A model generated the notes under the pieces. That model did not search any database, was not told the origin of the DNA, and worked only from the letters and a program-made list of their open reading frames with translations. A stretch of DNA of 54,190 nt, from IMG/VR virus record IMGVR_UViG_3300003267_000167, positions 1 to 54,190 of that record. One strand, written 5' to 3'. How positions within the stretch are numbered: the first letter of the stretch is position 1; the number at the start of each line of letters is the position of its first letter. Shown here piece by piece: positions 1 to 54,190 of the stretch. The position numbers were made by a program, and so were the translations under genes. The stretch is from a virus.

Positions 1-18
1 ATACGAACGGCGCGGATT
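1..18. repeat. 18-bp end overlap of a circular genome (copy 1)
   Basis: The first 18 bases (ATACGAACGGCGCGGATT) are identical to the last 18 (54173-54190). Merging them keeps a gene in frame across the join, so this looks like the overlap of a linearised circular sequence rather than a biological terminal repeat. True unit length would be 54,172 bp. Confidence 0.85.
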
Positions 19-163
19 CGCAAACCCGCCGACCGGCAACCCGCGCGAGTGGATATGGTCCGCCAAGGCGGTCGGCGTTGACGTAGTGGCGGCGGATTTC
101 ATCATTGACGACGCCGGCAATTTCGTGATTGACGACGCTGGCAATAGCTTGGTGACGGCTTAA
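1..163 (+). CDS. 3' part of a virion-region protein that spans the window ends
   Basis: This is the C-terminal part of the gene that starts at 53919. Reading from base 2 gives YERRGFANPPTGNPREW and ends at TAA 161-163, one base before the fibre start. The tail contains two near-identical units, FIIDDAGN and FVIDDAGN, a type of short repeat seen at the ends of phage structural proteins. The complete product is 138 residues once the 18-base overlap is collapsed. It lies between the head-tail connector gene and a fibre gene, so a virion or baseplate role is likely, but the family is not recognised. Confidence 0.75.
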   Translation, partial: YERRGFANPPTGNPREWIWSAKAVGVDVVAADFIIDDAGNFVIDDAGNSLVTA

Positions 164-164
164 C

Positions 165-2006
165 ATGGCAAACGTAAGGTACAAAGACCACACGGCGGGC
201 GGCGCGTTAATCGCAACGGACCGCATCCCGTATGATCATGACGCGGGCGGCGGGAGCTTCACCACGCGGTACACGACGCCCGCGCTGATTCGCACCTTCG
301 CGCAAGCCAACCTGGCCGCCGTCGCGCTGTCCGGCGCGTATGGCGATCTTTCCGGCACGCCGACCTTGGGCACGGCCGCCGCCTTGAACGTCGCGGCCAG
401 TGGCAACGCGGCGGCCGGCGAAGTCGTTAAAGGGAATGACACGCGGCTAACCGACGCCAGGACGCCGACCGCGCACACTCACCCGTGGTCACAGATTACC
501 AGCACGCCGACCACTTTGGCGGGATATGGAATCACGGACGCGCAGAATACCAGCGAGCGCGGCCAGGCCAACGGTTACGCAACCCTTGACAATTCGGGCA
601 AGCTGACCGCTTCGCAAATTCCGGCCGCGATCCTTGGTGATGTGAAGTATCAAGGCACATGGGACGCGAGCACGAACACGCCGACACTGGCTGACCCGCC
701 AGCGGGCAGCACGCAGGGTTTTTATTATGTGGTCAGCGCGGCCGGAACCTTTGCCACAATCGCTTTCAATGTCGGGGATTGGATCATCAGCAATGGGAGC
801 GCATGGCAAAAGGTTGATAACACCGACGCGGTTACGTCTGTTTTCGGCCGCCTTGGCGCGGTCACGGCGCAGAGCGGCGATTATACCTTCGCGCAGATTG
901 GCAGTAAGCCGACCACGCTTTCAGGGTACGGCATCACGGACGCGCAGCCGCACGATGCGGACCTTGACAATATCGCCAACGCTACGCCAGGCAATAACAA
1001 ATACTTCGGCACGAACGGCAGCGGAGTAAAGGATTTTTACGATTTGCCTGCGGGCGGCGGCATGGCGATTGGCGGGACCATCACAGGCGCAACGCAGGGC
1101 AGCGTGTTGTTCGCGGGCGCGAGCGGCGTGCTGGCGCAGGACAATGCGAACCTGTTTTGGGACGATGCGAATAACCGGCTGGGCATCGGGACGAACGCTC
1201 CGAGTACGCCTCTCCATGTCATAGGAAAAACCTTCATTGAACAGCCATCCGCGTTCCCCAACCTGCTCCGCATTGGACAGGCAGACTCCGGCTTTTCAGA
1301 CAATACGATCACAGAGGGCTCTCCCTCTTCCGCTCTCGCGAGTTTTGCCTTCCTAAATCCCAACGTGGCGGCGGGGGAAATTATCACAGCGGTCGGCGCG
1401 GTTATCGAGGATAATGTCGCAGATCATTATCAGTACGCATACAACCTCGTCGCTTCGACAACCCATGCAAGCGGAACAAAACCGCTCGTGATCGGCACGT
1501 ACTCTGAAGCAGTCTTGGACGGAGCCGGAAACCTTACCCAATTAGGAGGGATTCACGGCACAGCGATTCAGTACGGCGACGGGAACATTGCTAACGCATA
1601 CGGGGGTTATTTTGAGGTACTTGGTTTCGCAGACACCGGGGCAATTGGCACGGCTTATGGAATCTTCGTTGATCCGCCGTTTAGCTTTTCTAGCGGCGGA
1701 ATCGCGACCGGCTATGGGATTTTCATCGCCGACGAATCCGGGTCCACGGCTGCGAATCACTGGCAGTTCTACTCGGATGGTCCTGGGAAGAGCTACTTCG
1801 GCGGCAATGTGGGCATCGGGACGAACGCGCCTGCTGCGATGTTAGATGTTCACGGCGATATACGCCTGATGTCTTCCAACTCCGACAAGATTGGCTTTCA
1901 TGGCGTGACGCCGGTTGCGAGGCAACTGCTCGCCACGGGCGCGGGCCACACGGTTGACGACGTAATTACCGCGCTGCAAACCCTTGGACTCTTGAGGCAA
2001 TCATAA
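165..2006 (+). CDS. tail fibre / receptor-binding type protein
   Basis: A 613-residue modular fibre protein. Residues about 100-260 contain two copies of a TTLxGYGITDAQ unit, the repeat typical of phage fibre shafts (Phage_fiber_2-like). Later come two 'RLGIGTNAPSTPLHV' / 'NVGIGTNAPAAMLDV' units, seen in long-tail-fibre-like proteins, and the C-terminus (HTVDDVITALQTLGLLRQS) resembles many fibre ends. It is low in Cys and rich in Gly, Ala, Thr and Asn, as expected of an extracellular beta-rich trimer. The start ATG is one base after the previous stop. Its place between connector and tail-completion genes, about 16 kb from the other fibre gene, is unusual; a head or neck fibre is possible. Confidence 0.8.
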   Translation: MANVRYKDHTAGGALIATDRIPYDHDAGGGSFTTRYTTPALIRTFAQANLAAVALSGAYGDLSGTPTLGTAAALNVAASGNAAAGEVVKGNDTRLTDARTPTAHTHPWSQITSTPTTLAGYGITDAQNTSERGQANGYATLDNSGKLTASQIPAAILGDVKYQGTWDASTNTPTLADPPAGSTQGFYYVVSAAGTFATIAFNVGDWIISNGSAWQKVDNTDAVTSVFGRLGAVTAQSGDYTFAQIGSKPTTLSGYGITDAQPHDADLDNIANATPGNNKYFGTNGSGVKDFYDLPAGGGMAIGGTITGATQGSVLFAGASGVLAQDNANLFWDDANNRLGIGTNAPSTPLHVIGKTFIEQPSAFPNLLRIGQADSGFSDNTITEGSPSSALASFAFLNPNVAAGEIITAVGAVIEDNVADHYQYAYNLVASTTHASGTKPLVIGTYSEAVLDGAGNLTQLGGIHGTAIQYGDGNIANAYGGYFEVLGFADTGAIGTAYGIFVDPPFSFSSGGIATGYGIFIADESGSTAANHWQFYSDGPGKSYFGGNVGIGTNAPAAMLDVHGDIRLMSSNSDKIGFHGVTPVARQLLATGAGHTVDDVITALQTLGLLRQS

Positions 2007-2017
2007 AAGGAGGCAAG

Positions 2018-2203
2018 ATGGCGGACGAAGTAACGAAGGAAGAAATAACCTATCCTGACAAAGATACAATGCGGGGCGATCTACTAGCGGCGGGCATGCA
2101 TGTGCCGCCACACTTGCCCGAAAGGTTGTTGCAGGCGCGTTATCGTGCCTTACTGCAACGGCGCAAGCGGGAAGCGGAGGAGTCGGCCGCAAGCCCCGAA
2201 TAA
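2018..2203 (+). CDS. small unknown protein in the tail operon
   Basis: A 61-residue acidic/basic protein with a consensus ribosome site (AAAGGAGGCAAG) just before ATG 2018, 11 bases after the fibre stop. The sequence has PPHLPERLLQARYRALLQRRKREAEE, a short amphipathic helix without recognised motifs. Codon use matches its neighbours. Probably a small virion or chaperone protein; function unknown. Confidence 0.6.
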   Translation: MADEVTKEEITYPDKDTMRGDLLAAGMHVPPHLPERLLQARYRALLQRRKREAEESAASPE

Positions 2204-2238
2204 CAGAGAACGCATTAACCAAGGATCGAGGAAGTACC

Positions 2239-2745
2239 ATGACACATACTCTCACTCTCCGAGAATTACGCGAAGCGGTTGAAAACCGCATGGACGCGGC
2301 CGGCGTCGTGCGCGAGCTATCGCCCTTGAACAAGCTGGCGCGGGCGTCATTGTCGGCGCGCATGATGTTCCACATCGGCGACACGGCCGACGAAGCGCGC
2401 AAGATTTATGACCGAATGGAGACCCAACGGCGCGAGCTTGTGAAACGTCTTGGGCAACCGATGAAAGACGACAAGGGCGCGGTAGTGCCGGATCAATTCT
2501 TTGTGCCGGCTGAAAAGGATGCGGAGTTTCAAGTCGAATATGACGCCCTTCTGAGCGAGACATGCGCGCTCGATGTCCGGCCGTTTTCGGTTTCGGAGTT
2601 TGAAAAGTATGAGGCGGCGCTTGCTGCCGTGGGCTTCAACGGCAACGACATGCGCGCCCTTCGCTTCATGATTCCGATGGACGAAGCGAAGGCCGACGAA
2701 AACGCGAACGGCGCGCGTCCGAAGGCGAAGGCGGTAAAGAAATAA
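2239..2745 (+). CDS. unknown alpha-helical phage protein (DUF1617-like pattern)
   Basis: A 168-residue protein, mostly helical by composition, with a central pattern ERRELVKRLGQPMKDDKG followed by FFVP and hydrophobic helices. This resembles the small DUF1617-type phage proteins found in structural operons; the match is by eye and weak. It ends in a Lys/Ala-rich tail (RPKAKAVKK). It follows gene 2018 by 35 bases and precedes 2758 by 12. Function not known. Confidence 0.65.
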   Translation: MTHTLTLRELREAVENRMDAAGVVRELSPLNKLARASLSARMMFHIGDTADEARKIYDRMETQRRELVKRLGQPMKDDKGAVVPDQFFVPAEKDAEFQVEYDALLSETCALDVRPFSVSEFEKYEAALAAVGFNGNDMRALRFMIPMDEAKADENANGARPKAKAVKK

Positions 2746-2757
2746 CCGGGGGCATAT

Positions 2758-2982
2758 ATGATAGAAGTGACGCCAGAAGTTAGTACGCCCTTCGGGGAAG
2801 TAGCCGAAGGTAAAATCAAGTCATACGTTGCGCTGTATATTACAGCCGACGTGCCGCCGAACTTTTTCAGGGACCAACGCCAGGCCATCGCCCATGCGGA
2901 GGCGCAAGGCGCGGACGCGCATGAGATCGTCGTCATGGTAAACGGTAAGAAGGTCTATCTTGAGTTTTCCGATTTTGAGTAA
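2758..2982 (+). CDS. small unknown protein
   Basis: A 74-residue acidic protein with alternating beta-like segments (KSYVALYITADVPP, HEIVVMVNGKKVYLEF). It sits in a tight run of tail-completion genes, starts 12 bases after the previous stop behind GGGGG, and ends 3 bases before the next ATG. No motif is recognised. Confidence 0.6.
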   Translation: MIEVTPEVSTPFGEVAEGKIKSYVALYITADVPPNFFRDQRQAIAHAEAQGADAHEIVVMVNGKKVYLEFSDFE

Positions 2983-2985
2983 CGC

Positions 2986-3468
2986 ATGATCCGAGTCATT
3001 TGGAATATTGAGGCGGCCTTGAACGCCCTGGCGGCGATGGCCGGGCGCTTGCGCGATCTCTCTCCCTTGTGGCGCGGTATCCTGCCCTATCTTCGCCGGC
3101 AGTCTGAATTGCAGTTTAGTACCTTGGGCGGCCGCAGTGGCGACGAATGGCAAGAGCTTTCCGACCGTTACGCGCAATGGAAGGCGGTACATTATCCCGG
3201 TCAGCCAATCCTGAAGGCGTCGGGGGAAATGTTTCGCTCACTTATCGAGGAAGGCAACGCGGATACCATCGCGGACGTAACGCCCGGCCAATTGGATTAC
3301 GGCACGCGCAACCCGAAGGCGGGCTATCATCAGACGGGCGGCGGCCGGTTGCCGGCGCGCGTCGTCCTGGCCGTCACGAATGAGGACCGGGAGGCGATCC
3401 AGAATGCCGCGCGGGCGTACCTTCGCGGCCAGGCGGAAATATCGGGCTTTACGCCGGTCAAGGGGTAG
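2986..3468 (+). CDS. phage virion morphogenesis protein (Mu gpG / tail-completion type)
   Basis: A 160-residue protein with the typical order of the phage virion morphogenesis family: an N-terminal helical part, then DEWQELSDRYAQWKAVHYPG, then 'PILKASGEMFRSL', which corresponds to the conserved 'GPxL..TGxL..SL' segment. In Mu and related phages this family helps complete or join head and tail. It lies immediately upstream of a tail-terminator candidate (3 bases between them), which fits neck assembly. The ATG overlaps no other gene and lies 3 bases after the previous stop. Confidence 0.7.
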   Translation: MIRVIWNIEAALNALAAMAGRLRDLSPLWRGILPYLRRQSELQFSTLGGRSGDEWQELSDRYAQWKAVHYPGQPILKASGEMFRSLIEEGNADTIADVTPGQLDYGTRNPKAGYHQTGGGRLPARVVLAVTNEDREAIQNAARAYLRGQAEISGFTPVKG

Positions 3469-3471
3469 GTC

Positions 3472-4026
3472 ATGCCGTGGACGCCTTTATTTAATAACTA
3501 CGCCGGCATGCTGCCCGTCCTGACGGCGGCGAAAGCGATCATTGAACGCGATCAAACCGATGCCTTGGCGTGGTCGTTCGGCGCGGACCCGGCCGGGCCG
3601 GATTTTGCGCGCATTCAAACCTTGCAACGTTTCTCGCGCAATTACCCGCTTTTGATTATCCAGCCGGCGCGGTGGTCTCCTGACACCTTGGGCGCGGGCG
3701 GGATCAATCAGAATCACGTTTTCCGGGTCTCGATTTACTGCACGAAGCAATTGGCGAGCGGAGACCCGAACGACGCGCTAGAAGCCCTGACGGCCGACTT
3801 GCTGCGCTACTTTGACGCGGTGTGTATGGCTTGGTGGTCGGCACCGTCCGACGATTGGTACGCGGATTTTCCGGGCGGAGTGAGTGACGCCGGGCAAGGC
3901 AAAGTCAAGATCGAATTTGCCAACGGTGTTTTTGGAAACATTGAAACCGCCGTAGCGACGAACGGCTTGTATTTGTTGTCCATGTACTTTGAGCTTCAAG
4001 TGAGCCTGACGGAGAGTGAATCATGA
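3472..4026 (+). CDS. tail terminator / minor tail protein candidate
   Basis: A 184-residue protein with alternating beta strands and helices (NHVFRVSIYC, ALTADLLRYFDAVCMAWW, YLLSMYFELQVSLT), the layout of phage tail-terminator or minor-tail proteins that cap the tube. Size and position, directly after the morphogenesis protein and ahead of the tail tube gene, support the role. No sequence motif proves it. It overlaps the next gene by 4 bases (ATGA). Confidence 0.5.
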   Translation: MPWTPLFNNYAGMLPVLTAAKAIIERDQTDALAWSFGADPAGPDFARIQTLQRFSRNYPLLIIQPARWSPDTLGAGGINQNHVFRVSIYCTKQLASGDPNDALEALTADLLRYFDAVCMAWWSAPSDDWYADFPGGVSDAGQGKVKIEFANGVFGNIETAVATNGLYLLSMYFELQVSLTESES

Positions 4027-4271
4027 GTGAGCATCCACAACAGCAGCAACCGAGCGCGATTGCTTACCAATGCCCAAGGAACGGCCGCCAGTCGTCCGGC
4101 TTCGGCGTGCAATTCAGCGACATGGCCGGCAACCGTCACACGGTTTACCACTGCTTCTTATGCCTCACGGAGCTATTCACCCGCGCGGGCGTCGCGCCCA
4201 TGACGCCGATTTTGGAAATCCCCGCTCAGGCGGAGGACTTCAAGCCGGGCCTAGACTTGGGGGAGATATGA
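4023..4271 (+). CDS. small putative zinc-binding protein
   Basis: An 82-residue protein with Cys17 and a CxxC pair (Cys44, Cys47) next to His39/His43 (RHTVYHCFLC), suggesting a small metal site. It overlaps both neighbours by 4 bases, so it is translationally coupled within the tail operon. Function unknown. Confidence 0.55.
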   Translation: MSEHPQQQQPSAIAYQCPRNGRQSSGFGVQFSDMAGNRHTVYHCFLCLTELFTRAGVAPMTPILEIPAQAEDFKPGLDLGEI

Positions 4272-4825
4272 ACGCGATTTTGAGCAAGTTTACGCATGCG
4301 GCCTTGCCGCCTTCGGATGATGCGCTCGCGCGCTGGCGGGAATGGGTCTTATTGCATCCGTGTAAGACCGTCGCGCAGTGCGGCGAAACCGGCTACCGGC
4401 ACGACCATTCGGAAGGCGGGATCATCCTGGCGGCCGTCCTGACGATTGACCTATTCGCGCCTCCGCTTCGCTGGCATGCCGATGTGTCCATTGTTGGGCC
4501 TGACGGCAAGTGTAAGCCCTATTCCCTTTTTACGGTCTCCGAACGCATGGCGGCCGTCGCCTTCGCGCGCCGGATGGTGCAAGGCGTCGGCGTTGAAGCC
4601 GATCAAGTTTTCACGCGCCAGGACGTGTGTGTTGGCTTCACGCGCCCGTTGACGGCGGCGGAAGTCGAACGCGCCAGCGCGGCCGCGTCCCGTCCCTTTT
4701 CCTTTCAACAAATCGCAATCGGCGCGTTTGCCGAATACGATTTTAAACACAAACCCTCAGAGGTCGGACCGGGCCTCTACATTCCTGCGGATATGGAGGT
4801 CTTTTATGGCAGACGAAGCCACTAG
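4268..4825 (+). CDS. unknown tail-operon protein
   Basis: A 185-residue protein starting at ATG 4268, which overlaps the previous stop; an upstream in-frame start at 4070 would overlap the previous gene over most of its length and is rejected. It contains five Cys, four of them within the first 100 residues, and the segment YRHDHSEGG, but no family is recognised. Its end overlaps the start of the next gene by 20 bases. Confidence 0.6.
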   Translation: MNAILSKFTHAALPPSDDALARWREWVLLHPCKTVAQCGETGYRHDHSEGGIILAAVLTIDLFAPPLRWHADVSIVGPDGKCKPYSLFTVSERMAAVAFARRMVQGVGVEADQVFTRQDVCVGFTRPLTAAEVERASAAASRPFSFQQIAIGAFAEYDFKHKPSEVGPGLYIPADMEVFYGRRSH

Positions 4826-5354
4826 CAAAACAATCAGCGTCGGCGCGGCCGGCAATTTCGATAAGGACGACTTTGACGAAGGGCTAGACGTAAACAACCT
4901 TCCGGCCTTGCCGTGGACGCGCGAAAACTTAGGCACGCAACTTTTCAACAAACTTGCCCGCGTCGGCGGGTACGGCGACACGTCGAACATGAAACGCGCG
5001 CCGCTTGACGTGCGGAGCTTCGGCACTGGCCGGGCGAATCGCCTAATCGAGCTTCACGGCTTGAACGTCGCCGAAGAGGTCCGGCCAGTCACGGCAACGG
5101 GCCTGACGGATGAACAATTCCGAGAGGCAGAAGAGGCCGAAGGCAAGCGCGTGGACGAAGCCAACGCCTATAAGGCAGATCAAATTCGGGCCTACCTTGC
5201 CGAAGGCGACGCCCTACAGGCGGCCATCAACGAACAGATTGGCGCGAGCGTGGGCACGGCGCGCAACCCGAACGCGCCGGAGCGGACGCCGGCAACCATC
5301 CGCATGCCCAAAGATTTTCCGCGCAAATTCCGGCAAACATCTTCGGCGGAGTAG
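4806..5354 (+). CDS. unknown tail-operon protein
   Basis: A 182-residue acidic protein. The start at ATG 4806 is set by GGAGG 6 bases upstream; the longer frame from 4728 lies inside the previous gene. The middle has a Glu/Ala-rich helix (EQFREAEEAEGKRVDEANAYKADQIRAYL is one continuous helix, residues about 105-135) and the C-terminus is basic (KDFPRKFRQTSSAE). It precedes the tail tube gene by 74 bases. It may be a tail assembly factor; this is inferred from position only. Confidence 0.6.
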   Translation: MADEATSKTISVGAAGNFDKDDFDEGLDVNNLPALPWTRENLGTQLFNKLARVGGYGDTSNMKRAPLDVRSFGTGRANRLIELHGLNVAEEVRPVTATGLTDEQFREAEEAEGKRVDEANAYKADQIRAYLAEGDALQAAINEQIGASVGTARNPNAPERTPATIRMPKDFPRKFRQTSSAE

Positions 5355-5428
5355 TCGCCGATTCAGTCAAGGAAGTGAAAGGCGGCCGACCGGGCGGCCG
5401 CGAGTAAAGACGACGGAGGAAAGCAATC

Positions 5429-6022
5429 ATGGCAGGCACAGCGAAAACTTACACTAGCGGCGCGACGATTTCAGGACCGCTTGACATTTGGTTTGACGTG
5501 GCAGTACCGGGCGCGGGCGCGGCACCGACGCTCCACACGGACGGGACGCCCGACGCGACGGCCAACCCTTCGGCGGTCCATGCCGGCATGTTGAAGACCG
5601 GAGGCGGCGTCCAAGTCAATGCGGAGATTCAGGACAAGACGAGCGATAACCTTATCGCGCCCTATGAAACGACGCTCTTAACGTCGCAAATGATCGTCAC
5701 GGGCGATTTGTTGCAACTGGCTTCGCAAGCCATCTTGAAACAGATTGCGCCGGGCGCGACGGCCGCCAGCGTCACGGGCAAAACCGGCGTAACCTTCGGG
5801 GCGATCACGCAGCCGGACTACACCGTTTTGCTTGGCGTCGCCACACAGAAGACCACTACCAAATTTTGGGCGGTCATCCTGTACAACGCCTATCAGTCGA
5901 AAAGCTTTGAAATGGCGCTGAATCGCAAAGAGGACGCGGCCGCCGCGTGTGAGTTCAAGGGCTTGGCCGTGACTTCCCGCGCGACGGCGGATCAAGTTGG
6001 GGCCATTTGGATTGACACCTAA
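5429..6022 (+). CDS. major tail tube protein
   Basis: A 197-residue beta-rich protein of the size and composition of siphovirus tail tube proteins, with the start behind GGAGGAAAGCAATC. It begins MAGTAKTYTSGATISG and contains Gly/Ala/Thr-rich strands with a long central segment (TTLLTSQMIVTGDLLQLASQ). It lies just before a tail-chaperone pair and the tape measure gene, the conserved position of the tube gene. No motif is diagnostic, but position, length and composition agree. Confidence 0.7.
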   Translation: MAGTAKTYTSGATISGPLDIWFDVAVPGAGAAPTLHTDGTPDATANPSAVHAGMLKTGGGVQVNAEIQDKTSDNLIAPYETTLLTSQMIVTGDLLQLASQAILKQIAPGATAASVTGKTGVTFGAITQPDYTVLLGVATQKTTTKFWAVILYNAYQSKSFEMALNRKEDAAAACEFKGLAVTSRATADQVGAIWIDT

Positions 6023-6178
6023 TCCGAGTGCGGCGGAGATTCTTACTTTTGGATCTCGCGCGCTCTAACCAATCACGCCAGGACCGGCCGTTTGTCGTTT
6101 CTCGCGTAGGACGTGCATGCGGTCCTATGGAGAGCGCGGGGCGCGCGGCGGCCTCCCTGGCGTGGCATAGGAGTTTTC
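6023..6178 (+). promoter_or_regulatory. 156-base leader between tail tube and chaperone genes with alternative hairpins
   Basis: No credible gene. GGTCCTA (6121-6127) can pair with TAGGAC at 6107-6112, or with AGGACCG at 6080-6086 (partner CGGTCCT 6120-6126); the two pairings exclude each other. A ribosome site (TAGGAG) lies 5 bases before the chaperone ATG. A translational switch is possible but inferred. Confidence 0.35.
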
Positions 6179-6763
6179 ATGAGTCATCAGAACGGAAACG
6201 GCGGCGTCTCTCTCGCCAGTCGTTTCAAGCAAAAAGTTTCGGCGGTTTCAAAACCGCTCGCCTTGCCCGTGCCCGGCATACCGGGCGATAAAGGCTTCAC
6301 GTTTGAATGTATCCTGCGGCGCGTCTCCGTCGTGACGATGCTCTCCGAAGGCGGCGAATTGCCCGAAGGTCTGGCCAATAAAGTCATGGGCCTCCGGCCG
6401 ACGAAGGCGATGGCGGACGCCCAAGCGCAAGCGTCGGCGATGATTCAACAGGAAATGACGATTGCCGACCTGAAGGCAATTGAAGCATTCCAAGAGAAAG
6501 TGGCGATTGAAACCTGTGTTGAGCCGAAGCTTGCGAGCGGCAAAGCGCCGGAGGACGCCGACCCGGACACGATCTATTTAGATGATCTCCCATTCAAGCC
6601 GCAATTGATAACCGCGCTCTATAACTACGCGACGGCGCTGAGTCCCGACGTGCCCGTAGCGACGTTAGACGGAGGGGAGACGACGCTAACGGCGGTTGAA
6701 TCCTTTCGTCCTCAAACGCCGGGCGATGAATTTTCTGGCAGTGGCGAAGGCGGCCGCATATAG
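6179..6763 (+). CDS. tail assembly chaperone (G-like)
   Basis: A 194-residue protein between tail tube and tape measure, the fixed place of the tail assembly chaperone. It starts MSHQNGNGGVSLASRFKQKV and has a long helical middle (MADAQAQASAMIQQEMTI, then ADLKAIEAFQEKV). The start is ATG 6179 with AGGAG upstream; the earlier in-frame ATG at 6113 lacks a ribosome site. The 3' end overlaps a second reading frame that continues to 6971, as in lambda G/GT, so a frameshift product is expected. In this family the short form and the longer frameshifted form hold the tape measure during tail assembly. Confidence 0.65.
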   Translation: MSHQNGNGGVSLASRFKQKVSAVSKPLALPVPGIPGDKGFTFECILRRVSVVTMLSEGGELPEGLANKVMGLRPTKAMADAQAQASAMIQQEMTIADLKAIEAFQEKVAIETCVEPKLASGKAPEDADPDTIYLDDLPFKPQLITALYNYATALSPDVPVATLDGGETTLTAVESFRPQTPGDEFSGSGEGGRI

Positions 6764-6971
6764 GGGCGAACCGGCAAGCGTCACGATGCGGATCGCGGAC
6801 CCGCTTATCGCGCTGGCGGTTGACCTGGCGGCGGCGGTCCTACTGACCGGACACGAACAGGACATGCGCGAACTGGCGGCGATGAAGGCGGCCGCGCTCA
6901 TGTGGGGCGTCAAACCGGACGCGGACGGCAACGTATGGGAGGAAAGCGAAGAGTTTGAAACCTACGGGTAA
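6726..6971 (+). CDS. overlapping second chaperone frame (T-like)
   Basis: An 81-residue frame starting at ATG 6726 inside the end of the chaperone gene, in the +1 frame. This frame is open from 6669, after TAG 6666-6668, so a +1 or -2 shift anywhere in 6669-6763 would fuse it to the chaperone. It encodes a hydrophobic helical segment (PLIALAVDLAAAVLLTG) and an acidic end (EESEEFETYG). No good ribosome site precedes ATG 6726, which favours frameshifting over independent initiation. The length and site fit the T domain that binds the tape measure. Confidence 0.6.
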   Translation: MNFLAVAKAAAYRGEPASVTMRIADPLIALAVDLAAAVLLTGHEQDMRELAAMKAAALMWGVKPDADGNVWEESEEFETYG

Positions 6972-6972
6972 A

Positions 6973-7006
6973 GCAAAACGCCGGGCATCTACACCCGGCG
7001 TTTTGC
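6973..7006 (+). terminator. perfect 13-bp hairpin between chaperone and tape measure genes
   Basis: GCAAAACGCCGGG (6973-6985) pairs perfectly with CCCGGCGTTTTGC (6994-7006) around an 8-base loop. The right arm carries four T followed by GC, so it is at best a partial intrinsic terminator. It ends 12 bases before the tape measure ATG, which has no visible ribosome site; translational control is an alternative. Confidence 0.6.
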
Positions 7007-7018
7007 ACTTGTGATGCT

Positions 7019-10000
7019 ATGGCGGATCAACAGATTGACACTCTGCTAAGATTTTTGGGCGAAGATGCCGGGGCGCTGGCGGCCATCAATGCCGTGTCTG
7101 CATCCTTGCAGGCGGCGGCCGCGCAGAGTCAAGCCCTGTTCGCGCCCATAATCGCCCAAGCGGCGCAAGCCGCCTCCGTCGTGCAGACGCTTACGACCGC
7201 GACGAACGCCGAAACCGACGCAGCCACACGGGCGGGCGGCGGCGAGCGCGAGCGCGCGTCAAGCGTCCTGGCGTTGGCGCAAGCCGTCGCGCGCTTGCAA
7301 GTCGCCGAAGGCAACGCGGCCGGCGCGGTGCAAACCCTCAAAGCCGCCTTGAGTGAGGCCGAAGCGGGCACCGTTCAATACGTCAACGCCCAACGGCAGC
7401 TTGTCACAATTGAGGCGCAGCTTGCCAATGCGGCCAGCAAGGCGGATGCCGAGATCGTCAAGCAGGCGTCCACACTCGCACGGCTGGCGCAAGTCTCCGG
7501 CGACTCCGCCAAGGCGCTGAAGATCATTGAGGACGCCCAAGCGCGGCTTGCGAATCCCAACTCCCTGGCGGCCGCGCGCCTGGAAATCCAAAAGACGTAT
7601 CTTAATACGAACTACGCGAATAGTCCGCTAGTCGGGATGCTGCAACAGATCAACGCCGGCCTTGGCCGCTTTTCGCCCTTACTCGGTTCAAGCGGCCGGC
7701 TAGTGCAGACCTTCACGGGCGGTCTCGCGCAAGCGGCGGCCAGTTTGGGCAGCACGAAGGCGAATCTTGACGCCAACGCGGACAGCGCGAATAAGTTTTT
7801 CGAGCGGTTGCGGAATGCGAATCAAGCCGTCGTGGATTTTGTCAAAGATCAGAAGGGCGAAGCCAGCGCGACGGACTTCTTTTTGAATTTATCGAAACAG
7901 GCGAGCGCGGCCGGAGATCGCATCCGGTCGGTTTTCGCCAATATCCGGCAATCGCTCGAAAATGCCCTAGGACCGAGCGGCGGCGGAAATGGCCTCGTTA
8001 CTACCCTTGGGCTAGGAAACGTCGCGCCAGCGGCAAACCAGGCGACAGCAACGCTATCAGGCTTGACGACGGCCGCCGAAGGGTCGGCCGAAGGCTTGGG
8101 CGCGGTCGGCGCGGCGGGCGGCGCGTCGGCGCTTGCCTTGGGCGCAGTGGTCGGCGTCGTCCTGGCCTTGGTTGCCGCGCTGGCGATCCTAATCACGTCG
8201 CTAACAGCCGGCACGAAGCTTTTAATTGACATGGGGGAGGCGGGCGTCAAGGCGAACGCCGACCTTGAGCATTTAAACCTTGGCCTGGCGTCCGTGATAA
8301 ACGGCATCGGCGAAGTGAGCCGGAACGGGATCAAACTGACCGGCGCGGAACAATTCCAAGCATCGCTCGCGCTGGCGACGGATCAAGTCACCAAACTCCG
8401 GCAAGAGGCGGCCGCCGTGGGCTTGCCCGTGCAAGAGGTTGTGGAGGGCTTGCAGACCACAGAGGGGCCGCTAACCCGCTTCGGTCTGAGCTTGGACGAC
8501 GCCCGCAAAACAACCATTAACATCGCCCTGGCGATGAACGCCTTGGGCATTCCCTTACGTGAAATCGGCCAGGAATCGCGCGCCATCCTGCAAGGCCAGA
8601 CCGACCGGACCGCGCGCTTGAATCAAATCCTTCAGATCACCAAAGAAGAGTTGGCCGCCGCCAAGGCGCGGAACGACGTGCAAGGCTTACTGAATGAACG
8701 GTTGGCCGGTTTCGCGGCCGGAGGCGCGGCCTTCGCGCAATCCTTTGACGGCGCGGTAGCGCGGGCACAATCCCGATTGACCGACCTTGAGCGGACCGTC
8801 ACGGGCGGATTATTTGAGGCGTTAAAGACGAAGCTTAACGACGTGCTAGATTCCGTCGCCAAGGCGGGCGGGCTTCAAAACCTTTTCGGCGGCATTGCCG
8901 ATACCCTCACGCGCATCTTTGACACGGCGGGCGGGACCATCGGCAAGGTAATTGATTTTATTTTTTCGAGTCTGCAAGCCGTTGACCGCTTCCTAGCGCA
9001 AAACCGGGAGACGGTCGGGGAGATCATCGAAGAGGTAAACCAAATTATTACCCTGATAGGCAGTACCGTCGCGGGCGTTTTGCGAATCACGCTTGGCGCA
9101 CAAGACGCCGGCAAAGAGGCGAACGTTTTAGCGGGCATCTTGCGCGCCGTCGTGGTTATCGTCGGCCTGGTCGGCGACGGGATCAAGATATGGATTTCCT
9201 CTTTCCTGACGGTCGGCAACGCCTTGAAATTGGCCGTCATTGCGCCGCTTGAGGTCACGGTGAAGCTTTTCGCGGCGCTGGTCTCCGGCATCCCGTTTAT
9301 CGGGGCGGCGGCCGACCGGGCGGCGAACGCCCTGGAATCGTCGCGCAAGTCCGCCGTCGCGGGCGTTACGGAGAGCGCAAAGAATTTCGCATCATCCATT
9401 GCGAACATCGGCCAGGCGTCCAAGCGCGCGAGCGAAGCCATAGACGAAGCCCGAAAGAAGGCGGCGGCCGGCCAGCGCGTGACGGCGCAAGCGGGCGCAC
9501 CGTCAACGGCGGGTCTCGCCTTTCAGGCCAGGCCGGGCACGCCGGACGACAAAAACAAGGGCGGCAAAGGGGCACTGGACGCGGCGCGGGCGTCGGCCGA
9601 AGCCCTATTGCGGATCACGCAGCTTGCCGAAAAAGAGGCGGCGCTTGCCAATCAACGGATCACGAACGCCCTGCGGCAATCGCTCACGGATCGTTTGATC
9701 TCAATCGAGACCTTTACGGAGCTTTCGATTCAGGCGGAGCGGGACTTGCTAGACGCTAAGCGCGCGGCCTTTGACGCCGAAGAGAAGGTCATTAACGACG
9801 GCGCGGCCAGCGAAGAGTCGGCGGCCATCAAATCGAGCAAAACGCGCGAAGCGGCCGCCAATAAGATCACGGCCATTGACGCCAAGCGGAACGAAAAGCT
9901 GGCGGAGTTAAACTTAAAACGCCAGGCGGCGGAGCAAGAGGCGGACATTAAGACCGAAGGCTTGCGCGACGATCTCCGGCGCGCGCAAGAGAAAAACGAG

Positions 10001-11341
10001 GAAGATCATCAAAACCGCCTCATTGCCATCTTGGAAGTCGGCCGGCGCGCGAGGGAGGCGAGCATCCGCACGTCGGCGAGCGTCGGCCTTGTGAGCTTTG
10101 AAGAGGCGGAAAAGCGGCTTGTGGAGATCGAGCGGGAGCGGTTCGCCGAACGGGAAGGCGCGTTAAACGCCGACCTAGAGCGGGCGCGTGAAGACGTGGC
10201 CAAGCGGGCGGAGATCCTAGACGAGCTGGCCAGGCTGGCGGCCGAACGCGCGGCCTTTGAAGAAGACGCTTCCAAGCGGATCATTGACGCACAGAAGAAA
10301 GAGGCCGAAGGCTTCACGGACTTAATCACCAAGCGCGTCCGGGCGCTTTCGGACTTGCGCCGGGCGCAGATTGACGCGCAAGCGGCGGAGACCGTCTTAG
10401 CGTTACAGCGCGGCACGATCACGCGCCAGCAAGCCGACGTGGCTGGATTTCAGCAGCGGCGCGAGCAATTGCGGATCGAGTCCGAAGAGAGAAAAGCCGC
10501 CATCCAGCGCGAAGCCTTGGACCTAATCGAACAAGCTAAGAATCGCGCGGGCGCGGCCGCCGCCATCGTGGACATTGAGCGCGTCAAAAACGAACGACTC
10601 AAGGCGGAGAAAGAGCGCGCGGCGGCCGAAGATGCGGCGCTCGAAAATCAGCAAAACGCGGTACGGCTTACGCCCATCTTCGGGGAGGACGCGGCGCAAC
10701 GGATCGCGGCCTTTGAGCAGACGACCGGCGCGGCCGCAACCACACTCGAAAAGCTACAGCTTGCCGCCCAAGCGACGGCAGACAGCTTGAGCGAGAGCTT
10801 GCCGACCATCGGAGAGCTTTTCGATCAATCCGCGCTGGCGGTTGCGAACGCCTCTGCAACGATGCTTTCAAGCTTCTTGAGCGGCAAAGAGCCAATCCGA
10901 AAGGCGGCGGCGGCCTTATTCGCGGCCGCGCTGCAACCTCTCAAGGATTATCTAAACAAGCGCGCACGGGCGGAGTTCGCCATCGCGGCGGCGGAGTTCG
11001 CGGCCGGCAACTATGTGGGAGGCGCTAAGCACACGCTCGCCGGCATCGCGCTAATCGGCGCGGCCGCGCTGATTGACGTAGGCGCGGGCCTCATTGGCGG
11101 CGGCGGGTCGGCGGGCGGCGCAATCGCGGGCGGCGGCGTCTCTTCGTCGGGCGGCACGCAAGACACGGGGCCGCGCGTGATTTCACAGGACACGCCGCGC
11201 CCGCAGCTTGTACCCGTGGTCATTCGGCCGGAGCTTAATTTCCGGGCGGACCTGACGGGCGGCATTCTTTCAATCGTCCATGACGACATCACAAACAACG
11301 GGCGCACGCGCGCCTTGATACAAGAGACCAACCCGGTTTGA
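7019..11341 (+). CDS. tail tape measure protein
   Basis: At 1440 residues, the largest product in the window. It has the long Ala/Gln/Lys/Glu-rich helical and coiled-coil composition of tape measure proteins, which fix siphovirus tail length and pass through the cell envelope at DNA injection. Hydrophobic segments lie at about residues 370-398 (ALALGAVVGVVLALVAAL) and 704-765, followed by heptad-rich coil from about 860 to 1240 and a Gly-rich end. At roughly 1.5 angstrom per residue it predicts a tail near 200 nm. ATG 7019 follows the hairpin at 6973-7006 with no clear ribosome site; GTG 7011 is an alternative start. Confidence 0.92.
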   Translation: MADQQIDTLLRFLGEDAGALAAINAVSASLQAAAAQSQALFAPIIAQAAQAASVVQTLTTATNAETDAATRAGGGERERASSVLALAQAVARLQVAEGNAAGAVQTLKAALSEAEAGTVQYVNAQRQLVTIEAQLANAASKADAEIVKQASTLARLAQVSGDSAKALKIIEDAQARLANPNSLAAARLEIQKTYLNTNYANSPLVGMLQQINAGLGRFSPLLGSSGRLVQTFTGGLAQAAASLGSTKANLDANADSANKFFERLRNANQAVVDFVKDQKGEASATDFFLNLSKQASAAGDRIRSVFANIRQSLENALGPSGGGNGLVTTLGLGNVAPAANQATATLSGLTTAAEGSAEGLGAVGAAGGASALALGAVVGVVLALVAALAILITSLTAGTKLLIDMGEAGVKANADLEHLNLGLASVINGIGEVSRNGIKLTGAEQFQASLALATDQVTKLRQEAAAVGLPVQEVVEGLQTTEGPLTRFGLSLDDARKTTINIALAMNALGIPLREIGQESRAILQGQTDRTARLNQILQITKEELAAAKARNDVQGLLNERLAGFAAGGAAFAQSFDGAVARAQSRLTDLERTVTGGLFEALKTKLNDVLDSVAKAGGLQNLFGGIADTLTRIFDTAGGTIGKVIDFIFSSLQAVDRFLAQNRETVGEIIEEVNQIITLIGSTVAGVLRITLGAQDAGKEANVLAGILRAVVVIVGLVGDGIKIWISSFLTVGNALKLAVIAPLEVTVKLFAALVSGIPFIGAAADRAANALESSRKSAVAGVTESAKNFASSIANIGQASKRASEAIDEARKKAAAGQRVTAQAGAPSTAGLAFQARPGTPDDKNKGGKGALDAARASAEALLRITQLAEKEAALANQRITNALRQSLTDRLISIETFTELSIQAERDLLDAKRAAFDAEEKVINDGAASEESAAIKSSKTREAAANKITAIDAKRNEKLAELNLKRQAAEQEADIKTEGLRDDLRRAQEKNEEDHQNRLIAILEVGRRAREASIRTSASVGLVSFEEAEKRLVEIERERFAEREGALNADLERAREDVAKRAEILDELARLAAERAAFEEDASKRIIDAQKKEAEGFTDLITKRVRALSDLRRAQIDAQAAETVLALQRGTITRQQADVAGFQQRREQLRIESEERKAAIQREALDLIEQAKNRAGAAAAIVDIERVKNERLKAEKERAAAEDAALENQQNAVRLTPIFGEDAAQRIAAFEQTTGAAATTLEKLQLAAQATADSLSESLPTIGELFDQSALAVANASATMLSSFLSGKEPIRKAAAALFAAALQPLKDYLNKRARAEFAIAAAEFAAGNYVGGAKHTLAGIALIGAAALIDVGAGLIGGGGSAGGAIAGGGVSSSGGTQDTGPRVISQDTPRPQLVPVVIRPELNFRADLTGGILSIVHDDITNNGRTRALIQETNPV

Positions 11342-11348
11342 GGCGAGT

Positions 11349-11504
11349 ATGAGCGATGAAACGAAAATCTTAATTGAGGTCATTGTTGAGCGGGAGACGG
11401 ACCTAACGCTTGAGGTTGAACCGGACGGCCGGTTGACGATCTCGCCGCGCGCTTCGATTGAAGACCTGAAAAAGATCATCGCGGTTTATGAAGAGTACGC
11501 TTAA
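11349..11504 (+). CDS. small unknown protein
   Basis: A 51-residue acidic protein (MSDETKILIEVIVERETD, then LTISPRASIEDLKKIIAVYEEYA) starting 7 bases after the tape measure stop and overlapping the next ATG by one base (TAATG). It looks like two strands plus a C-terminal helix. Coupled to the tail operon; function unknown. Confidence 0.6.
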   Translation: MSDETKILIEVIVERETDLTLEVEPDGRLTISPRASIEDLKKIIAVYEEYA

Positions 11505-11869
11505 TGAGCACCATCGCCAATTATCCTGACGGCATCGGGACGGCCGGGCCGACCATTGCCCGGATCGTTCCCTTGCCGACCGATTACACGGTTGACCGCT
11601 CAGTGAATGAGGACGGCGGCTGCAACGTGAATGTGCAACCCTGCGGCCTCAAGCGGTTTCAATTGGAGTACGCCGGCTTGAGCGCGGGCGACCTGGCCAC
11701 ACTCCGAACGCATAAAAACTTGGCCAAGGGGCGCGTCAATGATTTTTCCTTTTACTATCGAGAAAATGCCACGACGTACACGGGCGTTATGTATGAATCT
11801 TGGAAGGTCGGCCGGCACGTCAAGACATGGGCGCGCGTCGTCTCCGTCGTGCTGGTCGTTTATCAATAG
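11504..11869 (+). CDS. minor / distal tail protein candidate
   Basis: A 121-residue beta-rich protein directly after the tape measure gene, the usual place of small distal tail proteins. It contains RFQLEYAGLSAGDLATLRTHK and a C-terminal aromatic strand (YTGVMYESWKVGRH). The segment 'FQLEY.GLS..D...L..H.' resembles the C-terminal halves of minor tail proteins (compare residues 225-326 of the gene at 12183). Role inferred from position and this resemblance. Confidence 0.55.
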   Translation: MSTIANYPDGIGTAGPTIARIVPLPTDYTVDRSVNEDGGCNVNVQPCGLKRFQLEYAGLSAGDLATLRTHKNLAKGRVNDFSFYYRENATTYTGVMYESWKVGRHVKTWARVVSVVLVVYQ

Positions 11870-11878
11870 GAGGCAATC

Positions 11879-12181
11879 TTGAGCGAAAAGATAGAGAAGT
11901 TGGTTGAACAATACAAAGCGGACGCGCACGCCATGCAAACCGGCGTAGCGTACATGATCGAAAAAGGCAGCGGCGCGGAAAGCCCTAAGCATCTGCGCGT
12001 CGGCGTTAATTCCGCGATGGTTGACCATGCCGGCCTGGCCATGTTGCTTATCAAAAAGGGCATTATCACGGAAGAGGAATACATTGAAGCAATCGCCGAC
12101 AAGATGCGCGAAGAGAAAGAGCGTTATGAGCGCGAAGTAAATGAGGCTTACGGCGGCGGCGGAAAGATCAAGCTAGGCTGA
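11879..12181 (+). CDS. unknown helical protein in the tail operon
   Basis: A 100-residue protein that starts with TTG 11879, set by GGAGG 5 bases upstream. The sequence carries two helices and a conserved-looking core (VGVNSAMVDHAGLAMLLIKKGIITEEEY), then an acidic/basic helix (ADKMREEKERYEREVNEAY). Small proteins of this type are frequent beside minor tail genes, but no function is known to me. Confidence 0.6.
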   Translation: MSEKIEKLVEQYKADAHAMQTGVAYMIEKGSGAESPKHLRVGVNSAMVDHAGLAMLLIKKGIITEEEYIEAIADKMREEKERYEREVNEAYGGGGKIKLG

Positions 12182-12182
12182 C

Positions 12183-13163
12183 ATGCCAACTATCCCAATC
12201 ACATGGACGAACCTGACCAACGCGGCCATCAACGGCAATGGCGAGCTAGAGAAGACCGTTGACACGTTGGGCGGCGCGGGTTGTATGGACAACGCCTCCG
12301 GGTCGGGCGATGCGGGCGCGTGGTCCAATGAGACCGTCACGGGGCCGGATTGGGAGTTTGCCTGTACCTTGGGACCGGGCAGCGGGTCGGGGCGTTCGTT
12401 CGTCGGCGTCACGTCGGGCAGCTTTTCGGTAAACTTTACGCTGTGGGATTACACCTGGCATGTCAGTACCTTTAACAACACGTCCGGCACGCCTCACCCG
12501 CCCGATAGTATCTTTGTCTATCAGGGGTCTCCGCCGAACCTGACCTATCGAGATGGAATCTGGAATGAGGGCGACGATTTGCGGATCGTCTGCACGGGCG
12601 CAACCGTTCGCTTTTATCTCAATTCCCTTTTGGTCTACACGTCAAGCCTTGCGCCGTCCTACCCGATTCGCGCGATTGCTTCCCTTGCCTGCCTTGGCGG
12701 AACGGTCGTTAATCCCCGATTTATTACGGGATCGTCGGGCGGCGGCGGCGGGTCGTCATGCGGCAGAGGGTCGGACGTGGGCGATTCCTGCTCTGACCCG
12801 TGGACGGTCCCGACGCCGGCCGCTTTCCCGACCGCGATTAAATTCGCGTATTTTAACGAACTAGAAGAGGACTGGCGCGAGAAAGGGCAAGCTTTCCCCG
12901 ATGGCGTGCCGGCCTTTACGGCCATCCTGGCGGCGGGCATTCGCGTTTTCGAGTTTGAGACCGTGCCGCTATCGAAGAGTGAGGCGGCGGTGATAGATGG
13001 CCATTGGGATTCAACGCGCGGCGGCCTGGCCTTCACCTTGACGCATCCGCACACGGCCGAAGTGATTACCGGCGTCCGCTATGACGGAAAACTTGAGTAC
13101 CCGCCGCACACGAAAGTATGGGCACAAACCCGGACGGGACGATTCATCAAGTACACATCTTGA
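12183..13163 (+). CDS. distal tail protein with lectin-like N-terminal module
   Basis: A 326-residue two-part protein. Residues about 1-185 look like a jelly-roll (concanavalin/SPRY-like) carbohydrate-binding module: repeated beta strands with aromatic residues (DWEFACTLGPGSG, DGIWNEGDDLRIVCTGATVRFYLNS). A Gly-rich linker (GSSGGGGGSSCGRGSD) joins it to residues about 210-326, a minor-tail-like domain ending in YPPHTKVWAQTRTGRFIKY. It lies between tape measure and hub genes and may display a sugar-binding domain at the tail tip. The domain call is by eye. Confidence 0.55.
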   Translation: MPTIPITWTNLTNAAINGNGELEKTVDTLGGAGCMDNASGSGDAGAWSNETVTGPDWEFACTLGPGSGSGRSFVGVTSGSFSVNFTLWDYTWHVSTFNNTSGTPHPPDSIFVYQGSPPNLTYRDGIWNEGDDLRIVCTGATVRFYLNSLLVYTSSLAPSYPIRAIASLACLGGTVVNPRFITGSSGGGGGSSCGRGSDVGDSCSDPWTVPTPAAFPTAIKFAYFNELEEDWREKGQAFPDGVPAFTAILAAGIRVFEFETVPLSKSEAAVIDGHWDSTRGGLAFTLTHPHTAEVITGVRYDGKLEYPPHTKVWAQTRTGRFIKYTS

Positions 13164-13166
13164 GCC

Positions 13167-16100
13167 ATGCAGAATGTTTCATCGTCAATGTATGCGGCGC
13201 TGAATACCAGTCAAACGGACTTGGTTAAGGGCGATCTCTTTGAGTTTTACGATCCGAGTGTGACGGACCTTTGCCCTGGCAATGCAACCAAGCTCTACGC
13301 CGGCACAAGCATCGTGTGGCTGGGCTATCAGTACGAACGCCAGGCGCTAGGGCACGGGGAAATCTCGCGGTACATTGACGAACGGTTTGCGACCGTCAAT
13401 ATCAATCTTTCAAACGTTGACCGTAGCGTTTCGGCGTGGATTGGGAGCGTGGAAGATCGTTTGGAAGGCTGGCGCGTACTTGTCCGGGCGGTCTCAAAGC
13501 ATGTGGATGATGATTCCGTCGTCATGGGGGTCTTTCGCTGTGAGCCTGTGGATAAGGTCAATAACAAGCTTGTGCAGATCACGGCGAAGCAATCACTAGG
13601 CTCCATCAATACCGAATTGCCTTGGGGCAAAGAGTCGCCGAAATGTCCGCTCGTTTTTAAAGGCGTTCGCTGTCTTGGCGGTATTCCGCTAGGCTCACAC
13701 TCCGCCGCCTATCAGGCAGCAACCACATGCGACAAGTCGAAACAGCAGTGCGCGGGCTATTCCAACTTGCCGGCCTTTCAAGGCGAGTGGTTTAACGCGG
13801 TCACGGCCAACTTCAAAGTCTCCCAACGGCGCGGCGGCGCGGGCGGCGCACTCCTGGCGCTTTTCGGATCGCCGAATAAGCGCGTTACAAAACAGCATAG
13901 CTCTCAAGACGCTTCATCCATCGGGACGCCGACGCCGATTATCATGGGCGCGGCACAAGTCGAATTTGTGCCCTTGCAGACGGACGACACCGGGCAATAC
14001 CTGGCCGGCCAGTGGATGATAGGCGCGGGCAGGCTCACGAAGATTCAAAACGTCCACACCATTACAAGCGGCTGGGATAACAACTTCCAAGCCTACGCCG
14101 AACACAAAGGCGCGTTGGGGTATGACGCCGAACAGATACCGGCCGGCTACTTCGCCAGCCAGGACCAACGCCATAGCCAGAAAGGCTACGTTGAGATCAC
14201 GATTAAGGGAGACAACCCGGACACGGGCGATCCTGCGCCAACCATCGTCGGCCGGATCATGGGGATTAAAGTGCCGGCGTGGACGGGCACCACCTTCGGG
14301 GCGGACGCCTTTTCAGACAACCCGGTTGACCATTGCCGGGCGATCCTGACCGATGAGCGGAGCTTAAAATACAATTCGGCGTGGATTGATGAGATCGAAA
14401 GCGGGAAGACGGCCGACTTTTGCAGTGAGCCGTTAAAAGACACGACGGGCGGCGAAGATATTTACCTGAGCCAGAACGCCGGCACGCCGGGCACGGATTA
14501 TAAGCGATACCGCTCTAGCGGAGTTTTAGACAAGTATTACTGGCGGTACGTTATGGGGCTGGATGCGGATCATTCGGCCGTCAAGGAAATTACCTATCAC
14601 ACGTTCAACCCGGCCGCCGCGCCCATTTCGCCGACGCCTTCAACCGTCTACCGGAAGCGATACACAAGCAACTTCGTCATTCGGGATACCCTCCCAACGA
14701 TAGACTTTTTGTATCAGTACCTATTGCCGGCCTTCCGGGGCTACTTCATCACGTCGGCGCAAGGCAAGCTACAGATCAAGGCGCGCAAACCGACGATCTC
14801 TAGCTTCATCCGCAACAACTTATCCATCGGCGCAACCGCCATTCCGGTTGAGGACGCCTTAGCCTGGCGGAGTTTGAATCTGCCCGTTATCTTCGCGCTG
14901 GTCGGCGTCGGCCTCTCCACATCGGAGACGCGCGAAGTCACTTCCATTGACTTCAGCACGGCGGGTAATTCCATCACCCTGGCGGCGACGGGGAGCGCGA
15001 CGGCCAGCGGCGCGACGCTCGCCGGGGGATCGTCAAGCGCGCAAGCCCAAGGCACCATCACGATAGGGTCAATCGCGGCCGCTTCCGTCACGATTGACGG
15101 CGTGATCGAAAGCTACACGCCCGGCACGGACGACACCACGGGCACGATAGCGGCGATGCTCGCCACACAGATCAACGCCAACGCGACGATCAACCGATTC
15201 GCCGAAGCCCTTTGGACAAAGACCCTCCCAACACAAGTAATCATCCGCTCGAAATTGGGCATTCTAAACGTCGCGCCGTTGACCTACGCGCACAACCAAC
15301 TTGAGACCGTCGCGCACGTCCACATGGTTTTTTCCGACGTGGCAATGGGCGCACTCTCGCGCGGGAACATTTTGGAGGATTCCTTTGAATGGCCGTTCGG
15401 CGGCAAAGTGGCGAACTATAACAAGTTTGTCTGTAGCTATCAGTCTGCGCCCGACGATTATCAGTTGCTTGAGGTTGACGAAATAGACGAAGCCAACATT
15501 GAAAAGATTAACAAGACGAACAAGAAAGAGATCAAGGGCGGTTGCATTGATAACTACCATCAGGCGCGTCGGTTAGTGGTTGCGGAGCGGTATACCTACC
15601 GAGAGGGTAACTACTTCGTGCAGATCAAAACCGATGACGCGCGCTGTCTGTTACTTGAAGAGGGGGATTTCTTTTGCGCGACGCATAACAACCAACCCAA
15701 CCAACGGAACATGATGTTTACGGTTGAGGAACTAAAGGTATCGGACGGGAGCGGGAACAACGATCTCCATACCGTAACTCTGCTAGGGCGGTTGTATGCC
15801 GACGATCAATTTCCGCTATCGGCGGACCAACGGACGATCTCAAGTACAACCGGCGTGGGTTGGCCTTCCAATGCGCCGGGGCCGGTTACTTCCCTTGTGC
15901 TGACATCAACGCAACCCTTCACGGTGCATGGGAGCTTCACGTTTGCCAACTTCATCGGACCGCAACGCGCCCGGATCGAAGTCGAACGCGCCGGGACGAC
16001 CGGCTTTATGGACACCGGGCTTTCGATCCTGCCCGACGCGAGCAATAACGGATCGTTTGATTTGTCCGGCCTGCCCGCGGGTCTTACGTCCGTGCGCGTG

Positions 16101-16256
16101 ACGGCGATCTCGATTGCGAGCGGCGCCGAAAGCTCGCCAGTCACCGGCACCGTGACGGTTTTAGACTTTGATTTTGAAATAGACTTGAACGCGGACGGCG
16201 TTACCCTTGAAGTGGTTCAGGAGGACGACGGAAGCGGGCCTTTAGTCGAGGGGTAG
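13167..16256 (+). CDS. tail tip hub protein with gpL-like cysteine quartet
   Basis: A 1029-residue central tail protein. The N-terminal region (VMGVFRCEPVDKV, then SPKCPLVFKGVRCLGG, and later TTCDKSKQQCAGYSNL) places four cysteines near residues 159, 168, 187 and 194, followed by an FQGEW segment. This spacing and context resemble the lambda gpL iron-sulphur domain. The long middle (residues about 280-900) is hub-like, with receptor-domain strands, and the C-terminus (about 910-1010) looks like a fibronectin-type III module. It appears to merge gpL- and gpJ-like functions. It follows the distal tail gene by 3 bases and precedes the distal fibre by 5. Confidence 0.7.
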   Translation: MQNVSSSMYAALNTSQTDLVKGDLFEFYDPSVTDLCPGNATKLYAGTSIVWLGYQYERQALGHGEISRYIDERFATVNINLSNVDRSVSAWIGSVEDRLEGWRVLVRAVSKHVDDDSVVMGVFRCEPVDKVNNKLVQITAKQSLGSINTELPWGKESPKCPLVFKGVRCLGGIPLGSHSAAYQAATTCDKSKQQCAGYSNLPAFQGEWFNAVTANFKVSQRRGGAGGALLALFGSPNKRVTKQHSSQDASSIGTPTPIIMGAAQVEFVPLQTDDTGQYLAGQWMIGAGRLTKIQNVHTITSGWDNNFQAYAEHKGALGYDAEQIPAGYFASQDQRHSQKGYVEITIKGDNPDTGDPAPTIVGRIMGIKVPAWTGTTFGADAFSDNPVDHCRAILTDERSLKYNSAWIDEIESGKTADFCSEPLKDTTGGEDIYLSQNAGTPGTDYKRYRSSGVLDKYYWRYVMGLDADHSAVKEITYHTFNPAAAPISPTPSTVYRKRYTSNFVIRDTLPTIDFLYQYLLPAFRGYFITSAQGKLQIKARKPTISSFIRNNLSIGATAIPVEDALAWRSLNLPVIFALVGVGLSTSETREVTSIDFSTAGNSITLAATGSATASGATLAGGSSSAQAQGTITIGSIAAASVTIDGVIESYTPGTDDTTGTIAAMLATQINANATINRFAEALWTKTLPTQVIIRSKLGILNVAPLTYAHNQLETVAHVHMVFSDVAMGALSRGNILEDSFEWPFGGKVANYNKFVCSYQSAPDDYQLLEVDEIDEANIEKINKTNKKEIKGGCIDNYHQARRLVVAERYTYREGNYFVQIKTDDARCLLLEEGDFFCATHNNQPNQRNMMFTVEELKVSDGSGNNDLHTVTLLGRLYADDQFPLSADQRTISSTTGVGWPSNAPGPVTSLVLTSTQPFTVHGSFTFANFIGPQRARIEVERAGTTGFMDTGLSILPDASNNGSFDLSGLPAGLTSVRVTAISIASGAESSPVTGTVTVLDFDFEIDLNADGVTLEVVQEDDGSGPLVEG

Positions 16257-16261
16257 ACACC

Positions 16262-18019
16262 ATGCCGAACCATTCACAATCCGCATATGTTCACAAGGGC
16301 GCGCACATCGCCGCAACCGACCCGGAGACCACCTACGGCGGCACGTCGCTTTTGCAACCGGACGTAATTTGGATCAACACATCATCCGCGCCCTACCCTT
16401 GGAAAAAACGCAACGCCGGGAATACCGGCTGGGACGCGCTGAGCTTCAAAGGCCAGCTTGACGCCAACGGGCAAGTCCTTTCTGGCGTCGCTACGCCCGT
16501 GAGCGGGACCGACGCCGCGAATAAAACCTACGTGGACGGCGTAGCGGGCGCGGCCGCGCCCTTCGTGGACTCAACCGCCATCGTCAAGGGGTCGGGCGAC
16601 GCGACCAAACAGCTACGCTTTGAGGTGGACGGCTTCACGACCGGCACGACGCGCGTACTCACTGCGCCCGACTATAACGGGACGATAGCGACGCTCGCCG
16701 GGGCGGAGACCCTGACCAACAAAACGCTAGGCAGCACCATTGCCGTCACGGCCGCGATTAGCTTCACGGCCGGCGTTAAGCAGACCTTCGCGCCGGACGC
16801 GACGAACGCCGGGCTAAATGCCGGGAGCGTCGCCGGCAACCCGTCGTCATTGGCCAACGGTGACATTTGGTATGATTCAACCGCCAACGCATTAAAGGCG
16901 CGGATCAACGGATCAACCGTGAGCCTTGGCGCGGGCGGCGGCGGGTCGGGCACGGTCAATACGGGCGCATCCGGCAATATCGCCTATTATCCGAGCGCGG
17001 GCACGACGGTTGATGATGTACCCGGCTTTACGTCCGACGCCTCCGGCAACCTGACGGCGGCCGCGTCCGTGTCCACGTCGGGATCGCCGACGCTTTTGAC
17101 CGTCACGGGGCCGGCGCACACAACCCTTGCGGCCGGGACGGAAGCGCCGGACCTGCATTTCAATCTCGCCAGGACGGTGCAGTTTGCGACCGGGGCGCTA
17201 TCGCTGCAACGCGCCGTGCGATTCCGCGCGCCGACATGGGCTTTCGTCGGGGCGTCCACGCTATCGGACGCGATCAACGTGGACATTGACACGCCGACGC
17301 CGGGCACCAATGCGACCTTCACGCGCTCAACCGGCCTTCGGGTCAAAGGCAATAACAACGCCGATTGTTTGGTGTGGTTGGATCATAAAATTTCGAGCAC
17401 GGGCGAAGTGCTGGCGATGGGCCTTGTCGCCTCTAAGGTCGTCCGGTTTATTTCCAACGGAGGGACGATCAACAGCGTTATCAACGGCAGCGGGTCGGCG
17501 CTTTCATCGTCGGCGACGGACGGTTTTTTATGGTTGGGCGAATACTCCGGCACGGGCGCACCATCGGGCACGCCGACCAGCTACACGGGCGCGGAACCGC
17601 TCGTTATGCAGCGGGACAACATAAACGCGATCTATGACCTGTGGGCTTATTCAAATTCGGCCTGGCGATCCATCGGCGGCCAATTCAAACGGTATGACAC
17701 GACGAGCGGCAACGGCGCGCAGACGATAGACTTTAATTCGTCCGCTTCGGCGGTCGTCTCGCGCCAGTTTACCGCGTCGGGCGGCAACGCAACCCTGACG
17801 TTTTCCAACCCGCCGCGCGCCGGCAGTGTGGTCGTGATTATGATCGTTCAAGACGGCAGCGGGAGCCGCACGATCACATGGCCGGCGTCCGTCAAGTGGC
17901 AAGGCGGCAGTGGCAACGCGCCGACCCTCACCACGACGGCGGCCGCGAAAGACATCTTTTCGTTTTTGTATGACGGGACGAATTATTATGAGCTTTCGCG
18001 TCAGTTGAATGTGAGCTAG
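16262..18019 (+). CDS. distal tail fibre protein
   Basis: A 585-residue fibre. Near residues 62-90 is the phage-fibre unit FKGQLDANGQVLSGVATPVS followed by DAANKTYVD; residues about 185-215 hold 'NPSSLANGDIWYDSTANAL', frequent in phage tail fibres. The C-terminal 110 residues (ASGGNATLTFSNPPRAGS, TITWPASVKW, FSFLYDGTNYYELS) form a typical beta-rich tip domain. Gly, Ser, Thr and Ala dominate. It is the last gene of the tail operon and a terminator begins 42 bases after its stop. It is the likely host-range determinant. Confidence 0.85.
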   Translation: MPNHSQSAYVHKGAHIAATDPETTYGGTSLLQPDVIWINTSSAPYPWKKRNAGNTGWDALSFKGQLDANGQVLSGVATPVSGTDAANKTYVDGVAGAAAPFVDSTAIVKGSGDATKQLRFEVDGFTTGTTRVLTAPDYNGTIATLAGAETLTNKTLGSTIAVTAAISFTAGVKQTFAPDATNAGLNAGSVAGNPSSLANGDIWYDSTANALKARINGSTVSLGAGGGGSGTVNTGASGNIAYYPSAGTTVDDVPGFTSDASGNLTAAASVSTSGSPTLLTVTGPAHTTLAAGTEAPDLHFNLARTVQFATGALSLQRAVRFRAPTWAFVGASTLSDAINVDIDTPTPGTNATFTRSTGLRVKGNNNADCLVWLDHKISSTGEVLAMGLVASKVVRFISNGGTINSVINGSGSALSSSATDGFLWLGEYSGTGAPSGTPTSYTGAEPLVMQRDNINAIYDLWAYSNSAWRSIGGQFKRYDTTSGNGAQTIDFNSSASAVVSRQFTASGGNATLTFSNPPRAGSVVVIMIVQDGSGSRTITWPASVKWQGGSGNAPTLTTTAAAKDIFSFLYDGTNYYELSRQLNVS

Positions 18020-18060
18020 TATCATCTCACCCGCCAAGCGGACGGGGATTTGATGACGCA

Positions 18061-18102
18061 CGAAAGGCCGAAAGGGATGATAAGTCTCTTTCGGCCTTTT
18101 CG
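18061..18102 (+). terminator. intrinsic terminator ending the virion operon
   Basis: GAAAGGCCGAAAG and CTTTCGGCCTTTTC form a strong stem (AAAGGCCGAAAG 18063-18074 with CTTTCGGCCTTT 18088-18099) followed by TTTTCG, 42 bases after the fibre stop. The A-rich left flank would also let it work on the opposite strand. Confidence 0.85.
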
Positions 18103-18302
18103 CGTCTCCTTGTGAGACCGGGCTATCTTGGTTTGATACCCGGCGCGCATCTTAGCGCGTCGGCGGTCGGTCGGGGAGTAGAAATATTTTGGGAGGGCCG
18201 GTATACTCTCCGGCAATGTAGGCAAGCCTTAACGGGCTTCGCTTGGAACGAAAGGCCGGCGCGTTACTGAGAGGACGGTTGCGCGTCGGCCTTGTCTTTG
18301 TC
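18103..18302 (+). ncRNA. non-coding stretch with a possible small RNA (about 18213-18300)
   Basis: No gene is seen. A hairpin (CCGGGCTATC / GATACCCGG) lies at about 18119-18144. TATACT at 18202-18207 could be a -10 box (a -35 is only weak, TAGAAA at 18179-18184). About 45 bases downstream, GGCCGGCGCG (18254-18263) pairs with CGCGTCGGCC (18282-18291) followed by the T-rich TTGTCTTTGTCTT. This is the layout of a small transcript of about 80-90 bases ending at that hairpin, just upstream of the next promoter. Confidence 0.3.
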
Positions 18303-18332
18303 TTGACAGCCTTTCCCGCCTTGGCGTAGATT
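18303..18332 (+). promoter_or_regulatory. sigma70-like promoter for the 18.5-20.1 kb operon, with CCGCCTTGGCG box
   Basis: TTGACA (18303-18308), an 18-base spacer and TAGATT (18327-18332). The spacer ends with CCCGCCTTGGCG, the box shared with the promoters at 20928, 25851, 28517 and 41109. Confidence 0.65.
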
Positions 18333-18339
18333 GCCCGCC

Positions 18340-18497
18340 GCACGCAAACAAAATGCCAGGACGCGACTACCGAACGCCCTGGCGCGTCAATTTACCAGCG
18401 CGGCCACGCTGGCAGCATTGACCGGGCGATTTTCCTATCCGTTGCCCTGCCCGGTCAAGCTTTCAGCCGCCAAGCTTTCAGATGTAATGGAGGCAAC
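18340..18497 (+). promoter_or_regulatory. structured 5' leader of the membrane-protein operon
   Basis: About 155 bases between promoter and ATG hold three hairpins: GCCAGG/CCTGGC (18355-18360 with 18378-18383), CCAGCG/CGCTGG (18395-18400 with 18407-18412) and a perfect 10-bp TTGACCGGGC/GCCCGGTCAA (18418-18427 with 18449-18458). A tandem CAAGCTTTCAG follows, then AATGGAGGCAAC before ATG. No T-tract follows the third hairpin, so it is not a clear terminator. Confidence 0.45.
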
Positions 18498-19214
18498 ATG
18501 ACCAACGTGCAGAACGCATTTAAGCACAACCGGGCGCGGCAAAACGTTATCGTCGGCGGCGGGTTGATACTCGTTTGTATCACCCTTTTAAGCTGCGTCT
18601 CTTCGTTCATGATCTATCGGGAGGGCTTTTCAGATACGCCCTTCTTTATTCAAAATATCCTCAGTCTCTTCGCGGTCCTAGTGGTAGAAGGCGCGTTTAT
18701 TTGGCTGGTTTACGGCTTCACGCGCGCCTTTTCGAGCTTTATGGAGCGGATCATCAGCCTGGCCGGCATGGTCTTTTTGGTCTCCGTGATGCTCACCAAT
18801 ATCGTCACACATTTTATGATGGTGAAACATTTGGCGCTGTCCACGTTCCAACAGGCATGGCTGAGTTGGGGCGCGGTTTCCGTCTTTATCGGCGTCCTGA
18901 TTTTCGTCCTGTTAATCACGCTGGCGGATCCGGTTTCGCGGCTAATCCGGCTTGAGCTTCGCTACCAAGGCCGACAGCAAGAGACGATCATTCAGGCCAA
19001 GACGGAGGGCTTAAATTCCGAGCATGTGCAACTGGCGATGATCGAACGGGCAGAGATCGAAGCGAAGCAATTAGCGGATCGGATCGTTGGCGGTGAGACT
19101 CAACTTACGCCGCGAAAGCGCGTGCGAATGATTCAACAAGAGCCTTTGGAAAACTTTGATGCCGGCGACGGGGAGAAACCGAAGGGAAAAGGGCGCGGCC
19201 GGAGTTGGATTTAA
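18498..19214 (+). CDS. four-helix membrane protein of unknown function
   Basis: A 238-residue protein with four predicted membrane helices (residues about 18-39, 54-75, 84-106 and 124-143) and a cytosolic C-terminal half that is Gln/Glu/Arg-rich and ends in a basic tail (GKGRGRSW). It starts at ATG 18498 behind TGGAGGCAAC and is the first gene after a promoter and structured leader. Position after the tail operon is where lysis genes often lie, so a holin-like role is possible, but it is longer than typical holins. Unknown. Confidence 0.75.
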   Translation: MTNVQNAFKHNRARQNVIVGGGLILVCITLLSCVSSFMIYREGFSDTPFFIQNILSLFAVLVVEGAFIWLVYGFTRAFSSFMERIISLAGMVFLVSVMLTNIVTHFMMVKHLALSTFQQAWLSWGAVSVFIGVLIFVLLITLADPVSRLIRLELRYQGRQQETIIQAKTEGLNSEHVQLAMIERAEIEAKQLADRIVGGETQLTPRKRVRMIQQEPLENFDAGDGEKPKGKGRGRSWI

Positions 19215-19900
19215 TCCCCGACCCGGCCGAATATCAACCGACCGACGCCGACGAAGCATGGTTGAGCAAGCTCGAAAAAGAGCTTGCCGACCTTGGCGCG
19301 GTCAAAGACTTTGGGGGTAGTGATGTTTCTAGTAATTCTGGCCTTCGGCGGCCTGGCGCTGTGTTTGATGGTAGCATTCGGCCGCCAACGGAGGACATAG
19401 ACAATGGACCAAAACATGAAAGCGGAGATCATCCGAAAGACTCTGACGGGGATCATGGCGGGCTTGATTTCCCTTCTGATTCCGAAGCTTCTAGTGTAAC
19501 GCCGGGGCGTGTGGAACCGGATACACGCCTCAAATCAGAAGGCAAAAAACGACACGCGCAACCGGAGACACCAAGGCCGGAAGCGGCCGATGTGGAACCG
19601 GATACACGGACCAAAAAACGCAAGGCTGTGGAACCGGATACACATCGTCACAAGTCGAATAAACGCGGCGACTTGCGGCCGCCGACCATTCCGGGTCATA
19701 AATGGAAAGCGTCGGGCTATACCGGTTTTGAACTATACACCCGCAGAGCGTCAAAATCGGCGAGCGGCAAGCGATCATCCAAGGGCGATTATGTCGCCTA
19801 TTATTCACGTCAAGACATGGAGGATTTTATCAATGAAAGAAAAAAGACGGCCAACATTAGGCCAGCTAAGGGCGGCCGGCGTGGAACTGTGCGGCCTTGA
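19205..19900 (+). CDS. unknown basic protein with VEPDT repeats
   Basis: A 231-residue frame starting with TTG 19205 inside the end of the previous gene. The middle is charged and low in hydrophobics, with three copies of a VEPDT unit coded by the identical 17-base repeat TGTGGAACCGGATACAC. The C-terminal part (YTGFELYTRRASKSASGKR, then DYVAYYSRQDMEDFINERKK) looks like a small folded domain and is the most gene-like portion. The first 100 codons overlap two mini-ORFs with membrane segments in another frame, so the true gene may begin later. Family unknown. Confidence 0.5.
   Translation: MDLIPDPAEYQPTDADEAWLSKLEKELADLGAVKDFGGSDVSSNSGLRRPGAVFDGSIRPPTEDIDNGPKHESGDHPKDSDGDHGGLDFPSDSEASSVTPGRVEPDTRLKSEGKKRHAQPETPRPEAADVEPDTRTKKRKAVEPDTHRHKSNKRGDLRPPTIPGHKWKASGYTGFELYTRRASKSASGKRSSKGDYVAYYSRQDMEDFINERKKTANIRPAKGGRRGTVRP
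19323..19400 (+). CDS. mini-ORF: 25-residue membrane peptide (overlapping frame)
   Basis: ATG 19323 to TAG 19398-19400 encodes MFLVILAFGGLALCLMVAFG followed by RQRRT: a single hydrophobic helix with a positive C-terminus. It lies inside the frame of 19205-19900. The upstream ribosome site (GGGGGTAGTG) is weak. It resembles small phage membrane peptides by size only. Confidence 0.35.
   Translation: MFLVILAFGGLALCLMVAFGRQRRT
19404..19499 (+). CDS. mini-ORF: 31-residue membrane peptide (overlapping frame)
   Basis: ATG 19404 to TAA 19497-19499, in the same frame as the mini-ORF that ends 3 bases upstream. It encodes an N-terminal polar part (MDQNMKAEIIRKTLTG) and a hydrophobic end (IMAGLISLLIPKLLV). 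A good ribosome site (GGAGG, 9 bases before ATG) favours real translation. It lies inside the 19205-19900 frame; which frame is used is unresolved. Confidence 0.4.
   Translation: MDQNMKAEIIRKTLTGIMAGLISLLIPKLLV
19510..19643 (+). repeat. three direct copies of TGTGGAACCGGATACAC
   Basis: Perfect 17-base copies at 19510-19526, 19591-19607 and 19627-19643, spaced 81 and 36 bases (multiples of three). Each begins GTGT-like and ends ACAC, giving partial dyad symmetry. Partial copies (GATGTGGAAC) recur at about 19943 and 20034. Identity at all codon positions suggests recent duplication or selection on DNA, for example as protein-binding sites. Confidence 0.7.
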
Positions 19901-20090
19901 GTGCGCGTGGATTCGCGCCGAAGCGGGAAGGCAAGGCAAGGCCGATGTGGAACAAAAAGCATTAGAGTATATCCGGGCGGCGGACCTGACGCCCGAAATG
20001 GTCATAGAGCTACGGCGGGAAGTATTGCCGGCCGATGTGGAACCGGCCGCGCTTGTGGAACTGCCCGAAGTGGAACGTATGGCCGCGTGA
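19833..20090 (+). CDS. small unknown protein
   Basis: An 85-residue protein starting at ATG 19833 with GGAGG 9 bases upstream, overlapping the previous frame by 68 bases. It contains LGQLRAAGVELCGLECAWIR and a helix ending in ...LTPEMVIELRREV, then an acidic tail. It is the last + strand gene before the convergent terminator. Function unknown. Confidence 0.6.
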   Translation: MKEKRRPTLGQLRAAGVELCGLECAWIRAEAGRQGKADVEQKALEYIRAADLTPEMVIELRREVLPADVEPAALVELPEVERMAA

Positions 20091-20184
20091 GCCTTTCCCT
20101 GCCCTGCCAGACCCGCCCGGCCATTGACCGGCCTCCTGGCCAATCCTAGCTTCAAAGCGGGGCATTCTACACAACGCCGAAACA

Positions 20185-20220
20185 AAAAGGCCGACCGGAT
20201 TCAAACCCGGTCGGCCTTTT
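20185..20220. terminator. bidirectional terminator between convergent operons
   Basis: AAAAGGCCGACCGG (20185-20198) and CCGGTCGGCCTTTT (20207-20220) form a perfect 14-bp stem with an 8-base loop and T-tracts on both strands. It serves the + operon ending at 20090 and the minus-strand regulator ending at 20257. Confidence 0.9.
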
Positions 20221-20256
20221 GAGTGATTACGAAGGATATTGGCGCCATTGCAAACG

Positions 20257-20874
20257 CTATGCCGCCGCGTCCGGCTTGTCGCGCTTTTTCTTCGCCTTGG
20301 CCGTTTTCTTTCCGGCAACCTTGGCCGGTCGTTTCTTGCTCGCCTTCCCGTTCGCGCTGGCGGCCGTCGTGCCTTTCTTTCGCACGTCCTTATTTTGGCG
20401 AGCTTTGAAATCGTCAAAAAATTCCGCGCATTCGTCGCAGAGAGGACGGCCGCCGCGCTTTGTGGTTGCGTCTGTGGTGATGTCATTCGCGGCACATTCC
20501 GCGCACCGTGGTTTCGTCTTCCCTTGGGTAGCCGTCGCGCCTTTCTTTCGCGCGGCCTTTGAAGTTTGCGGGAAGTCGAACAGCACGCCCATAGGGGTAT
20601 CCGGGCCAAGGCCGAAGGCGTCACAGATTTTTTGCAGCGTCGCAAAATTCAATTGTTTCGGCGGTTCGCCCATTGGCGCGCCGGACTTATCGAGCCGTTG
20701 ATTGATGAAAAGCGGGATCGTTTGATCGCTTGAGGCAATGCCGAGAAACCGACCCAACCGGCTTGCATTGGTCACGGGCACGGTCAGCAGTTTGCCGCCT
20801 TCGTTAATCTCAACCGTCGCGCCTTTTTCCTCACACAATTCCTTGATGCGTAGTCCGATGATGTTTGGTTTCAT
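20257..20874 (-). CDS. XRE/Cro-type transcription regulator with zinc ribbon and histone-like tail
   Basis: The only clear minus-strand gene, 205 residues. Residues about 5-100 resemble a Cro/CI helix-turn-helix domain with a long insertion (RIKELCEEKG, then NASRLGRFLGI, and LNFATLQKICDAFGL, a typical fifth-helix sequence). Residues 124-149 hold two CxxC pairs (C124-C127, C146-C149), a zinc ribbon. Residues 165-205 are Lys/Ala-rich like a histone H1 tail. Divergent from the promoter at 20928, across a 53-base gap, it is the natural candidate to bind the CCGCCTTGGCGG box and act as the phage's master switch. Binding is inference. Confidence 0.75.
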   Translation of the reverse strand: MKPNIIGLRIKELCEEKGATVEINEGGKLLTVPVTNASRLGRFLGIASSDQTIPLFINQRLDKSGAPMGEPPKQLNFATLQKICDAFGLGPDTPMGVLFDFPQTSKAARKKGATATQGKTKPRCAECAANDITTDATTKRGGRPLCDECAEFFDDFKARQNKDVRKKGTTAASANGKASKKRPAKVAGKKTAKAKKKRDKPDAAA

Positions 20875-20884
20875 AGTGGCGCGC

Positions 20885-20913
20885 AGTGTACACGCCAGAG
20901 CGGGCGGACGCAA
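20885..20913 (-). promoter_or_regulatory. candidate promoter of the XRE regulator
   Basis: On the minus strand, TTGCGT (complement of 20908-20913), a 17-base spacer and TACACT (complement of 20885-20890), about 11 bases before the regulator's ATG. The resulting leader would be nearly leaderless. No clear ribosome site is seen upstream of the ATG. Confidence 0.45.
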
Positions 20914-20927
20914 CGCCAAAACGCAGC

Positions 20928-20956
20928 TTGACATATCTCCGCCTTGGCGGTATGGT
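20928..20956 (+). promoter_or_regulatory. early promoter with CCGCCTTGGCGG operator-like box
   Basis: TTGACA (20928-20933), a 17-base spacer and TATGGT (20951-20956). The inverted repeat CCGCC-TT-GGCGG fills spacer positions 20939-20950 and directly abuts the -10. The same arrangement, with near-identical leader, is found at 25851. Confidence 0.75.
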
Positions 20957-21009
20957 GCGTGCGCGACGCGGGGGAAGGCCGCGTACATTTCAATCATAGG
21001 AGACCTGAC

Positions 21010-21321
21010 ATGAGATACAACGTGCAATATAGCGACGAATTGCCAAGGGCGACGTTTGCCAATAGAGACCACCAACGCCTTTTGCGGTTTCTTAATTTCC
21101 ATCTCGTTAAGTGGGATATTGAGGATTACTTTTGGAAGGCGTCAGTGAGTGACGACGGGAGGCCAAGGTTTATCCTTTGGTCCCGTCCGGGCGTTAATTC
21201 GGATAGCTACGATATTCGGGAGATCATCGAGGCCGACAATCTCCGCCCGCTTTACTACGCGGCCATGTCCATCACGCGCCAGCATCGCGGCAACCGAAAG
21301 GAGATCAATCATGACGCATAA
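21010..21321 (+). CDS. unknown early protein
   Basis: A 103-residue protein, first gene after the operator-containing promoter. The start ATG 21010 follows AGGAGACCTGAC; the frame from 20944 is part of the promoter leader. The sequence has many aromatic and charged residues (DIEDYFWKASVSDDGRPRF, ILWSRPG) and ends beside an ATG of the next gene. First-position early phage genes often encode host-takeover or anti-defence proteins, but nothing specific is seen. Confidence 0.6.
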   Translation: MRYNVQYSDELPRATFANRDHQRLLRFLNFHLVKWDIEDYFWKASVSDDGRPRFILWSRPGVNSDSYDIREIIEADNLRPLYYAAMSITRQHRGNRKEINHDA

Positions 21322-21715
21322 GCAATGGCTGTCGAAAAATGACAAGGTTAGGGACGGCGAGCTAGTCGTCACATGCGAGCAAGTGCCCGAATATAAACGG
21401 CGCACATTCTCAATGGACGTATCATGGGAAATCTATCTTTGCCCATGCGGGCAAGAGGTCGTCACAGTTGGCGGAGGCGTCCACAATTGGAACTATCAAC
21501 GCGAATGGCAACCATCACCCGATTGGACCGACGCTGAGCGGCTTCGTGTAGTCGCCTTGATTGCGTCAAAGACCCTCCGCCCGCTTTGCTGGACGGACGC
21601 GGCCGCCGACGCGCTTGATGTGATTATTCAAGTGAGCATGCAACCGGCGAGCTTTCTTGAGACCATCCGCGCGAAGATCATGGCCGCAATGGAAAAGGGC
21701 GGCGCGCGGCAATAA
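21311..21715 (+). CDS. unknown early protein
   Basis: A 134-residue protein with ribosome site AAAGGAGATCAATC before ATG 21311, overlapping the previous gene by 11 bases. It contains one CPCG motif in a strand-rich region (WEIYLCPCGQEVVTVGGG), possibly half of a metal site, and a helical C-terminus. The family is unknown. Confidence 0.6.
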   Translation: MTHKQWLSKNDKVRDGELVVTCEQVPEYKRRTFSMDVSWEIYLCPCGQEVVTVGGGVHNWNYQREWQPSPDWTDAERLRVVALIASKTLRPLCWTDAAADALDVIIQVSMQPASFLETIRAKIMAAMEKGGARQ

Positions 21716-21722
21716 CCAACGC

Positions 21723-21745
21723 GGCCGGGCGGCCATCGTCCGGCC
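21723..21745 (+). promoter_or_regulatory. leader hairpin, first of two copies
   Basis: GGCCGGGCG (21723-21731) pairs with CGTCCGGCC (21737-21745), nine pairs with one G-U and a 5-base loop, 22 bases before ATG 21768. The same stem and following TTCACC...TTAGGAG recur at 26325-26347. Confidence 0.6.
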
Positions 21746-21767
21746 TTCACCTATTAGGAGGCCAAAC

Positions 21768-22298
21768 ATGAAAGAAAGACTAAGGAAGATTTACGAACTA
21801 GCAACGCGCGGCGTAGGAGGCGAGCGTGAGAACGCTCAACGATTACTTGAGCGGCTTTTGGCGGAGCACAACTTAACTATTGAAGACCTGGCCGGCGACG
21901 AAAAGAAGCTTTATTACTTCCGATATTCAGAGGGATGGGAAAAGAAGTTAATACTTCAGATTGTGGCCAAGGTAACAAACGTAAGCACTATTGAACCTTG
22001 GGTGCGTAAGGGCTGGCGAAAAGCGCGCGGCTTTGAACTGACGGCGGCGGAGTTTGCGGAGTGCCAACTACTGCTTGAAGAGTACCGCAAGGCATACCGG
22101 AAAGAGTTGGAACGCCTTTTCAGTGCATTCGTTCAACGTAACCGGATTTTTGGGGATGGCAAGGCCGACGAATCCAACACGACGCCGGAGCAATGGGCGG
22201 AGCTTGAGAAAGTCCTAGCGATGGCGCGCAGCCTTGATGTGGTCCCGATACCGCGCAAGCGCCTTGTAGAAGGCATATCAGAGGGGGTAGAGATATGA
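21768..22298 (+). CDS. DUF2786-like protein
   Basis: A 176-residue protein whose N-terminus matches the DUF2786 pattern: KIYELATRGVGGERENAQ, then LLERLLAEHNLTIEDL. Proteins with this helix-rich domain are common in phages and mobile elements, and their function is unknown. Residues 50-130 continue with a second helical domain (WEKKLILQIVAKV, ECQLLLEEYRKAYRKELE). It starts behind TTAGGAGGCCAAAC and overlaps the helicase start by 4 bases, which suggests a joint role with it. Confidence 0.65.
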   Translation: MKERLRKIYELATRGVGGERENAQRLLERLLAEHNLTIEDLAGDEKKLYYFRYSEGWEKKLILQIVAKVTNVSTIEPWVRKGWRKARGFELTAAEFAECQLLLEEYRKAYRKELERLFSAFVQRNRIFGDGKADESNTTPEQWAELEKVLAMARSLDVVPIPRKRLVEGISEGVEI

Positions 22299-25200
22299 AT
22301 AACACATGGCAACCAATTATGGCCGCGCTTCGCTATCTCGCCGGCCTTTGCGACGGCGCGCAGTCGGAAGACGGCCAAGGCTTCAATAAACCCGACTCTT
22401 TGCGCTGCAAACGTTGGGCGGCGCTCGAAAGCTTGAACGAACGCCAGGCGCGCGACGCTTACGACCGTCTCCGCAAGTACACGGCGCAGCTTGACGCGGG
22501 CGGGATAGACTTCACCAAGCTGCCCGTGCCGCCAAACGAGCGGTTGCAGGCGTCGGACCTGATACGGCCGAACGCCGAACAGTCCAAGCGGCGGGACACG
22601 GACGCCCGCGCGATCCGGGCCGGGAAAGACGCCGAAGGGGATCACTTTCAACTTTCCTGGCCGTATTCCGACGTTGCCGCATTGCTTGAGCCGATGAAAG
22701 ACCATTTCACGGCGCGGCGGTACGTGCAGCAACCCTACAAGCATTGGCGCGTACCGGCCGACTACCGCGCCGCGCGCCTGATGGAGTTCGGCGTTGCGTA
22801 TGACTTTGAAATTTCGCCGGAGGCGTGCGCCTTGTTCGACTCCATCACCATCCCTGACGCCTTGCCCGAAGGCGAAAAGCCCAAACACCCGGACCGCATC
22901 ATCAAGCGCGATCTCTTTCGCCCGGAGCGCAAAGGGAAAGCGCCGAAAGAGGGCATCGGCATTTATTTCGATTACGTGCCGGCGATTCACGCGGCCGTCA
23001 AGGAAATGGTCTCGCCGCAGTATTTCGGCGAAGGCGCGCGGCATTGGGTCGTCTCGCTCGATTCCGCCGCCGCCGTCGCCAAGCTCGCGGCGGAGTTCGG
23101 TTTCAACGTCGAACCGGAGACCCGCGCACTACTCGAAAGCGAAGCCGCCAAGGCGGACGCGGCCGCCAGCCTGGCCGCCAAGCGAAAGGCCGTCTTGATG
23201 AAGGCGGCCGAAGATATCCCGCGCGGCAACTTCGGCGGCAAAACGCCGCGCGATTATCAGGCGGCGGGCGTCAGTCGGATGCTTGAGGCCGGGCGCAGCA
23301 TCCTGGCCGACGATATGGGGCTGGGGAAAGGTCAACCCGCAAGCGGCAAAGTTGCGACGCCTAACGGCTGGCAGATGATTGGTACTCTTCGGCCGGGGGA
23401 TTATGTTATCGGGTCAGATGGCAAGCCTGTTAGTGTGCGCGCCGTTTACTTGCGCGGCGTACTACCAATCTTCAAAGTAACTTTTTCGGATGGCTCAAGC
23501 TTAGATGTAGACGCCGACCATATTTGGACCGTCAAGGACCACAACACACACCATAGGGGCGGAGATTGGTACACGATGACCACACGCGAGCTTATGCTAA
23601 AGGGTCTAAAGGATGGCAACGGTAACAGGAAATACCGTATCCCGATGGTAAAGCCCGTAATCTTTGACCATCAGGACTTACCTTTTGATCCGTACCTAAT
23701 GGGCGTCTTCTTAGGGGATGGAAGCTTTAGCAGCGGGTACAACTTCAACATCTGTACCGGAGATGAAGCCGTACCCGCCGAATGCATGCGCGTGATGCCG
23801 CGCGGCGCGAGTCTTGAAAGGATCGAACCGAAAGAGCGCGCTGTCTATTGGAAGCTTCGCGGATTTTCGCGGCCTCTCTTTGAATCGCTTGGGCTGCTAG
23901 GCTCAAAGGCTGAAACCAAGCAAATTCCCTGGCAATACATGCACGGATCGCCCGACCAAAGACTAGCCCTGTTACAAGGCTTGATGGATACAGACGGCAC
24001 GGCGAGCTTAGATGGTTGCGTGTCTTTTTCGTCGGCAAGCTCAAAGCTCGCGCGTGGTGTTATTGAGTTAGTTCAATCTCTCGGAGGTACGGCGCGGCTT
24101 AGCCTGAAACGTGCGCCAAAGTTTAGCTATAAGGGCGAACAGAAAACCGGGCAACCGTCATGGATCGTAACGCTAGCAATGCCGGAGAGGATGAATCCTT
24201 TTCGGGCTTTTGCGTCTCGCTATAAAGAGCGGACGAAATACCCGCCGCAACGGCTAATCGAATCCATTGAAGCTTACGGCCAAGATGAGGTTGTATGTAT
24301 TTCGGTTGACGCGCCCGACTCGCTTTATGTAGCAGAGAGCTACATCGTTACCCACAACACGTTTGAGGGCATGCTGTGGGCAAGGTGCTACCAACGGGCG
24401 TTCGGCGCGCACGTCTTCATCGTCTGCCCGGTTGCCCTAATGGGCGGATGGATCGAAGAGGCGGCCGCGTGTCACGTCCGGGCGGAGGTTTATTCATGGG
24501 CGAAAGTGCCGCCGCCGCCTTCGTCGCCCTTCGTGCTGATATGCGACGAAGCCCACTATGCACAGTCCATTAAAAGCCAGCGAACGCAAGCCGTCCTAGA
24601 GCTATCGGAAAGCGAGCATTGCCTTGGGGTCGTCATGGCGACGGGGACGCCCATGCGCGGCGGCCGGCCGGTTAATATCTTCCCGCTACTGAAGGCGGTC
24701 AAACACCCCTTGGCGCGCAATAAGTCCAAGTTTGAGGAAAGATACTGCGCGGCGCATCAACGCACGGTCCGCACGGGCGGCCGGACGGTCAACATTTGGG
24801 ACACGACCGGCGCGGCGCACCTTGACGAATTGATGCGGGAGATTGCGCCGCAATTCCTACGCCGGACGAAAGAGCAAGTGTTGAAAGACTTGCCGGCAAA
24901 AACGATCCTGCCCAAACCCGTGGACGTGGACGCCGAAGGCATGGCGATTTATCAGGAAGCTTTCAATAAAGCCCAAGCGCAATATAACGACCGGCTGGCA
25001 AAGGGCGAAATCAAGGAAGGCGCGGAGGCGCTTGTCTTATTGACGCACCTAAAACGCGCGGCCGCGCTCGCGATGGTCAAACCGGCGATTGACCTGGCGG
25101 ACGAAGTAATAGAGCAAAAGCGCAAGGTCTTGATGTACTCGGAATACCCGGAGGTCTGTGAAAAGATCGCGGCGCATTACCGATCGCAAGGCGTCGGCGC

Positions 25201-25630
25201 GGAAGTCCTAACCGGCCAGGTAAAGGCGGAGGACCGCGACACGTCGGTTAAACGTTTCCAGTTTGGCGCGTCGCGCGTCTTTTGTCTGACGAAGGCCGGG
25301 GGCGTCGGCCTGACGTTGACGGCCGCGTCTGACGCTTTCTTAGTAGATCAGCCTTGGATGTGGGATGACGTCGCGCAGATCGTTGACCGGCTACACCGTA
25401 AGGATGCCGTCATGGCGGAGCGGATCGAAGCCGGCCAGGCCATGCCGGTCAACGCCTATTTACTGTCCGGCTTTGAAGTCAATCAGAAAATTCAAGCGCG
25501 GCTTTTTGACCAACGGCGGGCGCTTGGGAAGGTCATGGCCGGCGACCGGCGCACGATGCGGGGCGTTCAAAGCGTCCACGATATAGCCAAGGAAATCGCG
25601 CATGAACTATTCGGAGGGCAAAACAAATGA
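22295..25630 (+). CDS. SNF2-type helicase with HARP-like modules, interrupted by an intein
   Basis: A 1111-residue precursor. Residues about 110-290 hold two HARP-like modules ('HFQLSWPY...KHWRVP' and 'GIYFDYVP...HWVVSL'), as in SMARCAL1-type annealing helicases. The Walker A motif GLGK-T is split by an intein (residues 346-688). After it come VLICDEAHY (motif II), MATGTPMRGG (III), and C-terminal helicase motifs TKAGGVGLTLTAA and QIVDRLHR. The mature helicase would be 768 residues; without splicing it lacks the Walker A Thr in place. SNF2/HARP enzymes remodel forks or anneal strands, consistent with nearby ERF and RusA recombination genes. Confidence 0.88.
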   Translation: MNNTWQPIMAALRYLAGLCDGAQSEDGQGFNKPDSLRCKRWAALESLNERQARDAYDRLRKYTAQLDAGGIDFTKLPVPPNERLQASDLIRPNAEQSKRRDTDARAIRAGKDAEGDHFQLSWPYSDVAALLEPMKDHFTARRYVQQPYKHWRVPADYRAARLMEFGVAYDFEISPEACALFDSITIPDALPEGEKPKHPDRIIKRDLFRPERKGKAPKEGIGIYFDYVPAIHAAVKEMVSPQYFGEGARHWVVSLDSAAAVAKLAAEFGFNVEPETRALLESEAAKADAAASLAAKRKAVLMKAAEDIPRGNFGGKTPRDYQAAGVSRMLEAGRSILADDMGLGKGQPASGKVATPNGWQMIGTLRPGDYVIGSDGKPVSVRAVYLRGVLPIFKVTFSDGSSLDVDADHIWTVKDHNTHHRGGDWYTMTTRELMLKGLKDGNGNRKYRIPMVKPVIFDHQDLPFDPYLMGVFLGDGSFSSGYNFNICTGDEAVPAECMRVMPRGASLERIEPKERAVYWKLRGFSRPLFESLGLLGSKAETKQIPWQYMHGSPDQRLALLQGLMDTDGTASLDGCVSFSSASSKLARGVIELVQSLGGTARLSLKRAPKFSYKGEQKTGQPSWIVTLAMPERMNPFRAFASRYKERTKYPPQRLIESIEAYGQDEVVCISVDAPDSLYVAESYIVTHNTFEGMLWARCYQRAFGAHVFIVCPVALMGGWIEEAAACHVRAEVYSWAKVPPPPSSPFVLICDEAHYAQSIKSQRTQAVLELSESEHCLGVVMATGTPMRGGRPVNIFPLLKAVKHPLARNKSKFEERYCAAHQRTVRTGGRTVNIWDTTGAAHLDELMREIAPQFLRRTKEQVLKDLPAKTILPKPVDVDAEGMAIYQEAFNKAQAQYNDRLAKGEIKEGAEALVLLTHLKRAAALAMVKPAIDLADEVIEQKRKVLMYSEYPEVCEKIAAHYRSQGVGAEVLTGQVKAEDRDTSVKRFQFGASRVFCLTKAGGVGLTLTAASDAFLVDQPWMWDDVAQIVDRLHRKDAVMAERIEAGQAMPVNAYLLSGFEVNQKIQARLFDQRRALGKVMAGDRRTMRGVQSVHDIAKEIAHELFGGQNK
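23330..24358 (+). other. class 3 LAGLIDADG intein in the helicase Walker A motif
   Basis: A 343-residue in-frame insertion between Lys345 and Thr689 of the helicase. It starts with Gly (GQPASGKVATPNGW), not Cys or Ser. Block B has the sequence ADHIWTV with its Trp, block F has DEVVCISVDAPDSLYVAESY with its Cys, and the insert ends VTHN before extein Thr: the WCT set that defines class 3 inteins. Two LAGLIDADG motifs are present (LMGVFLGDG and LLQGLMDTDG), so a homing endonuclease domain is included. Codon use in the insert is more A/T-rich than in the flanks, which suggests later arrival. Confidence 0.88.
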
Positions 25631-25854
25631 AGGCAACACGACCAACCAAGCGCGAGACGGACGCGGCCGCCTTTGAGCGGTCGTGCCTCCGGCCGATCAT
25701 CGTCACGGTTTACCCGGAAGGGACCATAAGCTTTCGACTCAAGCGAAGCCGGAGAGAATACACGTTGCCCATTGAGGCTTGCTACCATCTGGCCGTAAAA
25801 GCCGAAACAATAGCCATTGAGAAAAGCAAGCGGAAGGCGAAGCGGAAAGCTTGA
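25627..25854 (+). CDS. small basic protein
   Basis: A 75-residue protein overlapping the helicase stop by 4 bases (ATGA), with a strand-like centre (RPIIVTVYPEGTISFRLK) and a Lys/Arg-rich C-terminus (KSKRKAKRKA). Its stop codon lies inside the -35 box of the next promoter. Possibly DNA binding; unknown. Confidence 0.6.
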   Translation: MKATRPTKRETDAAAFERSCLRPIIVTVYPEGTISFRLKRSRREYTLPIEACYHLAVKAETIAIEKSKRKAKRKA

Positions 25855-25879
25855 CGCCTCTCCGCCTTGGCGGTATGAT
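25851..25879 (+). promoter_or_regulatory. promoter with CCGCCTTGGCGG box (second copy)
   Basis: TTGACG (25851-25856), a 17-base spacer and TATGAT (25874-25879), with CCGCCTTGGCGG at 25862-25873 directly before the -10. Leader similarity to the 20928 promoter extends to the AGGAGACC ribosome site. A hairpin CCGCC-GCGGTAGA-GGCGG lies in the leader. Confidence 0.75.
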
Positions 25880-25929
25880 GCGGTCCGCCGCGGTAGAGGC
25901 GGCCATCTTTCAACCCCTAGGAGACCAGC

Positions 25930-26310
25930 ATGGACAGATCAAAGCTTTTCAACGCCTTCCGGAATTACGTCAACGCGCACGGTATCGAACCGCGGGCCGG
26001 CTTCGTCAATAACAATCTGACGATTCAACGCGGACCCTTTCAAATCAGCATTGAGGGCCGATCGCGCGGCCTGGGCGTCGTGACGGTCCGCAAGGATCAT
26101 AAACTGATTGCGATCGAAGAGACCGCGCAACCGGGCGCGGAGATTTTCGAGGAAAAGGAAGTCACTGAATGTTTACTGGCCGTCGCGGAATTTGAGCTTG
26201 AACGCGAGCGCAACGAAGCCTTGCCGGCGCGGACGGTAGACACGCGCGCCGAAGCGGATCAAGTCGGAACTTTCGGGCCGAACTGGCGAACGCCCTTCCG
26301 GCCGTTGTAA
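25930..26310 (+). CDS. unknown early protein
   Basis: A 126-residue protein behind the second operator-type promoter, starting at ATG 25930 after AGGAGACCAGC. It has a beta-like middle (GRSRGLGVVTVRKDHKLIAI) and a helical end (VTECLLAVAEFELERERNEA). It occupies the same position in its cassette as gene 21010 but the sequences are not evidently related. Function unknown. Confidence 0.6.
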   Translation: MDRSKLFNAFRNYVNAHGIEPRAGFVNNNLTIQRGPFQISIEGRSRGLGVVTVRKDHKLIAIEETAQPGAEIFEEKEVTECLLAVAEFELERERNEALPARTVDTRAEADQVGTFGPNWRTPFRPL

Positions 26311-26324
26311 TCACCAACCAACCC

Positions 26325-26347
26325 GGCCGGGCGCGCGTCGTCCGGCC
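26325..26347 (+). promoter_or_regulatory. leader hairpin, second copy
   Basis: GGCCGGGCG (26325-26333) and CGTCCGGCC (26339-26347) repeat the stem at 21723-21745 with another 5-base loop, again 20-25 bases ahead of an ATG with TTTAGGAG. Confidence 0.6.
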
Positions 26348-26370
26348 TTCACCCTTTAGGAGATCAAGAC

Positions 26371-27075
26371 ATGGCCAAACGAGAGAATCAAATTTTTGAC
26401 CAACCGGAGCGACCGGTTGCCAGTAGCGCGGGGGTCGCATATAGCAAGCTTGAGCAGTCCGAAAAGCCGCGACCTTATCCTGACTTCTTTGACCATCACG
26501 CCAGGACGCGCGATATTGTTGCGGAGGCGTTGACCATCGTGGCGGCCGACGCGGCGGATTACCTGCCCGCGTCGGCGAAGCTTGAGGATTACCCGCGCAC
26601 GGTCGCGGCACTTCGCCGGCAAATCTTCACCCTGCGCTTGACGGCCGCCAGCGTCATGAAACCCTTTGCCGCGCAATTGCGCGAATATAAAGGCCAGATA
26701 TGGGCGAAGGGCGTTTACGCCAACGAAGGCGAGCGGGAGCGGGCGCTTGAGGTCACGCTTGAGGGCTGGCCGGAATACGGCGTAGCGGACCGGGAGCGCG
26801 CGGCCATCGAGTCCGCCATTACATACTTGGAAATAGAGCTTGCTTTACAGCTTGACCAGTGGGCGGAGTGCAAGCTTAATTTCGTCCGCGAAACCGCGCG
26901 CATACTCGCGCGGGCGTCGTCCATACCGTCCGACGTTCTCATGTTTGACGACGATCAATGCGCGCACCCGTCCGTTACTGGCGGCGTGTGCGCCGTGTGC
27001 GGTCAGAACGTCAAATCGTCGGAACCTTGGGCGGACTCGCGCCCGTCCATTTATAGGGAGGGGGGACAGTCATGA
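26371..27075 (+). CDS. unknown protein coupled to the ERF recombinase
   Basis: A 234-residue helical protein with a Cys/His cluster near the C-terminus (C197, then VCAVCGQ at about 206-209), probably a small zinc knuckle. It begins behind AGGAGATCAAGAC and overlaps the ERF gene by 4 bases (ATGA). The coupling suggests it works with the annealing protein, for example as an accessory or nuclease partner; no nuclease motif is visible. Confidence 0.6.
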   Translation: MAKRENQIFDQPERPVASSAGVAYSKLEQSEKPRPYPDFFDHHARTRDIVAEALTIVAADAADYLPASAKLEDYPRTVAALRRQIFTLRLTAASVMKPFAAQLREYKGQIWAKGVYANEGERERALEVTLEGWPEYGVADRERAAIESAITYLEIELALQLDQWAECKLNFVRETARILARASSIPSDVLMFDDDQCAHPSVTGGVCAVCGQNVKSSEPWADSRPSIYREGGQS

Positions 27076-27833
27076 CGAAACAGTTAGCACTGGCGGCGGA
27101 ACCGGCGACGGCACCCGCGGCCGAAATAGAGCAACCGCAATTCCAACCGCCGGGCGCAATCTTCGGCGCGATCTCGAAAGTTATGGCCGAAGTCGGACCC
27201 GTCGCCAAGGACCGCAAGAACGAGCAGCAGAAATACAGCTTCCGCGGCATTGAAGACTTCATGAACGCGCTTAACCCCGTCCTGGCGCGCAATGGGATAT
27301 TCTTCATGCCGGAGATACTTGACCGGGACGTAACGGAACGCGAGACCAAAAACGGCACGACGCTGATTTATACAACGCTGGCGGTCCGTTACACCTTTTA
27401 CGCAAAAGACGGGTCATTCCTGCAATGCGTCGTGGCGGGCGAAGCGATGGACAGCGGCGACAAGTCCACGAACAAGGCCATGAGCGCGGCCTTGAAATAC
27501 GCGCTCATGCAAATTTTCTGCATCCCGACCGAGGCGCAAGAGGACGCCGACGCGCACACGCCGGAGGACAGCAAGCCCAAGGCGGCCGCGAAGGCGGAGA
27601 CCAAAACCACGACGCCGGCCGCCGCCGCGCCGGAGCAAGCCGGCATGACGGAGCGCGATAAGCTACTCGCGCAAGCGAAAGACCTGGCCGAAACATGCGG
27701 CGGGGAAGAAACCAAGCGCCAGCTAAAAGCCTTCAGCGCGGACAGAATTTCCGCCTTAACCGATGCTCAATTGCCGCATTTCGTCGCGGGCCTGCAATTG
27801 TTCTATCAAAAGCGGTCAAAAGCAGGTAAATAG
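27072..27833 (+). CDS. erf: ERF-family single-strand annealing protein
   Basis: A 253-residue recombinase of the ERF family. Diagnostic pieces are 'KYSFRGIEDFMNALNPVL', FFMPEILDRDVTER, the strand TTLAVRYTFYAKDGSFLQ and 'GEAMDSGDKSTNKAMSAALKYAL', followed by the family's IPTEAQEDAD end at about residue 160. The C-terminal third is a linker rich in Lys, Ala and Pro plus a small helical domain. ERF proteins coat single strands and promote annealing in phage recombination and circularisation. It lies with RusA, SNF2 helicase and the initiator in the replication region. Confidence 0.9.
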   Translation: MTKQLALAAEPATAPAAEIEQPQFQPPGAIFGAISKVMAEVGPVAKDRKNEQQKYSFRGIEDFMNALNPVLARNGIFFMPEILDRDVTERETKNGTTLIYTTLAVRYTFYAKDGSFLQCVVAGEAMDSGDKSTNKAMSAALKYALMQIFCIPTEAQEDADAHTPEDSKPKAAAKAETKTTTPAAAAPEQAGMTERDKLLAQAKDLAETCGGEETKRQLKAFSADRISALTDAQLPHFVAGLQLFYQKRSKAGK

Positions 27834-27845
27834 TCTGCCGACAGC

Positions 27846-27867
27846 GGGCGCGGGCGGTCTCGCGCCC
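27846..27867 (+). promoter_or_regulatory. leader hairpin upstream of gene 27903
   Basis: GGGCGCG (27846-27852) pairs with CGCGCCC (27861-27867), 8-base loop, in the 69-base gap before ATG 27903, followed by GTGGAGG as ribosome site. No T-tract; a processing or translational element is possible. Confidence 0.4.
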
Positions 27868-27902
27868 AACCATCAACCCTTAACCCGTGGAGGATCGTTT
27901 TT

Positions 27903-28520
27903 ATGCTGAATGAGAAGTACACGGCGCAACTGCCCGTGCCAATGAGTGAAAAGGAACGCGCGATCAAGGGCGACGAATTAGCCAAGGTCGGCGCGGAGAT
28001 CAAGGCCAAGGAGACCGAAAAGGCCGAAGCGATGGCCAATTTCAACGCCGAATTGGCCACGCTCAAAAAGTATCAAGGCAAGATCGAAGAGGCGATCAAC
28101 ACCAAAACGCGCCTGGCCGACGTTGAGTGCATAGACGTGCTCAACACGGAGACCGGCCTAATCGAGTGTCATCGCCTGGACAAGAAAAAGACCGACCCGG
28201 CGCGCATCTTCAACACGCGGGACGCCAACTTGTTTGACGTGGAAAACCACGACGCCGACGAAGCGGCCGCGCTGGCGGATGCCGCCGAAGAGGAAACCAA
28301 GGCCAAGGCCAAGAAGAAAACCGCCAAAACGGCCAAGGTTGAAGCGAAACCCGAAAAGCAGGCCAAGGCCAAGGCCAAGCCGAAAACGATTAGCAGCGGC
28401 AAAAAGCGCGGCAATGGCAAGGTTCACGGCGCAGACCTTGACGGGGCGGACGCCATGCCGCCACTCGTTACCGGAGTGACATGGCCGGACGTAGACGATG
28501 ACGCGGCCGTTATCAATTGA
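27903..28520 (+). CDS. unknown coiled-coil protein with Lys/Ala-rich tail
   Basis: A 205-residue protein with an N-terminal coiled coil (residues about 15-70, rich in Lys, Glu and Ala), a compact middle (CIDVLNTETGLIECHRLDK, DPARIFNTRDANLFD) and a long Lys/Ala stretch (about 125-170) of histone-like composition. It follows the ERF gene by 69 bases behind GTGGAGGATCG. Size and place suggest a DNA-associated replication or recombination accessory. Its stop lies inside the -35 box of the next promoter. Confidence 0.6.
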   Translation: MLNEKYTAQLPVPMSEKERAIKGDELAKVGAEIKAKETEKAEAMANFNAELATLKKYQGKIEEAINTKTRLADVECIDVLNTETGLIECHRLDKKKTDPARIFNTRDANLFDVENHDADEAAALADAAEEETKAKAKKKTAKTAKVEAKPEKQAKAKAKPKTISSGKKRGNGKVHGADLDGADAMPPLVTGVTWPDVDDDAAVIN

Positions 28521-28546
28521 CCTTCTCCGCCTTGGCGTGCTAGAGT
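28517..28546 (+). promoter_or_regulatory. promoter with CCGCCTTGGCG box ahead of an attenuator-like element
   Basis: TTGACC (28517-28522), an 18-base spacer and TAGAGT (28541-28546). CCGCCTTGGCG lies in the spacer at 28527-28537. The predicted start (about 28553) coincides with the first arm of the structured element that follows. Confidence 0.7.
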
Positions 28547-28552
28547 GTCCGG

Positions 28553-28664
28553 GCTTAGACGGATAGACGCGGACGGTCACGACTTCGGGTAAGCCTTCGA
28601 TTGCCGGGCGATTCTTATCGTCCGTCTCCGCCGTCTAAGCAACTGCGGCAATCGAAGGCTTTTT
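28553..28664 (+). promoter_or_regulatory. candidate attenuator: interleaved stems with terminator
   Basis: Arm A (GCTTAGACGG, 28553-28562) pairs with CCGTCTAAGC (28631-28640), and additional pairs (GACG and GGACG with CGTC and CGTCC) extend it. Arm B (AAGCCTTCGATTGCCG, 28591-28606) pairs perfectly over 16 bp with 28646-28661, followed by five T: a terminator shape with a 39-base loop. The order A, B, A', B' means the stems are interleaved: a pseudoknot or mutually exclusive folds. It precedes the helicase-methyltransferase gene. Confidence 0.65.
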
Positions 28665-28681
28665 CAATTTAAGGAGACCAC

Positions 28682-30910
28682 ATGGAATATGGCGAATTTT
28701 TAGCGTCGAAAGCGGCGCGGGTTGAGGACGCGGGGAAAGACCCGCAGTCAATTAACCGGCTTTTATTCACATGGCAGGCCGATATCGTCAAATGGGCGAT
28801 CAAGCGCGGGCGCGCGGCGATCTTCGCGGACTGCGGCATGGGCAAAACCCTGATGCAAGTCGAATGGGCGCGACAAATGGGCGAGCGCGTGCTAATCGTC
28901 GCGCCGCTCTCCGTCGCGCAGCAAACCATCGAAGAGGCAAAAAAGCTGAACGTAGAGATCGTCTACAAAGCCGCGCCGGATGATTCAGGCGGCATCTGGA
29001 TTACGAACTATCAAAAGCTTCATAAGTTTGTCGGCGTGCCATTTGATGCCATCGTGCTTGACGAATCTTCGATCCTCAAAAGCCTGGACGGCAAAACGCG
29101 CACGCTCTTACTTGAGCAATTTACGACCATCCCGTACCGCCTTTGCTGCACGGCGACGCCAAGCCCGAACGATCAGACGGAGCTAGCCAATCACGCGGAG
29201 TTTTTGGGCGCAATGTCGCGCGTTGAAATGCTCGCCACTTTCTTCGTCCACGACTCCGACCGGGCAGGGTCAAACGGCTGGCGGCTGAAAGGGCATGCGA
29301 AGGATGACTTTTGGCGATGGGTTGCACAGTGGGCCGTGTACATTCGCAAGCCGAGCGACCTAGATCACCCGGACGGCGATTTCATCCTGCCGCCGCTCAA
29401 CGTCCGCCAGGTACAAGTTGAATCGAACTTCATCCCAGACGGAAAGCTATTCCCAGACATTACGGCGGGCATTACCGGCCGCACGCAGGCGAGGCGTCAC
29501 ACGATGGACGCGCGCATCAACCGGGCGGTAGAGATTATCAAGAAATCAAAAGGGCAGTGGGTTGTGTGGTGCGGATTGAACGACGAAGGCCAGAAGATCG
29601 CCAAGGCGCTAGGACAGAAGGCGGCACTCATCGAAGGATCAACCGACGATGAATCACGCATCACGCTTGAGTCATGCTGGCGCGCGGGGAAGGTCAAAAC
29701 GCTCATCACGAAGCCGGGCATGTTCGGCTTCGGCCTCAACTGGCAGCACTGCCATCAAGTCATGTTCCTTGGGTTGGGGGATAGTTTCGAGCAGTGGTAT
29801 CAGTCCATCCGCCGATGCTGGCGATTCGGGCAGAAGTCGGCCGTTGATGTGGTCGTTGTTACGTCCGACGCGGAAATCAGCATCGTCGAAAACGTACAGC
29901 GCAAAGAGCAGCAGGCGTCCGAAATGGCGGCCGGCATCGTCGCCGCGATGAAGGACGCCCAAATTGAATCGGTACTTGGTAAACTTTCACGAAAGGATCA
30001 TTACACGATGAAAACGAAAAAGGCGGAGCAGTGGGAAGTCAAAATGGGCGATTGCGTGGAACGGGTCAAAGAGATCGAGACGGGCAGCGTCGGGCTGTCA
30101 ATCTTCAGTCCGCCGTTTAGCCAGCTTTATACGTATTCGGCCAGCGATCGCGACATGGGCAACACGAAAGATCACGCGGCATTTTTCGATCATTTTCGAT
30201 TTTTGATCCCTGAGCTACTGCGCGTGACGATGCCGGGCCGGCGTTGCTGCGTCCACGTTCAGCAAGTCGCACAGACGCTCGTCAAAGATGGCGTGATAGG
30301 GTTGTACGACTTCCGCGCCGACGTGGTGCGCGAGTTCGTCAAGGCGGGATGGGTTTACGATGGCGAAATTGTGATTGACAAAAACCCGCAAGCGCAGGCC
30401 ATCCGCACGAAGGCGAAGCAATTAATGTTCGTGCAAAAGAATAAGGACAGCGCATGGAGTCGTCCCGCGATGGCGGATTACATCCTGCTCTTTCGCTCGC
30501 CAGGCGCTAACGCCCAACCTATTACGCAATCGGCGACCAGTGGCGTCACCAATGAAGAATGGATCAAGTACGCGCATCCAATCTGGTACGACATCAACGA
30601 ATCCGACACGCTGCAATATACGAGCGCGCGAGAGCATCAAGACGAAAAGCACATCTGCCCGTTGCAGCTCGAAACCATCCGCCGATGCGTCCGGCTGTGG
30701 TCGAATCCGAATGACTTAATCCTTGACCCGTTCGCCGGGATCGGGTCAACCGGGCATATCGCAATGGAGCAGGATCGGCGATTCGTCGGGATCGAACTGA
30801 AGGAGTCGTATTGGAAGCAGGCCGTTAAAAACCTTCAGAACGCGGTCAAACAGCAAGCACTCTTCACGCCAGGAAGGGAAGCGCATGAATCCGTCGCCGT
30901 CCCCGCTTGA
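28682..30910 (+). CDS. DEAD-like helicase / DNA methyltransferase fusion
   Basis: A 742-residue two-enzyme protein. Residues 1-440 form an SF2 ATPase: CGMGKT (51-56), IVLDESSILK (motif II as DES), CTATPSPND (III) and a C-terminal half ending SIRRCWRFGQKSAVDVV. Residues 450-735 form a beta-class DNA amino-methyltransferase: SPPF near residue 475 (motif IV), then 'DPFAGIGSTG' near 681 (motif I), with FVGIELKESYW. The order IV then I defines the class; target N4-cytosine or N6-adenine. No restriction nuclease is nearby, so self-protection or regulation is likely. It follows the attenuator with ribosome site AAGGAG. Confidence 0.88.
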   Translation: MEYGEFLASKAARVEDAGKDPQSINRLLFTWQADIVKWAIKRGRAAIFADCGMGKTLMQVEWARQMGERVLIVAPLSVAQQTIEEAKKLNVEIVYKAAPDDSGGIWITNYQKLHKFVGVPFDAIVLDESSILKSLDGKTRTLLLEQFTTIPYRLCCTATPSPNDQTELANHAEFLGAMSRVEMLATFFVHDSDRAGSNGWRLKGHAKDDFWRWVAQWAVYIRKPSDLDHPDGDFILPPLNVRQVQVESNFIPDGKLFPDITAGITGRTQARRHTMDARINRAVEIIKKSKGQWVVWCGLNDEGQKIAKALGQKAALIEGSTDDESRITLESCWRAGKVKTLITKPGMFGFGLNWQHCHQVMFLGLGDSFEQWYQSIRRCWRFGQKSAVDVVVVTSDAEISIVENVQRKEQQASEMAAGIVAAMKDAQIESVLGKLSRKDHYTMKTKKAEQWEVKMGDCVERVKEIETGSVGLSIFSPPFSQLYTYSASDRDMGNTKDHAAFFDHFRFLIPELLRVTMPGRRCCVHVQQVAQTLVKDGVIGLYDFRADVVREFVKAGWVYDGEIVIDKNPQAQAIRTKAKQLMFVQKNKDSAWSRPAMADYILLFRSPGANAQPITQSATSGVTNEEWIKYAHPIWYDINESDTLQYTSAREHQDEKHICPLQLETIRRCVRLWSNPNDLILDPFAGIGSTGHIAMEQDRRFVGIELKESYWKQAVKNLQNAVKQQALFTPGREAHESVAVPA

Positions 30911-31094
30911 GCGGGTTAATGCCCTTATCAGGGAGGCGCAATTACTCATTGCGCTTTCCTGGGGCCACGAAGCCCGGACGCCGGAATGGATGATGTGGCG
31001 AATCGCGCGGCTTGTGCGAATCCGCCAGGCGTTAAGAAGCGGCCGCGATTCTAATGTAGGAGGTATTGACCCTGAGCAACCCAAAGGCGTATAA
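30885..31094 (+). CDS. small unknown protein
   Basis: A 69-residue protein starting within the end of the methyltransferase gene (26-base overlap, GGAAG 6 bases upstream). It is helical and Arg-rich (WMMWRIARLVRIRQALRSGR). Likely coupled to the fusion enzyme; no family recognised. Confidence 0.55.
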   Translation: MNPSPSPLERVNALIREAQLLIALSWGHEARTPEWMMWRIARLVRIRQALRSGRDSNVGGIDPEQPKGV

Positions 31095-31254
31095 AACGCA
31101 TCGGTTTTGCTCTCCAAAAATCGGGGCTTTCCCGCCCTTACGCATAAGGAAAAGCCCTATTACGACCGTCCCGAATTTGCTTCTAATTTAACCGCTTCGG
31201 CGGTTTTGCGTGCCGCGCCGGCAGTCAACCGGCGCATTGACTCAAAAATAACAC
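31095..31254 (+). promoter_or_regulatory. non-coding region before the initiator, first part
   Basis: No gene is seen from 31095 to 31442. This part holds a GGGCTTT/AAAGCCC hairpin (31124-31130 with 31151-31157) without T-tract, the terminator at 31190-31207 and a TTGACT at 31237-31242 that has no correctly spaced -10 box. Confidence 0.5.
31190..31207 (+). terminator. short terminator with C-UUCG-G tetraloop
   Basis: AACCGC (31190-31195) and GCGGTT (31200-31205) close a TTCG tetraloop, which is a very stable RNA loop, followed by TTTTG. It probably ends the helicase-methyltransferase transcript. Confidence 0.6.
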
Positions 31255-31392
31255 GCGAAGATGAAAGCGCGTGTGGTATCATCCCTTTGTCTTGAGACCC
31301 TTCAATTGAGGGGCGGAGCGAATCCGGCCGGACTGACAATCCACAATGGCCGCTTTCATCTTCGCTTTCGCCTTTCAATTGAAGGGTTTTTT
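31255..31392 (+). ncRNA. candidate structured RNA / attenuator with interleaved stems
   Basis: Arm A (GCGAAGATGAAAGCG, 31255-31269) is perfectly complementary to 31351-31365; arm B (ACCCTTCAATTGA, 31297-31309) is perfectly complementary to 31375-31387, followed by TTTTTT. The order A, B, A', B' matches the element at 28553-28664, although the sequences differ. Arm A also folds locally (ACACGCG/CGCGTGT, 31251-31257 with 31268-31274). TATCAT at 31277-31282 may be a -10 box. It lies 53 bases before the initiator gene. Confidence 0.6.
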
Positions 31393-31445
31393 GCTTTCTA
31401 CCCGCCGCTTTGGTGCCCCCGGTGTGTGGAATGGGTATTTGATTG

Positions 31446-32312
31446 ATGTCTGAAATCAGAATCCATCGGCGCAATAAATTTGCTCAAATCGCTAACTCCT
31501 TACTTCAGGACACTTCACTAGGCTTCGACACGCGCGGGATGCTAGGCTATTTGCTGAGCAAGTCGGACGATTGGAAGGGCCGGCCATCGGACATAGAGCG
31601 GGAAGGCAACATCGGCCGCGATGCCCGACGCCGGATGATGAAGGAGGCGGAGATTGCCGGCTATTTGAGCTTTCATACGGAGCGAAAACCGGGCGGTTTT
31701 CTTGACAGTTGGTACGATGTTCATGAGTTACCCTTGCCGGAAAACGAGCGAACGAAAAGTTGGGAGTTTGGCAAACGCAAAGACTTAGCCGACCGACCAC
31801 CTACGGGAAACCCGCACCCGGTCAACGCCTCACCGCCTACGGGTTTGCCGCCTACTGGTCAACCGCTACCCGGTCAACCGCCTACTGGTCAACCGCCAGG
31901 CGGTCAACCCGCACCCCATGTAATACATGAAGTACAAAATAAAGATTTACAAAATACTAGAGAGAGAGAGGCGGCGGCCGCAGATGCCGTCGCGGTGGCG
32001 GTTGACTCTCTCTCTCTGGCTTTGCGTCGTCTGTATGGGGTTGGGGATAAAACCGGCTGGCAGACCAACGGACAGTTTCAAAGCGAAGCAATCAAGCTTC
32101 ACGGATTGCACGCGACGCCGGAGGAGATCGAAGAGTTTTGGCACAGCCGGAACAAAAAGCCGGGCATTACTTATTTCACGATTGACTTCCTGCCCTGGCG
32201 GGCCGGCAAACTGACAAGGGGGAATCACGCCGGGGCGGGCGATGACTTTATCGAGCGGGCGCGGGCGAGCGCGATCAAAAACGGGAGGCTGAAACATGAC
32301 TTACGCGGATGA
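31446..32312 (+). CDS. replication initiator with iterons in its gene (lambda O-like arrangement)
   Basis: A 288-residue protein. The N-terminal 95 residues match phage replication helix-turn-helix domains ('NKFAQIANSLLQDTSLGFDT', GMLGYLLSKSDDWKGRPSDI, 'GRDARRRMMKEAEIAGYL'). A Pro-Gln linker with PPTGQ-type repeats follows (residues about 118-160), coded by the iterons. The C-terminal domain (about 180-288) has LHGLHATPEEIEEFWHSRNKK, a replisome-organiser-like helical pattern. The start is ATG 31446 or TTG 31443; the ribosome site is weak. As in lambda, the initiator gene contains the candidate origin and is followed by a loader-like gene. Confidence 0.75.
   Translation: MSEIRIHRRNKFAQIANSLLQDTSLGFDTRGMLGYLLSKSDDWKGRPSDIEREGNIGRDARRRMMKEAEIAGYLSFHTERKPGGFLDSWYDVHELPLPENERTKSWEFGKRKDLADRPPTGNPHPVNASPPTGLPPTGQPLPGQPPTGQPPGGQPAPHVIHEVQNKDLQNTREREAAAADAVAVAVDSLSLALRRLYGVGDKTGWQTNGQFQSEAIKLHGLHATPEEIEEFWHSRNKKPGITYFTIDFLPWRAGKLTRGNHAGAGDDFIERARASAIKNGRLKHDLRG
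31851..31910 (+). repeat. four 15-bp iterons with core GGTCAACC (candidate origin)
   Basis: Contiguous repeats at 31851-31865, 31866-31880, 31881-31895 and 31896-31910 share GGTCAACC; the first and third are identical (CCTACTGGTCAACCG). A diverged copy, CCCGGTCAACGCC, lies at 31817-31829. They encode the Pro-Gln linker of the initiator. Confidence 0.8.
31917..32017 (+). other. A+T-rich tract and 12-bp inverted repeat beside the iterons
   Basis: The 40 bases from about 31919 (GTAATACATGAAGTACAAAA onward) are far richer in A+T than the genome. They are followed by AGAGAGAGAGAG (31959-31970) and, 35 bases on, its exact complement CTCTCTCTCTCT (32006-32017). An A+T-rich element next to iterons is the usual unwinding region of lambda-type origins; the purine/pyrimidine repeat could form a hairpin. 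Confidence 0.6.
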
Positions 32313-32904
32313 CTTCAAAGACTTTTGCGACGCCTTCAAACTCTTTTACAAGGGCATGACCGGCCGCGAGCTTCTAGACGTGGATTTGCCCGGCATCTAC
32401 TTTGACGCCTGTATCCGCTACACGCCCGATGTGGTCATGGAAGCTATCGAACGCGCGCCGAAAGAGTACCCGCAAAAGCTCGCCACCTATGGCCAGCTTG
32501 CGACCATTTGCGGCCGCGTCCATGCGGAGCGCAGCTACGGCCGGAGAGAGCGCGAGACGCAAGAGACCATTCTCGACATGGCGCGGTGCCAGCATCCGGC
32601 CGGACTGCTCAAGGTTGCGGCGGAGCCGGAGGTTGCCGGCATCTATGACGGCTACCTTGTGTGCGAGGCGTGCGGCTTTTCCAAGCCGGTCATCAAAAAG
32701 CTTGAGGCGATGCGATCCGAGCAAGCGAAGCGCGCGGCCGCGATGCTGCAAGAGGCGATCACGGCCAAGCCGCGCCCGCACTATGACAGAATGGGCGAAG
32801 CCTTGCCGGATTTGTGGGAGCGTCGCAACGCCTTACTGTTCGATATGAAGCGGGCGGCGGCCGAAGAGATCTACAGCCACGAGGCGGAGGAAAGCTATGA
32901 TTGA
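32296..32904 (+). CDS. helicase-loader candidate (G39P-like N-terminus)
   Basis: A 202-residue protein overlapping the initiator by 17 bases, the place of lambda P. Its N-terminal 75 residues (DFCDAFKLFYKGMTGRELLD, YFDACIRYTPDVVMEAIERA, 'YPQKLATYGQLATICGRV') resemble the helical layout of phage replicative helicase loader/inhibitor G39P. The middle carries a Cys/His cluster (DMARCQHP, LVCEACGF) that may bind zinc, and the C-terminus is helical. No AAA+ motif is present. The function is inferred from position and pattern. Confidence 0.55.
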   Translation: MTYADDFKDFCDAFKLFYKGMTGRELLDVDLPGIYFDACIRYTPDVVMEAIERAPKEYPQKLATYGQLATICGRVHAERSYGRRERETQETILDMARCQHPAGLLKVAAEPEVAGIYDGYLVCEACGFSKPVIKKLEAMRSEQAKRAAAMLQEAITAKPRPHYDRMGEALPDLWERRNALLFDMKRAAAEEIYSHEAEESYD

Positions 32905-33565
32905 CACGTTACCGCTTTTTGATAACGTGCCCGACTTCCCGCCGCCAAGGCGGCCGCGCTACCCGCGCGTGCCGGGCGCGCAAGCGACCGATACCAGCCG
33001 CGAAGCCGCCGCCGCGATGGTCGGCGACGCCGACTCTTTACGCGCCAAGGCGCTTGAACTACTGCGGGGCGCGGACATGACGGCCGACGAATGCGCGCGA
33101 AAAATGGACGAATCGCCTCTGTCTATCCGGCCGCGCTTTTCCGAGCTTCGCAAGCTGGGGCTAATCATGGACACGGGGGGGGCGGCGGACGGTCCCGACG
33201 CGGCACGGGCGGCGGCCGGTCAGTCACATCATTTGGAGGGCGATAGCATGAATACTACTGAGCATGTTTTGACTGTCCTTAGCGAAGAGTGCGCCGAAGT
33301 TTCGCATCGTGTCTCTAAGGCGCTTCGCTTTGGTCTTGATGAGATAGAGCCTGGCCAGTCGCACACCAACGCGGAACGGATCGCGCAAGAAGTCTGTGAT
33401 TTAGTGGCGGTAATTCTGATGCTAGAAGACGCGGGCATAATCAAGCGGCCGAAAGACGGCGGGCAAGTAATGCAAAAGCAGGCTAAGGTTCGGCAGTACA
33501 TGGACTATGCAAGAAAGTGTGGAACGCTGTTAGACCTTGACGCCAAGGCGGAGACGGGCGTATAA
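32897..33565 (+). CDS. winged-helix protein joined to a MazG-like domain across a G8 tract (probable two genes)
   Basis: As read, a 222-residue frame. Residues 30-95 are a phage winged-helix type sequence (ATDTSREAAAAM, SLRAKALELLR, MTADECARKMDESPLSIRPR, ELRKLGLIMDTG). A run of eight G (33175-33182) follows. Removing one G gives the usual C-terminus of this family (DTGGRRTVPTRHGRRP) and a TGA at 33249-33251 that overlaps ATG 33248 of the MazG-like gene as ATGA, the coupling used throughout this phage. The fusion is therefore probably a base-count error or a phase-variable tract. Confidence 0.6.
   Translation: MIDTLPLFDNVPDFPPPRRPRYPRVPGAQATDTSREAAAAMVGDADSLRAKALELLRGADMTADECARKMDESPLSIRPRFSELRKLGLIMDTGGAADGPDAARAAAGQSHHLEGDSMNTTEHVLTVLSEECAEVSHRVSKALRFGLDEIEPGQSHTNAERIAQEVCDLVAVILMLEDAGIIKRPKDGGQVMQKQAKVRQYMDYARKCGTLLDLDAKAETGV
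33248..33565 (+). CDS. MazG-like nucleotide pyrophosphohydrolase
   Basis: A 105-residue protein starting at ATG 33248 behind GGAGGG, seven bases upstream. It has the all-helical MazG-type pattern: LSEECAEVSHRVSKALRFGL with the EExxE-like cluster, then 'ERIAQEVCDLVAVILMLED', where the E and D residues would bind Mg. Family members hydrolyse (d)NTPs or alarmone-type nucleotides; in phages they can clean nucleotide pools or counter stress signalling. The second MazG-like gene is at 34826. Confidence 0.7.
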   Translation: MNTTEHVLTVLSEECAEVSHRVSKALRFGLDEIEPGQSHTNAERIAQEVCDLVAVILMLEDAGIIKRPKDGGQVMQKQAKVRQYMDYARKCGTLLDLDAKAETGV

Positions 33566-33572
33566 GCTTGAG

Positions 33573-33656
33573 GCGCGCGGCCGCGCCGGTTTGCCGGATG
33601 CGGCGAAAGCTAGACCCTGCGTTAGTCCGTAGCCAGTCGGACACGCGGCCGCGCGC
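33573..33656 (+). other. GC-rich inverted repeat in the RusA leader
   Basis: GCGCGCGGCCGCG (33573-33585) is perfectly complementary to CGCGGCCGCGCGC (33644-33656), enclosing 58 bases with smaller hairpins (CCGG-TTTG-CCGG; GTCCG/CGGAC). Each arm is also partly self-complementary. The element is followed directly by a terminator, so it may be a small structured RNA; no known class was recognised. Confidence 0.4.
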
Positions 33657-33657
33657 T

Positions 33658-33695
33658 AAGCGGGCGTCCGGCCTCTTCAACGGCCGCCCGCTTTT
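33658..33695 (+). terminator. intrinsic terminator before the RusA gene
   Basis: AAGCGGGCG (33658-33666) pairs with CGCCCGCTT (33685-33693), ending in TTTT. It follows the MazG-like gene and lies 29 bases before RusA, implying either a separate promoter for RusA or regulated read-through. Confidence 0.7.
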
Positions 33696-33724
33696 ACACC
33701 TTCAACCGTTCCACACGAAACCCG

Positions 33725-34195
33725 ATGGCAGGACACAAGCGACAATTCAGCGAACAGACGATTAAGCGCCTGATGAAAGAGGGGCGCATTAAGGACAACG
33801 GGGCGACCGTCAAAGAGCGAGATCATTTCTTCTTTTCGATACGCGCCGACATTCCGCCGTCCGTGAATCACTACACCGAGCTTGGGCGCGACGGCGCGCG
33901 AAAGAAGACGCCGAACGCCATCGCGTACCAAGAAAAAATAGGCAAGATCGCCAAGGCGGCCGGCTGGATTCTGGCGGAGGGGAAGATGCAAGCCGATGTG
34001 TACGTCTACGCCGACGAAGGCCGGATTGACCTTGATAACGTCTTGAAGTGCCTGGCCGATGGGTTGCAGGGCATTTGCTACCGGGACGACGCGCAGATAT
34101 GGAAATGGACAGTTGAGCGGTTGATGAGGCCGCCGACGGAACGAAACCCCTATATTGTTATTAACCTATCCCGTTATTACGCGGACCTGTCCTAG
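33725..34195 (+). CDS. rusA: RusA-type Holliday junction resolvase
   Basis: A 156-residue resolvase. The signature 'RIDLDNVLKCLADGLQGICY' followed by RDDAQIWKW (residues about 101-130) supplies the Asp and Lys active-site residues of the RusA family, and the N-terminal RADIPPSVNHYTELG is also typical. RusA dimers cut four-way junctions, which would resolve branched or concatemeric DNA before packaging. It lies after a terminator and 2 bases before the DpdA-like gene. The first 35 residues extend beyond the family core. Confidence 0.88.
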   Translation: MAGHKRQFSEQTIKRLMKEGRIKDNGATVKERDHFFFSIRADIPPSVNHYTELGRDGARKKTPNAIAYQEKIGKIAKAAGWILAEGKMQADVYVYADEGRIDLDNVLKCLADGLQGICYRDDAQIWKWTVERLMRPPTERNPYIVINLSRYYADLS

Positions 34196-34197
34196 TT

Positions 34198-34824
34198 ATG
34201 ATTTATCTTTCCGGCGCATTGAATAGAAATCAAATGGGGAAACGCCCGGACGTTGGGATCATGTTGGGGTATCGGGAGGGCAGCATCGCGCACGGCTGGC
34301 GGAGGCTAGCGGGAATCCATTGGGCGGCGGATAACGGTTGCTTTACTAACCCTAACCTTGACGTTGATAAGTACCTGGCGTGGCTTGAAAAGCTCAAGGC
34401 GGTTCAAGGTACATGCCTTTTTGCGACCGCGCCCGACGTAGTAGCGGACGCGGCCAAGACATGGGAGCGGTCGCGCGACGTGTTGCCGAAGATTCGGGCG
34501 CTTGGCTATGACGCGGCTTTTGTCGCCCAGGACGGCCAGGAAGATCGCGCGCTTGATTGGGATCGCTTTGACTGTCTTTTTATCGGCGGTTCTACGGATT
34601 GGAAATTATCACAGCATGCGTTTTGGCTGTGCCGGGAGGCGGCCAGGCGCGGTAAGTGGGTACACATGGGCCGGGTTAATTCTTTCCGGCGTTTACTGCG
34701 CGCCCGATTCGCGCGGTGCAATTCGGCGGACGGGACGCAGCTAGCATTCGGTCCGGATCAAGGCTTTAAAAAGCTTTGTGAATGGCTTGATTTTATTCAA
34801 CGGCAACCAACCTTGGACTTTTAG
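34198..34824 (+). CDS. DpdA-like deazapurine DNA modification / tRNA-guanine transglycosylase-like protein
   Basis: A 208-residue protein resembling phage TGT-fold proteins. Key pieces: HWAADNGCF (residues 41-49, with the likely catalytic Asp45), 'CLFATAPDVVADAAKTW', AAFVAQDGQE, 'DCLFIGGSTDWKL' and GKWVHMGRVNSFRR. The GGS and GRVNS segments match the phage deazapurine-modification (DpdA-type) proteins I know. Such enzymes insert 7-deazaguanine bases into DNA and shield it from restriction. No preQ0-synthesis gene is present here, so the precursor would come from the host. A different TGT-fold activity cannot be excluded. Confidence 0.6.
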   Translation: MIYLSGALNRNQMGKRPDVGIMLGYREGSIAHGWRRLAGIHWAADNGCFTNPNLDVDKYLAWLEKLKAVQGTCLFATAPDVVADAAKTWERSRDVLPKIRALGYDAAFVAQDGQEDRALDWDRFDCLFIGGSTDWKLSQHAFWLCREAARRGKWVHMGRVNSFRRLLRARFARCNSADGTQLAFGPDQGFKKLCEWLDFIQRQPTLDF

Positions 34825-34825
34825 C

Positions 34826-35170
34826 ATGATTTTCACCCTAAACGAATATCAGATGGCCGCCGACGAAGAGGCCGGCAAACTGACGCCGGCCGCGGCGCTT
34901 CAAAACCTTATGACCGCTAGCGCGGCCTTATTGCCTTATGTGTTGAGCGCGGAGGCCGGGACGCTTGGCGAAGCCGACGAAGAGGCCATGACCGGGCCGC
35001 TTGATGAGACCCGGCGGGAGGCCATGACGGTCCTGGGCGCGGCACTGTTTAACGTCGCGGTACTGGCCAGGCGGCTTGACATTGGCTTGAACCGCGTCGG
35101 GGAGTCCAACCTTGAACGCATCCGCTACGCCTCACAGTCCGGCAAGCTCCGGGCCATTCAGGGGAAGTGA
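34826..35170 (+). CDS. MazG-like nucleotide pyrophosphohydrolase-fold protein
   Basis: A 114-residue helical protein whose C-terminal half matches the MazG-like ending: 'VLGAALFNVAVLARRLDIGL', then NRVGESNLERIRYASQSGKL. The N-terminal half has fewer of the acidic metal-binding residues, so activity is uncertain. It starts one base after the previous stop and overlaps the next gene by one base. Confidence 0.5.
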   Translation: MIFTLNEYQMAADEEAGKLTPAAALQNLMTASAALLPYVLSAEAGTLGEADEEAMTGPLDETRREAMTVLGAALFNVAVLARRLDIGLNRVGESNLERIRYASQSGKLRAIQGK

Positions 35171-35340
35171 TGGACAAAGCGGCATATATCGCAATCGGCG
35201 GCGTCCTGGGCTTTCTTTTCTTTCTGCTCTTTGTCCTTGTCGGCGTCATTTTGGAGATCGTCTTTAAGACGACTCTTAAAACCGCCGATGACGTAGAAGC
35301 GATCAAAAAACGCCTTGATAAACTTGAGGGGAAACAATGA
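35170..35340 (+). CDS. small single-helix membrane protein
   Basis: A 56-residue protein with one membrane helix (residues about 5-32, IAIGGVLGFLFFLLFVLVGV) and a charged C-terminal helix (DDVEAIKKRLDKLEGKQ). Start ATG 35170 overlaps the previous stop and the stop overlaps the next ATG. It might be a holin or envelope-modifying peptide; unknown. Confidence 0.6.
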   Translation: MDKAAYIAIGGVLGFLFFLLFVLVGVILEIVFKTTLKTADDVEAIKKRLDKLEGKQ

Positions 35341-35618
35341 GATATACCTTGACCTTCAACCGGCTTTTGTCCGTGGTCGCCAACCCTCCGGACCGGGCTA
35401 CGTGCATGTATTGCCAAGTGCGCGCGAAGCCGGGCGAGTCCTGGCGCGCGGCGCGTGTGCCGATCAACCCCGACGAACCGGGCGGCGATAGCGTCATGGT
35501 CCCCGTGTGCGGTCCCGTGTGCGAGACTCTATTCAAGGCGCACCCGCGGGCGGAGGTCGTAATTGACGACTTGATTGCCCAAGCCAAAGACGGCCGGGGC
35601 GAAAGGCGGGAGCGGTGA
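35337..35618 (+). CDS. small zinc-binding protein
   Basis: A 93-residue protein with two cysteine pairs, CMYC (23-26) and CGPVC (58-62), a zinc-ribbon-like set, and an Arg-rich end. It overlaps both neighbours by 4 bases. Possibly a small DNA or RNA binding regulator; no family recognised. Confidence 0.6.
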   Translation: MRYTLTFNRLLSVVANPPDRATCMYCQVRAKPGESWRAARVPINPDEPGGDSVMVPVCGPVCETLFKAHPRAEVVIDDLIAQAKDGRGERRER

Positions 35619-36034
35619 CTTGGCGGAGTGAAGCGGCGGCCGTCGTTCGTCGTGTTATCGCCAAGACGGGAAGGGAAGACATGGCCGCGCTCCGGCGCGC
35701 AATCCGGGCGGCGTACCCCTTCGGCGAGCGGGCGCACTACCCGTACAAAGTTTGGTGTGAAGAGGTCCGCCGGCAATTAGGCCAGGCGGCCGACCCGCCC
35801 GCGGACATGACGGTTGCCGACGCCCTGGCGGTCGTGCGGGAGATCAAGGCGGCCGGCTTCGTGTGCGGCGACCGCTCGCGCTTCGCCAGGCTGGACGCCA
35901 CGCTCGAAAAGGCCGCGGCCGCCTTCAAGGAATGCCAGGCCAGCGTAAGCGGGTCGGACGCCCGCTATTTGCGGAACCTGCACAAACACTGGCGGCCGAA
36001 GCCGGCGCTTGACGCCGACGCCGACGCGGCTTAG
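35615..36034 (+). CDS. unknown phage protein with YPFGxRxxxPYKVW motif
   Basis: A 139-residue protein starting with GTG 35615 (GTGA overlap). The N-terminal half, AALRRAIRAAYPFGERAHYP then YKVWCEEVRRQLG, is a sequence I have seen in small phage proteins of unknown role. The C-terminal half is a helical hairpin with an acidic tail (ALDADADAA). It is the last gene before a strong terminator. Confidence 0.6.
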   Translation: MTWRSEAAAVVRRVIAKTGREDMAALRRAIRAAYPFGERAHYPYKVWCEEVRRQLGQAADPPADMTVADALAVVREIKAAGFVCGDRSRFARLDATLEKAAAAFKECQASVSGSDARYLRNLHKHWRPKPALDADADAA

Positions 36035-36071
36035 ACTCTCGCCAATTCGCAAGAAACGAAGTAACTGATTA

Positions 36072-36113
36072 GACGGCCGGCATCAATCCTGTGTATGCCG
36101 GCCGTCGCTTTAT
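36072..36113 (+). terminator. strong terminator opening the cargo cassette boundary
   Basis: GACGGCCGGCAT (36072-36083) pairs perfectly with ATGCCGGCCGTC (36095-36106), followed by GCTTTATT. It separates the replication/early region from the genes beginning at 36236. Confidence 0.75.
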
Positions 36114-36141
36114 TAAAAGCCGGCCGCGCCATTGGCCACGC

Positions 36142-36171
36142 TGGCAACAGTCCCCACAAATCCAGTAGACT
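36142..36171 (+). promoter_or_regulatory. candidate promoter of the cargo cassette
   Basis: TAGACT (36166-36171) resembles the -10 boxes at 18327, 28541 and 41133. At the usual 18-base spacing the -35 is only TGGCAA (36142-36147), so this is weak. The spacer does not contain the CCTTGGCG box. Confidence 0.4.
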
Positions 36172-36235
36172 ACCCGCGGCCATGCGACTCTCTACGCCGG
36201 CCGCAATCGTGCCCCCACTAACACGAGACCGACAC

Positions 36236-36904
36236 ATGGACCGGCTTAACTCTGTGAAACCCTCAAGGCAAGAATCCTTGTTCACGTTGGGCGCGATCGT
36301 CTTGGCTGTGCTTTTAGTGGAGCTTGGCGCGATAGCGATCTCCGCCGATGGCTACATGCCGCATGGCATGTGTTACCTGTGGGAGCCGCGCATGATCGCG
36401 TTGCACCTGGCCGCGGACCTGACGATATGCATGGCTTATTACGCAATCCCCTTCGTCCTGTGGCGATTCATCCGACGCCAGCGCGGGCATGCGGTCAATT
36501 GGATAATCGGTTGCTTCGCCGGATTCATCCTGTTATGTGGGACGACTCACTTAATAGCCTGCGTCACCATCTGGCACCCGTGGTACTGGTTTGACGGCGC
36601 GGTCAAGACGGCGACCGCCATTTTCAGCGTCGCGACGCTGGCGCTACTTTGGCGGATCACCCGGCGGGCGAAACCCTTGCCCGACGTGGAAGAGATTTAC
36701 CGGACGAACGCGGAACTAAGAAGGCGGATCGAACGGTTGCGCGCGACGTACCCGGAGGACCGCGGCATTTTGGAAGAGGACAAGGCGGCCGAAGTGTTGA
36801 GCGGGGCGCATCAGCTTTTAGACGATTACGCCTCTTTGGTCTCCGCGCTACGCGGCCATCCGAAGCCGGCGCAAGTCGGGAAACCCGCGGAGGACGCGCC
36901 TTGA
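36236..36904 (+). CDS. ethylene-receptor-like (ETR1-type) membrane sensor domain without kinase
   Basis: A 222-residue protein with four membrane helices (about 16-36, 54-76, 89-110, 121-139). The sequence PHGMCYLWEP, then 'LHLAADLTICMAYYAIP', 'FAGFILLCGTTHLI' and 'IWHPWYWFDGAVKTATAIFS' follows the ETR1/bacterial ethylene-binding domain closely. The copper-ligand pair corresponds to Cys101 and His105 (CGTTH) and the conserved Asp to Asp61. A coiled coil (about 150-205) follows, but no histidine-kinase or GAF domain. Start ATG 36236 is preferred; ATG 36182 is an alternative. A sensor, a decoy or an inhibitor of host receptor kinases are all possible; ligand binding is inference. Confidence 0.82.
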   Translation: MDRLNSVKPSRQESLFTLGAIVLAVLLVELGAIAISADGYMPHGMCYLWEPRMIALHLAADLTICMAYYAIPFVLWRFIRRQRGHAVNWIIGCFAGFILLCGTTHLIACVTIWHPWYWFDGAVKTATAIFSVATLALLWRITRRAKPLPDVEEIYRTNAELRRRIERLRATYPEDRGILEEDKAAEVLSGAHQLLDDYASLVSALRGHPKPAQVGKPAEDAP

Positions 36905-37395
36905 GCGGATGGCAGCAAGTCCTAGCGGCGATACTTTCCTCCGGCGTCGTTTCGGGCGTGGTCGGCCTCCTATTCGGCCGGAAGCTTGAGGCCGCCAAGG
37001 CGGATAAAGAGCGGGCGGCGGCGGAGGTTGACCGCGCCAACGCGCAGAACGCTGAAGCCAAGACCATTACCGAACTAATGGCCGCCTTCAAGCAGACGAT
37101 GGAAATGGCGCGGGAGTCCGACCAACGCCACCGGGAGACCCTTTTAAAACTGAGCGAGGCCGAAGCCACCCTGGCCGCCCGCGATTCTGTCATTGCCAAC
37201 TTGCGGCGAGACCAGGCGCTTTTAAAAGGGGACACGACGGAGCTACGGGCGGAAGTTACGGGCGTCGCGCTACAGTGCAGCGACCTGGCCGAACAGTGTA
37301 AAAAGATTTTGCGGAAACTGGACAACATCGAGCATGCGGCCGACGCGAGCGGCGCGCACGTCACCCCAACCCCTAACCCTTCGGAGAAGTCATGA
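36901..37395 (+). CDS. membrane-anchored coiled-coil protein
   Basis: A 164-residue protein starting with TTG 36901 (TTGA overlap with the ETR1-like gene). One membrane helix (residues about 7-25, [20 protein letters not shown]) leads into a long coiled coil (about 30-145). The coupling suggests a joint function with the sensor-like protein, perhaps through coiled coils. The shape also fits phage spanin or envelope proteins. It ends in a Pro/Asn-rich tail. Confidence 0.6.
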
Positions 37396-39317
37396 GCATT
37401 TCACGTCACCATTTCAGAGTTAGCGAACCGATTGCCGCCTTGGCGTCTTTGGTCTTTGGCCTGTGCGCCTTGGCGATTATCGGCCGGATGGTTTACCCGG
37501 CCGCGGCGCAAGGCCAACCGCAGACCGTCACGTTACAACCGGGTCAAACCCTCATGGTTAAATGCAACGGGCAGCAAGCGGCGGCGGAGTCCGTTGATAA
37601 ATTTAACATGCGGAATAAGTGCGGACCCGGACCGACGCCGACGCCCACACCAACGCCAACCCCAACCCCGAAACCGACACCAACGCCGACGCCGACGCTG
37701 ACACCAACCCCAACCCCAACGCCCGGACCGACGCCGACGCCAACGCCGTCAAACGGCGGCTTGCCGGCACCTTTAAGTCAGTTTGTAGATACGGCCTGGC
37801 CGACCAATCAAACGGGGGTCGTCCGAAAGATTTTGCCGGGCGGGGACTTTCAACAGGCGTTGCAAGACTGCCAGCCGGGCGACGATATAGAACTTGACGT
37901 TTCGGGCGTGTGGACGGGTAACTTTACATTCCCCGCGAAGGCCAACCCGAATAACCAATGGGTCATTATCCGGGCAAGTAACGTGACCGCCACGACCGCC
38001 GCCGCGGGCGCGGTGACGGCCGCCAGGGCGGGGAAGGGCAAGGCGCGGAAAGTGGTCTATTACCGGCCGGCGAAGGGGAAGGCGGCCGCCCGGACGGGCA
38101 AGGCGGTTGCCGCCTTCAAGTCTGCCGGCCAGCGCGTGACGCCGGGCGCGCAAAGCATGCCGGTCATTCAATCGCCCAACGTTTCGGGCGCGTTCTTTAT
38201 GTCCGAAAATTCCGGCTACGTCCGCCTTGTCGGCCTTGAAATGACGTTTACGCCGGCCGCCGCCGCGGACGCGCCCGGCGGTTTTACCGTGTGGCGCGTG
38301 TTGCAACTTGGTTCAACCGACACGACCGACGCGGCGAAAGTGCCGCATCACATCACGGTTGACCGATGTTACATTCACGGGTTGCCGACTAAAAACTTAC
38401 GCCGCGGCATTGAACTTAATAGCAACTGGACGGCGGTAATAGATTCGCAAATCCGTGAGGTCCATGAGGTCGGCGCGGACAATCAGGCCATAGGCGGTTG
38501 GAACGGCGCGGGGCCGTACAAGATCGTTAATAACTATCTCGAAAGCGGCGGGGAGATCGTCATGCTTGGCGGGTCGGACCCGAAGATTGCGAACCAACTG
38601 CCGCGCGATATTGAGGTCCGGCGCAACACGATAACGCGGCCGACCGCCTGGAAGACGGGCGCGATACATTGGGAGGTCAAAAACCTTTTCGAGGTAAAGC
38701 ATGGCATACGCTGGCTAGTGGACGGTAACACCTTCGCGAATAATTGGACCGACGCCCAGGACGGTTACGGGATTTTGTTACGATCCATGAACCAAGACGG
38801 CGGCGAAACATGGTCAATCTCAACGGACATAACTTTTACGAATAATACAATCACGTCCGAAAACGGGATAAACCTGAACGGGTTGGACCCGTACCACCCG
38901 GCGAACCAAATGGCGCGGCTTTTGATCTCTAACAACGTTTGGAACGTGACGGGGACATGGCTAAAGGCGTCGGACTTCATCAATTGCACCTTTGACCATA
39001 ACACGATTAACAACGGCTATTCCGTCACGAACCTATACGCCGGCCTCAAGCCCAACATGCCGGGCGTTCGATATACTTTCAACATAGCCAACCGCTCCGG
39101 CGGTTATGGCATCTTTGGCGATGCGGTTGGAGAAGGAACGCCAGCCCTTACGACGTACTGGCCGCAAGCGGCCTTGGCGTCCAACGTCCTGACGGGATGC
39201 GCCAACACTGGCGGCCAGTGTAACGGCTACCCGTCCGGCTTTTACTCTTCGGCGTCGTCCGTGCCGGGCGTCGGCGCGGACACGCAGGCAATCACGGCGG
39301 CGCAAAACCGCCCATAA
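37392..39317 (+). CDS. secreted right-handed beta-helix protein with Pro-Thr linker
   Basis: A 641-residue exported protein. Residues 12-40 form a signal segment ending in AAAQG. Residues 79-120 are a PTPTPT linker coded by hexameric repeats (about 37626-37749). Residues about 130-600 have the repeating polar turns of a parallel beta-helix ([63 protein letters not shown]). These sequences resemble secreted beta-helix proteins of Acidobacteriota rather than phage tail spikes. A surface polysaccharide-acting enzyme is possible; catalytic residues were not identified. The ATG overlaps the previous stop. Confidence 0.75.
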
Positions 39318-39331
39318 CCCGAAAGGTTCAC

Positions 39332-40360
39332 ATGAAAATCAAAACACTCTCCATTTTGTTTCTCGCGGTCTCCGTCACTCTGATAATGCCGGCGCGGACG
39401 CTCGCGCAAGCTTGCGTCCCTCCGGCCTATCAGGGCTTTGCTAATTCCTGCAAGGGGATCAACGCGCGGTGGCTGAATAAAAACGCGGTCAATGACATTG
39501 CGTTTTTTAAGCTGTATTGGGCGGCGGACGGCAAATGCAGCGGGGCCGACAATCAGGGCGTCCCGTGTGATTCCCCCCTGGCGGTCTTGCCGGGATCGGC
39601 GACCAACGCCGGCCGGACCGACCTATACCCTGGCTTTTCGAGTGCCATCACGATCACGCAAACGCTCAACAACGGCCTATCGTGCGCGACGGCGAGCGCG
39701 GGCAGTGTGCCGCACACGTACCCGCCGGACCTTTGCCAAGGGGTCGGCAATCAGCCGCTAGGCGTGGTCAACGCGGCGAACTACCGGAGTCAGGGGACGC
39801 CGGACAGCATCGCGGCCGCCTTCGCGGCCAATATCGCCACCTTTACCGCCTTGGCGTCGGGCTTGCCGCTCCCCTTGAACGTCGGGGGCGTCACGGTCAC
39901 TGTAGACGGGGAACCGGCCGGCATTTTTTACGTGTCACCCGGCCAGGTAAACTTTCTTGTCCCCGCGGACCTGTCGGCCGGCCTGAAAGTGGTTAGGGTC
40001 GCCAACGCCTCCGGGCAGACCTTCACGGGCGAATACTACCTTGGCGCGCAAGCTCCGGGCGTATTCACGCGCGACTCAACGGGCGAAGGTCCGGCAAGTA
40101 TGGACGTCGGGCCGGGCGGCGCGTATATCAGCTTGTATCCTACCGGCATCAATTCGGCGGCCGTCACCAAGGCGGACATTTTTTTGAGGACGTCAACCGG
40201 GCGTTACCCGGCGCAATACCTTGAAACGCCGGACCCGTCACACCCGGCGCAATTCGTCGGCGCGCGTCAATTGAATTTCGTCAACGTCCCTCTGGACGGG
40301 CAGGCGGCATACCTTGAGGTCGCCGGCTTTACGTCCAATACGTTCACGCTTCGGAGGTAA
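39332..40360 (+). CDS. secreted protein with Solibacter-type C-terminal domain (TIGR03437-like)
   Basis: A 342-residue exported protein with a signal peptide (cut likely after ARTLAQA, residue 27). Residues about 145-250 match the acidobacterial domain I know as TIGR03437: VVNAANYRSQGTPDSIAAAF, 'LPLPLNVGGVTVTVDGEPAG', 'IFYVSPGQVNFLVPADLSAG' and AQAPGVF. The N-terminal part has six Cys, probably disulphides. The domain is typical of large paralogous secreted families in Solibacter and relatives, and is very unusual in a phage. It suggests capture of a host gene. Function is unknown; it starts behind GAAAGG, 14 bases after the beta-helix gene. Confidence 0.78.
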   Translation: MKIKTLSILFLAVSVTLIMPARTLAQACVPPAYQGFANSCKGINARWLNKNAVNDIAFFKLYWAADGKCSGADNQGVPCDSPLAVLPGSATNAGRTDLYPGFSSAITITQTLNNGLSCATASAGSVPHTYPPDLCQGVGNQPLGVVNAANYRSQGTPDSIAAAFAANIATFTALASGLPLPLNVGGVTVTVDGEPAGIFYVSPGQVNFLVPADLSAGLKVVRVANASGQTFTGEYYLGAQAPGVFTRDSTGEGPASMDVGPGGAYISLYPTGINSAAVTKADIFLRTSTGRYPAQYLETPDPSHPAQFVGARQLNFVNVPLDGQAAYLEVAGFTSNTFTLRR

Positions 40361-40361
40361 C

Positions 40362-40580
40362 ATGGACAGTCGGGACCGGGAAGCGATTGACATGGAAGTT
40401 TCCAAGATCGTCGCGATTGAATTGGAACTAAAAACCATTCCGGGGCGCATTCGCGACGGTCTTAACGGGCGAGACTTAGAAGACAAACTTCTAAGTCTCG
40501 CCCTGGCGATTCACAACACGGCGGACAATCTCAAAGGGTTGAGCCGCCCGGAGGATCAACATGCGAACGCAGCGGCTTAA
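40362..40580 (+). CDS. small acidic helical protein
   Basis: A 72-residue protein starting at ATG 40362 behind GGAGGTAAC, one base after the previous stop. It is helical (SKIVAIELELKTIPGRIRDG, 'EDKLLSLALAIHNTADNL'). The codons for its middle form a perfect 16-bp hairpin (40467-40503). It overlaps the lipoprotein gene by 20 bases. Function unknown. Confidence 0.55.
   Translation: MDSRDREAIDMEVSKIVAIELELKTIPGRIRDGLNGRDLEDKLLSLALAIHNTADNLKGLSRPEDQHANAAA
40467..40503. repeat. perfect 16-bp inverted repeat in coding sequence
   Basis: GGGCGAGACTTAGAAG (40467-40482) and CTTCTAAGTCTCGCCC (40488-40503) are exact complements around ACAAA. No T-tract follows, so it is not an intrinsic terminator. Such a stable hairpin inside a gene could be a recombination or protein-binding site, or an RNase III processing site. 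Confidence 0.85.
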
Positions 40581-41097
40581 ACGCTTCGGCGTTACTCTCT
40601 TCGTGGTCTTGTTCGGACTCTCGCAATCCGCTTGCGGCGGTCCGACGCTGGCCAGCATCGGGCGCTATATCGGGCCGGTCGGGCAGGGGTTTAACGACTA
40701 CCTTGACCAACTGAAGGCGGCCGGCGAGATCACACAGGAAAACTATGATAAGGCCAAAAACCTTAACTTGCCCGGCAAGGCTAAAGAGGTCGGCGACTAC
40801 CTACAGAGCTTGACCGTTATCAACGCCGGCAACCGGGACGAAGTGTTAGCGGTGATTGACGGCGGCTTGAAAGTCTTTCGGGACGTGTCCGGCCTAGTCA
40901 AGCCGGGGAGCGCGGCCGCCAAGGTCGTCTTATACCTGTCAACCGCCTTGTCCGTGGCGCGGGGCGTCCTGGCGGCCATGCCTGTCAAGCCGGCGTCTTT
41001 CTCGATGAGCGCGAAAGAGGAAGGGAAGCGGCCGGCGGACGTGAAAATTGACTTGCCGCCGCCGCCGCCGGAGGTTAAAAAATATCTTCCGAAATAG
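40561..41097 (+). CDS. putative lipoprotein
   Basis: A 178-residue protein with a short signal peptide ending LSQSAC (Cys25), a lipobox-like site although Gln at -3 is atypical. The mature part is helical (RYIGPVGQGFNDYLDQLKAA, 'NAGNRDEVLAVIDGGLKV') and ends in a proline run (PPPPPEVKKYLPK). It starts within the previous gene. It could be an envelope-attached phage protein such as an exclusion lipoprotein or an Rz1-like partner; not proven. Confidence 0.6.
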   Translation: MRTQRLKRFGVTLFVVLFGLSQSACGGPTLASIGRYIGPVGQGFNDYLDQLKAAGEITQENYDKAKNLNLPGKAKEVGDYLQSLTVINAGNRDEVLAVIDGGLKVFRDVSGLVKPGSAAAKVVLYLSTALSVARGVLAAMPVKPASFSMSAKEEGKRPADVKIDLPPPPPEVKKYLPK

Positions 41098-41108
41098 GCC
41101 GCCAGGGG

Positions 41109-41138
41109 TTGACGCCTTGGCGGACTCCCCTTTAGACT
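41109..41138 (+). promoter_or_regulatory. promoter with CCTTGGCGG box upstream of gene 41163
   Basis: TTGACG (41109-41114), an 18-base spacer and TAGACT (41133-41138). CCTTGGCGG begins immediately after the -35 box, so its phase differs from the copies at 20928 and 25851. Confidence 0.6.
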
Positions 41139-41162
41139 CCGGGCCGAAATGGAGGCGCGAAC

Positions 41163-41405
41163 ATGGCAAGCAAAGTGACGATTGTAATCGAGGGCGACAC
41201 GCCGGCCGACGCGGCGGCGATCGCCAACGCGCTACTTGACAACCCGAAGCTTGACGAAATCCAAGGCACGATTAACGACGTGTTAGCGGAGATCAAACGG
41301 CAGGGGTTGGACCAGTCGAAAATCAATGCGGTTTTCGACAAAGTAACCGCCAACGAGCAAAAGCTTGAAGGCGCACTAAACGCGGGCGAACCGTCCGACG
41401 TTTAA
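41163..41405 (+). CDS. small helical protein, related to the next gene
   Basis: An 80-residue protein behind TGGAGGCGCGAAC. Its C-terminus, INAVFDKVTANEQKLEGALN, parallels INAIFDKVLSERGKLEQAIT in the product of 41453, so the two probably share a domain after duplication. It is acidic and helical. Function unknown. Confidence 0.6.
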   Translation: MASKVTIVIEGDTPADAAAIANALLDNPKLDEIQGTINDVLAEIKRQGLDQSKINAVFDKVTANEQKLEGALNAGEPSDV

Positions 41406-41452
41406 CCGGGCCGCGACGGCGGACCCTTAACCGAAACCTTGGAGGTTATACA

Positions 41453-41758
41453 ATGGCCAGAGATCACGACGTTTCAGTAGACGAATTATTGCAGGCGGCG
41501 ACCGAAGCCGAAACCGTAGGGGACTCCGCGGTTGCCTTGGTGCAATCCCTCCGCGACCAAATTGCCGCATACACGAGCGGTCAGCAAATTTCGCCCGCGA
41601 CGCAGCAAGGAATCAACGCGATTTTTGACAAGGTTTTGTCAGAGCGCGGCAAGTTGGAACAGGCCATCACAGCCAACACGGACACGGGCGGCGGCGGTGA
41701 CACGGGCGGCGGCACTGGCGGCGGCGGTGACACTGGCGGCGGAACGCCGACGCCCTAG
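41453..41758 (+). CDS. small helical protein with Gly-rich tail, paralogue of 41163
   Basis: A 101-residue protein behind TTGGAGGTTATACA. Residues about 53-74 align with the C-terminus of the previous product. The last 28 residues are a GGG-D-T-rich tail coded by tandem (ggcggc)-type repeats and ending TPTP. It is the last gene before the terminator that closes the cassette. Confidence 0.6.
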   Translation: MARDHDVSVDELLQAATEAETVGDSAVALVQSLRDQIAAYTSGQQISPATQQGINAIFDKVLSERGKLEQAITANTDTGGGGDTGGGTGGGGDTGGGTPTP

Positions 41759-41783
41759 ACTTTTCCGGCGCTGTCTTGATAGC

Positions 41784-41854
41784 CCAAGGCACAAGCCTTG
41801 GTTCTCCTTATCTCGTTATCCGGCGGGGCGTCTAACCAGCGTCCCGCCTTTTTT
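41784..41854 (+). terminator. terminator closing the cargo cassette
   Basis: A first hairpin CCAAGGC-ACAA-GCCTTGG (41784-41801) precedes GGCGGGGCG (41822-41830) pairing with CGTCCCGCC (41840-41848) and six T. It ends 8 bases before the next gene's ATG, so that gene must depend on read-through or another promoter. Confidence 0.85.
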
Positions 41855-41862
41855 GTTGCCTT

Positions 41863-42228
41863 ATGGACGCATCACAAGAACAAAAATTCAGAGCATGGCT
41901 TAACGAACCGCAGCCGCCGACGCCTCCGGGCCTTGAGCCGCCGCCCGTGCCGACGCCGACGCGGTTGGATTACTTTTGTTATTTGGTCGCATGCAACGGC
42001 GGTAAAACGGTCGTCCGCGGTTGGGGCGTCATTGGCTACGGGGCCGGACCGTTTAAGCAAGGTCTCGAAATGCGCGAAGCCTTGGACCTAATGCAACTTG
42101 TCGCCTTTATTACGGGCGTGGAGTTCGTTTGCGGCGGGGCGCAAGCTCTCATGGACCCGATGATTGACGCTTGGCTGAAAGCCAGGCTTGCCGAACATGA
42201 GGCCGCCAACAATGCCGGAAGAATTTGA
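41863..42228 (+). CDS. unknown protein with Pro-rich N-terminus
   Basis: A 121-residue protein with a proline-rich stretch (PQPPTPPGLEPPPVPTPTRL) and a mixed C-terminal domain (VVRGWGVIGYGAGPFKQGLE, then LMQLVAFITGVEFVCGG). It starts just after a terminator and overlaps the next gene by 17 bases. Not recognised. Confidence 0.55.
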   Translation: MDASQEQKFRAWLNEPQPPTPPGLEPPPVPTPTRLDYFCYLVACNGGKTVVRGWGVIGYGAGPFKQGLEMREALDLMQLVAFITGVEFVCGGAQALMDPMIDAWLKARLAEHEAANNAGRI

Positions 42229-42457
42229 CCAATTGAGCGACGCCGGCAAGATGGTTTTCATGTTGTGGATTCATCACCGGACCTGGCATGCCTTTTCGGC
42301 CGCAATCCGGCAAGCCTTCGGCGCGAACATTGAGACGGCCGAAGCGGGAAGGAAAGAGGCCATTCTTTTGATGAATCGTTACGACCGCGAAGGCGTAGCG
42401 GCGAAAGCGGAGCGGCGGCGGCGATACGTCAACGCGGAAAAGAAGGGAAGGCGGTAA
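42212..42457 (+). CDS. small unknown protein
   Basis: An 81-residue basic helical protein. ATG 42212 is preferred over the TTG at 42188 because it sits within the end of the preceding gene in the usual overlap. It contains LSDAGKMVFMLWIHHRTWHA and an Arg-rich tail (AERRRRYVNAEKKGRR). Unknown. Confidence 0.55.
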   Translation: MPEEFDQLSDAGKMVFMLWIHHRTWHAFSAAIRQAFGANIETAEAGRKEAILLMNRYDREGVAAKAERRRRYVNAEKKGRR

Positions 42458-42458
42458 C

Positions 42459-42863
42459 ATGGCAGTCGAAACCCTAACGGAATACGCTTTAGTCTTGGAA
42501 GAGTGTTGTGTATGTTTCACGCCCTTTGCCATGACGCGCTTTATGTACCAACGCCGGAAGCAAGACGGCCAGAACTTTTACTGTCCGGCGGGCCATAGCC
42601 AGAGCTACACGGGCAACGAAAATTCTAGGCTCAAGGCCAAAGTGGCGCAGCTTGAGCAACAATTGAGCGCGAAGGCGCAGCAAGCGGCGACCGAAGCCGA
42701 CGCCAGGCGCAAGGCCGAAGAGAAATTGAGGCGGGCAGAGTCCGGACTAAAGAAGGCCACGACCAACGCCAGGGCGGGCCTGTGTCCCTTCGGATGCCGG
42801 CGGCACTTCGCCAGCCTGGCCAATCACATCAAGGCAAAACACCCCGAAAAGGCGGGCGCATGA
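42459..42863 (+). CDS. zinc-finger protein with coiled coil
   Basis: A 134-residue protein with two metal sites: C16, C19, C42 and H46 near the N-terminus, and a C2H2-like finger at the C-terminus (LCPFGCRRHFASLANHIKAK followed by H). A coiled coil (about 58-100) links them. Likely a nucleic-acid binding protein of the small accessory set; it overlaps the next gene by 4 bases. Confidence 0.65.
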   Translation: MAVETLTEYALVLEECCVCFTPFAMTRFMYQRRKQDGQNFYCPAGHSQSYTGNENSRLKAKVAQLEQQLSAKAQQAATEADARRKAEEKLRRAESGLKKATTNARAGLCPFGCRRHFASLANHIKAKHPEKAGA

Positions 42864-43063
42864 TCAAATTCCTTTCCACGAAGCCCAAGGGCGAACCGAT
42901 CACGGCCGATGAGGTTATCATTGATGGCGGCATGCCGTGCGGCAATTGTGGCGAGTGGCGGATACTGCTAAGGCGGACGCATGAAACGCCGGTAATTGAA
43001 CAGTGTGGCAACTGCCATGACGAAGAGTTTGATTTATATTCTATTGAGGACGACGGACCATGA
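42860..43063 (+). CDS. small zinc-ribbon protein
   Basis: A 67-residue protein with two CGNC knuckles (residues 27-30 and 49-52), the classic four-Cys zinc ribbon. It starts at ATG 42860 overlapping the previous stop (ATGA) and overlaps the next gene by 4 bases. Possibly a transcription or DNA-binding factor. Confidence 0.65.
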   Translation: MIKFLSTKPKGEPITADEVIIDGGMPCGNCGEWRILLRRTHETPVIEQCGNCHDEEFDLYSIEDDGP

Positions 43064-43299
43064 CATGGCGGGCAATGCACCAACGAAAGAAGCGGCGGCA
43101 GAATTACCGGCGGCTTATGATGCAGTGGGAGCGGGGCGCGGTGCGGCTTCGCCAGGCGGCGACGTCGGCGGCCGTCGCGACGGCCAGGCTTGAGACGGTC
43201 TCGACGCCGGCCGGGGCCGGCGAGTGGCTAAGGGAAGTCGGCGTTGATTGGGGCGTTGGCGGCGGACATGCCTTGGGTCCGATAACAGCCCTTATGTAA
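43060..43299 (+). CDS. small basic protein
   Basis: A 79-residue protein with a strongly basic N-terminus (MHQRKKRRQNYRRLMMQWER) and a Gly-rich end. It overlaps the zinc-ribbon gene by 4 bases. A reverse-oriented CGCCAAGGCGG lies just after its stop. Unknown. Confidence 0.5.
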   Translation: MTWRAMHQRKKRRQNYRRLMMQWERGAVRLRQAATSAAVATARLETVSTPAGAGEWLREVGVDWGVGGGHALGPITALM

Positions 43300-43335
43300 T
43301 CGCCAAGGCGGAGATTAAACGACTTAGGGGGACTT

Positions 43336-43650
43336 ATGGAAATTAACATTACGCCGGAGGACGTTGACCGTTTGGTCAAAGACTCGATTTTAAAGGCCGG
43401 ACTTGGGCGGATCATAACGGATACGATCGCAAAAGTTTTAAACCCGAACGCCTACAATAATCCGATCAATGGGGCGGTTGAGAAATATATTCTCGAAGTG
43501 GCGAACCAACTTTTACGCGACGTGTACGCCGACAAAGTGCGGCAGATCATCCGGGCGGAGATCGAAAAGCGCGTGACGGATGAACTACTACAGCAAATTG
43601 CGGCCGGCGTGGTCAAAAAGATGGAGAACGCGGCCAAGGAACGCTATTAA
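43336..43650 (+). CDS. unknown helical protein
   Basis: A 104-residue protein behind TAGGGGGACTT, with an amphipathic helical composition (AVEKYILEVANQLLRDVYAD, 'QIIRAEIEKRVTDELLQQIA'). It could form coiled-coil oligomers. No family recognised. Confidence 0.6.
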   Translation: MEINITPEDVDRLVKDSILKAGLGRIITDTIAKVLNPNAYNNPINGAVEKYILEVANQLLRDVYADKVRQIIRAEIEKRVTDELLQQIAAGVVKKMENAAKERY

Positions 43651-43665
43651 ACGAGGGGGGCGATT

Positions 43666-43830
43666 ATGGCGACTAAGAAGGCCAGAAAGAGGCCGGCGGG
43701 CAAAAAGGCCGACGCCGCGGAGGACGTTTTAAAGTGGCTAGGATCGGTCCTGGCGGACGCGCCACGCATCCTGGCTTGGTATCAAGCGGTCATGGCGGAG
43801 CAACGCCGGACGCCGATTCGTAAACTATAA
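43666..43830 (+). CDS. small basic protein (54 residues)
   Basis: ATG 43666 follows GAGGGGGGCGATT. The N-terminus is Lys/Arg-rich (ATKKARKRPAGKKAD) and is followed by a helix (DVLKWLGSVLADAPRILAWY). Ribosome site and spacing support it as real. Unknown function. Confidence 0.55.
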   Translation: MATKKARKRPAGKKADAAEDVLKWLGSVLADAPRILAWYQAVMAEQRRTPIRKL

Positions 43831-43850
43831 GGCTTATGGAGGCGATGAAA

Positions 43851-44537
43851 ATGTACTGTAACAGATGCGACACGAACCTTGGCGAACCTATGACCCATGT
43901 GTTTTCGGTCTATGGCGGCATGATTGCCTTCTGCCCGACGTGTTGCCCTGGCGGGCTTGATGGCGTCGTTTGCGAAGCTTGCGAGATCGGCCGGCAAATA
44001 AAAGTGATTGATACATTCGTTGGCCGGGTCGCCGACAAGATCAATGTGGAGATCAAGGGCGACATGCCGGCGTGTACCCTTGGGCGGCCGATGTGTGAAG
44101 GGCCACGCCTTGAGCCGTGCGACCAACCGCCGTTTGATTTCTCGCCGAATCATGCCACGCGCCAACCGGAGGGGCCGGACCGCTCAAGACTGACGCTCGA
44201 AACCTGGCTTGAGATCAAGCGGAGATACACGGACCGCTTCCCGCCGCAACCCGTCGCCTTTTCCGTGACGCCGATAATTGCCAAGCTGTACCGGGAGCAA
44301 CTTCAATTGGCGGAGCATAACGGCTACCAACTTATGCATGGCGTGTTGGTCGCGGAGGACGCCGACCAACGCCAACCCGTCTTGGCGTTTTATGATTGGG
44401 ATTTGTTCCATGCCTACCGGAACCGGAAGGCCGACCCGGCGAAGTTTCTTGAGGCGCTTATACGGCAATTCGTCGGGCCGGAGGTCTTTGACCAACTATT
44501 TCCCGATGGCCTACCAAGGCCGGAGGCGACGTCATGA
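43851..44537 (+). CDS. unknown protein with N-terminal zinc ribbon
   Basis: A 228-residue protein starting at ATG 43851, eight bases after GGAGG; in-frame ATGs at 43836 and 43845 lie on or before that ribosome site. CNRC (3-6), CPTC (28-31) and CEAC (41-44) form zinc ribbon pairs. Residues 115-228 make a separate domain (FPPQPVAFSVTPIIAKLYRE, 'PVLAFYDWDLFHAYRNRKAD'). It overlaps the next gene by 4 bases. Not recognised. Confidence 0.6.
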   Translation: MYCNRCDTNLGEPMTHVFSVYGGMIAFCPTCCPGGLDGVVCEACEIGRQIKVIDTFVGRVADKINVEIKGDMPACTLGRPMCEGPRLEPCDQPPFDFSPNHATRQPEGPDRSRLTLETWLEIKRRYTDRFPPQPVAFSVTPIIAKLYREQLQLAEHNGYQLMHGVLVAEDADQRQPVLAFYDWDLFHAYRNRKADPAKFLEALIRQFVGPEVFDQLFPDGLPRPEATS

Positions 44538-44746
44538 CGGACACGCGCAAACTTTGGGCGTCCGCGGTCCTTTGGTGCGCGTTGGCGGCCTTGGCTGCGA
44601 TGGACGGCGAGCGCGGCGCGGCCTTCCTTGCCCTTGTAACCGCGGCTTGCTTCGCCGGGCAAGCTCGCCAAACCCGAAAACTCAAATCAACGGAGGCAAT
44701 GCGACATGAAACGATCGGCAAGCGAAAAGCGGAAACAAGCTTTTGA
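44534..44746 (+). CDS. small membrane protein
   Basis: A 70-residue protein with two short hydrophobic segments (LWASAVLWCALAALAAM, about 7-23; AAFLALVTAACFAG, about 29-42) and a basic C-terminal tail. Two helices with a short turn are the shape of small holins, but the place before the terminase is not typical. It overlaps both neighbours. Confidence 0.5.
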   Translation: MTDTRKLWASAVLWCALAALAAMDGERGAAFLALVTAACFAGQARQTRKLKSTEAMRHETIGKRKAETSF

Positions 44747-44954
44747 CAATGGCCAGCTTGAACGCTTTGAGATATTCACGACGGCCAACGGGCAAACGCA
44801 TTTTCGATTCAAGGCCGGCAATCATGAGATCGTCTTAGCGGGCGAAGGCTATCACAATCGCCAGGACGCACTAAGCGCAATCACCTTGATTCAGCGTCGC
44901 GCAGCCGGCGCGGCCATCGTGGACGCCGACACGGGGGAAATCGTCAGTGTGTAA
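44706..44954 (+). CDS. DUF1508 / YegP-like domain protein
   Basis: An 82-residue protein with a single YegP-type unit: 'FEIFTTANGQTHFRFKAGNH' then EIVLAGEGYHNRQDALSAI. The pattern (FEIY...G.YRFRLKA.NGE.I..SEGY.....A...I) is characteristic of DUF1508, a small beta-alpha fold with unknown biochemical role found in bacteria and phages. It overlaps the previous gene by 41 bases and the next by 8. Confidence 0.7.
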   Translation: MKRSASEKRKQAFDNGQLERFEIFTTANGQTHFRFKAGNHEIVLAGEGYHNRQDALSAITLIQRRAAGAAIVDADTGEIVSV

Positions 44955-45297
44955 CCAAGCAATCAAAACGATTCAGGCGCGGATCAAGCAACATAAGGAC
45001 AACCTGGCCGGATGGTATGAGGGCGAAGTTTGCATGTGTGTTACCTACGCCCGTCAAGGTCTATCGGACTTGATACAAGCGCGGCCGTCATGCGCAAGTT
45101 GTCATGGAGCGGGGCGCGTCAATGTGGGATACCTTGTCCCAACGGACCCGGACCCGGAGGACCGCGAACAGACCCGCCGGGACTTGCGCGTTGCGATCTC
45201 CGAACTTGAGGCGGTCTTGACTTCCCTTTTACCGCCGAATGTCCGCCTTGACGGTTGGGAAGAGACGGCGAGCGGCGGCAAGGTCAAAGGAACATGA
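44947..45297 (+). CDS. unknown protein with CxxCxGxGR motif
   Basis: A 116-residue protein starting with GTG 44947. It has a helical N-terminus, then CASCHGAGRVNVG, a DnaJ-type half zinc-finger repeat, then helices. With only one such repeat, metal binding would need another Cys pair (C29, C31 in VCMC). Function unknown. Confidence 0.55.
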   Translation: MCNQAIKTIQARIKQHKDNLAGWYEGEVCMCVTYARQGLSDLIQARPSCASCHGAGRVNVGYLVPTDPDPEDREQTRRDLRVAISELEAVLTSLLPPNVRLDGWEETASGGKVKGT

Positions 45298-45298
45298 C

Positions 45299-45553
45299 AT
45301 GGCCATAATTCATAAAATCGAAATTTTCATCTTACGCGAAGGCGTACCGGACAAAAGCGCGTCCAAATGGGTCAAGGACGGCGAGTATGTAGGATTTCAG
45401 GCGTCCGACGTTCTGGCGACGGCGGACGGCCACATCGCGGCGCACCTGGCCAAAGGCAACCCGCCGGAGAGTTACGTTGCGATGTACACGACCGGGACGC
45501 GCTACATAATGCCGCCATTCGCGCGCCCGTCCGACCCGGAGGGCAAGCGATGA
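45299..45553 (+). CDS. small unknown protein
   Basis: An 84-residue protein starting at ATG 45299, one base after the previous stop; the longer frame from 45239 is rejected for overlap. Predicted strands (IIHKIEIFILREGV) and a helix (QASDVLATADGHIAAHLAKG). It overlaps the next gene by 4 bases. Confidence 0.5.
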   Translation: MAIIHKIEIFILREGVPDKSASKWVKDGEYVGFQASDVLATADGHIAAHLAKGNPPESYVAMYTTGTRYIMPPFARPSDPEGKR

Positions 45554-45795
45554 TTGCGACGGCCGAAGAGAATATAAAGGCGGGGGACCGCTCGATTTTG
45601 GTCTTTGGGTCGGCCTATCGTCTCTCTACCCTTACAAGTATCGAACCGGACGGCCTGGCGATGAATGACGCGCGCCCGGCCGAAGCCGTTGAAGTGTTGG
45701 CGCTTTACGGCGAAGGCGAAATTGACCGACCACAACCTATAGACACGATCGGAGCTGAGAGGCCGCAAGATATAGGGGGCGATCCATGTTTATGA
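45550..45795 (+). CDS. small unknown protein
   Basis: An 81-residue protein at ATG 45550 (ATGA overlap). It contains SILVFGSAYRLSTLTSIEPD and an acidic segment (LYGEGEIDRPQPIDTIGAER). Translationally coupled on both sides. Unknown. Confidence 0.5.
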   Translation: MIATAEENIKAGDRSILVFGSAYRLSTLTSIEPDGLAMNDARPAEAVEVLALYGEGEIDRPQPIDTIGAERPQDIGGDPCL

Positions 45796-45908
45796 TTCTT
45801 ATTTGCCGATTCTTTCATGGGAGCCGCTTTCATCTGTTAGACGATACGGACGGATGGCAAGTAATTCGTTGTCTCCGATGTGAGCGGCTTTATTATGTGG
45901 GTGAGTAA
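45786..45908 (+). CDS. very small protein before the terminase
   Basis: A 40-residue frame from ATG 45786 to TAA 45906-45908 (MFMILICRFFHGSRFHLL, then CLRCERLYYVGE), with CLRC and overlap of 10 bases with the previous gene and one with the next (TAATG). The chain of overlaps and the Cys pair suggest it is real. Confidence 0.45.
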   Translation: MFMILICRFFHGSRFHLLDDTDGWQVIRCLRCERLYYVGE

Positions 45909-46342
45909 TGTCTGAGAATTTCCCTAATGTTTCCCCGTACCAATGGACGCCGAAAAAACAGCAAGCCGCCGTTTTGCTGGCGGAAGGGTTCACGCATCAA
46001 AAGGTTGCCGAACGGGTAGGCGTCACAAAACGCACGATCACCAACTGGCTAGGAGAAATGGAATTTCGCAAGGAAGTGGACACCCTTAGCGTGATGGTCT
46101 CGATTGCCGGCCGGGCCGAACGCCTCCGGATGGCCATGCGCGCCTTCCGTCAGTTTGTTAAAGACGATGGCACGATTACAACGGAAAGAGACGCCCTTGA
46201 CTGGCTCAAATTCGCGCGGGACGAAACGGACGGGATCAAAACCGGCCTTGATGCCGCCTTCGCTAATGCTCTCGCATCTTTCACCGGATCAGGACAAGAT
46301 CGCCTTCGTGAGCCGGACGGCGGCGATTCACCGGGAACGTGA
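45908..46342 (+). CDS. terS: terminase small subunit
   Basis: A 144-residue protein immediately before the large terminase. Residues about 25-50 form a helix-turn-helix: QAAVLLAEGFTHQKVAERVG followed by VTKRTITNWL, the DNA-recognition element of small terminases that binds the packaging start site. A central helical region would form the oligomer ring. It overlaps the large-subunit frame by 77 bases, which is unusually long. Confidence 0.8.
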   Translation: MSENFPNVSPYQWTPKKQQAAVLLAEGFTHQKVAERVGVTKRTITNWLGEMEFRKEVDTLSVMVSIAGRAERLRMAMRAFRQFVKDDGTITTERDALDWLKFARDETDGIKTGLDAAFANALASFTGSGQDRLREPDGGDSPGT

Positions 46343-47759
46343 AGAGGCCGCCGAACAAGCGAAGGCATACGACGGACGCGCACACGCGCCCAAATTCCGC
46401 GGCGCAAACCTTACGATCCAATCCTACACCGGCCGCGAATGGTTACTGTCCGGACCTTCCGAAACGGGCAAGACCTGGGCGACGCTTTGGCGGCTTGATT
46501 CCCTTCTCCGCGCCACGCCAGGCGCAAAAGCAACCCTACTGAGGAAAGTACAGGCGGACATTCATGGAACTGTGATTGTCACCTGGCAGGCGATACAGCT
46601 TTTGCGCGAAGCTATGGGCGAAGTGCCGGCGCAGGAATACGGCGGACAAAAGCCCAACTTTTACACCTACCCGAACGGCGCGCGTCTTTGGTGCGGCGGC
46701 CTTGACCACGCCTCAAAGATTCTTTCCGGCGAAAGGGATTGGATTTACGTTAATCAGGCGGAAGAGTTGGCCAAGGAAGATTGGGAGACCTTGACCACGC
46801 GCACGACCGGCCGCGGGGCCGTCACGCCGACGCCTATGCTTTTCGGGGACTGCAACCCAGGGGGCGAAGATCATTGGATACAAAAGCGCGAAGATTTAAA
46901 GCTCTTTCACTCAAGGCATGTTGATAACCCTTCGTTGTATGACGACGCCGGCAACATCACGCCGCAAGGCCGCCGGTCAATGGCGACGCTGATGGCCTTA
47001 ACGGGCGTCCGAAAGAAGCGGCTTTATCATGGCCTATGGGTCGGCGCGGAGGGGTTATTCTTTGAGCATTACGACCCGGAGGACACGCGGATTGTCATTC
47101 CGCCGCTTGACTTCCTTCCGGGCGATTGGCCGGTATGGGGGGCGCTTGATTGGGGCCACAAACACCCCTTGGCCTTCGGCCTCTTCGCCGAAGATAACGA
47201 GGGGAACATTCACCTTGTTTGGGAGCATGTCCAAGCGGGATGGCTAATCCCCTACCATTGCCGGGCGATTCGTGAAGGCTTGAAACGCTTCGGCGTTTGG
47301 CCGGAAAAGCTAGAGACGATCGCGGCCGGCCATGACGTGTTCACCACGACCGGCGGGAGTCATTTGGAGGATTTGAAAACCAAGGCCATGCAATTCGCCG
47401 ATTCCAAAGACCCGGTTACGAAGCAAGACAACGGGTTGATTCTGGATTACGCGAACATAGACCGGAAGCAAGGGGCGGCGGAATTAACGCTCCGGATCGG
47501 CAACCCGTCGCCGGGGCTACAGATTGAGCCGACCCTTAAAATTTGGTCACACTGTACGCGGACCGTTGCAACCCTAGCCCGAATGGTACACAATCCGCGC
47601 GACCCTGAAGACGTATTGAAAGTGAACGCCGACCCTCTCACAGCGGAAGGCGGGGACGACGCATACGATATGCTCCGGTATGGCGTCATGGTGAAGGCCG
47701 GCGGCGCTTCCTACGTGCCGGCGGTCGGCGGATCGCGCGGCACCTACCAAACGTTATGA
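46266..47759 (+). CDS. terL: terminase large subunit
   Basis: A 497-residue packaging motor. Walker A GPSETGKT lies at residues 63-70, a Walker B-like strand (WIYVNQAEEL) at about 158-168, the coupling motif region GDCNPGG near 193, and the RNase H-type nuclease starts with WGALDWGHKHPLAFGLF near 292. The frame extends upstream to 46104, but ATG 46266 (alternative 46251) is the first start that leaves a normal N-terminal length. The protein pumps DNA into the prohead and cuts it. Neighbours TerS and portal confirm it. Confidence 0.88.
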   Translation: MLSHLSPDQDKIAFVSRTAAIHREREEAAEQAKAYDGRAHAPKFRGANLTIQSYTGREWLLSGPSETGKTWATLWRLDSLLRATPGAKATLLRKVQADIHGTVIVTWQAIQLLREAMGEVPAQEYGGQKPNFYTYPNGARLWCGGLDHASKILSGERDWIYVNQAEELAKEDWETLTTRTTGRGAVTPTPMLFGDCNPGGEDHWIQKREDLKLFHSRHVDNPSLYDDAGNITPQGRRSMATLMALTGVRKKRLYHGLWVGAEGLFFEHYDPEDTRIVIPPLDFLPGDWPVWGALDWGHKHPLAFGLFAEDNEGNIHLVWEHVQAGWLIPYHCRAIREGLKRFGVWPEKLETIAAGHDVFTTTGGSHLEDLKTKAMQFADSKDPVTKQDNGLILDYANIDRKQGAAELTLRIGNPSPGLQIEPTLKIWSHCTRTVATLARMVHNPRDPEDVLKVNADPLTAEGGDDAYDMLRYGVMVKAGGASYVPAVGGSRGTYQTL

Positions 47760-47941
47760 CGCTTCAATGCCACAAATGCCGGAAGGTTCACGCATTGACA
47801 CTTTCGAGCGGCGCGCGTATCGTTTCGCTTGTTCGGTTTACGTGCAATGGCCTTTTCAATGGCCAGGCTTGCGGGAAGGTCATAACGTACCGGCCGCGGG
47901 CAACCAAGACGCCGCGCACGTCGGCGCAGACACATGATTAA
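47756..47941 (+). CDS. Com-like zinc protein
   Basis: A 61-residue protein overlapping the terminase stop (ATGA). Four cysteines, C5, C8, C30 and C39, form a small zinc finger as in Mu Com, a translational activator of the mom DNA-modification gene. The C-terminus is basic (RPRATKTPRTSAQTHD), suiting RNA binding. A structured non-coding region follows. The Com comparison is based on size and Cys layout. Confidence 0.5.
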   Translation: MTLQCHKCRKVHALTLSSGARIVSLVRFTCNGLFNGQACGKVITYRPRATKTPRTSAQTHD

Positions 47942-48283
47942 GACGACGTTGATTGAAATACACTGGCAATGACCTTTGACCGGAACCGCGCAAGAGTCCG
48001 GCAAAGTGAGCCGACAAGAGGGCAAGACGTCGCGCGGGATTTCTTGCCCGACGCCTTTGAAATTGCATCATCCTTTCTGATAATAGGCGTGTTCTTTTGC
48101 GGAGAGTGCCTATTATTGAATGGGCGATATTAGCCACAAGGGGCGGCAATGTGGCTATGGCCGGCGTCATTATTGGGTGAGTGACGCCGGCCGCTTCCCT
48201 TCTCAACTTCCTTCGCAGTCGCGGGCCACTCTTCAGGCTTCGTGCAAACTCCGGCTTGATGCAACCGGAACGAAGCGCGAGCT
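47942..48283 (+). promoter_or_regulatory. 342-base non-coding region with four consecutive hairpins before the portal gene
   Basis: No gene is seen. Perfect stems: GGGCAAG/CTTGCCC (48020-48026 with 48043-48049), ATAATAGGC/GCCTATTAT (48080-48088 with 48108-48116), TAGCCACA/TGTGGCTA (48131-48138 with 48150-48157) and GGCCGGCGTCA/TGACGCCGGCC (48159-48169 with 48182-48192). None has a T-tract. It could be a late-gene leader, a structured RNA or the packaging site. Confidence 0.6.
48057..48084 (+). promoter_or_regulatory. candidate promoter of the head operon
   Basis: TTGAAA (48057-48062), a 16-base spacer and GATAAT (48079-48084), inside the hairpin region. The leader would carry the last two hairpins. 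Confidence 0.45.
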
Positions 48284-49738
48284 ATGGCTAAGCGACGAAA
48301 CCAAGCAAAACTCCGGATCGTTCCACAACCCGACGCCCCCGCGGACGTCGCGCCCGTGGACGGCGGCCGCGAATACGTTGCCGCGTCAGGCGTGAGCTTC
48401 GCCGAACGCGGCACGGTCCTACCGTCTACCACGATCAACGAAGATTGCCTTGACCCGAAAATATACCGCCTCATGGGTCATGACCCGGAGGTTGCCAAAG
48501 ACCTTTGGCTATTGGTTTCGTCCGTCCTGGCGGACGGTCCTAGCCTGAAGGGCGTTGAGCTTCCGGAGACCGACGCGCGGGCGGAGACCGCGAACAAGTT
48601 TTATGAGTTCCACAAACGCAACCTTGAGGGGTTGGAAAAGCCGCTTGCCGACACGCTGGAAAAGCTTTTGAAAGAGGCCATTCAATACGGCAACAAGGTC
48701 GCCGAACAGACATGGCAACTGATGGAGGACGGACCCGACGCCGGCCTTGCCCGTCATAAGTCAATCAAGGTCAAAAGCCGGTCGGCCGTTCAATTCGTCG
48801 TGGATAAGTTTTGGAACGTCCTGGGGCTAATGCCGACGCTTTACGGCAACACGACGCCGGGCGCGATCATTCCCCGTTCAAAGTTTGTCGTCCTGACGTT
48901 GCGCGAAGAGGACGAAGACCCGCGGGGGACGTCATGGCTACGGCCGGCCGCGAACGGTTGGAAGTTTAAGCAGGAAACATGGCCTATTTTCTTTCGGTTT
49001 TTAAAGCGCGTCGCCATTCCCTCTTTAGTCGGCAAGACCGCGCCAGGCAGTAAGGATGAACGGGTCATTGACGCGGACGGAAACCCCGTCATGGTGAATG
49101 GCAAGCCCAAGGTAATACGCCCGCAGGACGTCCTGTTAAACGCGCTAGTCAATTTTGAAAATTCCGTTGCGATCGTCGTCCCGCCCGGCGCGGAGGTTGA
49201 CCCGCTCGAAACCACGCACCAGGGCGAACTGTACGAACGGACCATTGAAATCTGTAATACGGAAATCACAAACGGCATTCTCTCGCAGACCCGCGCGACC
49301 AACGAAGCGCAGCACGGAAGCAAGGCGGACAGCACGACCGCCATGACGATCCTTGATTTAATCATTTGGTATCTGAAGGGGAAAATCTGTTACACGGTCG
49401 CGCATGACATTATGTTGCCGATTCACCTGGCCAACTTCGGAAACCAAGACCTTGACCTTTTGCCCGTCTGTACCCTGGGGGACTCCGAACGCAAAGATTG
49501 GGCGACCGACGCGACCGCCGCCGCGGAGCTATTCGGCAAAGTCACCCCGTCGCAATGGCTCGCGCTATTAACGCAACTTGGCGTCCCTCCGCCGGAAGAG
49601 GGGGAAGAGTTACCCGCGGCCGCGCCAATGCCGCCAGCGGGCAATATGCCGCCGCCAGGGGGTAAGGGCGACCCGGCCGAAGAGACGAAGCCGCCCGCGA
49701 AAGACGATCAACCAAACGAGGGAGGGCAAGCCAAGTGA
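48284..49738 (+). CDS. portal protein (Mu gp29 / DUF935-like)
   Basis: A 484-residue portal directly after the terminase genes. Features of the DUF935 portals are 'YRLMGHDPEVAKDLWLLVSS' and EKPLADTLEKLLKEAIQYGN followed by KVAEQTW, then a central strand region (GNTTPGAIIPRSKFVVLTLR, SWLRPAANGWKFKQETW). The C-terminal 60 residues are Pro/Gly-rich (PPPEEGEELPAAAPMPPAGN). The portal forms the dodecameric DNA channel. The stop overlaps the protease GTG (GTGA). Confidence 0.78.
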   Translation: MAKRRNQAKLRIVPQPDAPADVAPVDGGREYVAASGVSFAERGTVLPSTTINEDCLDPKIYRLMGHDPEVAKDLWLLVSSVLADGPSLKGVELPETDARAETANKFYEFHKRNLEGLEKPLADTLEKLLKEAIQYGNKVAEQTWQLMEDGPDAGLARHKSIKVKSRSAVQFVVDKFWNVLGLMPTLYGNTTPGAIIPRSKFVVLTLREEDEDPRGTSWLRPAANGWKFKQETWPIFFRFLKRVAIPSLVGKTAPGSKDERVIDADGNPVMVNGKPKVIRPQDVLLNALVNFENSVAIVVPPGAEVDPLETTHQGELYERTIEICNTEITNGILSQTRATNEAQHGSKADSTTAMTILDLIIWYLKGKICYTVAHDIMLPIHLANFGNQDLDLLPVCTLGDSERKDWATDATAAAELFGKVTPSQWLALLTQLGVPPPEEGEELPAAAPMPPAGNMPPPGGKGDPAEETKPPAKDDQPNEGGQAK

Positions 49739-51159
49739 GCGGACGCCTTTTTAGTCTCGCGTGTCAACAAGTGTGGCTGTGCCGGCCTGACGTCGTGGAG
49801 ACCTATTTACAGATCATTGACCGCGAACAGACCGGCGACTTTGAAGCGGTCGCGAAGAAACGGTCTCGCTACTTGGACAACGCCGACGCGGCGCGCAAGC
49901 GGGATGGGGTCGCAATAATCGAAGTCCTGGGGCCGATTGTCCGGCGGGCCGACTTCTTTACGGAAGTGAGCGGCGGGGCGTCCGTGGAATCGTTGGCGCG
50001 CGACTTTGAGACCGCGCTTAATGACAACAAGATTAAGGCGATCGTTTTGGAAATGGACTCCCCAGGGGGCGAAGCCGGCGGCATCAACGAATTTAGCCAA
50101 ATGGTCTTTGACGCCCGCGGCAAGAAACCGATCGTTGCCTACGTTGACGGGGAGGCGGCGAGCGCGGCGTACTGGATTGCGAGCGCGGCGGATGAAATCA
50201 TCGCGGAGCCTACTGCAATCCTGGGGTCAATCGGCGTCGTGGCGAAAATCGCCAACCCGGACGCCAAGCGCGCGACGGACGTAAAGTTTATTTCCTCACA
50301 GTCCCCGAACAAGCAAGCCAACCCGAACACGGAGGCGGGGGCCGAACAGTGGCAAAACTTGGTTGACCACATGGCGGAGGTCTTTATCTCCGCGGTCGCG
50401 CGAAATCGCGCGGTCTCCGAAGAGACGGTCTTAAACGATTTCGGCGCGGGCGGCCTTTTGGTCGGACGCCGCGCAGTAGAAGCGGGCCTGGCCGACCGGC
50501 TAGGGTCGTTTGAATCAACCCTAGACGAACTTGCGGCCGGCGTCTGGACTCCGCCGAAGCGGGAGGCCAAACGACCCGGCGCGCAATCGGAGGAAAAAAT
50601 CATGGCAGACAGTCAAGACATGGGCGTCATTGACCGCATTAAGGCGCTATTGAACGGCGACAAGCCGGCCGCCACGACGGACCCGGCGAAGCCGGCCGCC
50701 ACGACGGACGACCAGCAAGCGCGCATTGCGGCGCTTGAGGCCGACGCGCGCAAGGGGCGCGAAGAGGCGGAAAAGGCGCGTCAGGACGCGGCCAGGGCGC
50801 AAGCCGACGCGATCAAGGCGCGGGCGGAGGCGTTCGCGGAGGCGTCAATCTCCGCCGGCAAGGCGCTCCCCGCCGAGCGGGCGACGATGATTGACCGCTA
50901 CATTTGTTATGCCGCGGACGACCTGGCCATGCCGGTCGCGGAGGGCCAACCGTCGCGCGTTGACCGCTACAAGGCCGACCTTGAGGCGCGCAAGGCGCAT
51001 GCCATGTTCGCCGAACAAGTGCCGGAGAAAGAGGCGGCCGCTAAGGCGGTCGCGACCGACAAGGGCGGCGAAGCCGGCGGCGAACTGACCGAAGCGCGGA
51101 GAAAAGAATTGCTGGCGCACACGTCCCTTGGTCAGACCGTCCTGGGGAGCGCGAGCTAA
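49735..51159 (+). CDS. S49-family prohead protease with C-terminal scaffold domain
   Basis: A 474-residue protein starting with GTG 49735. Residues about 50-260 match SppA/lambda gpC-type S49 peptidases: VLEMDSPGGEAGG, then YVDGEAASAAYWIASAADEI with nucleophile Ser143, 'AILGSIGVVAKI', and Lys193 in SPNKQAN as the probable base. The rest is a helical, Ala/Glu/Lys-rich scaffold-like domain, for which an internal start is visible at 50602. In lambda the equivalent pair is C and Nu3. The protease matures the prohead. Confidence 0.85.
   Translation: MSGRLFSLACQQVWLCRPDVVETYLQIIDREQTGDFEAVAKKRSRYLDNADAARKRDGVAIIEVLGPIVRRADFFTEVSGGASVESLARDFETALNDNKIKAIVLEMDSPGGEAGGINEFSQMVFDARGKKPIVAYVDGEAASAAYWIASAADEIIAEPTAILGSIGVVAKIANPDAKRATDVKFISSQSPNKQANPNTEAGAEQWQNLVDHMAEVFISAVARNRAVSEETVLNDFGAGGLLVGRRAVEAGLADRLGSFESTLDELAAGVWTPPKREAKRPGAQSEEKIMADSQDMGVIDRIKALLNGDKPAATTDPAKPAATTDDQQARIAALEADARKGREEAEKARQDAARAQADAIKARAEAFAEASISAGKALPAERATMIDRYICYAADDLAMPVAEGQPSRVDRYKADLEARKAHAMFAEQVPEKEAAAKAVATDKGGEAGGELTEARRKELLAHTSLGQTVLGSAS
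50602..51159 (+). CDS. nested scaffold protein (Nu3-like internal start)
   Basis: ATG 50602, in frame with the protease, has a strong ribosome site (GGAGGAAAAAATC). The 185-residue product is the helical C-terminal domain: coiled coil (IAALEADARKGREEAEKARQ, about 48-67), then AEASISAGKALPAERATMID and a conserved-looking end (ELLAHTSLGQTVLGSAS). Lambda Nu3 is made the same way from within C. The separate product would be the internal scaffold for capsid assembly. Confidence 0.7.
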   Translation: MADSQDMGVIDRIKALLNGDKPAATTDPAKPAATTDDQQARIAALEADARKGREEAEKARQDAARAQADAIKARAEAFAEASISAGKALPAERATMIDRYICYAADDLAMPVAEGQPSRVDRYKADLEARKAHAMFAEQVPEKEAAAKAVATDKGGEAGGELTEARRKELLAHTSLGQTVLGSAS

Positions 51160-51222
51160 CCGCAGACCATCGGCGCGACTCTCCCCGCGCTTTCACGATC
51201 AACCCACAACCCGGAGGGCAGC

Positions 51223-51651
51223 ATGGCCACATCAGCAACGAACACTTTCCAAAACACCAAGCTTGAGCCGGCGCGGGCGTGTGACGCCAGGACCGAAGCC
51301 GTACCCTTCGGCGCGTCGCTAACCGTCGCCAAGGGGACGGCCGTAGCGCGCAAGGCGTCGGACAATAAATGGTATCCCTACAATGACGCCGGGAGCGGCG
51401 GCCTTGAAGTGTGCCGCGGTCTTGCTCAGTACAGTTTCGTGACGGACTCAGGCGGCAACGTCTTTTACGGCACGTCGGCCGTCAGTGAGCAGGGGACGGC
51501 CGGCGAACTGACCGCGCCTATTTACGTCCAAGGGGACTTTTTCGGGGCCGACCTGACCGGCTTTGACGCGGCCGCAATGGCGGACCTAAACGGCCATCTC
51601 ATTTACGGGGACGACCTGGCGGACGCAAACGCGATGGTCCACATCGGGTAA
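51223..51651 (+). CDS. head decoration protein
   Basis: A 142-residue protein between the protease/scaffold and the major capsid, the place of lambda gpD. It is beta-rich, with 'VPFGASLTVAKGTAVARKAS', YPYNDAGSGGLEVCRGLAQY and a C-terminal GHLIYGDDLADANAMVHIG. It starts behind CCGGAGGGCAGC. Its role would be to stabilise the expanded capsid at three-fold sites. Confidence 0.7.
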   Translation: MATSATNTFQNTKLEPARACDARTEAVPFGASLTVAKGTAVARKASDNKWYPYNDAGSGGLEVCRGLAQYSFVTDSGGNVFYGTSAVSEQGTAGELTAPIYVQGDFFGADLTGFDAAAMADLNGHLIYGDDLADANAMVHIG

Positions 51652-51699
51652 GTGAAGGGCGACCCGATACCAAAGACAATTTTCAAGGAGTGAAAAATC

Positions 51700-52722
51700 A
51701 TGGCTACCTTCATTTATCCCAGCAACGGCGAGTTGTCACAGATCGCCCAGACCAAGATTCCCAACCTGACGAAAGACCGGCCGATTTTCCGGATTCTGCC
51801 AATCATTACGAAGGATTGGGACGTCTTGCGCTGGGAGCAAAAGGACAATTACGTAGGCTTGCAGCAAGTCCGCGGCCTTAACGGTCGGCCGGGGCGCGTG
51901 GCGCGCGTCGGCGCGAAGCAATACACCATGACGCCCGGCGTTTACGGCGAGTTCACGACCGGCGACGAATTGGAACTGACCCGCCGCCGCCAATTCGGCA
52001 GCTACGGCAACGCGCCAATCTCCGTTGACGATATTGTCATGGAGTGCCAAGACCAGTTGCTAGGCCGGCGTCTTGACCGGATTGAAAAAATCGGTTGGGA
52101 CTTGCTGACCGCCGGGACGTTTAGCGTAGCGGGGCCGGATGGTGTCACCATGCACACGGACACCTTCACCTTGCAAACCGCTTCGGCGGCGGTCCCCTGG
52201 GCGACCTTCGCGACCGCCACGCCGCTTAAGGATTTTCGCGCGGTCCAACTGCTTTCGCGCGGAATTTCCGTGAGTTTCGGCGCGGACGCGGAAGCGTACA
52301 TGAATCGCGTCACGTTTAACAATCTCGTGGCAAACACCAACACGGCGGACTTGGCCGGCCGCCGCACGTCGGGCTTGCAAACGGTCTTAACGCAAAACGA
52401 GATTAACAACATTCTGGCCGGCGAAGGCTTGCCGCAGATCGTCGTCTTTGACGGCGGGTATCTGGACTCAAGCGGCACGTTTCAACCCTTCATTCCTAAC
52501 TCAAAGGTTACGATCGTCGGCCGGCGGTTGGACGGGGCGGCCATCGGTAATTACGTGTACACCCGGAACGCCAACAATGAAGGGATGGCACCCGGACCGT
52601 ACATGTTCGTCAAGGACACGCTCAACGAATATGTGCCGCGAACGTTGGAAGTCCATGACGGGCACAACGGCGGGCCGATCCTTGAGTATCCGGGCGCGGT
52701 CGTAGTTCTGACCGTCTCTTAA
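51700..52722 (+). CDS. major capsid protein (lambda gpE-like)
   Basis: A 340-residue capsid protein. 'PIFRILPIITKDWDVLRWEQ', then GLQQVRGLNGRPGRVARVG, 'YGEFTTGDELELTRRRQFGS' and SKVTIVGRRLDGAAIGNYVY followed by TRNA are typical of the lambda gpE family. The fold is HK97-like. It starts behind AAGGAGTGAAAAATC and is followed by a strong terminator with seven T. Confidence 0.9.
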   Translation: MATFIYPSNGELSQIAQTKIPNLTKDRPIFRILPIITKDWDVLRWEQKDNYVGLQQVRGLNGRPGRVARVGAKQYTMTPGVYGEFTTGDELELTRRRQFGSYGNAPISVDDIVMECQDQLLGRRLDRIEKIGWDLLTAGTFSVAGPDGVTMHTDTFTLQTASAAVPWATFATATPLKDFRAVQLLSRGISVSFGADAEAYMNRVTFNNLVANTNTADLAGRRTSGLQTVLTQNEINNILAGEGLPQIVVFDGGYLDSSGTFQPFIPNSKVTIVGRRLDGAAIGNYVYTRNANNEGMAPGPYMFVKDTLNEYVPRTLEVHDGHNGGPILEYPGAVVVLTVS

Positions 52723-52758
52723 TTTCTTTCCCGCGGTGCTACTAAGGCAACTATTCAC

Positions 52759-52796
52759 CCGCCAGCGCGGCCGCGCGCTTCGCTGGCGGTTTTTTT
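52759..52796 (+). terminator. strong terminator after the major capsid gene
   Basis: CCGCCAGCG (52759-52767) pairs with CGCTGGCGG (52781-52789) followed by seven T (52790-52796). It lies 37 bases after the capsid stop and could lower expression of downstream tail genes. Confidence 0.9.
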
Positions 52797-52806
52797 GGAG
52801 GCAATC

Positions 52807-53214
52807 ATGGCAGAGCAGAACGAAGCGAAGGCGGCCGGCGGCGGCAAGCATTACGTGGTCATGCATGGGACCGTGGCGTTGCCGGAGAAAGAGGCGGTGT
52901 ATCAGGGCAACATCGTTGAGTCGCGCGACTTCGGCGACCAACTGCAACGGCATTTGGACAACGGGGCGATACGTGAGGCGACGCCCGCGGAGGTCCGGGC
53001 GGGCCGTGCCGGCGCGGTCGGCGAGGTCACGCTTGAGGATCAAATCAAAAACGAAGAGGCCGAAATTGAGGCCGGCAAGGCGCGCATTGAGCAGTTACGC
53101 GGGCAGATCGCGGAGCGCGACGCGCGGGCCGACCACGCGGCAAGGAAGGCCGCCGACAAGGCCAAGCAAGGCGTCCAGACGTCGCCGGCCGGCCGGGTTG
53201 CCGAAAACAAGTAA
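52807..53214 (+). CDS. head accessory protein with coiled coil
   Basis: A 135-residue protein from ATG 52807 behind GGAGGCAATC. The first half is strand-rich (HYVVMHGTVALPEKEAVYQG, 'IVESRDFGDQLQRHLDNGAI'), the second a coiled coil (about 75-115, LEDQIKNEEAEIEAGKARIE). It may be a small head-joining or internal protein; the family is unknown. Confidence 0.6.
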   Translation: MAEQNEAKAAGGGKHYVVMHGTVALPEKEAVYQGNIVESRDFGDQLQRHLDNGAIREATPAEVRAGRAGAVGEVTLEDQIKNEEAEIEAGKARIEQLRGQIAERDARADHAARKAADKAKQGVQTSPAGRVAENK

Positions 53215-53220
53215 ACCCCT

Positions 53221-53703
53221 ATGCCGACCAGCGCAGACATTACGGCGGCCGTCGCCTTGACGGATATCGAGGGCGAACGCCTCAAGGGCGCGATCCGTGC
53301 CAGTAGCGTCTATCTCGAAACGCCGGAGCTGTACACCGACGCGGGCGACTTGATAGACGATCTCATTGGCGTTGATTTGACGCCTCCGCTATCGGCCGAC
53401 GCCCTGAAGTCGAAACACCTGGCGGCCATCGTCGCCGCGCTCGATACGCTGGGAGACGGGACGGTTGGCGTCAAGGGCGGCAGGTACGGGGCGGACTATT
53501 CGCAAACGCGGGACCGGGACGCCCTTATCGCCGAAGCCTTGGGCACGCTCTACGCCGCGCCGTTTTTCGGCGTGTTGGAAGACGGATCATCGGGGAGCTA
53601 TGCCGCCAGGACGATGAACGAAGTTACTTGCTGCGCCTTCTGTCTGTCCTGGCCGTGTAACTGCATCCAGCGGCCAACGGGCGGCGGTTGGGCGGCATGC
53701 TAG
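53221..53703 (+). CDS. head-tail connector candidate with Cys-rich C-terminus
   Basis: A 160-residue protein in the place of head-completion genes. The N-terminal 120 residues are helical with LTDIEGERLKGAIRASSVYL and 'ALKSKHLAAIVAALDTLGDG', compatible with a gp6-like connector. The C-terminus holds six Cys (CCAFCLSWPCNC near 137-148 and the final C), which is unusual and may bind metal or form disulphides. Confidence 0.5.
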   Translation: MPTSADITAAVALTDIEGERLKGAIRASSVYLETPELYTDAGDLIDDLIGVDLTPPLSADALKSKHLAAIVAALDTLGDGTVGVKGGRYGADYSQTRDRDALIAEALGTLYAAPFFGVLEDGSSGSYAARTMNEVTCCAFCLSWPCNCIQRPTGGGWAAC

Positions 53704-53918
53704 CGAGTTCGCGCCGCTTTCTTGCTCTTTGCAGCCAAGGAAATCGTCTTGAATCAAGCGTCAAGCTTGAGACGCACGGGCGGTAACTTTGGATTGTGTA
53801 ACTTGAGCAAATGAAGTGAAGGGACTTCATTTGATGATCTAGCAATCGCAACCTTTACGACCGGGCGCTTGGCACGGGTAAGACCGACCGGGCGCGGGAA
53901 GCGGCGCGATCACACACT
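53704..53918 (+). promoter_or_regulatory. 215-base non-coding region with one 10-bp hairpin
   Basis: No gene is seen. CAAATGAAGT (53808-53817) pairs perfectly with ACTTCATTTG (53824-53833), loop GAAGGG, without T-tract. GACCGGGCGC occurs twice (about 53859 and 53887). No good promoter was found. Confidence 0.45.
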
Positions 53919-54190
53919 ATGCCGGACTTAACCGCAGCATTTCAGAAAGTCTTTGGCGCTTTGCAATCGAAGATCATCCAAGCGCGGCCTTCGGACCTTC
54001 GGTTGTATGACGATGACGGCGCGTTGATTGACACCATCTTGAGCGGCGACGGCTGGTTTCCCGATGAGCTAACGCCGGAGCAAGTCGGCGAGCGGATGCT
54101 TGAGATTCACATCACGGACCGGGACGGCATAGATTTTTCAGCCGTCACATTCTTTGGCATCGGCGGGTACAAATACGAACGGCGCGGATT
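53919..54190 (+). CDS. 5' part of the gene spanning the window ends
   Basis: ATG 53919 opens a frame that runs to the last base and continues at base 1 (through the 18-base overlap) to TAA 161-163. The first part reads MPDLTAAFQKVFGALQSKII, later LRLYDDDGALIDTILSGDGW and 'GIDFSAVTFFGIGGYKYERR'. The full product is 138 residues. No family is recognised; it is likely a virion component since it lies between connector and fibre. Confidence 0.75.
   Translation, partial: MPDLTAAFQKVFGALQSKIIQARPSDLRLYDDDGALIDTILSGDGWFPDELTPEQVGERMLEIHITDRDGIDFSAVTFFGIGGYKYERRG
54173..54190. repeat. 18-bp end overlap of a circular genome (copy 2)
   Basis: Identical to bases 1-18. See the first feature; collapsing one copy gives the circular unit. 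Confidence 0.85.

Follow-up and report, generated by a model that had tools for sequence, protein, structure and literature searches.

A predicted class 3 intein bearing a LAGLIDADG homing endonuclease at the Walker A motif of a viral SNF2-type helicase

Class 3 inteins are recognized by a set of three residues, WCT, defined in the accessible text of PMC3196547 as Trp at block B:12, Cys at block F:4 and Thr at block G:5. In the available parts of two crystallographic studies, this set is described as Trp67/Cys118/Thr137 in M. smegmatis DnaBi1 (PMC6195587) and as Cys124-His65-Thr143 together with Trp67 in M. chimaera DnaB1 (MchDnaB1, PMC7664689). DnaBi1 sits in the P-loop of its host, DnaB, according to the former. 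The position between the Lys and Thr of this loop is called the 'classic' P-loop insertion site in the accessible portion of PMC5050341, where an intein in a HepA-related helicase is also tabulated for C1 mycobacteriophages. An Snf2-family protein of Deinococcus radiodurans carries a class 3 intein that was spliced in a model precursor, as reported in the available text of PMC3196547. This pairing of class and host family has thus already been published, and the intein described here is another member of an established type that leaves the general understanding of inteins unaltered. It shares class and host family with the Deinococcus element and differs in that the latter resides in a bacterium; on the available account, the two are likened by description, not by sequence or insertion site.

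The window, i.e., the whole stretch analyzed, comprises the 54,190 bases of the virus record IMGVR_UViG_3300003267_000167. Its relevant features are given below. Counts refer to 97 aligned inteins (the window intein, 16 from phage records and 80 from IMG/VR loci) and, where stated, to 80 bacterial/MAG loci, altogether 177 class 3-like inteins whose signature residues were examined. These sets were gathered by similarity to the window intein, and the counts therefore describe its family and not inteins generally.

22295..25630, plus strand: SNF2-type superfamily 2 helicase precursor, 1111 residues with the intein (open reading frame, Pfam, PHROG)
22295..23329, plus strand: N-extein, 345 residues, with GLGK of Walker A at its end
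23318..23329, plus strand: first half of Walker A, GLGK
23330..24358, plus strand: predicted class 3 intein, 343 residues, G1-N343 (protein residues 346-688)
23519..23521, plus strand: block B His64 (His in all 97, and in all 80 bacterial/MAG loci)
23525..23527, plus strand: block B Trp66, the W of WCT (Trp in 95 of the 97, and in all 80 bacterial/MAG loci)
23690..23722, plus strand: LAGLIDADG motif 1, PYLMGVFLGDG, with catalytic-type Asp130 (Asp in 93 of 97)
23966..23998, plus strand: LAGLIDADG motif 2, ending in GLMDTDG, with Asp220 and Asp222 (each Asp in 96 of 97; LAGLIDADG_3)
24296..24298, plus strand: block F Cys323, the C of WCT and predicted first nucleophile (Cys in all 97, and in all 80 bacterial/MAG loci)
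24350..24358, plus strand: block G Thr341-His342-Asn343, i.e., the T of WCT, His and cyclizing Asn (T in 95, H in 97 and N in 97 of 97)
24359..24361, plus strand: +1 Thr, predicted second splicing nucleophile and Thr of Walker A (T in 84, S in 12 and C in 1 of 97)
24359..25627, plus strand: C-extein, 423 residues, carrying the remaining helicase motifs
28682..30910, plus strand: another SNF2-like helicase, in fusion with an N6/N4 DNA methyltransferase (N6_N4_Mtase 2.8e-25, Pfam)

The host reading frame (22295-25630, plus strand) is open throughout its 1111 residues. Its two helicase matches in Pfam, SNF2-rel_dom (PF00176, 4.9e-16) and Helicase_C (PF00271, 4e-12), both exceed their cut-offs, and comparison with PHROG returned the DNA helicase family phrog_62 (9.4e-56). 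By this domain test the host is an SNF2-type helicase, with SNF2_N and Helicase_C domains, a Walker A motif split as GLGK|T and a Walker B motif DEAH. The initial annotation had called it an SNF2/HARP helicase, of which the SNF2 part stands. HARP (PF07443) produced no match to the window protein, whole or in N-terminal parts, and among four records it reached only sub-threshold scores in two, L181 (14.1 bits) and L182 (13.1 bits), against a cut-off of 25. The N-extein had no match in a PDB sequence search or among phages, and its predicted structure (pLDDT 44.8) was too poor for use. Similarity of the host to anti-phage defence models such as ZorD/DpdE is confined to the SNF2 region and is taken as a reflection of shared helicase domains. 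Motif VI of the window helicase is lengthened by approximately 10 residues that separate DRLHR from GQ (around 25397-25438; protein residues 1035-1048), which are missing from L181, L182 and L183.

The borders of the insert can be read from relatives that lack it. Scanning viral contigs with the single C-extein or the intein protein found no close relative; alignment queries later did. An alignment of eight C-exteins retrieved 80 viral loci related to the host helicase, which were scored as empty or occupied by a motif match combined with a blastp test. A Walker A-like motif without a detectable class 3 intein was present in 74 of them, an intein in four, and two were ambiguous. The closest relatives of the host protein are L182, L181 and L183, whose best aligned segments are 38.8%, 38.6% and 37.8% identical to it. 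Walker A is continuous in L181 (GTGKT) and L182 (GLGKT), and the gap in their alignment with the window protein corresponds exactly to the 343 residues G1-N343. Since both relatives lack precisely these residues, the K345|G1 and N343|T+1 junctions are firm. The insert, flanked by DDMGLGK / GQPASG at its 5′ side and ESYIVTHN / TFEG at its 3′ side, splits Walker A between Lys and Thr. Its span of 23330-24358, its separation of GLGK from T and its Gly in place of Cys or Ser at position 1 had all been proposed from the sequence; each agrees with the empty alleles, the first to the base. Intein-free alleles had been named as something to look for in relatives, and L181 and L182 supply them.

The residues of the insert are those of a class 3 intein. 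Position 1 is not Cys, Ser or Thr; W66 occupies B:12, two residues past the invariant His64; C323 occupies F:4; and T341 occupies G:5. W66 and C323 align with the Trp and Cys of 6bs8 and 6rix, the class 3 inteins that are also its best PDB sequence matches (E about 2e-09). In the viral set the T341 column holds Ser in two of the 97, and among the 80 bacterial/MAG loci T341 is kept in 79, with T (72) or S (8) at +1. The initial annotation had likewise listed Trp, the block F Cys and a +1 Thr as the WCT set. All three are present, but the WCT Thr corresponds to T341 of THN and not to the +1 Thr. Its description of class 3 as the rarest class does not hold: in the literature consulted class 2 inteins are known only from KlbA, and 177 class 3-like inteins were examined here. 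Two aligned rows lack the Trp, L030 (His) and L094 (Phe), while retaining the block F Cys and THN; they may be genuine departures from the WCT rule or mere oddities of these sequences.

The predicted fold points to a HINT splicing domain joined to a homing endonuclease domain. The AlphaFold2 model, computed for the intein with five flanking residues per side and 71 relatives, reached a pLDDT of 94.9 and a pTM of 0.93. Foldseek placed PI-SceI first (2.1e-18), followed by the class 3 DnaB inteins 6riy, 6rix and 6bs8 at E values of 2.5e-06 to 1.6e-05, and I-DmoI was also among the structural matches. In VIA-align, the model superposes on PI-SceI (VMA1, 1jva_B) with Z 27.1 over 325 residues at an rmsd of 3.1. 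PI-SceI, an intein of class 1 type, shares the HINT and two-motif LAGLIDADG architecture at 17% identity. Both mycobacterial class 3 inteins have the same splicing fold and WCT residues (Z 19.4 for DnaBi1, 6bs8, and 19.3 for M. chimaera DnaB1, 6rix/6riy), with the 6bs8_C match covering 123 residues at an rmsd of 1.5 and 30% identity. Their solved chains are far shorter (139 and 145-146 residues) than the 343 residues of the window intein, and their host is DnaB. The gp41-1 intein (6qaz), which belongs to class 1 according to the accessible part of PMC7664689, is near in fold as well (Z 18.1), and class is consequently told by residues and not by fold alone.

Relatives of the intein are numerous. 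A tblastn search over 50,697 phage records detected them in 770, and in 732 of these a single place spanned at least 80% of the insert. Pattern scans found at least 579 intein relatives among at least 600 stretches listed from IMG/VR, and at least 574 among at least 595 listed from genomes; the signature residues were checked in 80 of each. The family is widespread in phages and bacteria, and its host proteins, judging from their motifs, may include RecG-like and PhoH-like ones (Streptomyces and other bacteria). With relatives in this many phage records and intein-free homologs that lack exactly 343 residues, a chance likeness is excluded.

Among the matches listed, the nearest inteins are those of the IMG/VR stretches L020 (46% identity) and L057 (45%). 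Both lie, as here, at the Walker A motif of SNF2-type helicases, but their exteins are only about 25-26% identical to those of the window. The approximately 8-kb stretches bearing them, beyond the helicase/intein gene and its overlapping frames, contain no window match save one L057 frame, which is on the reverse strand and also matches the intein region. More distant inteins occur in Mycobacterium phage Pinkcreek gp172 (L002, 39%), Erythrobacter phage vB_EliS-L02 (L003, 39%) and the uncultured phage LR756508 (L010, 35%). These three have in common with the window the arrangement GK|x...THN|T/S, the block F Cys, the endonuclease motifs and a helicase Walker A site, while their host helicases are distant from the window's (23% identity for L003, 25% for L010 and weaker still for Pinkcreek). 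A shorter relative of 274 residues occupies GLGK|T of an SNF2-type helicase in Mesorhizobium phage Cp1R7A-A1 (L018), where the annotated coding sequence begins just upstream of this motif.

The two LAGLIDADG motifs noted from the sequence were seen again, and the Pfam families LAGLIDADG_3 (7.9e-07) and Hom_end (6.6e-05) both match the insert above their curated cut-offs. With both motifs present, their acidic residues intact and I-DmoI and PI-SceI among the structural matches, the insert belongs by motif and predicted fold with the LAGLIDADG homing endonucleases, and its endonuclease is apparently intact. Several observations bear on how the intein arrived. Its GC3 is 0.560 vs 0.774 and 0.714 for the exteins, and none of 115 in-frame segments of equal length (1029 bases) was as low, the minimum being 0.647; these segments overlap and derive from those of 32 stretches (30 hand-picked other reading frames and the two exteins) that were long enough. 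Two short whole reading frames come near the intein value, at 0.588 and 0.606. A tree built from 26 host proteins puts the window helicase within an 11-row group (support 96/97). The intein tree places it near L020, L057 and L003, with weak support. AU tests rejected keeping the window intein with ten inteins drawn from its sister group in the host tree (24 inteins, L040 omitted; p=0.0008) and, on the extein data, grouping the host protein with L020, L003 and L018 (p=2.4e-43), although the groups were named after the trees had been seen and long branches were flagged. The discordance between intein and host trees is good, though not final, evidence of horizontal transfer. Because intein and host have different closest relatives and the GC3 deviates, the window intein was probably acquired horizontally. 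Recent homing is not datable, as the closest inteins among the matches listed are 46% identical (L020) and the closest empty alleles 38-39%.

Taken together, the residues, junctions and model indicate, with high confidence, that the K|T bond of Walker A is occupied by a class 3 intein bearing a LAGLIDADG homing endonuclease, and splicing is predicted. The translated insert would fold as a HINT domain bearing the endonuclease domain. Cys323 would then attack the Lys345-Gly1 peptide bond to give a branched thioester at block F, from which the N-extein would be transferred to the +1 Thr. Cyclization of Asn343 would free the intein, and an acyl shift would rebuild GLGK-T, so that the ATP-binding loop would be present only after splicing. 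During co-infection, the endonuclease may cut intein-less Walker A alleles, into which the intein would be copied by repair. This chemistry and the homing step follow the literature, to which the present analysis contributes the anatomy, junctions, signature residues, predicted fold and discordant histories.

One alternative is a class 1 intein with its real N-terminal junction, at a Cys, Ser or Thr, misplaced. A Ser does lie four residues inside the insert (Ser5), and Ser is found at position 1 itself in 10 of the 97 aligned inteins. The empty alleles nevertheless fix K345|G1, and the junctions of the relatives fall at the same place; a class 1 nucleophile at the true junction, named beforehand as what would overturn the assignment, is not seen in the alignment, which has Gly1 there. 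Furthermore, the class 3 signature is present in the Trp and in a block F Cys that never varies, and NCBIfam detected in the window the C-terminal region TIGR01443 above its cut-off without the N-terminal region TIGR01445, both of which match a class 1-type intein in L183. On these grounds of junction, signature and absent TIGR01445, misplacement is rejected as extremely improbable. It is also very unlikely that the intein is a decayed class 3 element that no longer splices and leaves the helicase dead. The published precedent is the Arthrobacter pseudogene Arth_1007, which, in the available text of PMC3196547, has lost the block F Cys and block B His; moreover, the extra stretch in motif VI, an unusual feature of the window helicase, could signify relaxed constraint. 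Both residues lost in Arth_1007 are kept in the window, the frame is open and the acidic residues of the endonuclease are intact, and degeneration is rejected on this evidence.

The initial annotation named the blocked ATPase a potential control point, a reading in which signal-tuned splicing would hold the helicase back until the right moment. Such a switch draws on the fact that the insertion must break the P-loop, and on DnaBi1, which, according to the accessible part of PMC6195587, is inhibited by oxidation, with catalytic Cys118 forming a disulfide with Cys48. This redox partner has no counterpart in the window intein: Cys48 aligns with Ile47, and Cys occurs in that column in only 2 of the 97 inteins. 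A DnaBi1-type redox switch is therefore rejected for the window intein, and the patchy distribution and discordant history of the element fit a selfish one, such that a conditional switch of any kind merits about as little credence as decay. Hardly more credible is the joint reading in which conditional splicing, by means other than the DnaBi1 disulfide trap, would time the phage helicase after translation or gate it under stress, and intein classes would vie for catalytic motifs across the related phage helicases. Its second part would be represented by the class 3 intein described here at Walker A, by the class 1-type intein that L183 has at Walker B and by the Trp-less class 3-like intein in the paralogous helicase-methyltransferase of L030.

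The window also contains an unoccupied site of the same kind. The helicase-methyltransferase at 28682..30910 has an intact, intein-free Walker A motif, GMGK|T, with its K|T boundary at 28847. In three of its relatives, L030 (44% identity), L021 (39%) and L032 (38%), class 3-like inteins occupy the matching bond. The DNA of the two Walker A sites of the window is identical at 23 of 48 bases, and it would fit this count if the 28847 site were too different from the intein target for cutting. The window therefore adds a well-delimited class 3 intein, its homing endonuclease apparently intact, that is accompanied by empty alleles (L181, L182), an empty paralogous site and occupied paralogous sites in relatives. 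This makes it a usable test case for jumps of class 3 inteins between the Walker A motifs of different ATPases.

Elsewhere in the window, two large reading frames (7019-11341 and 13167-16256; 1440 and 1029 residues) matched nothing in PHROG or Pfam under the limits applied. L183, one of the 74 loci with an empty Walker A motif, carries a different intein elsewhere, an insert of 364 residues at Walker B (DE|CH, L183:2924-4015) that begins with Cys1 and ends in SN|C. TIGR01445 and TIGR01443 both exceed their cut-offs, and by sequence this insert is a class 1-type intein. A search with it matched 37 records at E values up to 0.1, the best at 25.6% identity.

Follow-up and report, generated by a model that had tools for sequence, protein, structure and literature searches.

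Given that a block of genes for membrane and secreted proteins lies between two terminator-like hairpins in a viral genome, we questioned whether it acts as one independent module that changes the host surface or signalling, as an earlier note on this DNA had proposed, or is composite. The window is the whole stretch analysed (54,190 nt), and the block comprises the following features.

36072..36106, + strand: upstream hairpin, terminator-like (12-pair stem, weak U-run)
36236..36904, + strand: gene 1, stand-alone ETR1_N (ethylene-binding domain) membrane protein, 222 aa (from PF25487, AlphaFold model and residues)
36901..37395, + strand: gene 2, coiled-coil partner with a membrane anchor, 164 aa (its TTG start overlaps the gene 1 stop)
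37392..39317, + strand: secreted protein, 641 aa (signal peptide and Pro/Thr-rich linker, then a C-terminal domain found in a family of acidobacterial secreted proteins)
39332..40360, + strand: secreted protein with TIGR03437 Solibacter C-terminal domain, 342 aa (NCBIfam profile, Acidobacteriota matches)
40362..40580, + strand: small protein, 72 aa (open frame with GGAGG upstream, no family match; overlooked in the earlier note)
40561..41097, + strand: lipoprotein candidate, 178 aa, with proline-rich C-terminus (atypical lipobox, by eye)
41163..41405, + strand: small acidic protein, 80 aa (24-residue stretch in common with the next gene)
41453..41758, + strand: small protein, 101 aa, with Gly/Thr-rich tail (24-residue stretch in common with the previous gene)
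41822..41848, + strand: downstream intrinsic terminator (hairpin then UUUUUU)

Both hairpins folded more stably than shuffled sequences, in keeping with the two strong terminators described previously: the upstream one at -26.3 kcal/mol (z -5.4, equalled by 0/200 shuffles), with just GCUUUAUU after it as a poor U-run, and the downstream one at -20.2 kcal/mol (z -3.7, equalled by 1/200). Genes 1-6 of the block overlap or almost abut in the manner of one operon, which had been overlooked. A foreign origin by composition was rejected, because GC content was 0.600 in the block and 0.589 across the window; codon use deviated most in the TIGR03437 gene (r 0.75). Most products are indeed envelope or secreted proteins, two of them of host type. 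Overall, the block is real but composite; a more fitting reading is of a membrane pair typical of phages, followed by secreted cargo of acidobacterial kind, a lipoprotein and small genes.

ETR1_N is a membrane domain that binds ethylene via copper in plants and bacteria; receptors for ethylene have been described in plants, fungi, cyanobacteria and further bacteria. The ETR1-like sensor domain recognised earlier in gene 1 was borne out by PF25487 (E 6e-30, 105.7 bits; curated cut-off 27 bits), and a Pfam scan returned no kinase, GAF or PAS match. Judged from its sequence, gene 1 is a true ETR1_N domain freed from any kinase. Its AlphaFold model (mean pLDDT 76.5) comprised an extra N-terminal helix, a three-helix ETR1_N core (helices 51-81, 86-113 and 117-144) and a two-helix tail. 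A fold search of the PDB with this model gave nothing at E <= 0.001, and a sequence search of solved structures gave no useful match; the BFVD returned a single match (E 6e-4), a 289-aa protein of the same length as the ETR1_N protein of Maribacter phage Molly. All seven residues linked to ethylene binding are present in gene 1 (the Cu(I) ligands C65 and H69, with D25, Y32, I35, P36 and I62). Gene 1 also keeps the output residues K91 and T94. Compared with the receptors ETR1, SynEtr1 and AzoEtr1, phage copies have the domain and its copper ligands in common, and the window copy has all seven residues; however, phage copies lack GAF, PAS and kinase domains, are paired with a membrane coiled coil, and in most cases have drifted at K91/T94, which the window copy retains.

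Excerpts of PMC6586836 and PMC11819568 distinguish the roles of ETR1_N residues in binding and output, and the excerpted text of the latter reports that the first 130 residues of AzoEtr1 are enough for ethylene binding, which means that the domain can work on its own. Across virus rows, F61, I62, G66, S98 and the copper ligands C65/H69 were kept in 22/22 (the ligands partly by construction, since the pattern used to find most loci includes them), and Y32 in 21/22. In contrast, output residues had drifted (K91 kept in 5/22, T94 in 9/22) relative to cellular rows (K91 kept in 25/28, the other three being Arg; T94 in 28/28). D25 and P36 were frequently lost in virus rows, and all seven binding-linked residues occurred together in 4/20 stand-alone phage copies (window, L018, L019 and L027). 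In a tree which, like the residue table, took in 28 of 80 cellular loci, phage and cell copies stood mostly apart (3 changes vs 15.9 in shuffles). Gene 1 grouped with phage rows L019 and L122 (support 93/87), albeit weakly and on long branches. A recent capture of gene 1 from an acidobacterial kinase was rejected, given that the tree places it with phage rows and not inside Acidobacteriota; its best identity was 54%, to a Sulfopaludibacter protein.

Cellular ETR1_N domains were mostly kinase fusions. A short ETR1_N frame directly precedes a separate membrane histidine kinase gene in L154, L155 and L068, hence split receptors exist. The first two came from a search that gave six short cellular frames, five of which were viewed (L154-L157 and G017, the same as L109), with a kinase evident in those two; L068 is a further case from a separate search. 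These cellular pairs are like those of phages in that a short ETR1_N gene adjoins a membrane protein gene, but the partner is a HisKA/HATPase kinase, whereas in phages it is a coiled coil of 60-190 aa. Response-regulator-like genes were seen by eye near L154 and L155.

Gene 2 matches the coiled-coil membrane protein described previously, having one N-terminal membrane helix followed by a charged helical tail. Its positive charges lie on the coil side of the membrane helix, so under the positive-inside rule the coil is predicted to be cytoplasmic, as it is in 21/23 partner proteins. The phage partners are similar in architecture, without clear homology to each other. Two candidate identities for gene 2 were rejected: an i-spanin (Rz), which needs a periplasmic coil where a cytoplasmic one is predicted, and which L126, L129 and L132 have as a separate Rz/Rz1-like pair; and XhlA, as PF10779 passed its cut-off in 0/20 records.

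We found stand-alone ETR1_N domains above the Pfam cut-off in 20 distinct phage records, namely the window and 19 others, usually with a membrane coiled coil. The view of the block as a single self-contained module that modifies the host and has no tie to lysis is not supported. Three sets of records entered the count once each (L020/L021; Molly/Colly/L024; L129/L130/L131), and the kinase fusions L017 and L135 and the STAS fusion L026 fall outside the 20, although L026 and L135 are within the 22-row residue table. A membrane or coiled-coil gene adjoined ETR1_N in 15/20 records vs 27/178 control genes under a mechanical rule (Fisher P 6e-8); the controls relied on a coil heuristic by which gene 2 itself goes unrecognised. 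Gene calls at these loci were the longest open frames, which are noisy at high GC, and membrane helices were assigned by a hydropathy rule. None of the phage ETR1_N copies tested had a PHROG match of note, and when viral contigs were scanned with the window domain or the Molly domain as a single query protein, Molly-type proteins alone appeared.

An absence of any link between the block and lysis was not confirmed: its first two genes recur beside endolysins in other phages. A peptidoglycan hydrolase over its cut-off lay near ETR1_N in 7/20 records (10/20 counting sub-threshold matches). Under a null model assuming one endolysin per record, over-cut-off matches alone gave no significant enrichment (P 0.11, or 0.27 when the L126 group was collapsed), and P reached 0.002 only when sub-threshold matches were included. 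In the Maribacter phages Molly and Colly (ETR1_N 63.2 and 62.3 bits), as in the window, a coiled-coil gene adjoins ETR1_N, there preceding it, and an endolysin (amidase) follows the ETR1_N gene; their protein differs from gene 1 in its identity (28%), length (289 aa) and C-terminal part, and is annotated only as hypothetical. No endolysin was recognised among the proteins scanned from the window genome. By eye, an Rz/Rz1-like pair lies upstream in L126, L129 and L132. The occurrence of this pair in phages unrelated to one another, frequently next to lysis genes, suggests that phages adopted the sensor for their own use.

Our leading interpretation, tentative and at less than even confidence, is a phage split-receptor pair that would work in late infection, plausibly by timing lysis, followed by secreted cargo of host origin. 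Its core would be a two-gene phage module, a kinase-free ETR1_N protein plus a small inner-membrane coiled-coil protein, in which the kinase has been replaced by a coiled-coil effector. Next to the observed family membership, residue conservation and recurrence of the pair, we infer that genes 1 and 2 form one membrane complex, with the gene 2 coil and the gene 1 tail helices both predicted to face the cytoplasm. ETR1_N would bind Cu(I) and, at least in copies such as that of the window, ethylene perhaps as well. The coil would change with the state of the ligand or of the membrane, and the pair would act at the inner membrane at a late stage, with lysis timing as the most likely target. In the window phage, it would head an operon with a lipoprotein and two secreted proteins of acidobacterial families, the latter probably moron-type cargo acting outside the cell. 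Counting against this interpretation are the small share of stand-alone phage copies with all seven binding-linked residues, a hydrolase enrichment that depends on sub-threshold matches, the lack of a recognised endolysin among the window proteins scanned, partners without clear homology, the further holin-like protein in some cassettes (L129 and L132), and the part that the search pattern plays in C65/H69 conservation.

A plain holin is unlikely in our judgement: here ETR1_N would be a ready-made three-helix bundle forming the lysis hole, its copper-site residues kept for folding and not for sensing. The core of three helices, its N-terminus outside and its C-terminus inside, fits this, being the topology of the lambda S holin, as do the loss of K91/T94 in most phage copies and the position of the Molly gene directly before the amidase in a phage whose published lysis-gene table names no holin. 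However, the window copy retains K91 and T94 and bears an additional helix at its N-terminus plus a two-helix tail, and the L129 and L132 cassettes carry an additional two-helix holin-like protein. Moreover, no Pfam or PHROG holin match passed its cut-off (best for gene 1, Phage_holin_3_6 at E 0.18 and 12.3 bits, cut-off 28.4; no PHROGs), and Gordonia holins appeared in the BFVD fold search at E 1.6-1.9 only. The pair does resemble class I holins of lambda S type and XhlA/XhlB-type pairs in joining a small polytopic membrane protein to a membrane coiled coil, and similarly lies near endolysins in several phages, but has no sequence match to them.

About equally unlikely is host conversion or a superinfection block, in which the whole operon would be moron cargo altering host surface or signalling, for example by mixing with host ethylene receptors. 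The genes behind the pair are in its favour. The two signal-peptide proteins proved to be of acidobacterial style as proposed: the TIGR03437 (Soli_cterm) match reached 85 bits (cut-off 29.05), and the 641-aa protein shared as much as 45% identity with proteins of Acidobacteriota (E 1e-80). The C-terminal domain of this 641-aa protein is probably a beta-helix, with Pfam Beta_helix at just E 0.65 and a single-sequence AlphaFold model that was unusable (pLDDT 35). The lipoprotein candidate, with its atypical lipobox, had no family over cut-off in Pfam, PHROGs or NCBIfam. Of the supposed paralogy of the small proteins, one 24-residue stretch remains (13/24 identical, E 2e-6 in a single comparison), with nothing else in common. 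Block absence near a related phage's terminase also agrees with host conversion: a relative with a 56% identical terminase carried none of the block's genes over the 10 kb preceding its terminase, nor an ETR1_N anywhere in its record. L149 and L150 were the loci in which the stretch ahead of the terminase lacked the block. Searches by terminase or head protease gave only distant records, and the whole block turned up in no further phage. Against host conversion, ETR1_N occurred in just 14/297 Acidobacteriota genomes, which would make host receptors to jam rare. Furthermore, the pair recurs in many phages, several with a peptidoglycan hydrolase nearby, while neither secreted protein had a tblastn match among 50,697 phage records. 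The protein at 39332-40360 shares its TIGR03437 domain with known secreted proteins but is carried by a phage.

Copper or redox protection or handling, in which the pair would bind Cu(I) in the membrane with ethylene and lysis irrelevant, agrees with copper ligands kept in all virus rows while D25 and P36 are often lost, but leaves the coiled-coil partner unexplained, has no metal transport genes noticed nearby by eye, and is quite improbable.

Returning to the split-receptor pair, a bolder form of it, which we consider improbable, is that diverse phages use free ETR1_N and its coiled-coil effector as a ligand-gated lysis switch, with Cu(I)-bound ethylene or envelope copper/redox state setting lysis time. 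Our literature search found no paper combining an ethylene-binding domain with a phage, and no title among the matches listed for ethylene receptor and phage named a phage-encoded receptor. Should the free domains prove to bind Cu(I) or ethylene, phages possess a membrane sensor that can be assayed in the isolated and sequenced Maribacter phage Molly; otherwise, the domains still make up a phage membrane family that is divergent in sequence and frequently close to lysis genes. In either case, kept binding residues alongside drifted output residues offer a natural experiment on receptor signalling. Were the ligand-gated switch true, the life cycles of phages in soil and sea would answer to a plant or microbial hormone.

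The block lies after the replication and recombination genes of this single IMG/VR virus record (54,190 bases), and small genes fill the space from it to the terminase. Between its two hairpins run eight genes, all on the + strand; genes 1 to 6 overlap or are separated by gaps of at most 14 bases, a spacing that argues for a single transcript.

0-18 kb, + strand, tail genes
22-35 kb, + strand, replication and recombination genes
36072-36106, upstream hairpin, very stable, weak U-run
36236-36904, + strand, gene 1, ETR1_N
36901-37395, + strand, gene 2, partner, start codon TTG
37392-39317, + strand, gene 3, secreted, acidobacterial-type
39332-40360, + strand, gene 4, secreted, TIGR03437
40362-40580, + strand, gene 5
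40561-41097, + strand, gene 6
41163-41405, + strand, gene 7
41453-41758, + strand, gene 8
41822-41848, downstream hairpin, textbook terminator
46-53 kb, + strand, head genes, terminase to major head protein

The earlier note had described this sequence correctly for the larger part; both bounding hairpins are present, but its "two strong terminators" suits the upstream one in stability and not in U-run. Outside the block, 34198-34824 encodes a 208-aa protein matching phrog_15826 (function unknown, E 1e-58) and lacking a Pfam match, and 18498-19214 (238 aa, four predicted membrane helices), directly 3' of the tail fibre genes, encodes a possible holin. The helicase-like 1111-aa protein of 22295-25630, whose PHROG helicase matches are split, appears, by eye in translation, to have an intein-like interruption at about residues 340-690 with endonuclease-like motifs.

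Gene 1 matches Pfam ETR1_N (E 6e-30, 105.7 bits), bearing out the ETR1-like sensor domain proposed earlier, with conserved stretches PHGxC, AYYxIP and FIxxCGTTH. Its alignment keeps D25, Y32, I35, P36, I62, C65 and H69 (ETR1 numbering). The AlphaFold model (mean pLDDT 76.5, pTM 0.61, from 36 aligned sequences) has a three-helix core (51-81, 86-113, 117-144), an additional N-terminal helix (11-34) and two helices in the tail. Searched by fold, it matched nothing in the PDB at E <=0.001 and one 289-aa protein in BFVD (E 6e-4), the length of the protein of Maribacter phage Molly. In the sections consulted of one receptor study, C65 and H69 form the copper site, I35, P36 and I62 are essential for binding and S98 moderately so, and T94 is needed for signalling and not for binding (PMC6586836); those of another give seven residues as required, deal with D25 and K91, and state that ethylene is bound by AzoEtr1 residues 1-130 (PMC11819568). 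Gene 1, in contrast to these receptors, lacks a kinase.

Using tblastn with gene 1, the only matches in the phages collection were Molly and Colly, both Maribacter phages (28% identity), in which a membrane/coiled-coil gene, the ETR1_N gene, an N-acetylmuramoyl-L-alanine amidase (Amidase_3, E 3e-13) and the terminase follow in order. The isolation paper, in the portion consulted, names the amidase alone as a Molly lysis gene and mentions proteins of 1-4 membrane helices in the vicinity of the lysins (PMC8776804). Profile-type scans of IMG/VR gave further loci, each tested and above the Pfam cut-off, so that 20 distinct records carry a stand-alone ETR1_N gene (near-copies merged, window and Molly counted); three more virus records carry fusions, to a kinase (L017, L135) or a STAS protein (L026). 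No PHROG match of note was found among the phage ETR1_N proteins tested. The identity and recurrence of the phage domain are nearly certain. The L026 fusion (L026:9746-10804, IMGVR_UViG_3300035445_000156), ETR1_N-coiled coil-STAS on a virus contig (PF25487 56 bits, STAS 48.7 bits), adjoins a terminase-like gene and may be a further ethylene sensor of phages, one that differs in its output.

Across 22 virus rows, F61, I62, C65, G66, H69 and S98 are invariant, Y32 differs in one and I35 in two, while D25 is D in 13, P36 P in 10, K91 K in 5 and T94 T in 9; among the cellular rows (28), position 91 is K in 25 and R in the remaining three, and T94 is invariant. The conservation of C65 and H69 is inflated because the search pattern for most loci contains CGxxH, but both occur in all seven loci found or re-found by routes without it (the window, Molly, L018, L019, L119, L121, L122). 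Only four stand-alone phage copies, the window's included, have all seven binding residues, so ethylene binding may be restricted to a subset. Phage and cellular copies are mostly apart in the tree (3 changes vs 15.9 in shuffles); a single origin is possible, and long branches make the tree's details unsafe.

Under a mechanical rule (small protein, one or two membrane helices, charged coil), a partner adjoins ETR1_N in 15 of 20 phage loci, compared with 27 of 178 more distant genes in the same loci (Fisher P 6e-8); the window's gene 2 falls outside the rule and was recognised by eye. The partners share little sequence similarity, and their membrane helix is N-terminal in most and C-terminal in few. 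None is XhlA, and the coil, predicted to be cytoplasmic in 21 of 23 partner proteins (positive-inside rule), argues against a spanin role. The ETR1_N protein and its partner likely sit in a common membrane complex.

Cellular copies are different: at least 150 residues lie beyond the domain in 74 of 80 cellular loci. ETR1_N occurs in 14 of 297 Acidobacteriota genomes (18 matches, 17 in frames of at least 422 residues); the class of the Maricaulis genome has 33 matches in 27 of 385 genomes, six in frames below 200 residues. In two of four regions examined from that class (L154, L155) a short ETR1_N gene lies directly 5' of a membrane histidine kinase, as it does in L068, an earlier cellular locus. 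These bacterial split receptors, with the kinase as a separate gene, span L154:4991-7128, L155:4993-7456 and L068:5977-8245. A sensor and effector divided over two genes is thus already present in cells, and the phage pair looks like a split receptor with an effector other than the membrane histidine kinase.

For the secreted proteins, the C-terminal part of 37392-39317 is 45% identical to Acidobacteriota proteins, with matches in 18 of 199 genomes (some confined to the Pro/Thr-rich linker), and two relatives adjoin genes that read by eye as glycosyltransferases; 39332-40360 contains TIGR03437. Neither had a match in the phages collection. Both look like acquired secreted cargo and point to an acidobacterial host. 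The proposal of one independent host-surface module was upheld only in part: in a relative whose terminase shares 56% identity, the block genes are absent from the 10 kb upstream of that gene and ETR1_N from the whole record, but ETR1_N and its partner recur in other phages while the secreted proteins match nothing in the phages collection.

Hydrolases lie near ETR1_N above cut-off in Molly, L023, L028, L126, L127, L129 and L132, and below it in L019, L025 and L119. This is 7 of 20 against 4.5 expected under a uniform null (P 0.11, not significant), 5 of 18 when the L126 group is merged (P 0.27), and 10 of 20 including weak matches (P 0.002, uniform null). L126, L129 and L132 share the order GH108 endolysin, Rz/Rz1-like pair (assigned by eye), at least one gene, ETR1_N and two coiled-coil genes. 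Their endolysins have a predicted C-terminal membrane helix, with a weak Phage_holin_10 match there, followed by the overlapping Rz/Rz1-like genes. Given the non-significant above-cut-off count, and with no endolysin recognised in the window, an action of the ETR1_N pair on lysis timing is plausible only. The surprise is that phages carry a kinase-free ethylene-receptor sensor, for which ethylene is a candidate physiological ligand, together with a recurring membrane partner.

Follow-up and report, generated by a model that had tools for sequence, protein, structure and literature searches.

The stretch of DNA that we analysed, called the window here, is 54,190 bases long and spans the entire IMG/VR record IMGVR_UViG_3300003267_000167. 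It carries a gene for a free-standing ethylene-binding domain (EBD), whose stop codon is overlapped by 4 bases by the TTG start of a partner gene (Table 1). The EBD product matches the Pfam profile ETR1_N over residues 53-145 with 103.8 bits, against a cut-off of 27; a rescan of the whole record with this profile gave 105.7 bits, and none of 14 control genomes matched.

Table 1. Features at and near the EBD locus; positions are those of the window, residues those of the respective product
Feature	Position	Strand	Residues of note	Basis
Free-standing EBD gene, 222 aa from ATG	36236..36904	+		PF25487, E=6e-30; gene type shared by 25 viral records
Predicted extra N-terminal membrane helix, residues 11-35	36266..36340	+		AlphaFold2 model; alignment
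Core helix 1, residues 51-81	36386..36478	+	Asp61 (codon 36416-36418), Tyr68, Ile71, Pro72	alignment, model
Core helix 2, residues 85-110	36488..36565	+	Ile98, Cys101 (codon 36536-36538), His105 (codon 36548-36550); Cys101 and His105 where ETR1 has its Cu(I) ligands	alignment, model
Core helix 3, residues 117-144	36584..36667	+	Lys124 (ETR1 K91 position), Ser131 (S98 position)	alignment, model
Partner gene, 164 aa; its single membrane helix continues as a long coiled-coil helix	36901..37395	+		sequence; model; similar genes at other viral EBDs
Lipoprotein-like gene	40561..41097	+		sequence reading; no PHROG match

The AlphaFold2 model of the EBD product (mean pLDDT 83.8) shows four helices of membrane length: the three of the core, and an N-terminal one that alignment also places in the relatives L093 and L094. 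Judged by helix positions in this model, D61 lies in the second helix, C101 and H105 lie one turn apart in the third, in one predicted site, and K124 and S131 lie in the fourth. The residues D61, Y68, I71, P72, I98, C101 and H105 correspond, seven out of seven and at a constant offset of +36, to D25, Y32, I35, P36, I62, C65 and H69 of ETR1. We take Tyr32 of ETR1 to belong to the residues needed for ethylene binding. Five of the seven ethylene-binding residues are named in PMC6586836, and Asp25 is given as one in PMC12643061. Neither a kinase nor any other output domain is present in the product, in which only the helices 151-171 and 181-206 follow after residue 144. The initial annotation had described four membrane helices with the marks of the ETR1 and bacterial ethylene-binding domain, with Asp61, Cys101 and His105 at the positions of the Asp and Cu(I)-ligand residues and no kinase behind them; this description is borne out by the profile search, the alignment and the predicted structure. 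No relative of solved structure was found by sequence or fold search, and the sole significant viral fold match is A0A8E4UZR7 (E=1.5e-4), whose 289 aa equal the length of the protein from the phages Colly and Molly discussed below.

The partner is modelled as a single helix over residues 16-149 (mean pLDDT 87.7). Genes of this one-helix, coiled-coil type occupy 14 of the 49 slots that adjoin viral EBDs, compared with 15 of 413 other slots (p=9e-8), and 4-base overlaps between the two genes are frequent.

The record is that of a real tailed phage, with genes for terminase, portal, head protease, major capsid and tail proteins. Its ends (1-18 and 54173-54190) are identical and an open reading frame crosses the join, so that the record, listed as linear in IMG/VR, probably represents a complete circular genome. 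Downstream of the partner gene lie a gene for a secreted-type protein with a long Pro-Thr repeat (37392-39317) and then a gene (39332-40360) whose product contains the TIGR03437 Solibacter domain (E=6e-24). The latter domain hints at a host among the Acidobacteriota, and the phage is likely a virus of soil bacteria from this phylum. Lipoprotein-like genes occur in the neighbourhood of other viral EBDs, and by analogy it is a possibility, and only that, that the lipoprotein-like gene of Table 1 belongs with the EBD gene set. Elsewhere in the window, a single open reading frame (28682-30910) combines a DNA helicase and an adenine DNA methyltransferase, which are encoded by separate adjoining genes in L100.

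The initial annotation knew of no described phage example, and our literature search likewise found no description of an ETR1-type domain in a phage; most subscription journals lay outside this search, so an earlier description is possible. The same gene type is nevertheless found in 25 viral records, including those of cultivated phages. A tblastn search of a phage collection returned eight records of the Maribacter phages Molly and Colly (Colly1_63 scores 59.9 bits against ETR1_N). Further viral EBDs came from alignment and pattern scans of viral contigs, a single-sequence scan having given none, and all 29 viral records tested passed the Pfam cut-off for ETR1_N. Neighbourhoods and residues were counted over the 25 records with free-standing EBDs, in one of which (G023) the EBD is cut by the contig end; the fused EBD kinases of L011, L046/L052, L028, L022 and L048 and the EBD-STAS protein of L020 were left out. 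The viral contigs with EBDs fused to longer kinase-like proteins (L011 7950-9065, L046, L028, L022 and L048) are in some cases up to 279 kb long, and the protein of viral contig L020 (7746-8804) appears by eye to combine an EBD, a coiled coil and a STAS-like domain, as in stressosome proteins. Also by eye, a terminase-like gene in L096 (3075-6023) seemingly contains an intein.

A MAFFT alignment that combined 25 viral with 86 cellular sequences shows no variation at Cys101, His105 or Ser131, and Tyr68 is present in every sequence that covers its position; the invariance of Cys and His is partly forced by the search pattern and the script anchor, whereas that of Ser131 and Tyr68 is not. Asp61 is retained in 12 of 24 viral versus 79 of 86 cellular sequences, and it co-occurs with Lys or Arg at position 124 (p=0.003 among viral and 1e-7 among cellular sequences). 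All seven residues are intact in 8 of the 25 viral EBDs, that of the window included, versus 77 of the 86 cellular ones. Since Cys and His occur in all viral EBDs and the complete set in just these eight, the common ligand may be Cu(I) rather than ethylene; the copper site is likely the feature common to all, with ethylene binding likely confined to a subset. The dN/dS of about 0.26 in one viral clade indicates purifying selection. In the EBD tree the viral sequences stand apart from the cellular ones, with 5 changes as against a mean of 22.9 for shuffled labels, in a sample whose cellular members were picked for being close to the query; the branches are too weakly supported for acquisitions to be counted. 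The free-standing viral EBDs probably represent a largely phage-specific set whose members, judging from their residues, probably bind Cu(I). One could assume that these proteins serve to handle copper, buffering Cu(I) in the infected cell, as Cys and His are found in all members, even in those without Asp61. However, one buried Cu(I) per protein would make a poor buffer, and this explanation, which we consider highly improbable, accounts for neither the partner nor the lysis context described below.

Bacterial EBDs are almost always fused to signalling domains. EBD matches were found 18 times in 297 sampled Acidobacteriota genomes; 17 of these fall in frames 422-1243 aa long, and the last is a partial match. 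Only one of 80 close GTDB loci, L152, holds an EBD that is free-standing and uncut by a contig end. Directly after this cellular EBD (907-1305) come a membrane sensor gene and response regulators, and together with the adjoining sensor the EBD is possibly a split receptor. The initial annotation had also suggested that the phage protein might act as a decoy or dominant partner for receptor kinases of the host, which would mean dimerising with those of the ethylene type. A free-standing EBD without an output domain would suit this role, and ETR1 is thought to dimerise mainly through its transmembrane domain (PMC12643061). However, just 14 of the 297 Acidobacteriota genomes carry any EBD, many viral EBDs lack Asp61 or Pro72, and the EBD genes are tied to phage genes, namely the coupled partner and often endolysins. 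Because few likely hosts have a target for it, we consider decoying of host receptors very unlikely. Of the earlier interpretation, the phage-encoded ETR1-type copper-site domain without a kinase stands and the decoy or dominant partner is not supported; sensing of a signal could be the better half of its functional guess, and the partner gene, the lysis context and the spread of the family had no place in it.

The EBD adjoins or lies near endolysin genes in about ten viral records. These endolysins belong to different families: GH108 in G002 and G004, Amidase_3 in Colly, M15_4/VanY in G021, Amidase_2 in G006, Muramidase in G009, Phage_lysozyme in G020 and GH25 in G030, with weaker M15-type matches in G005 and G013. 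A scan of 24-25 whole viral records for six endolysin families gave no match for M15_3, and all eight matches to the other five families fell within about 2.3 kb of the EBD. The combined p is 3.5e-4 for the eight matches and 2e-3 for the six over the cut-off, values that include some short contigs and four families (of the six) chosen after they had been sighted near an EBD. In G008, G011 and G012 no endolysin was found near the EBD. The window, scanned for the same six families, contains no recognised endolysin or holin, only the EBD-partner pair, and its EBD can therefore be placed in a lysis context by analogy only. The Phage_lysozyme match in G020 (6899-7237, minus strand, about 5900-6238 in L099; 45.6 bits, over the cut-off) contains one in-frame TAG, which may therefore be read as an amino acid, unless the gene is broken. 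In two phage contigs, L088 (5944-6573) and L188 (8108-8716 and 8727-9212, the last judged by eye), the genes next to the EBD encode PAS-domain proteins, one of which has membrane helices at both ends.

An alternative explanation is that the EBD gene is a moron in a variable late region, whose product, a membrane protein, would exclude superinfecting phages or protect or modify the host envelope. The secreted or surface-type genes that follow the EBD gene in the window (37392-40360) and the viral records without a nearby endolysin would agree with this; nevertheless, we regard it as unlikely, given that unrelated endolysin types lie close to the EBD in unrelated phages and that the partner gene recurs.

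The gene order in several phages bears on the question of whether the EBD is itself the holin. In G002, once the contig is closed over its 147-base terminal repeat (one mismatch), a gene for two transmembrane helices is followed by the EBD, the partner, a small gene, a GH108 endolysin and a GTA_holin_3TM holin; in G023 the order is EBD, partner and a 3TM holin (GTA_holin_3TM). In Molly and Colly the unnamed EBD gene lies between a one-helix, coiled-coil gene and the amidase endolysin. The paper on these phages lists the amidase as the only lysis gene and mentions unnamed transmembrane proteins near lysins (PMC8776804). A structural holin or pinholin, in which the helix bundle and the coiled-coil partner would permeabilise the membrane and the metal site would merely stabilise the fold, is consistent with the small size and the three to four membrane helices of the protein, and with the absence of a named holin in Molly and Colly, where the EBD gene directly precedes the amidase. 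However, the same cassettes of G002 and G023 contain separate canonical holins, and Cys, His and Ser131 are kept in all 25 viral EBDs, which is stricter than a pore alone should need. Among known holin families the EBD product has only a sub-threshold match (Phage_holin_3_6, 12.3 bits against 28.4), and no match to a PHROG lysis family was found. Because separate holins occur, we rank this possibility below that of a regulator and find it rather improbable.

Our tentative preference is that the EBD, with its partner, acts in the phage lysis cassette as a sensor or regulator at the membrane, working like an antiholin or as a trigger. This reading is favoured over that of a plain holin by the recurrent position of the gene, its coupling to a partner, the preservation of the metal site and the occurrence of separate holins in two phages. 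The phage EBD would sense Cu(I) or ethylene, another small ligand or the redox state of the membrane; it would act together with, and presumably contact, the small one-helix, coiled-coil partner, and the sensed state would be coupled to holin or endolysin release and thus affect the timing of lysis. By analogy with its relatives, the EBD of the window may belong to such a cassette. The seven ETR1 residues of the window's EBD, the neighbouring PAS proteins in two phages and the purifying selection in one clade count for a regulator. Against it count the window, where neither an endolysin nor a holin was recognised, the half of the viral EBDs that lack Asp61, the three records without a nearby endolysin, the partner proteins, which share their shape but little of their sequence (14-25% identity), and the fact that small proteins of the one-helix, coiled-coil type are common near lysis genes in general. 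A more specific version is a two-gene, ligand-gated lysis switch in tailed phages, in which Cu(I) together with ethylene or another small ligand would set the state of the EBD-partner pair and so restrain or trigger the holin and endolysin. We consider this version doubtful; if it were true, phages would time the lysis of their hosts by a gas or metal cue.

The ethylene-binding domain is the input of receptor kinases in plants and some microbes. If its link to lysis holds, a free-standing EBD in many unrelated phages would represent a new job for the domain and a new way for phages to sense their surroundings. The phages Molly and Colly of Maribacter forsetii DSM18668, which are in culture and carry the EBD gene beside the amidase, make this idea testable. 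The structure of the sensor may also become easier to obtain with a short, natural EBD that lacks a kinase, as full-length ETR1 has resisted crystallisation (PMC12643061).

With respect to known systems, the likeness to the antiholin RI of phage T4 lies in the proposed role only, that of a sensing element that controls lysis timing; according to PMC8385771, RI is located in the periplasm and is believed to sense the DNA of superinfecting phages. GTA_holin_3TM (PF11351) is likewise a small phage membrane protein with several helices and occurs in EBD cassettes, but it belongs to a different family and is encoded by a separate gene in G002 and G023. The N-terminal transmembrane sensor of plant ETR1 (PF25487) resembles the window's EBD in profile, in the seven ethylene-binding residues, in the Cu(I) positions and in the Lys and Ser of helix 3, whereas the latter is a phage gene product with an extra N-terminal helix and without GAF, kinase or receiver domain. 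The prokaryotic EBDs of SynEtr1 (Synechocystis) and AzoEtr1 (Azospirillum) have the same conserved residues but are parts of multi-domain kinases, while the EBD of the window stands alone; residues 1-130 of AzoEtr1 on their own, as a GST fusion, bind ethylene (PMC11819568). Colly1_63 of Maribacter phage Colly_1 (QQO97348.1) and its Molly homologues are, like the protein of the window, free-standing, have kept Cys and His and are encoded beside a one-helix, coiled-coil gene. They differ in sequence (22-28% identity), in having Asn at the position of Asp61 and Asp at that of Lys124, in their longer C-terminal part and in the location of their gene directly before the amidase.
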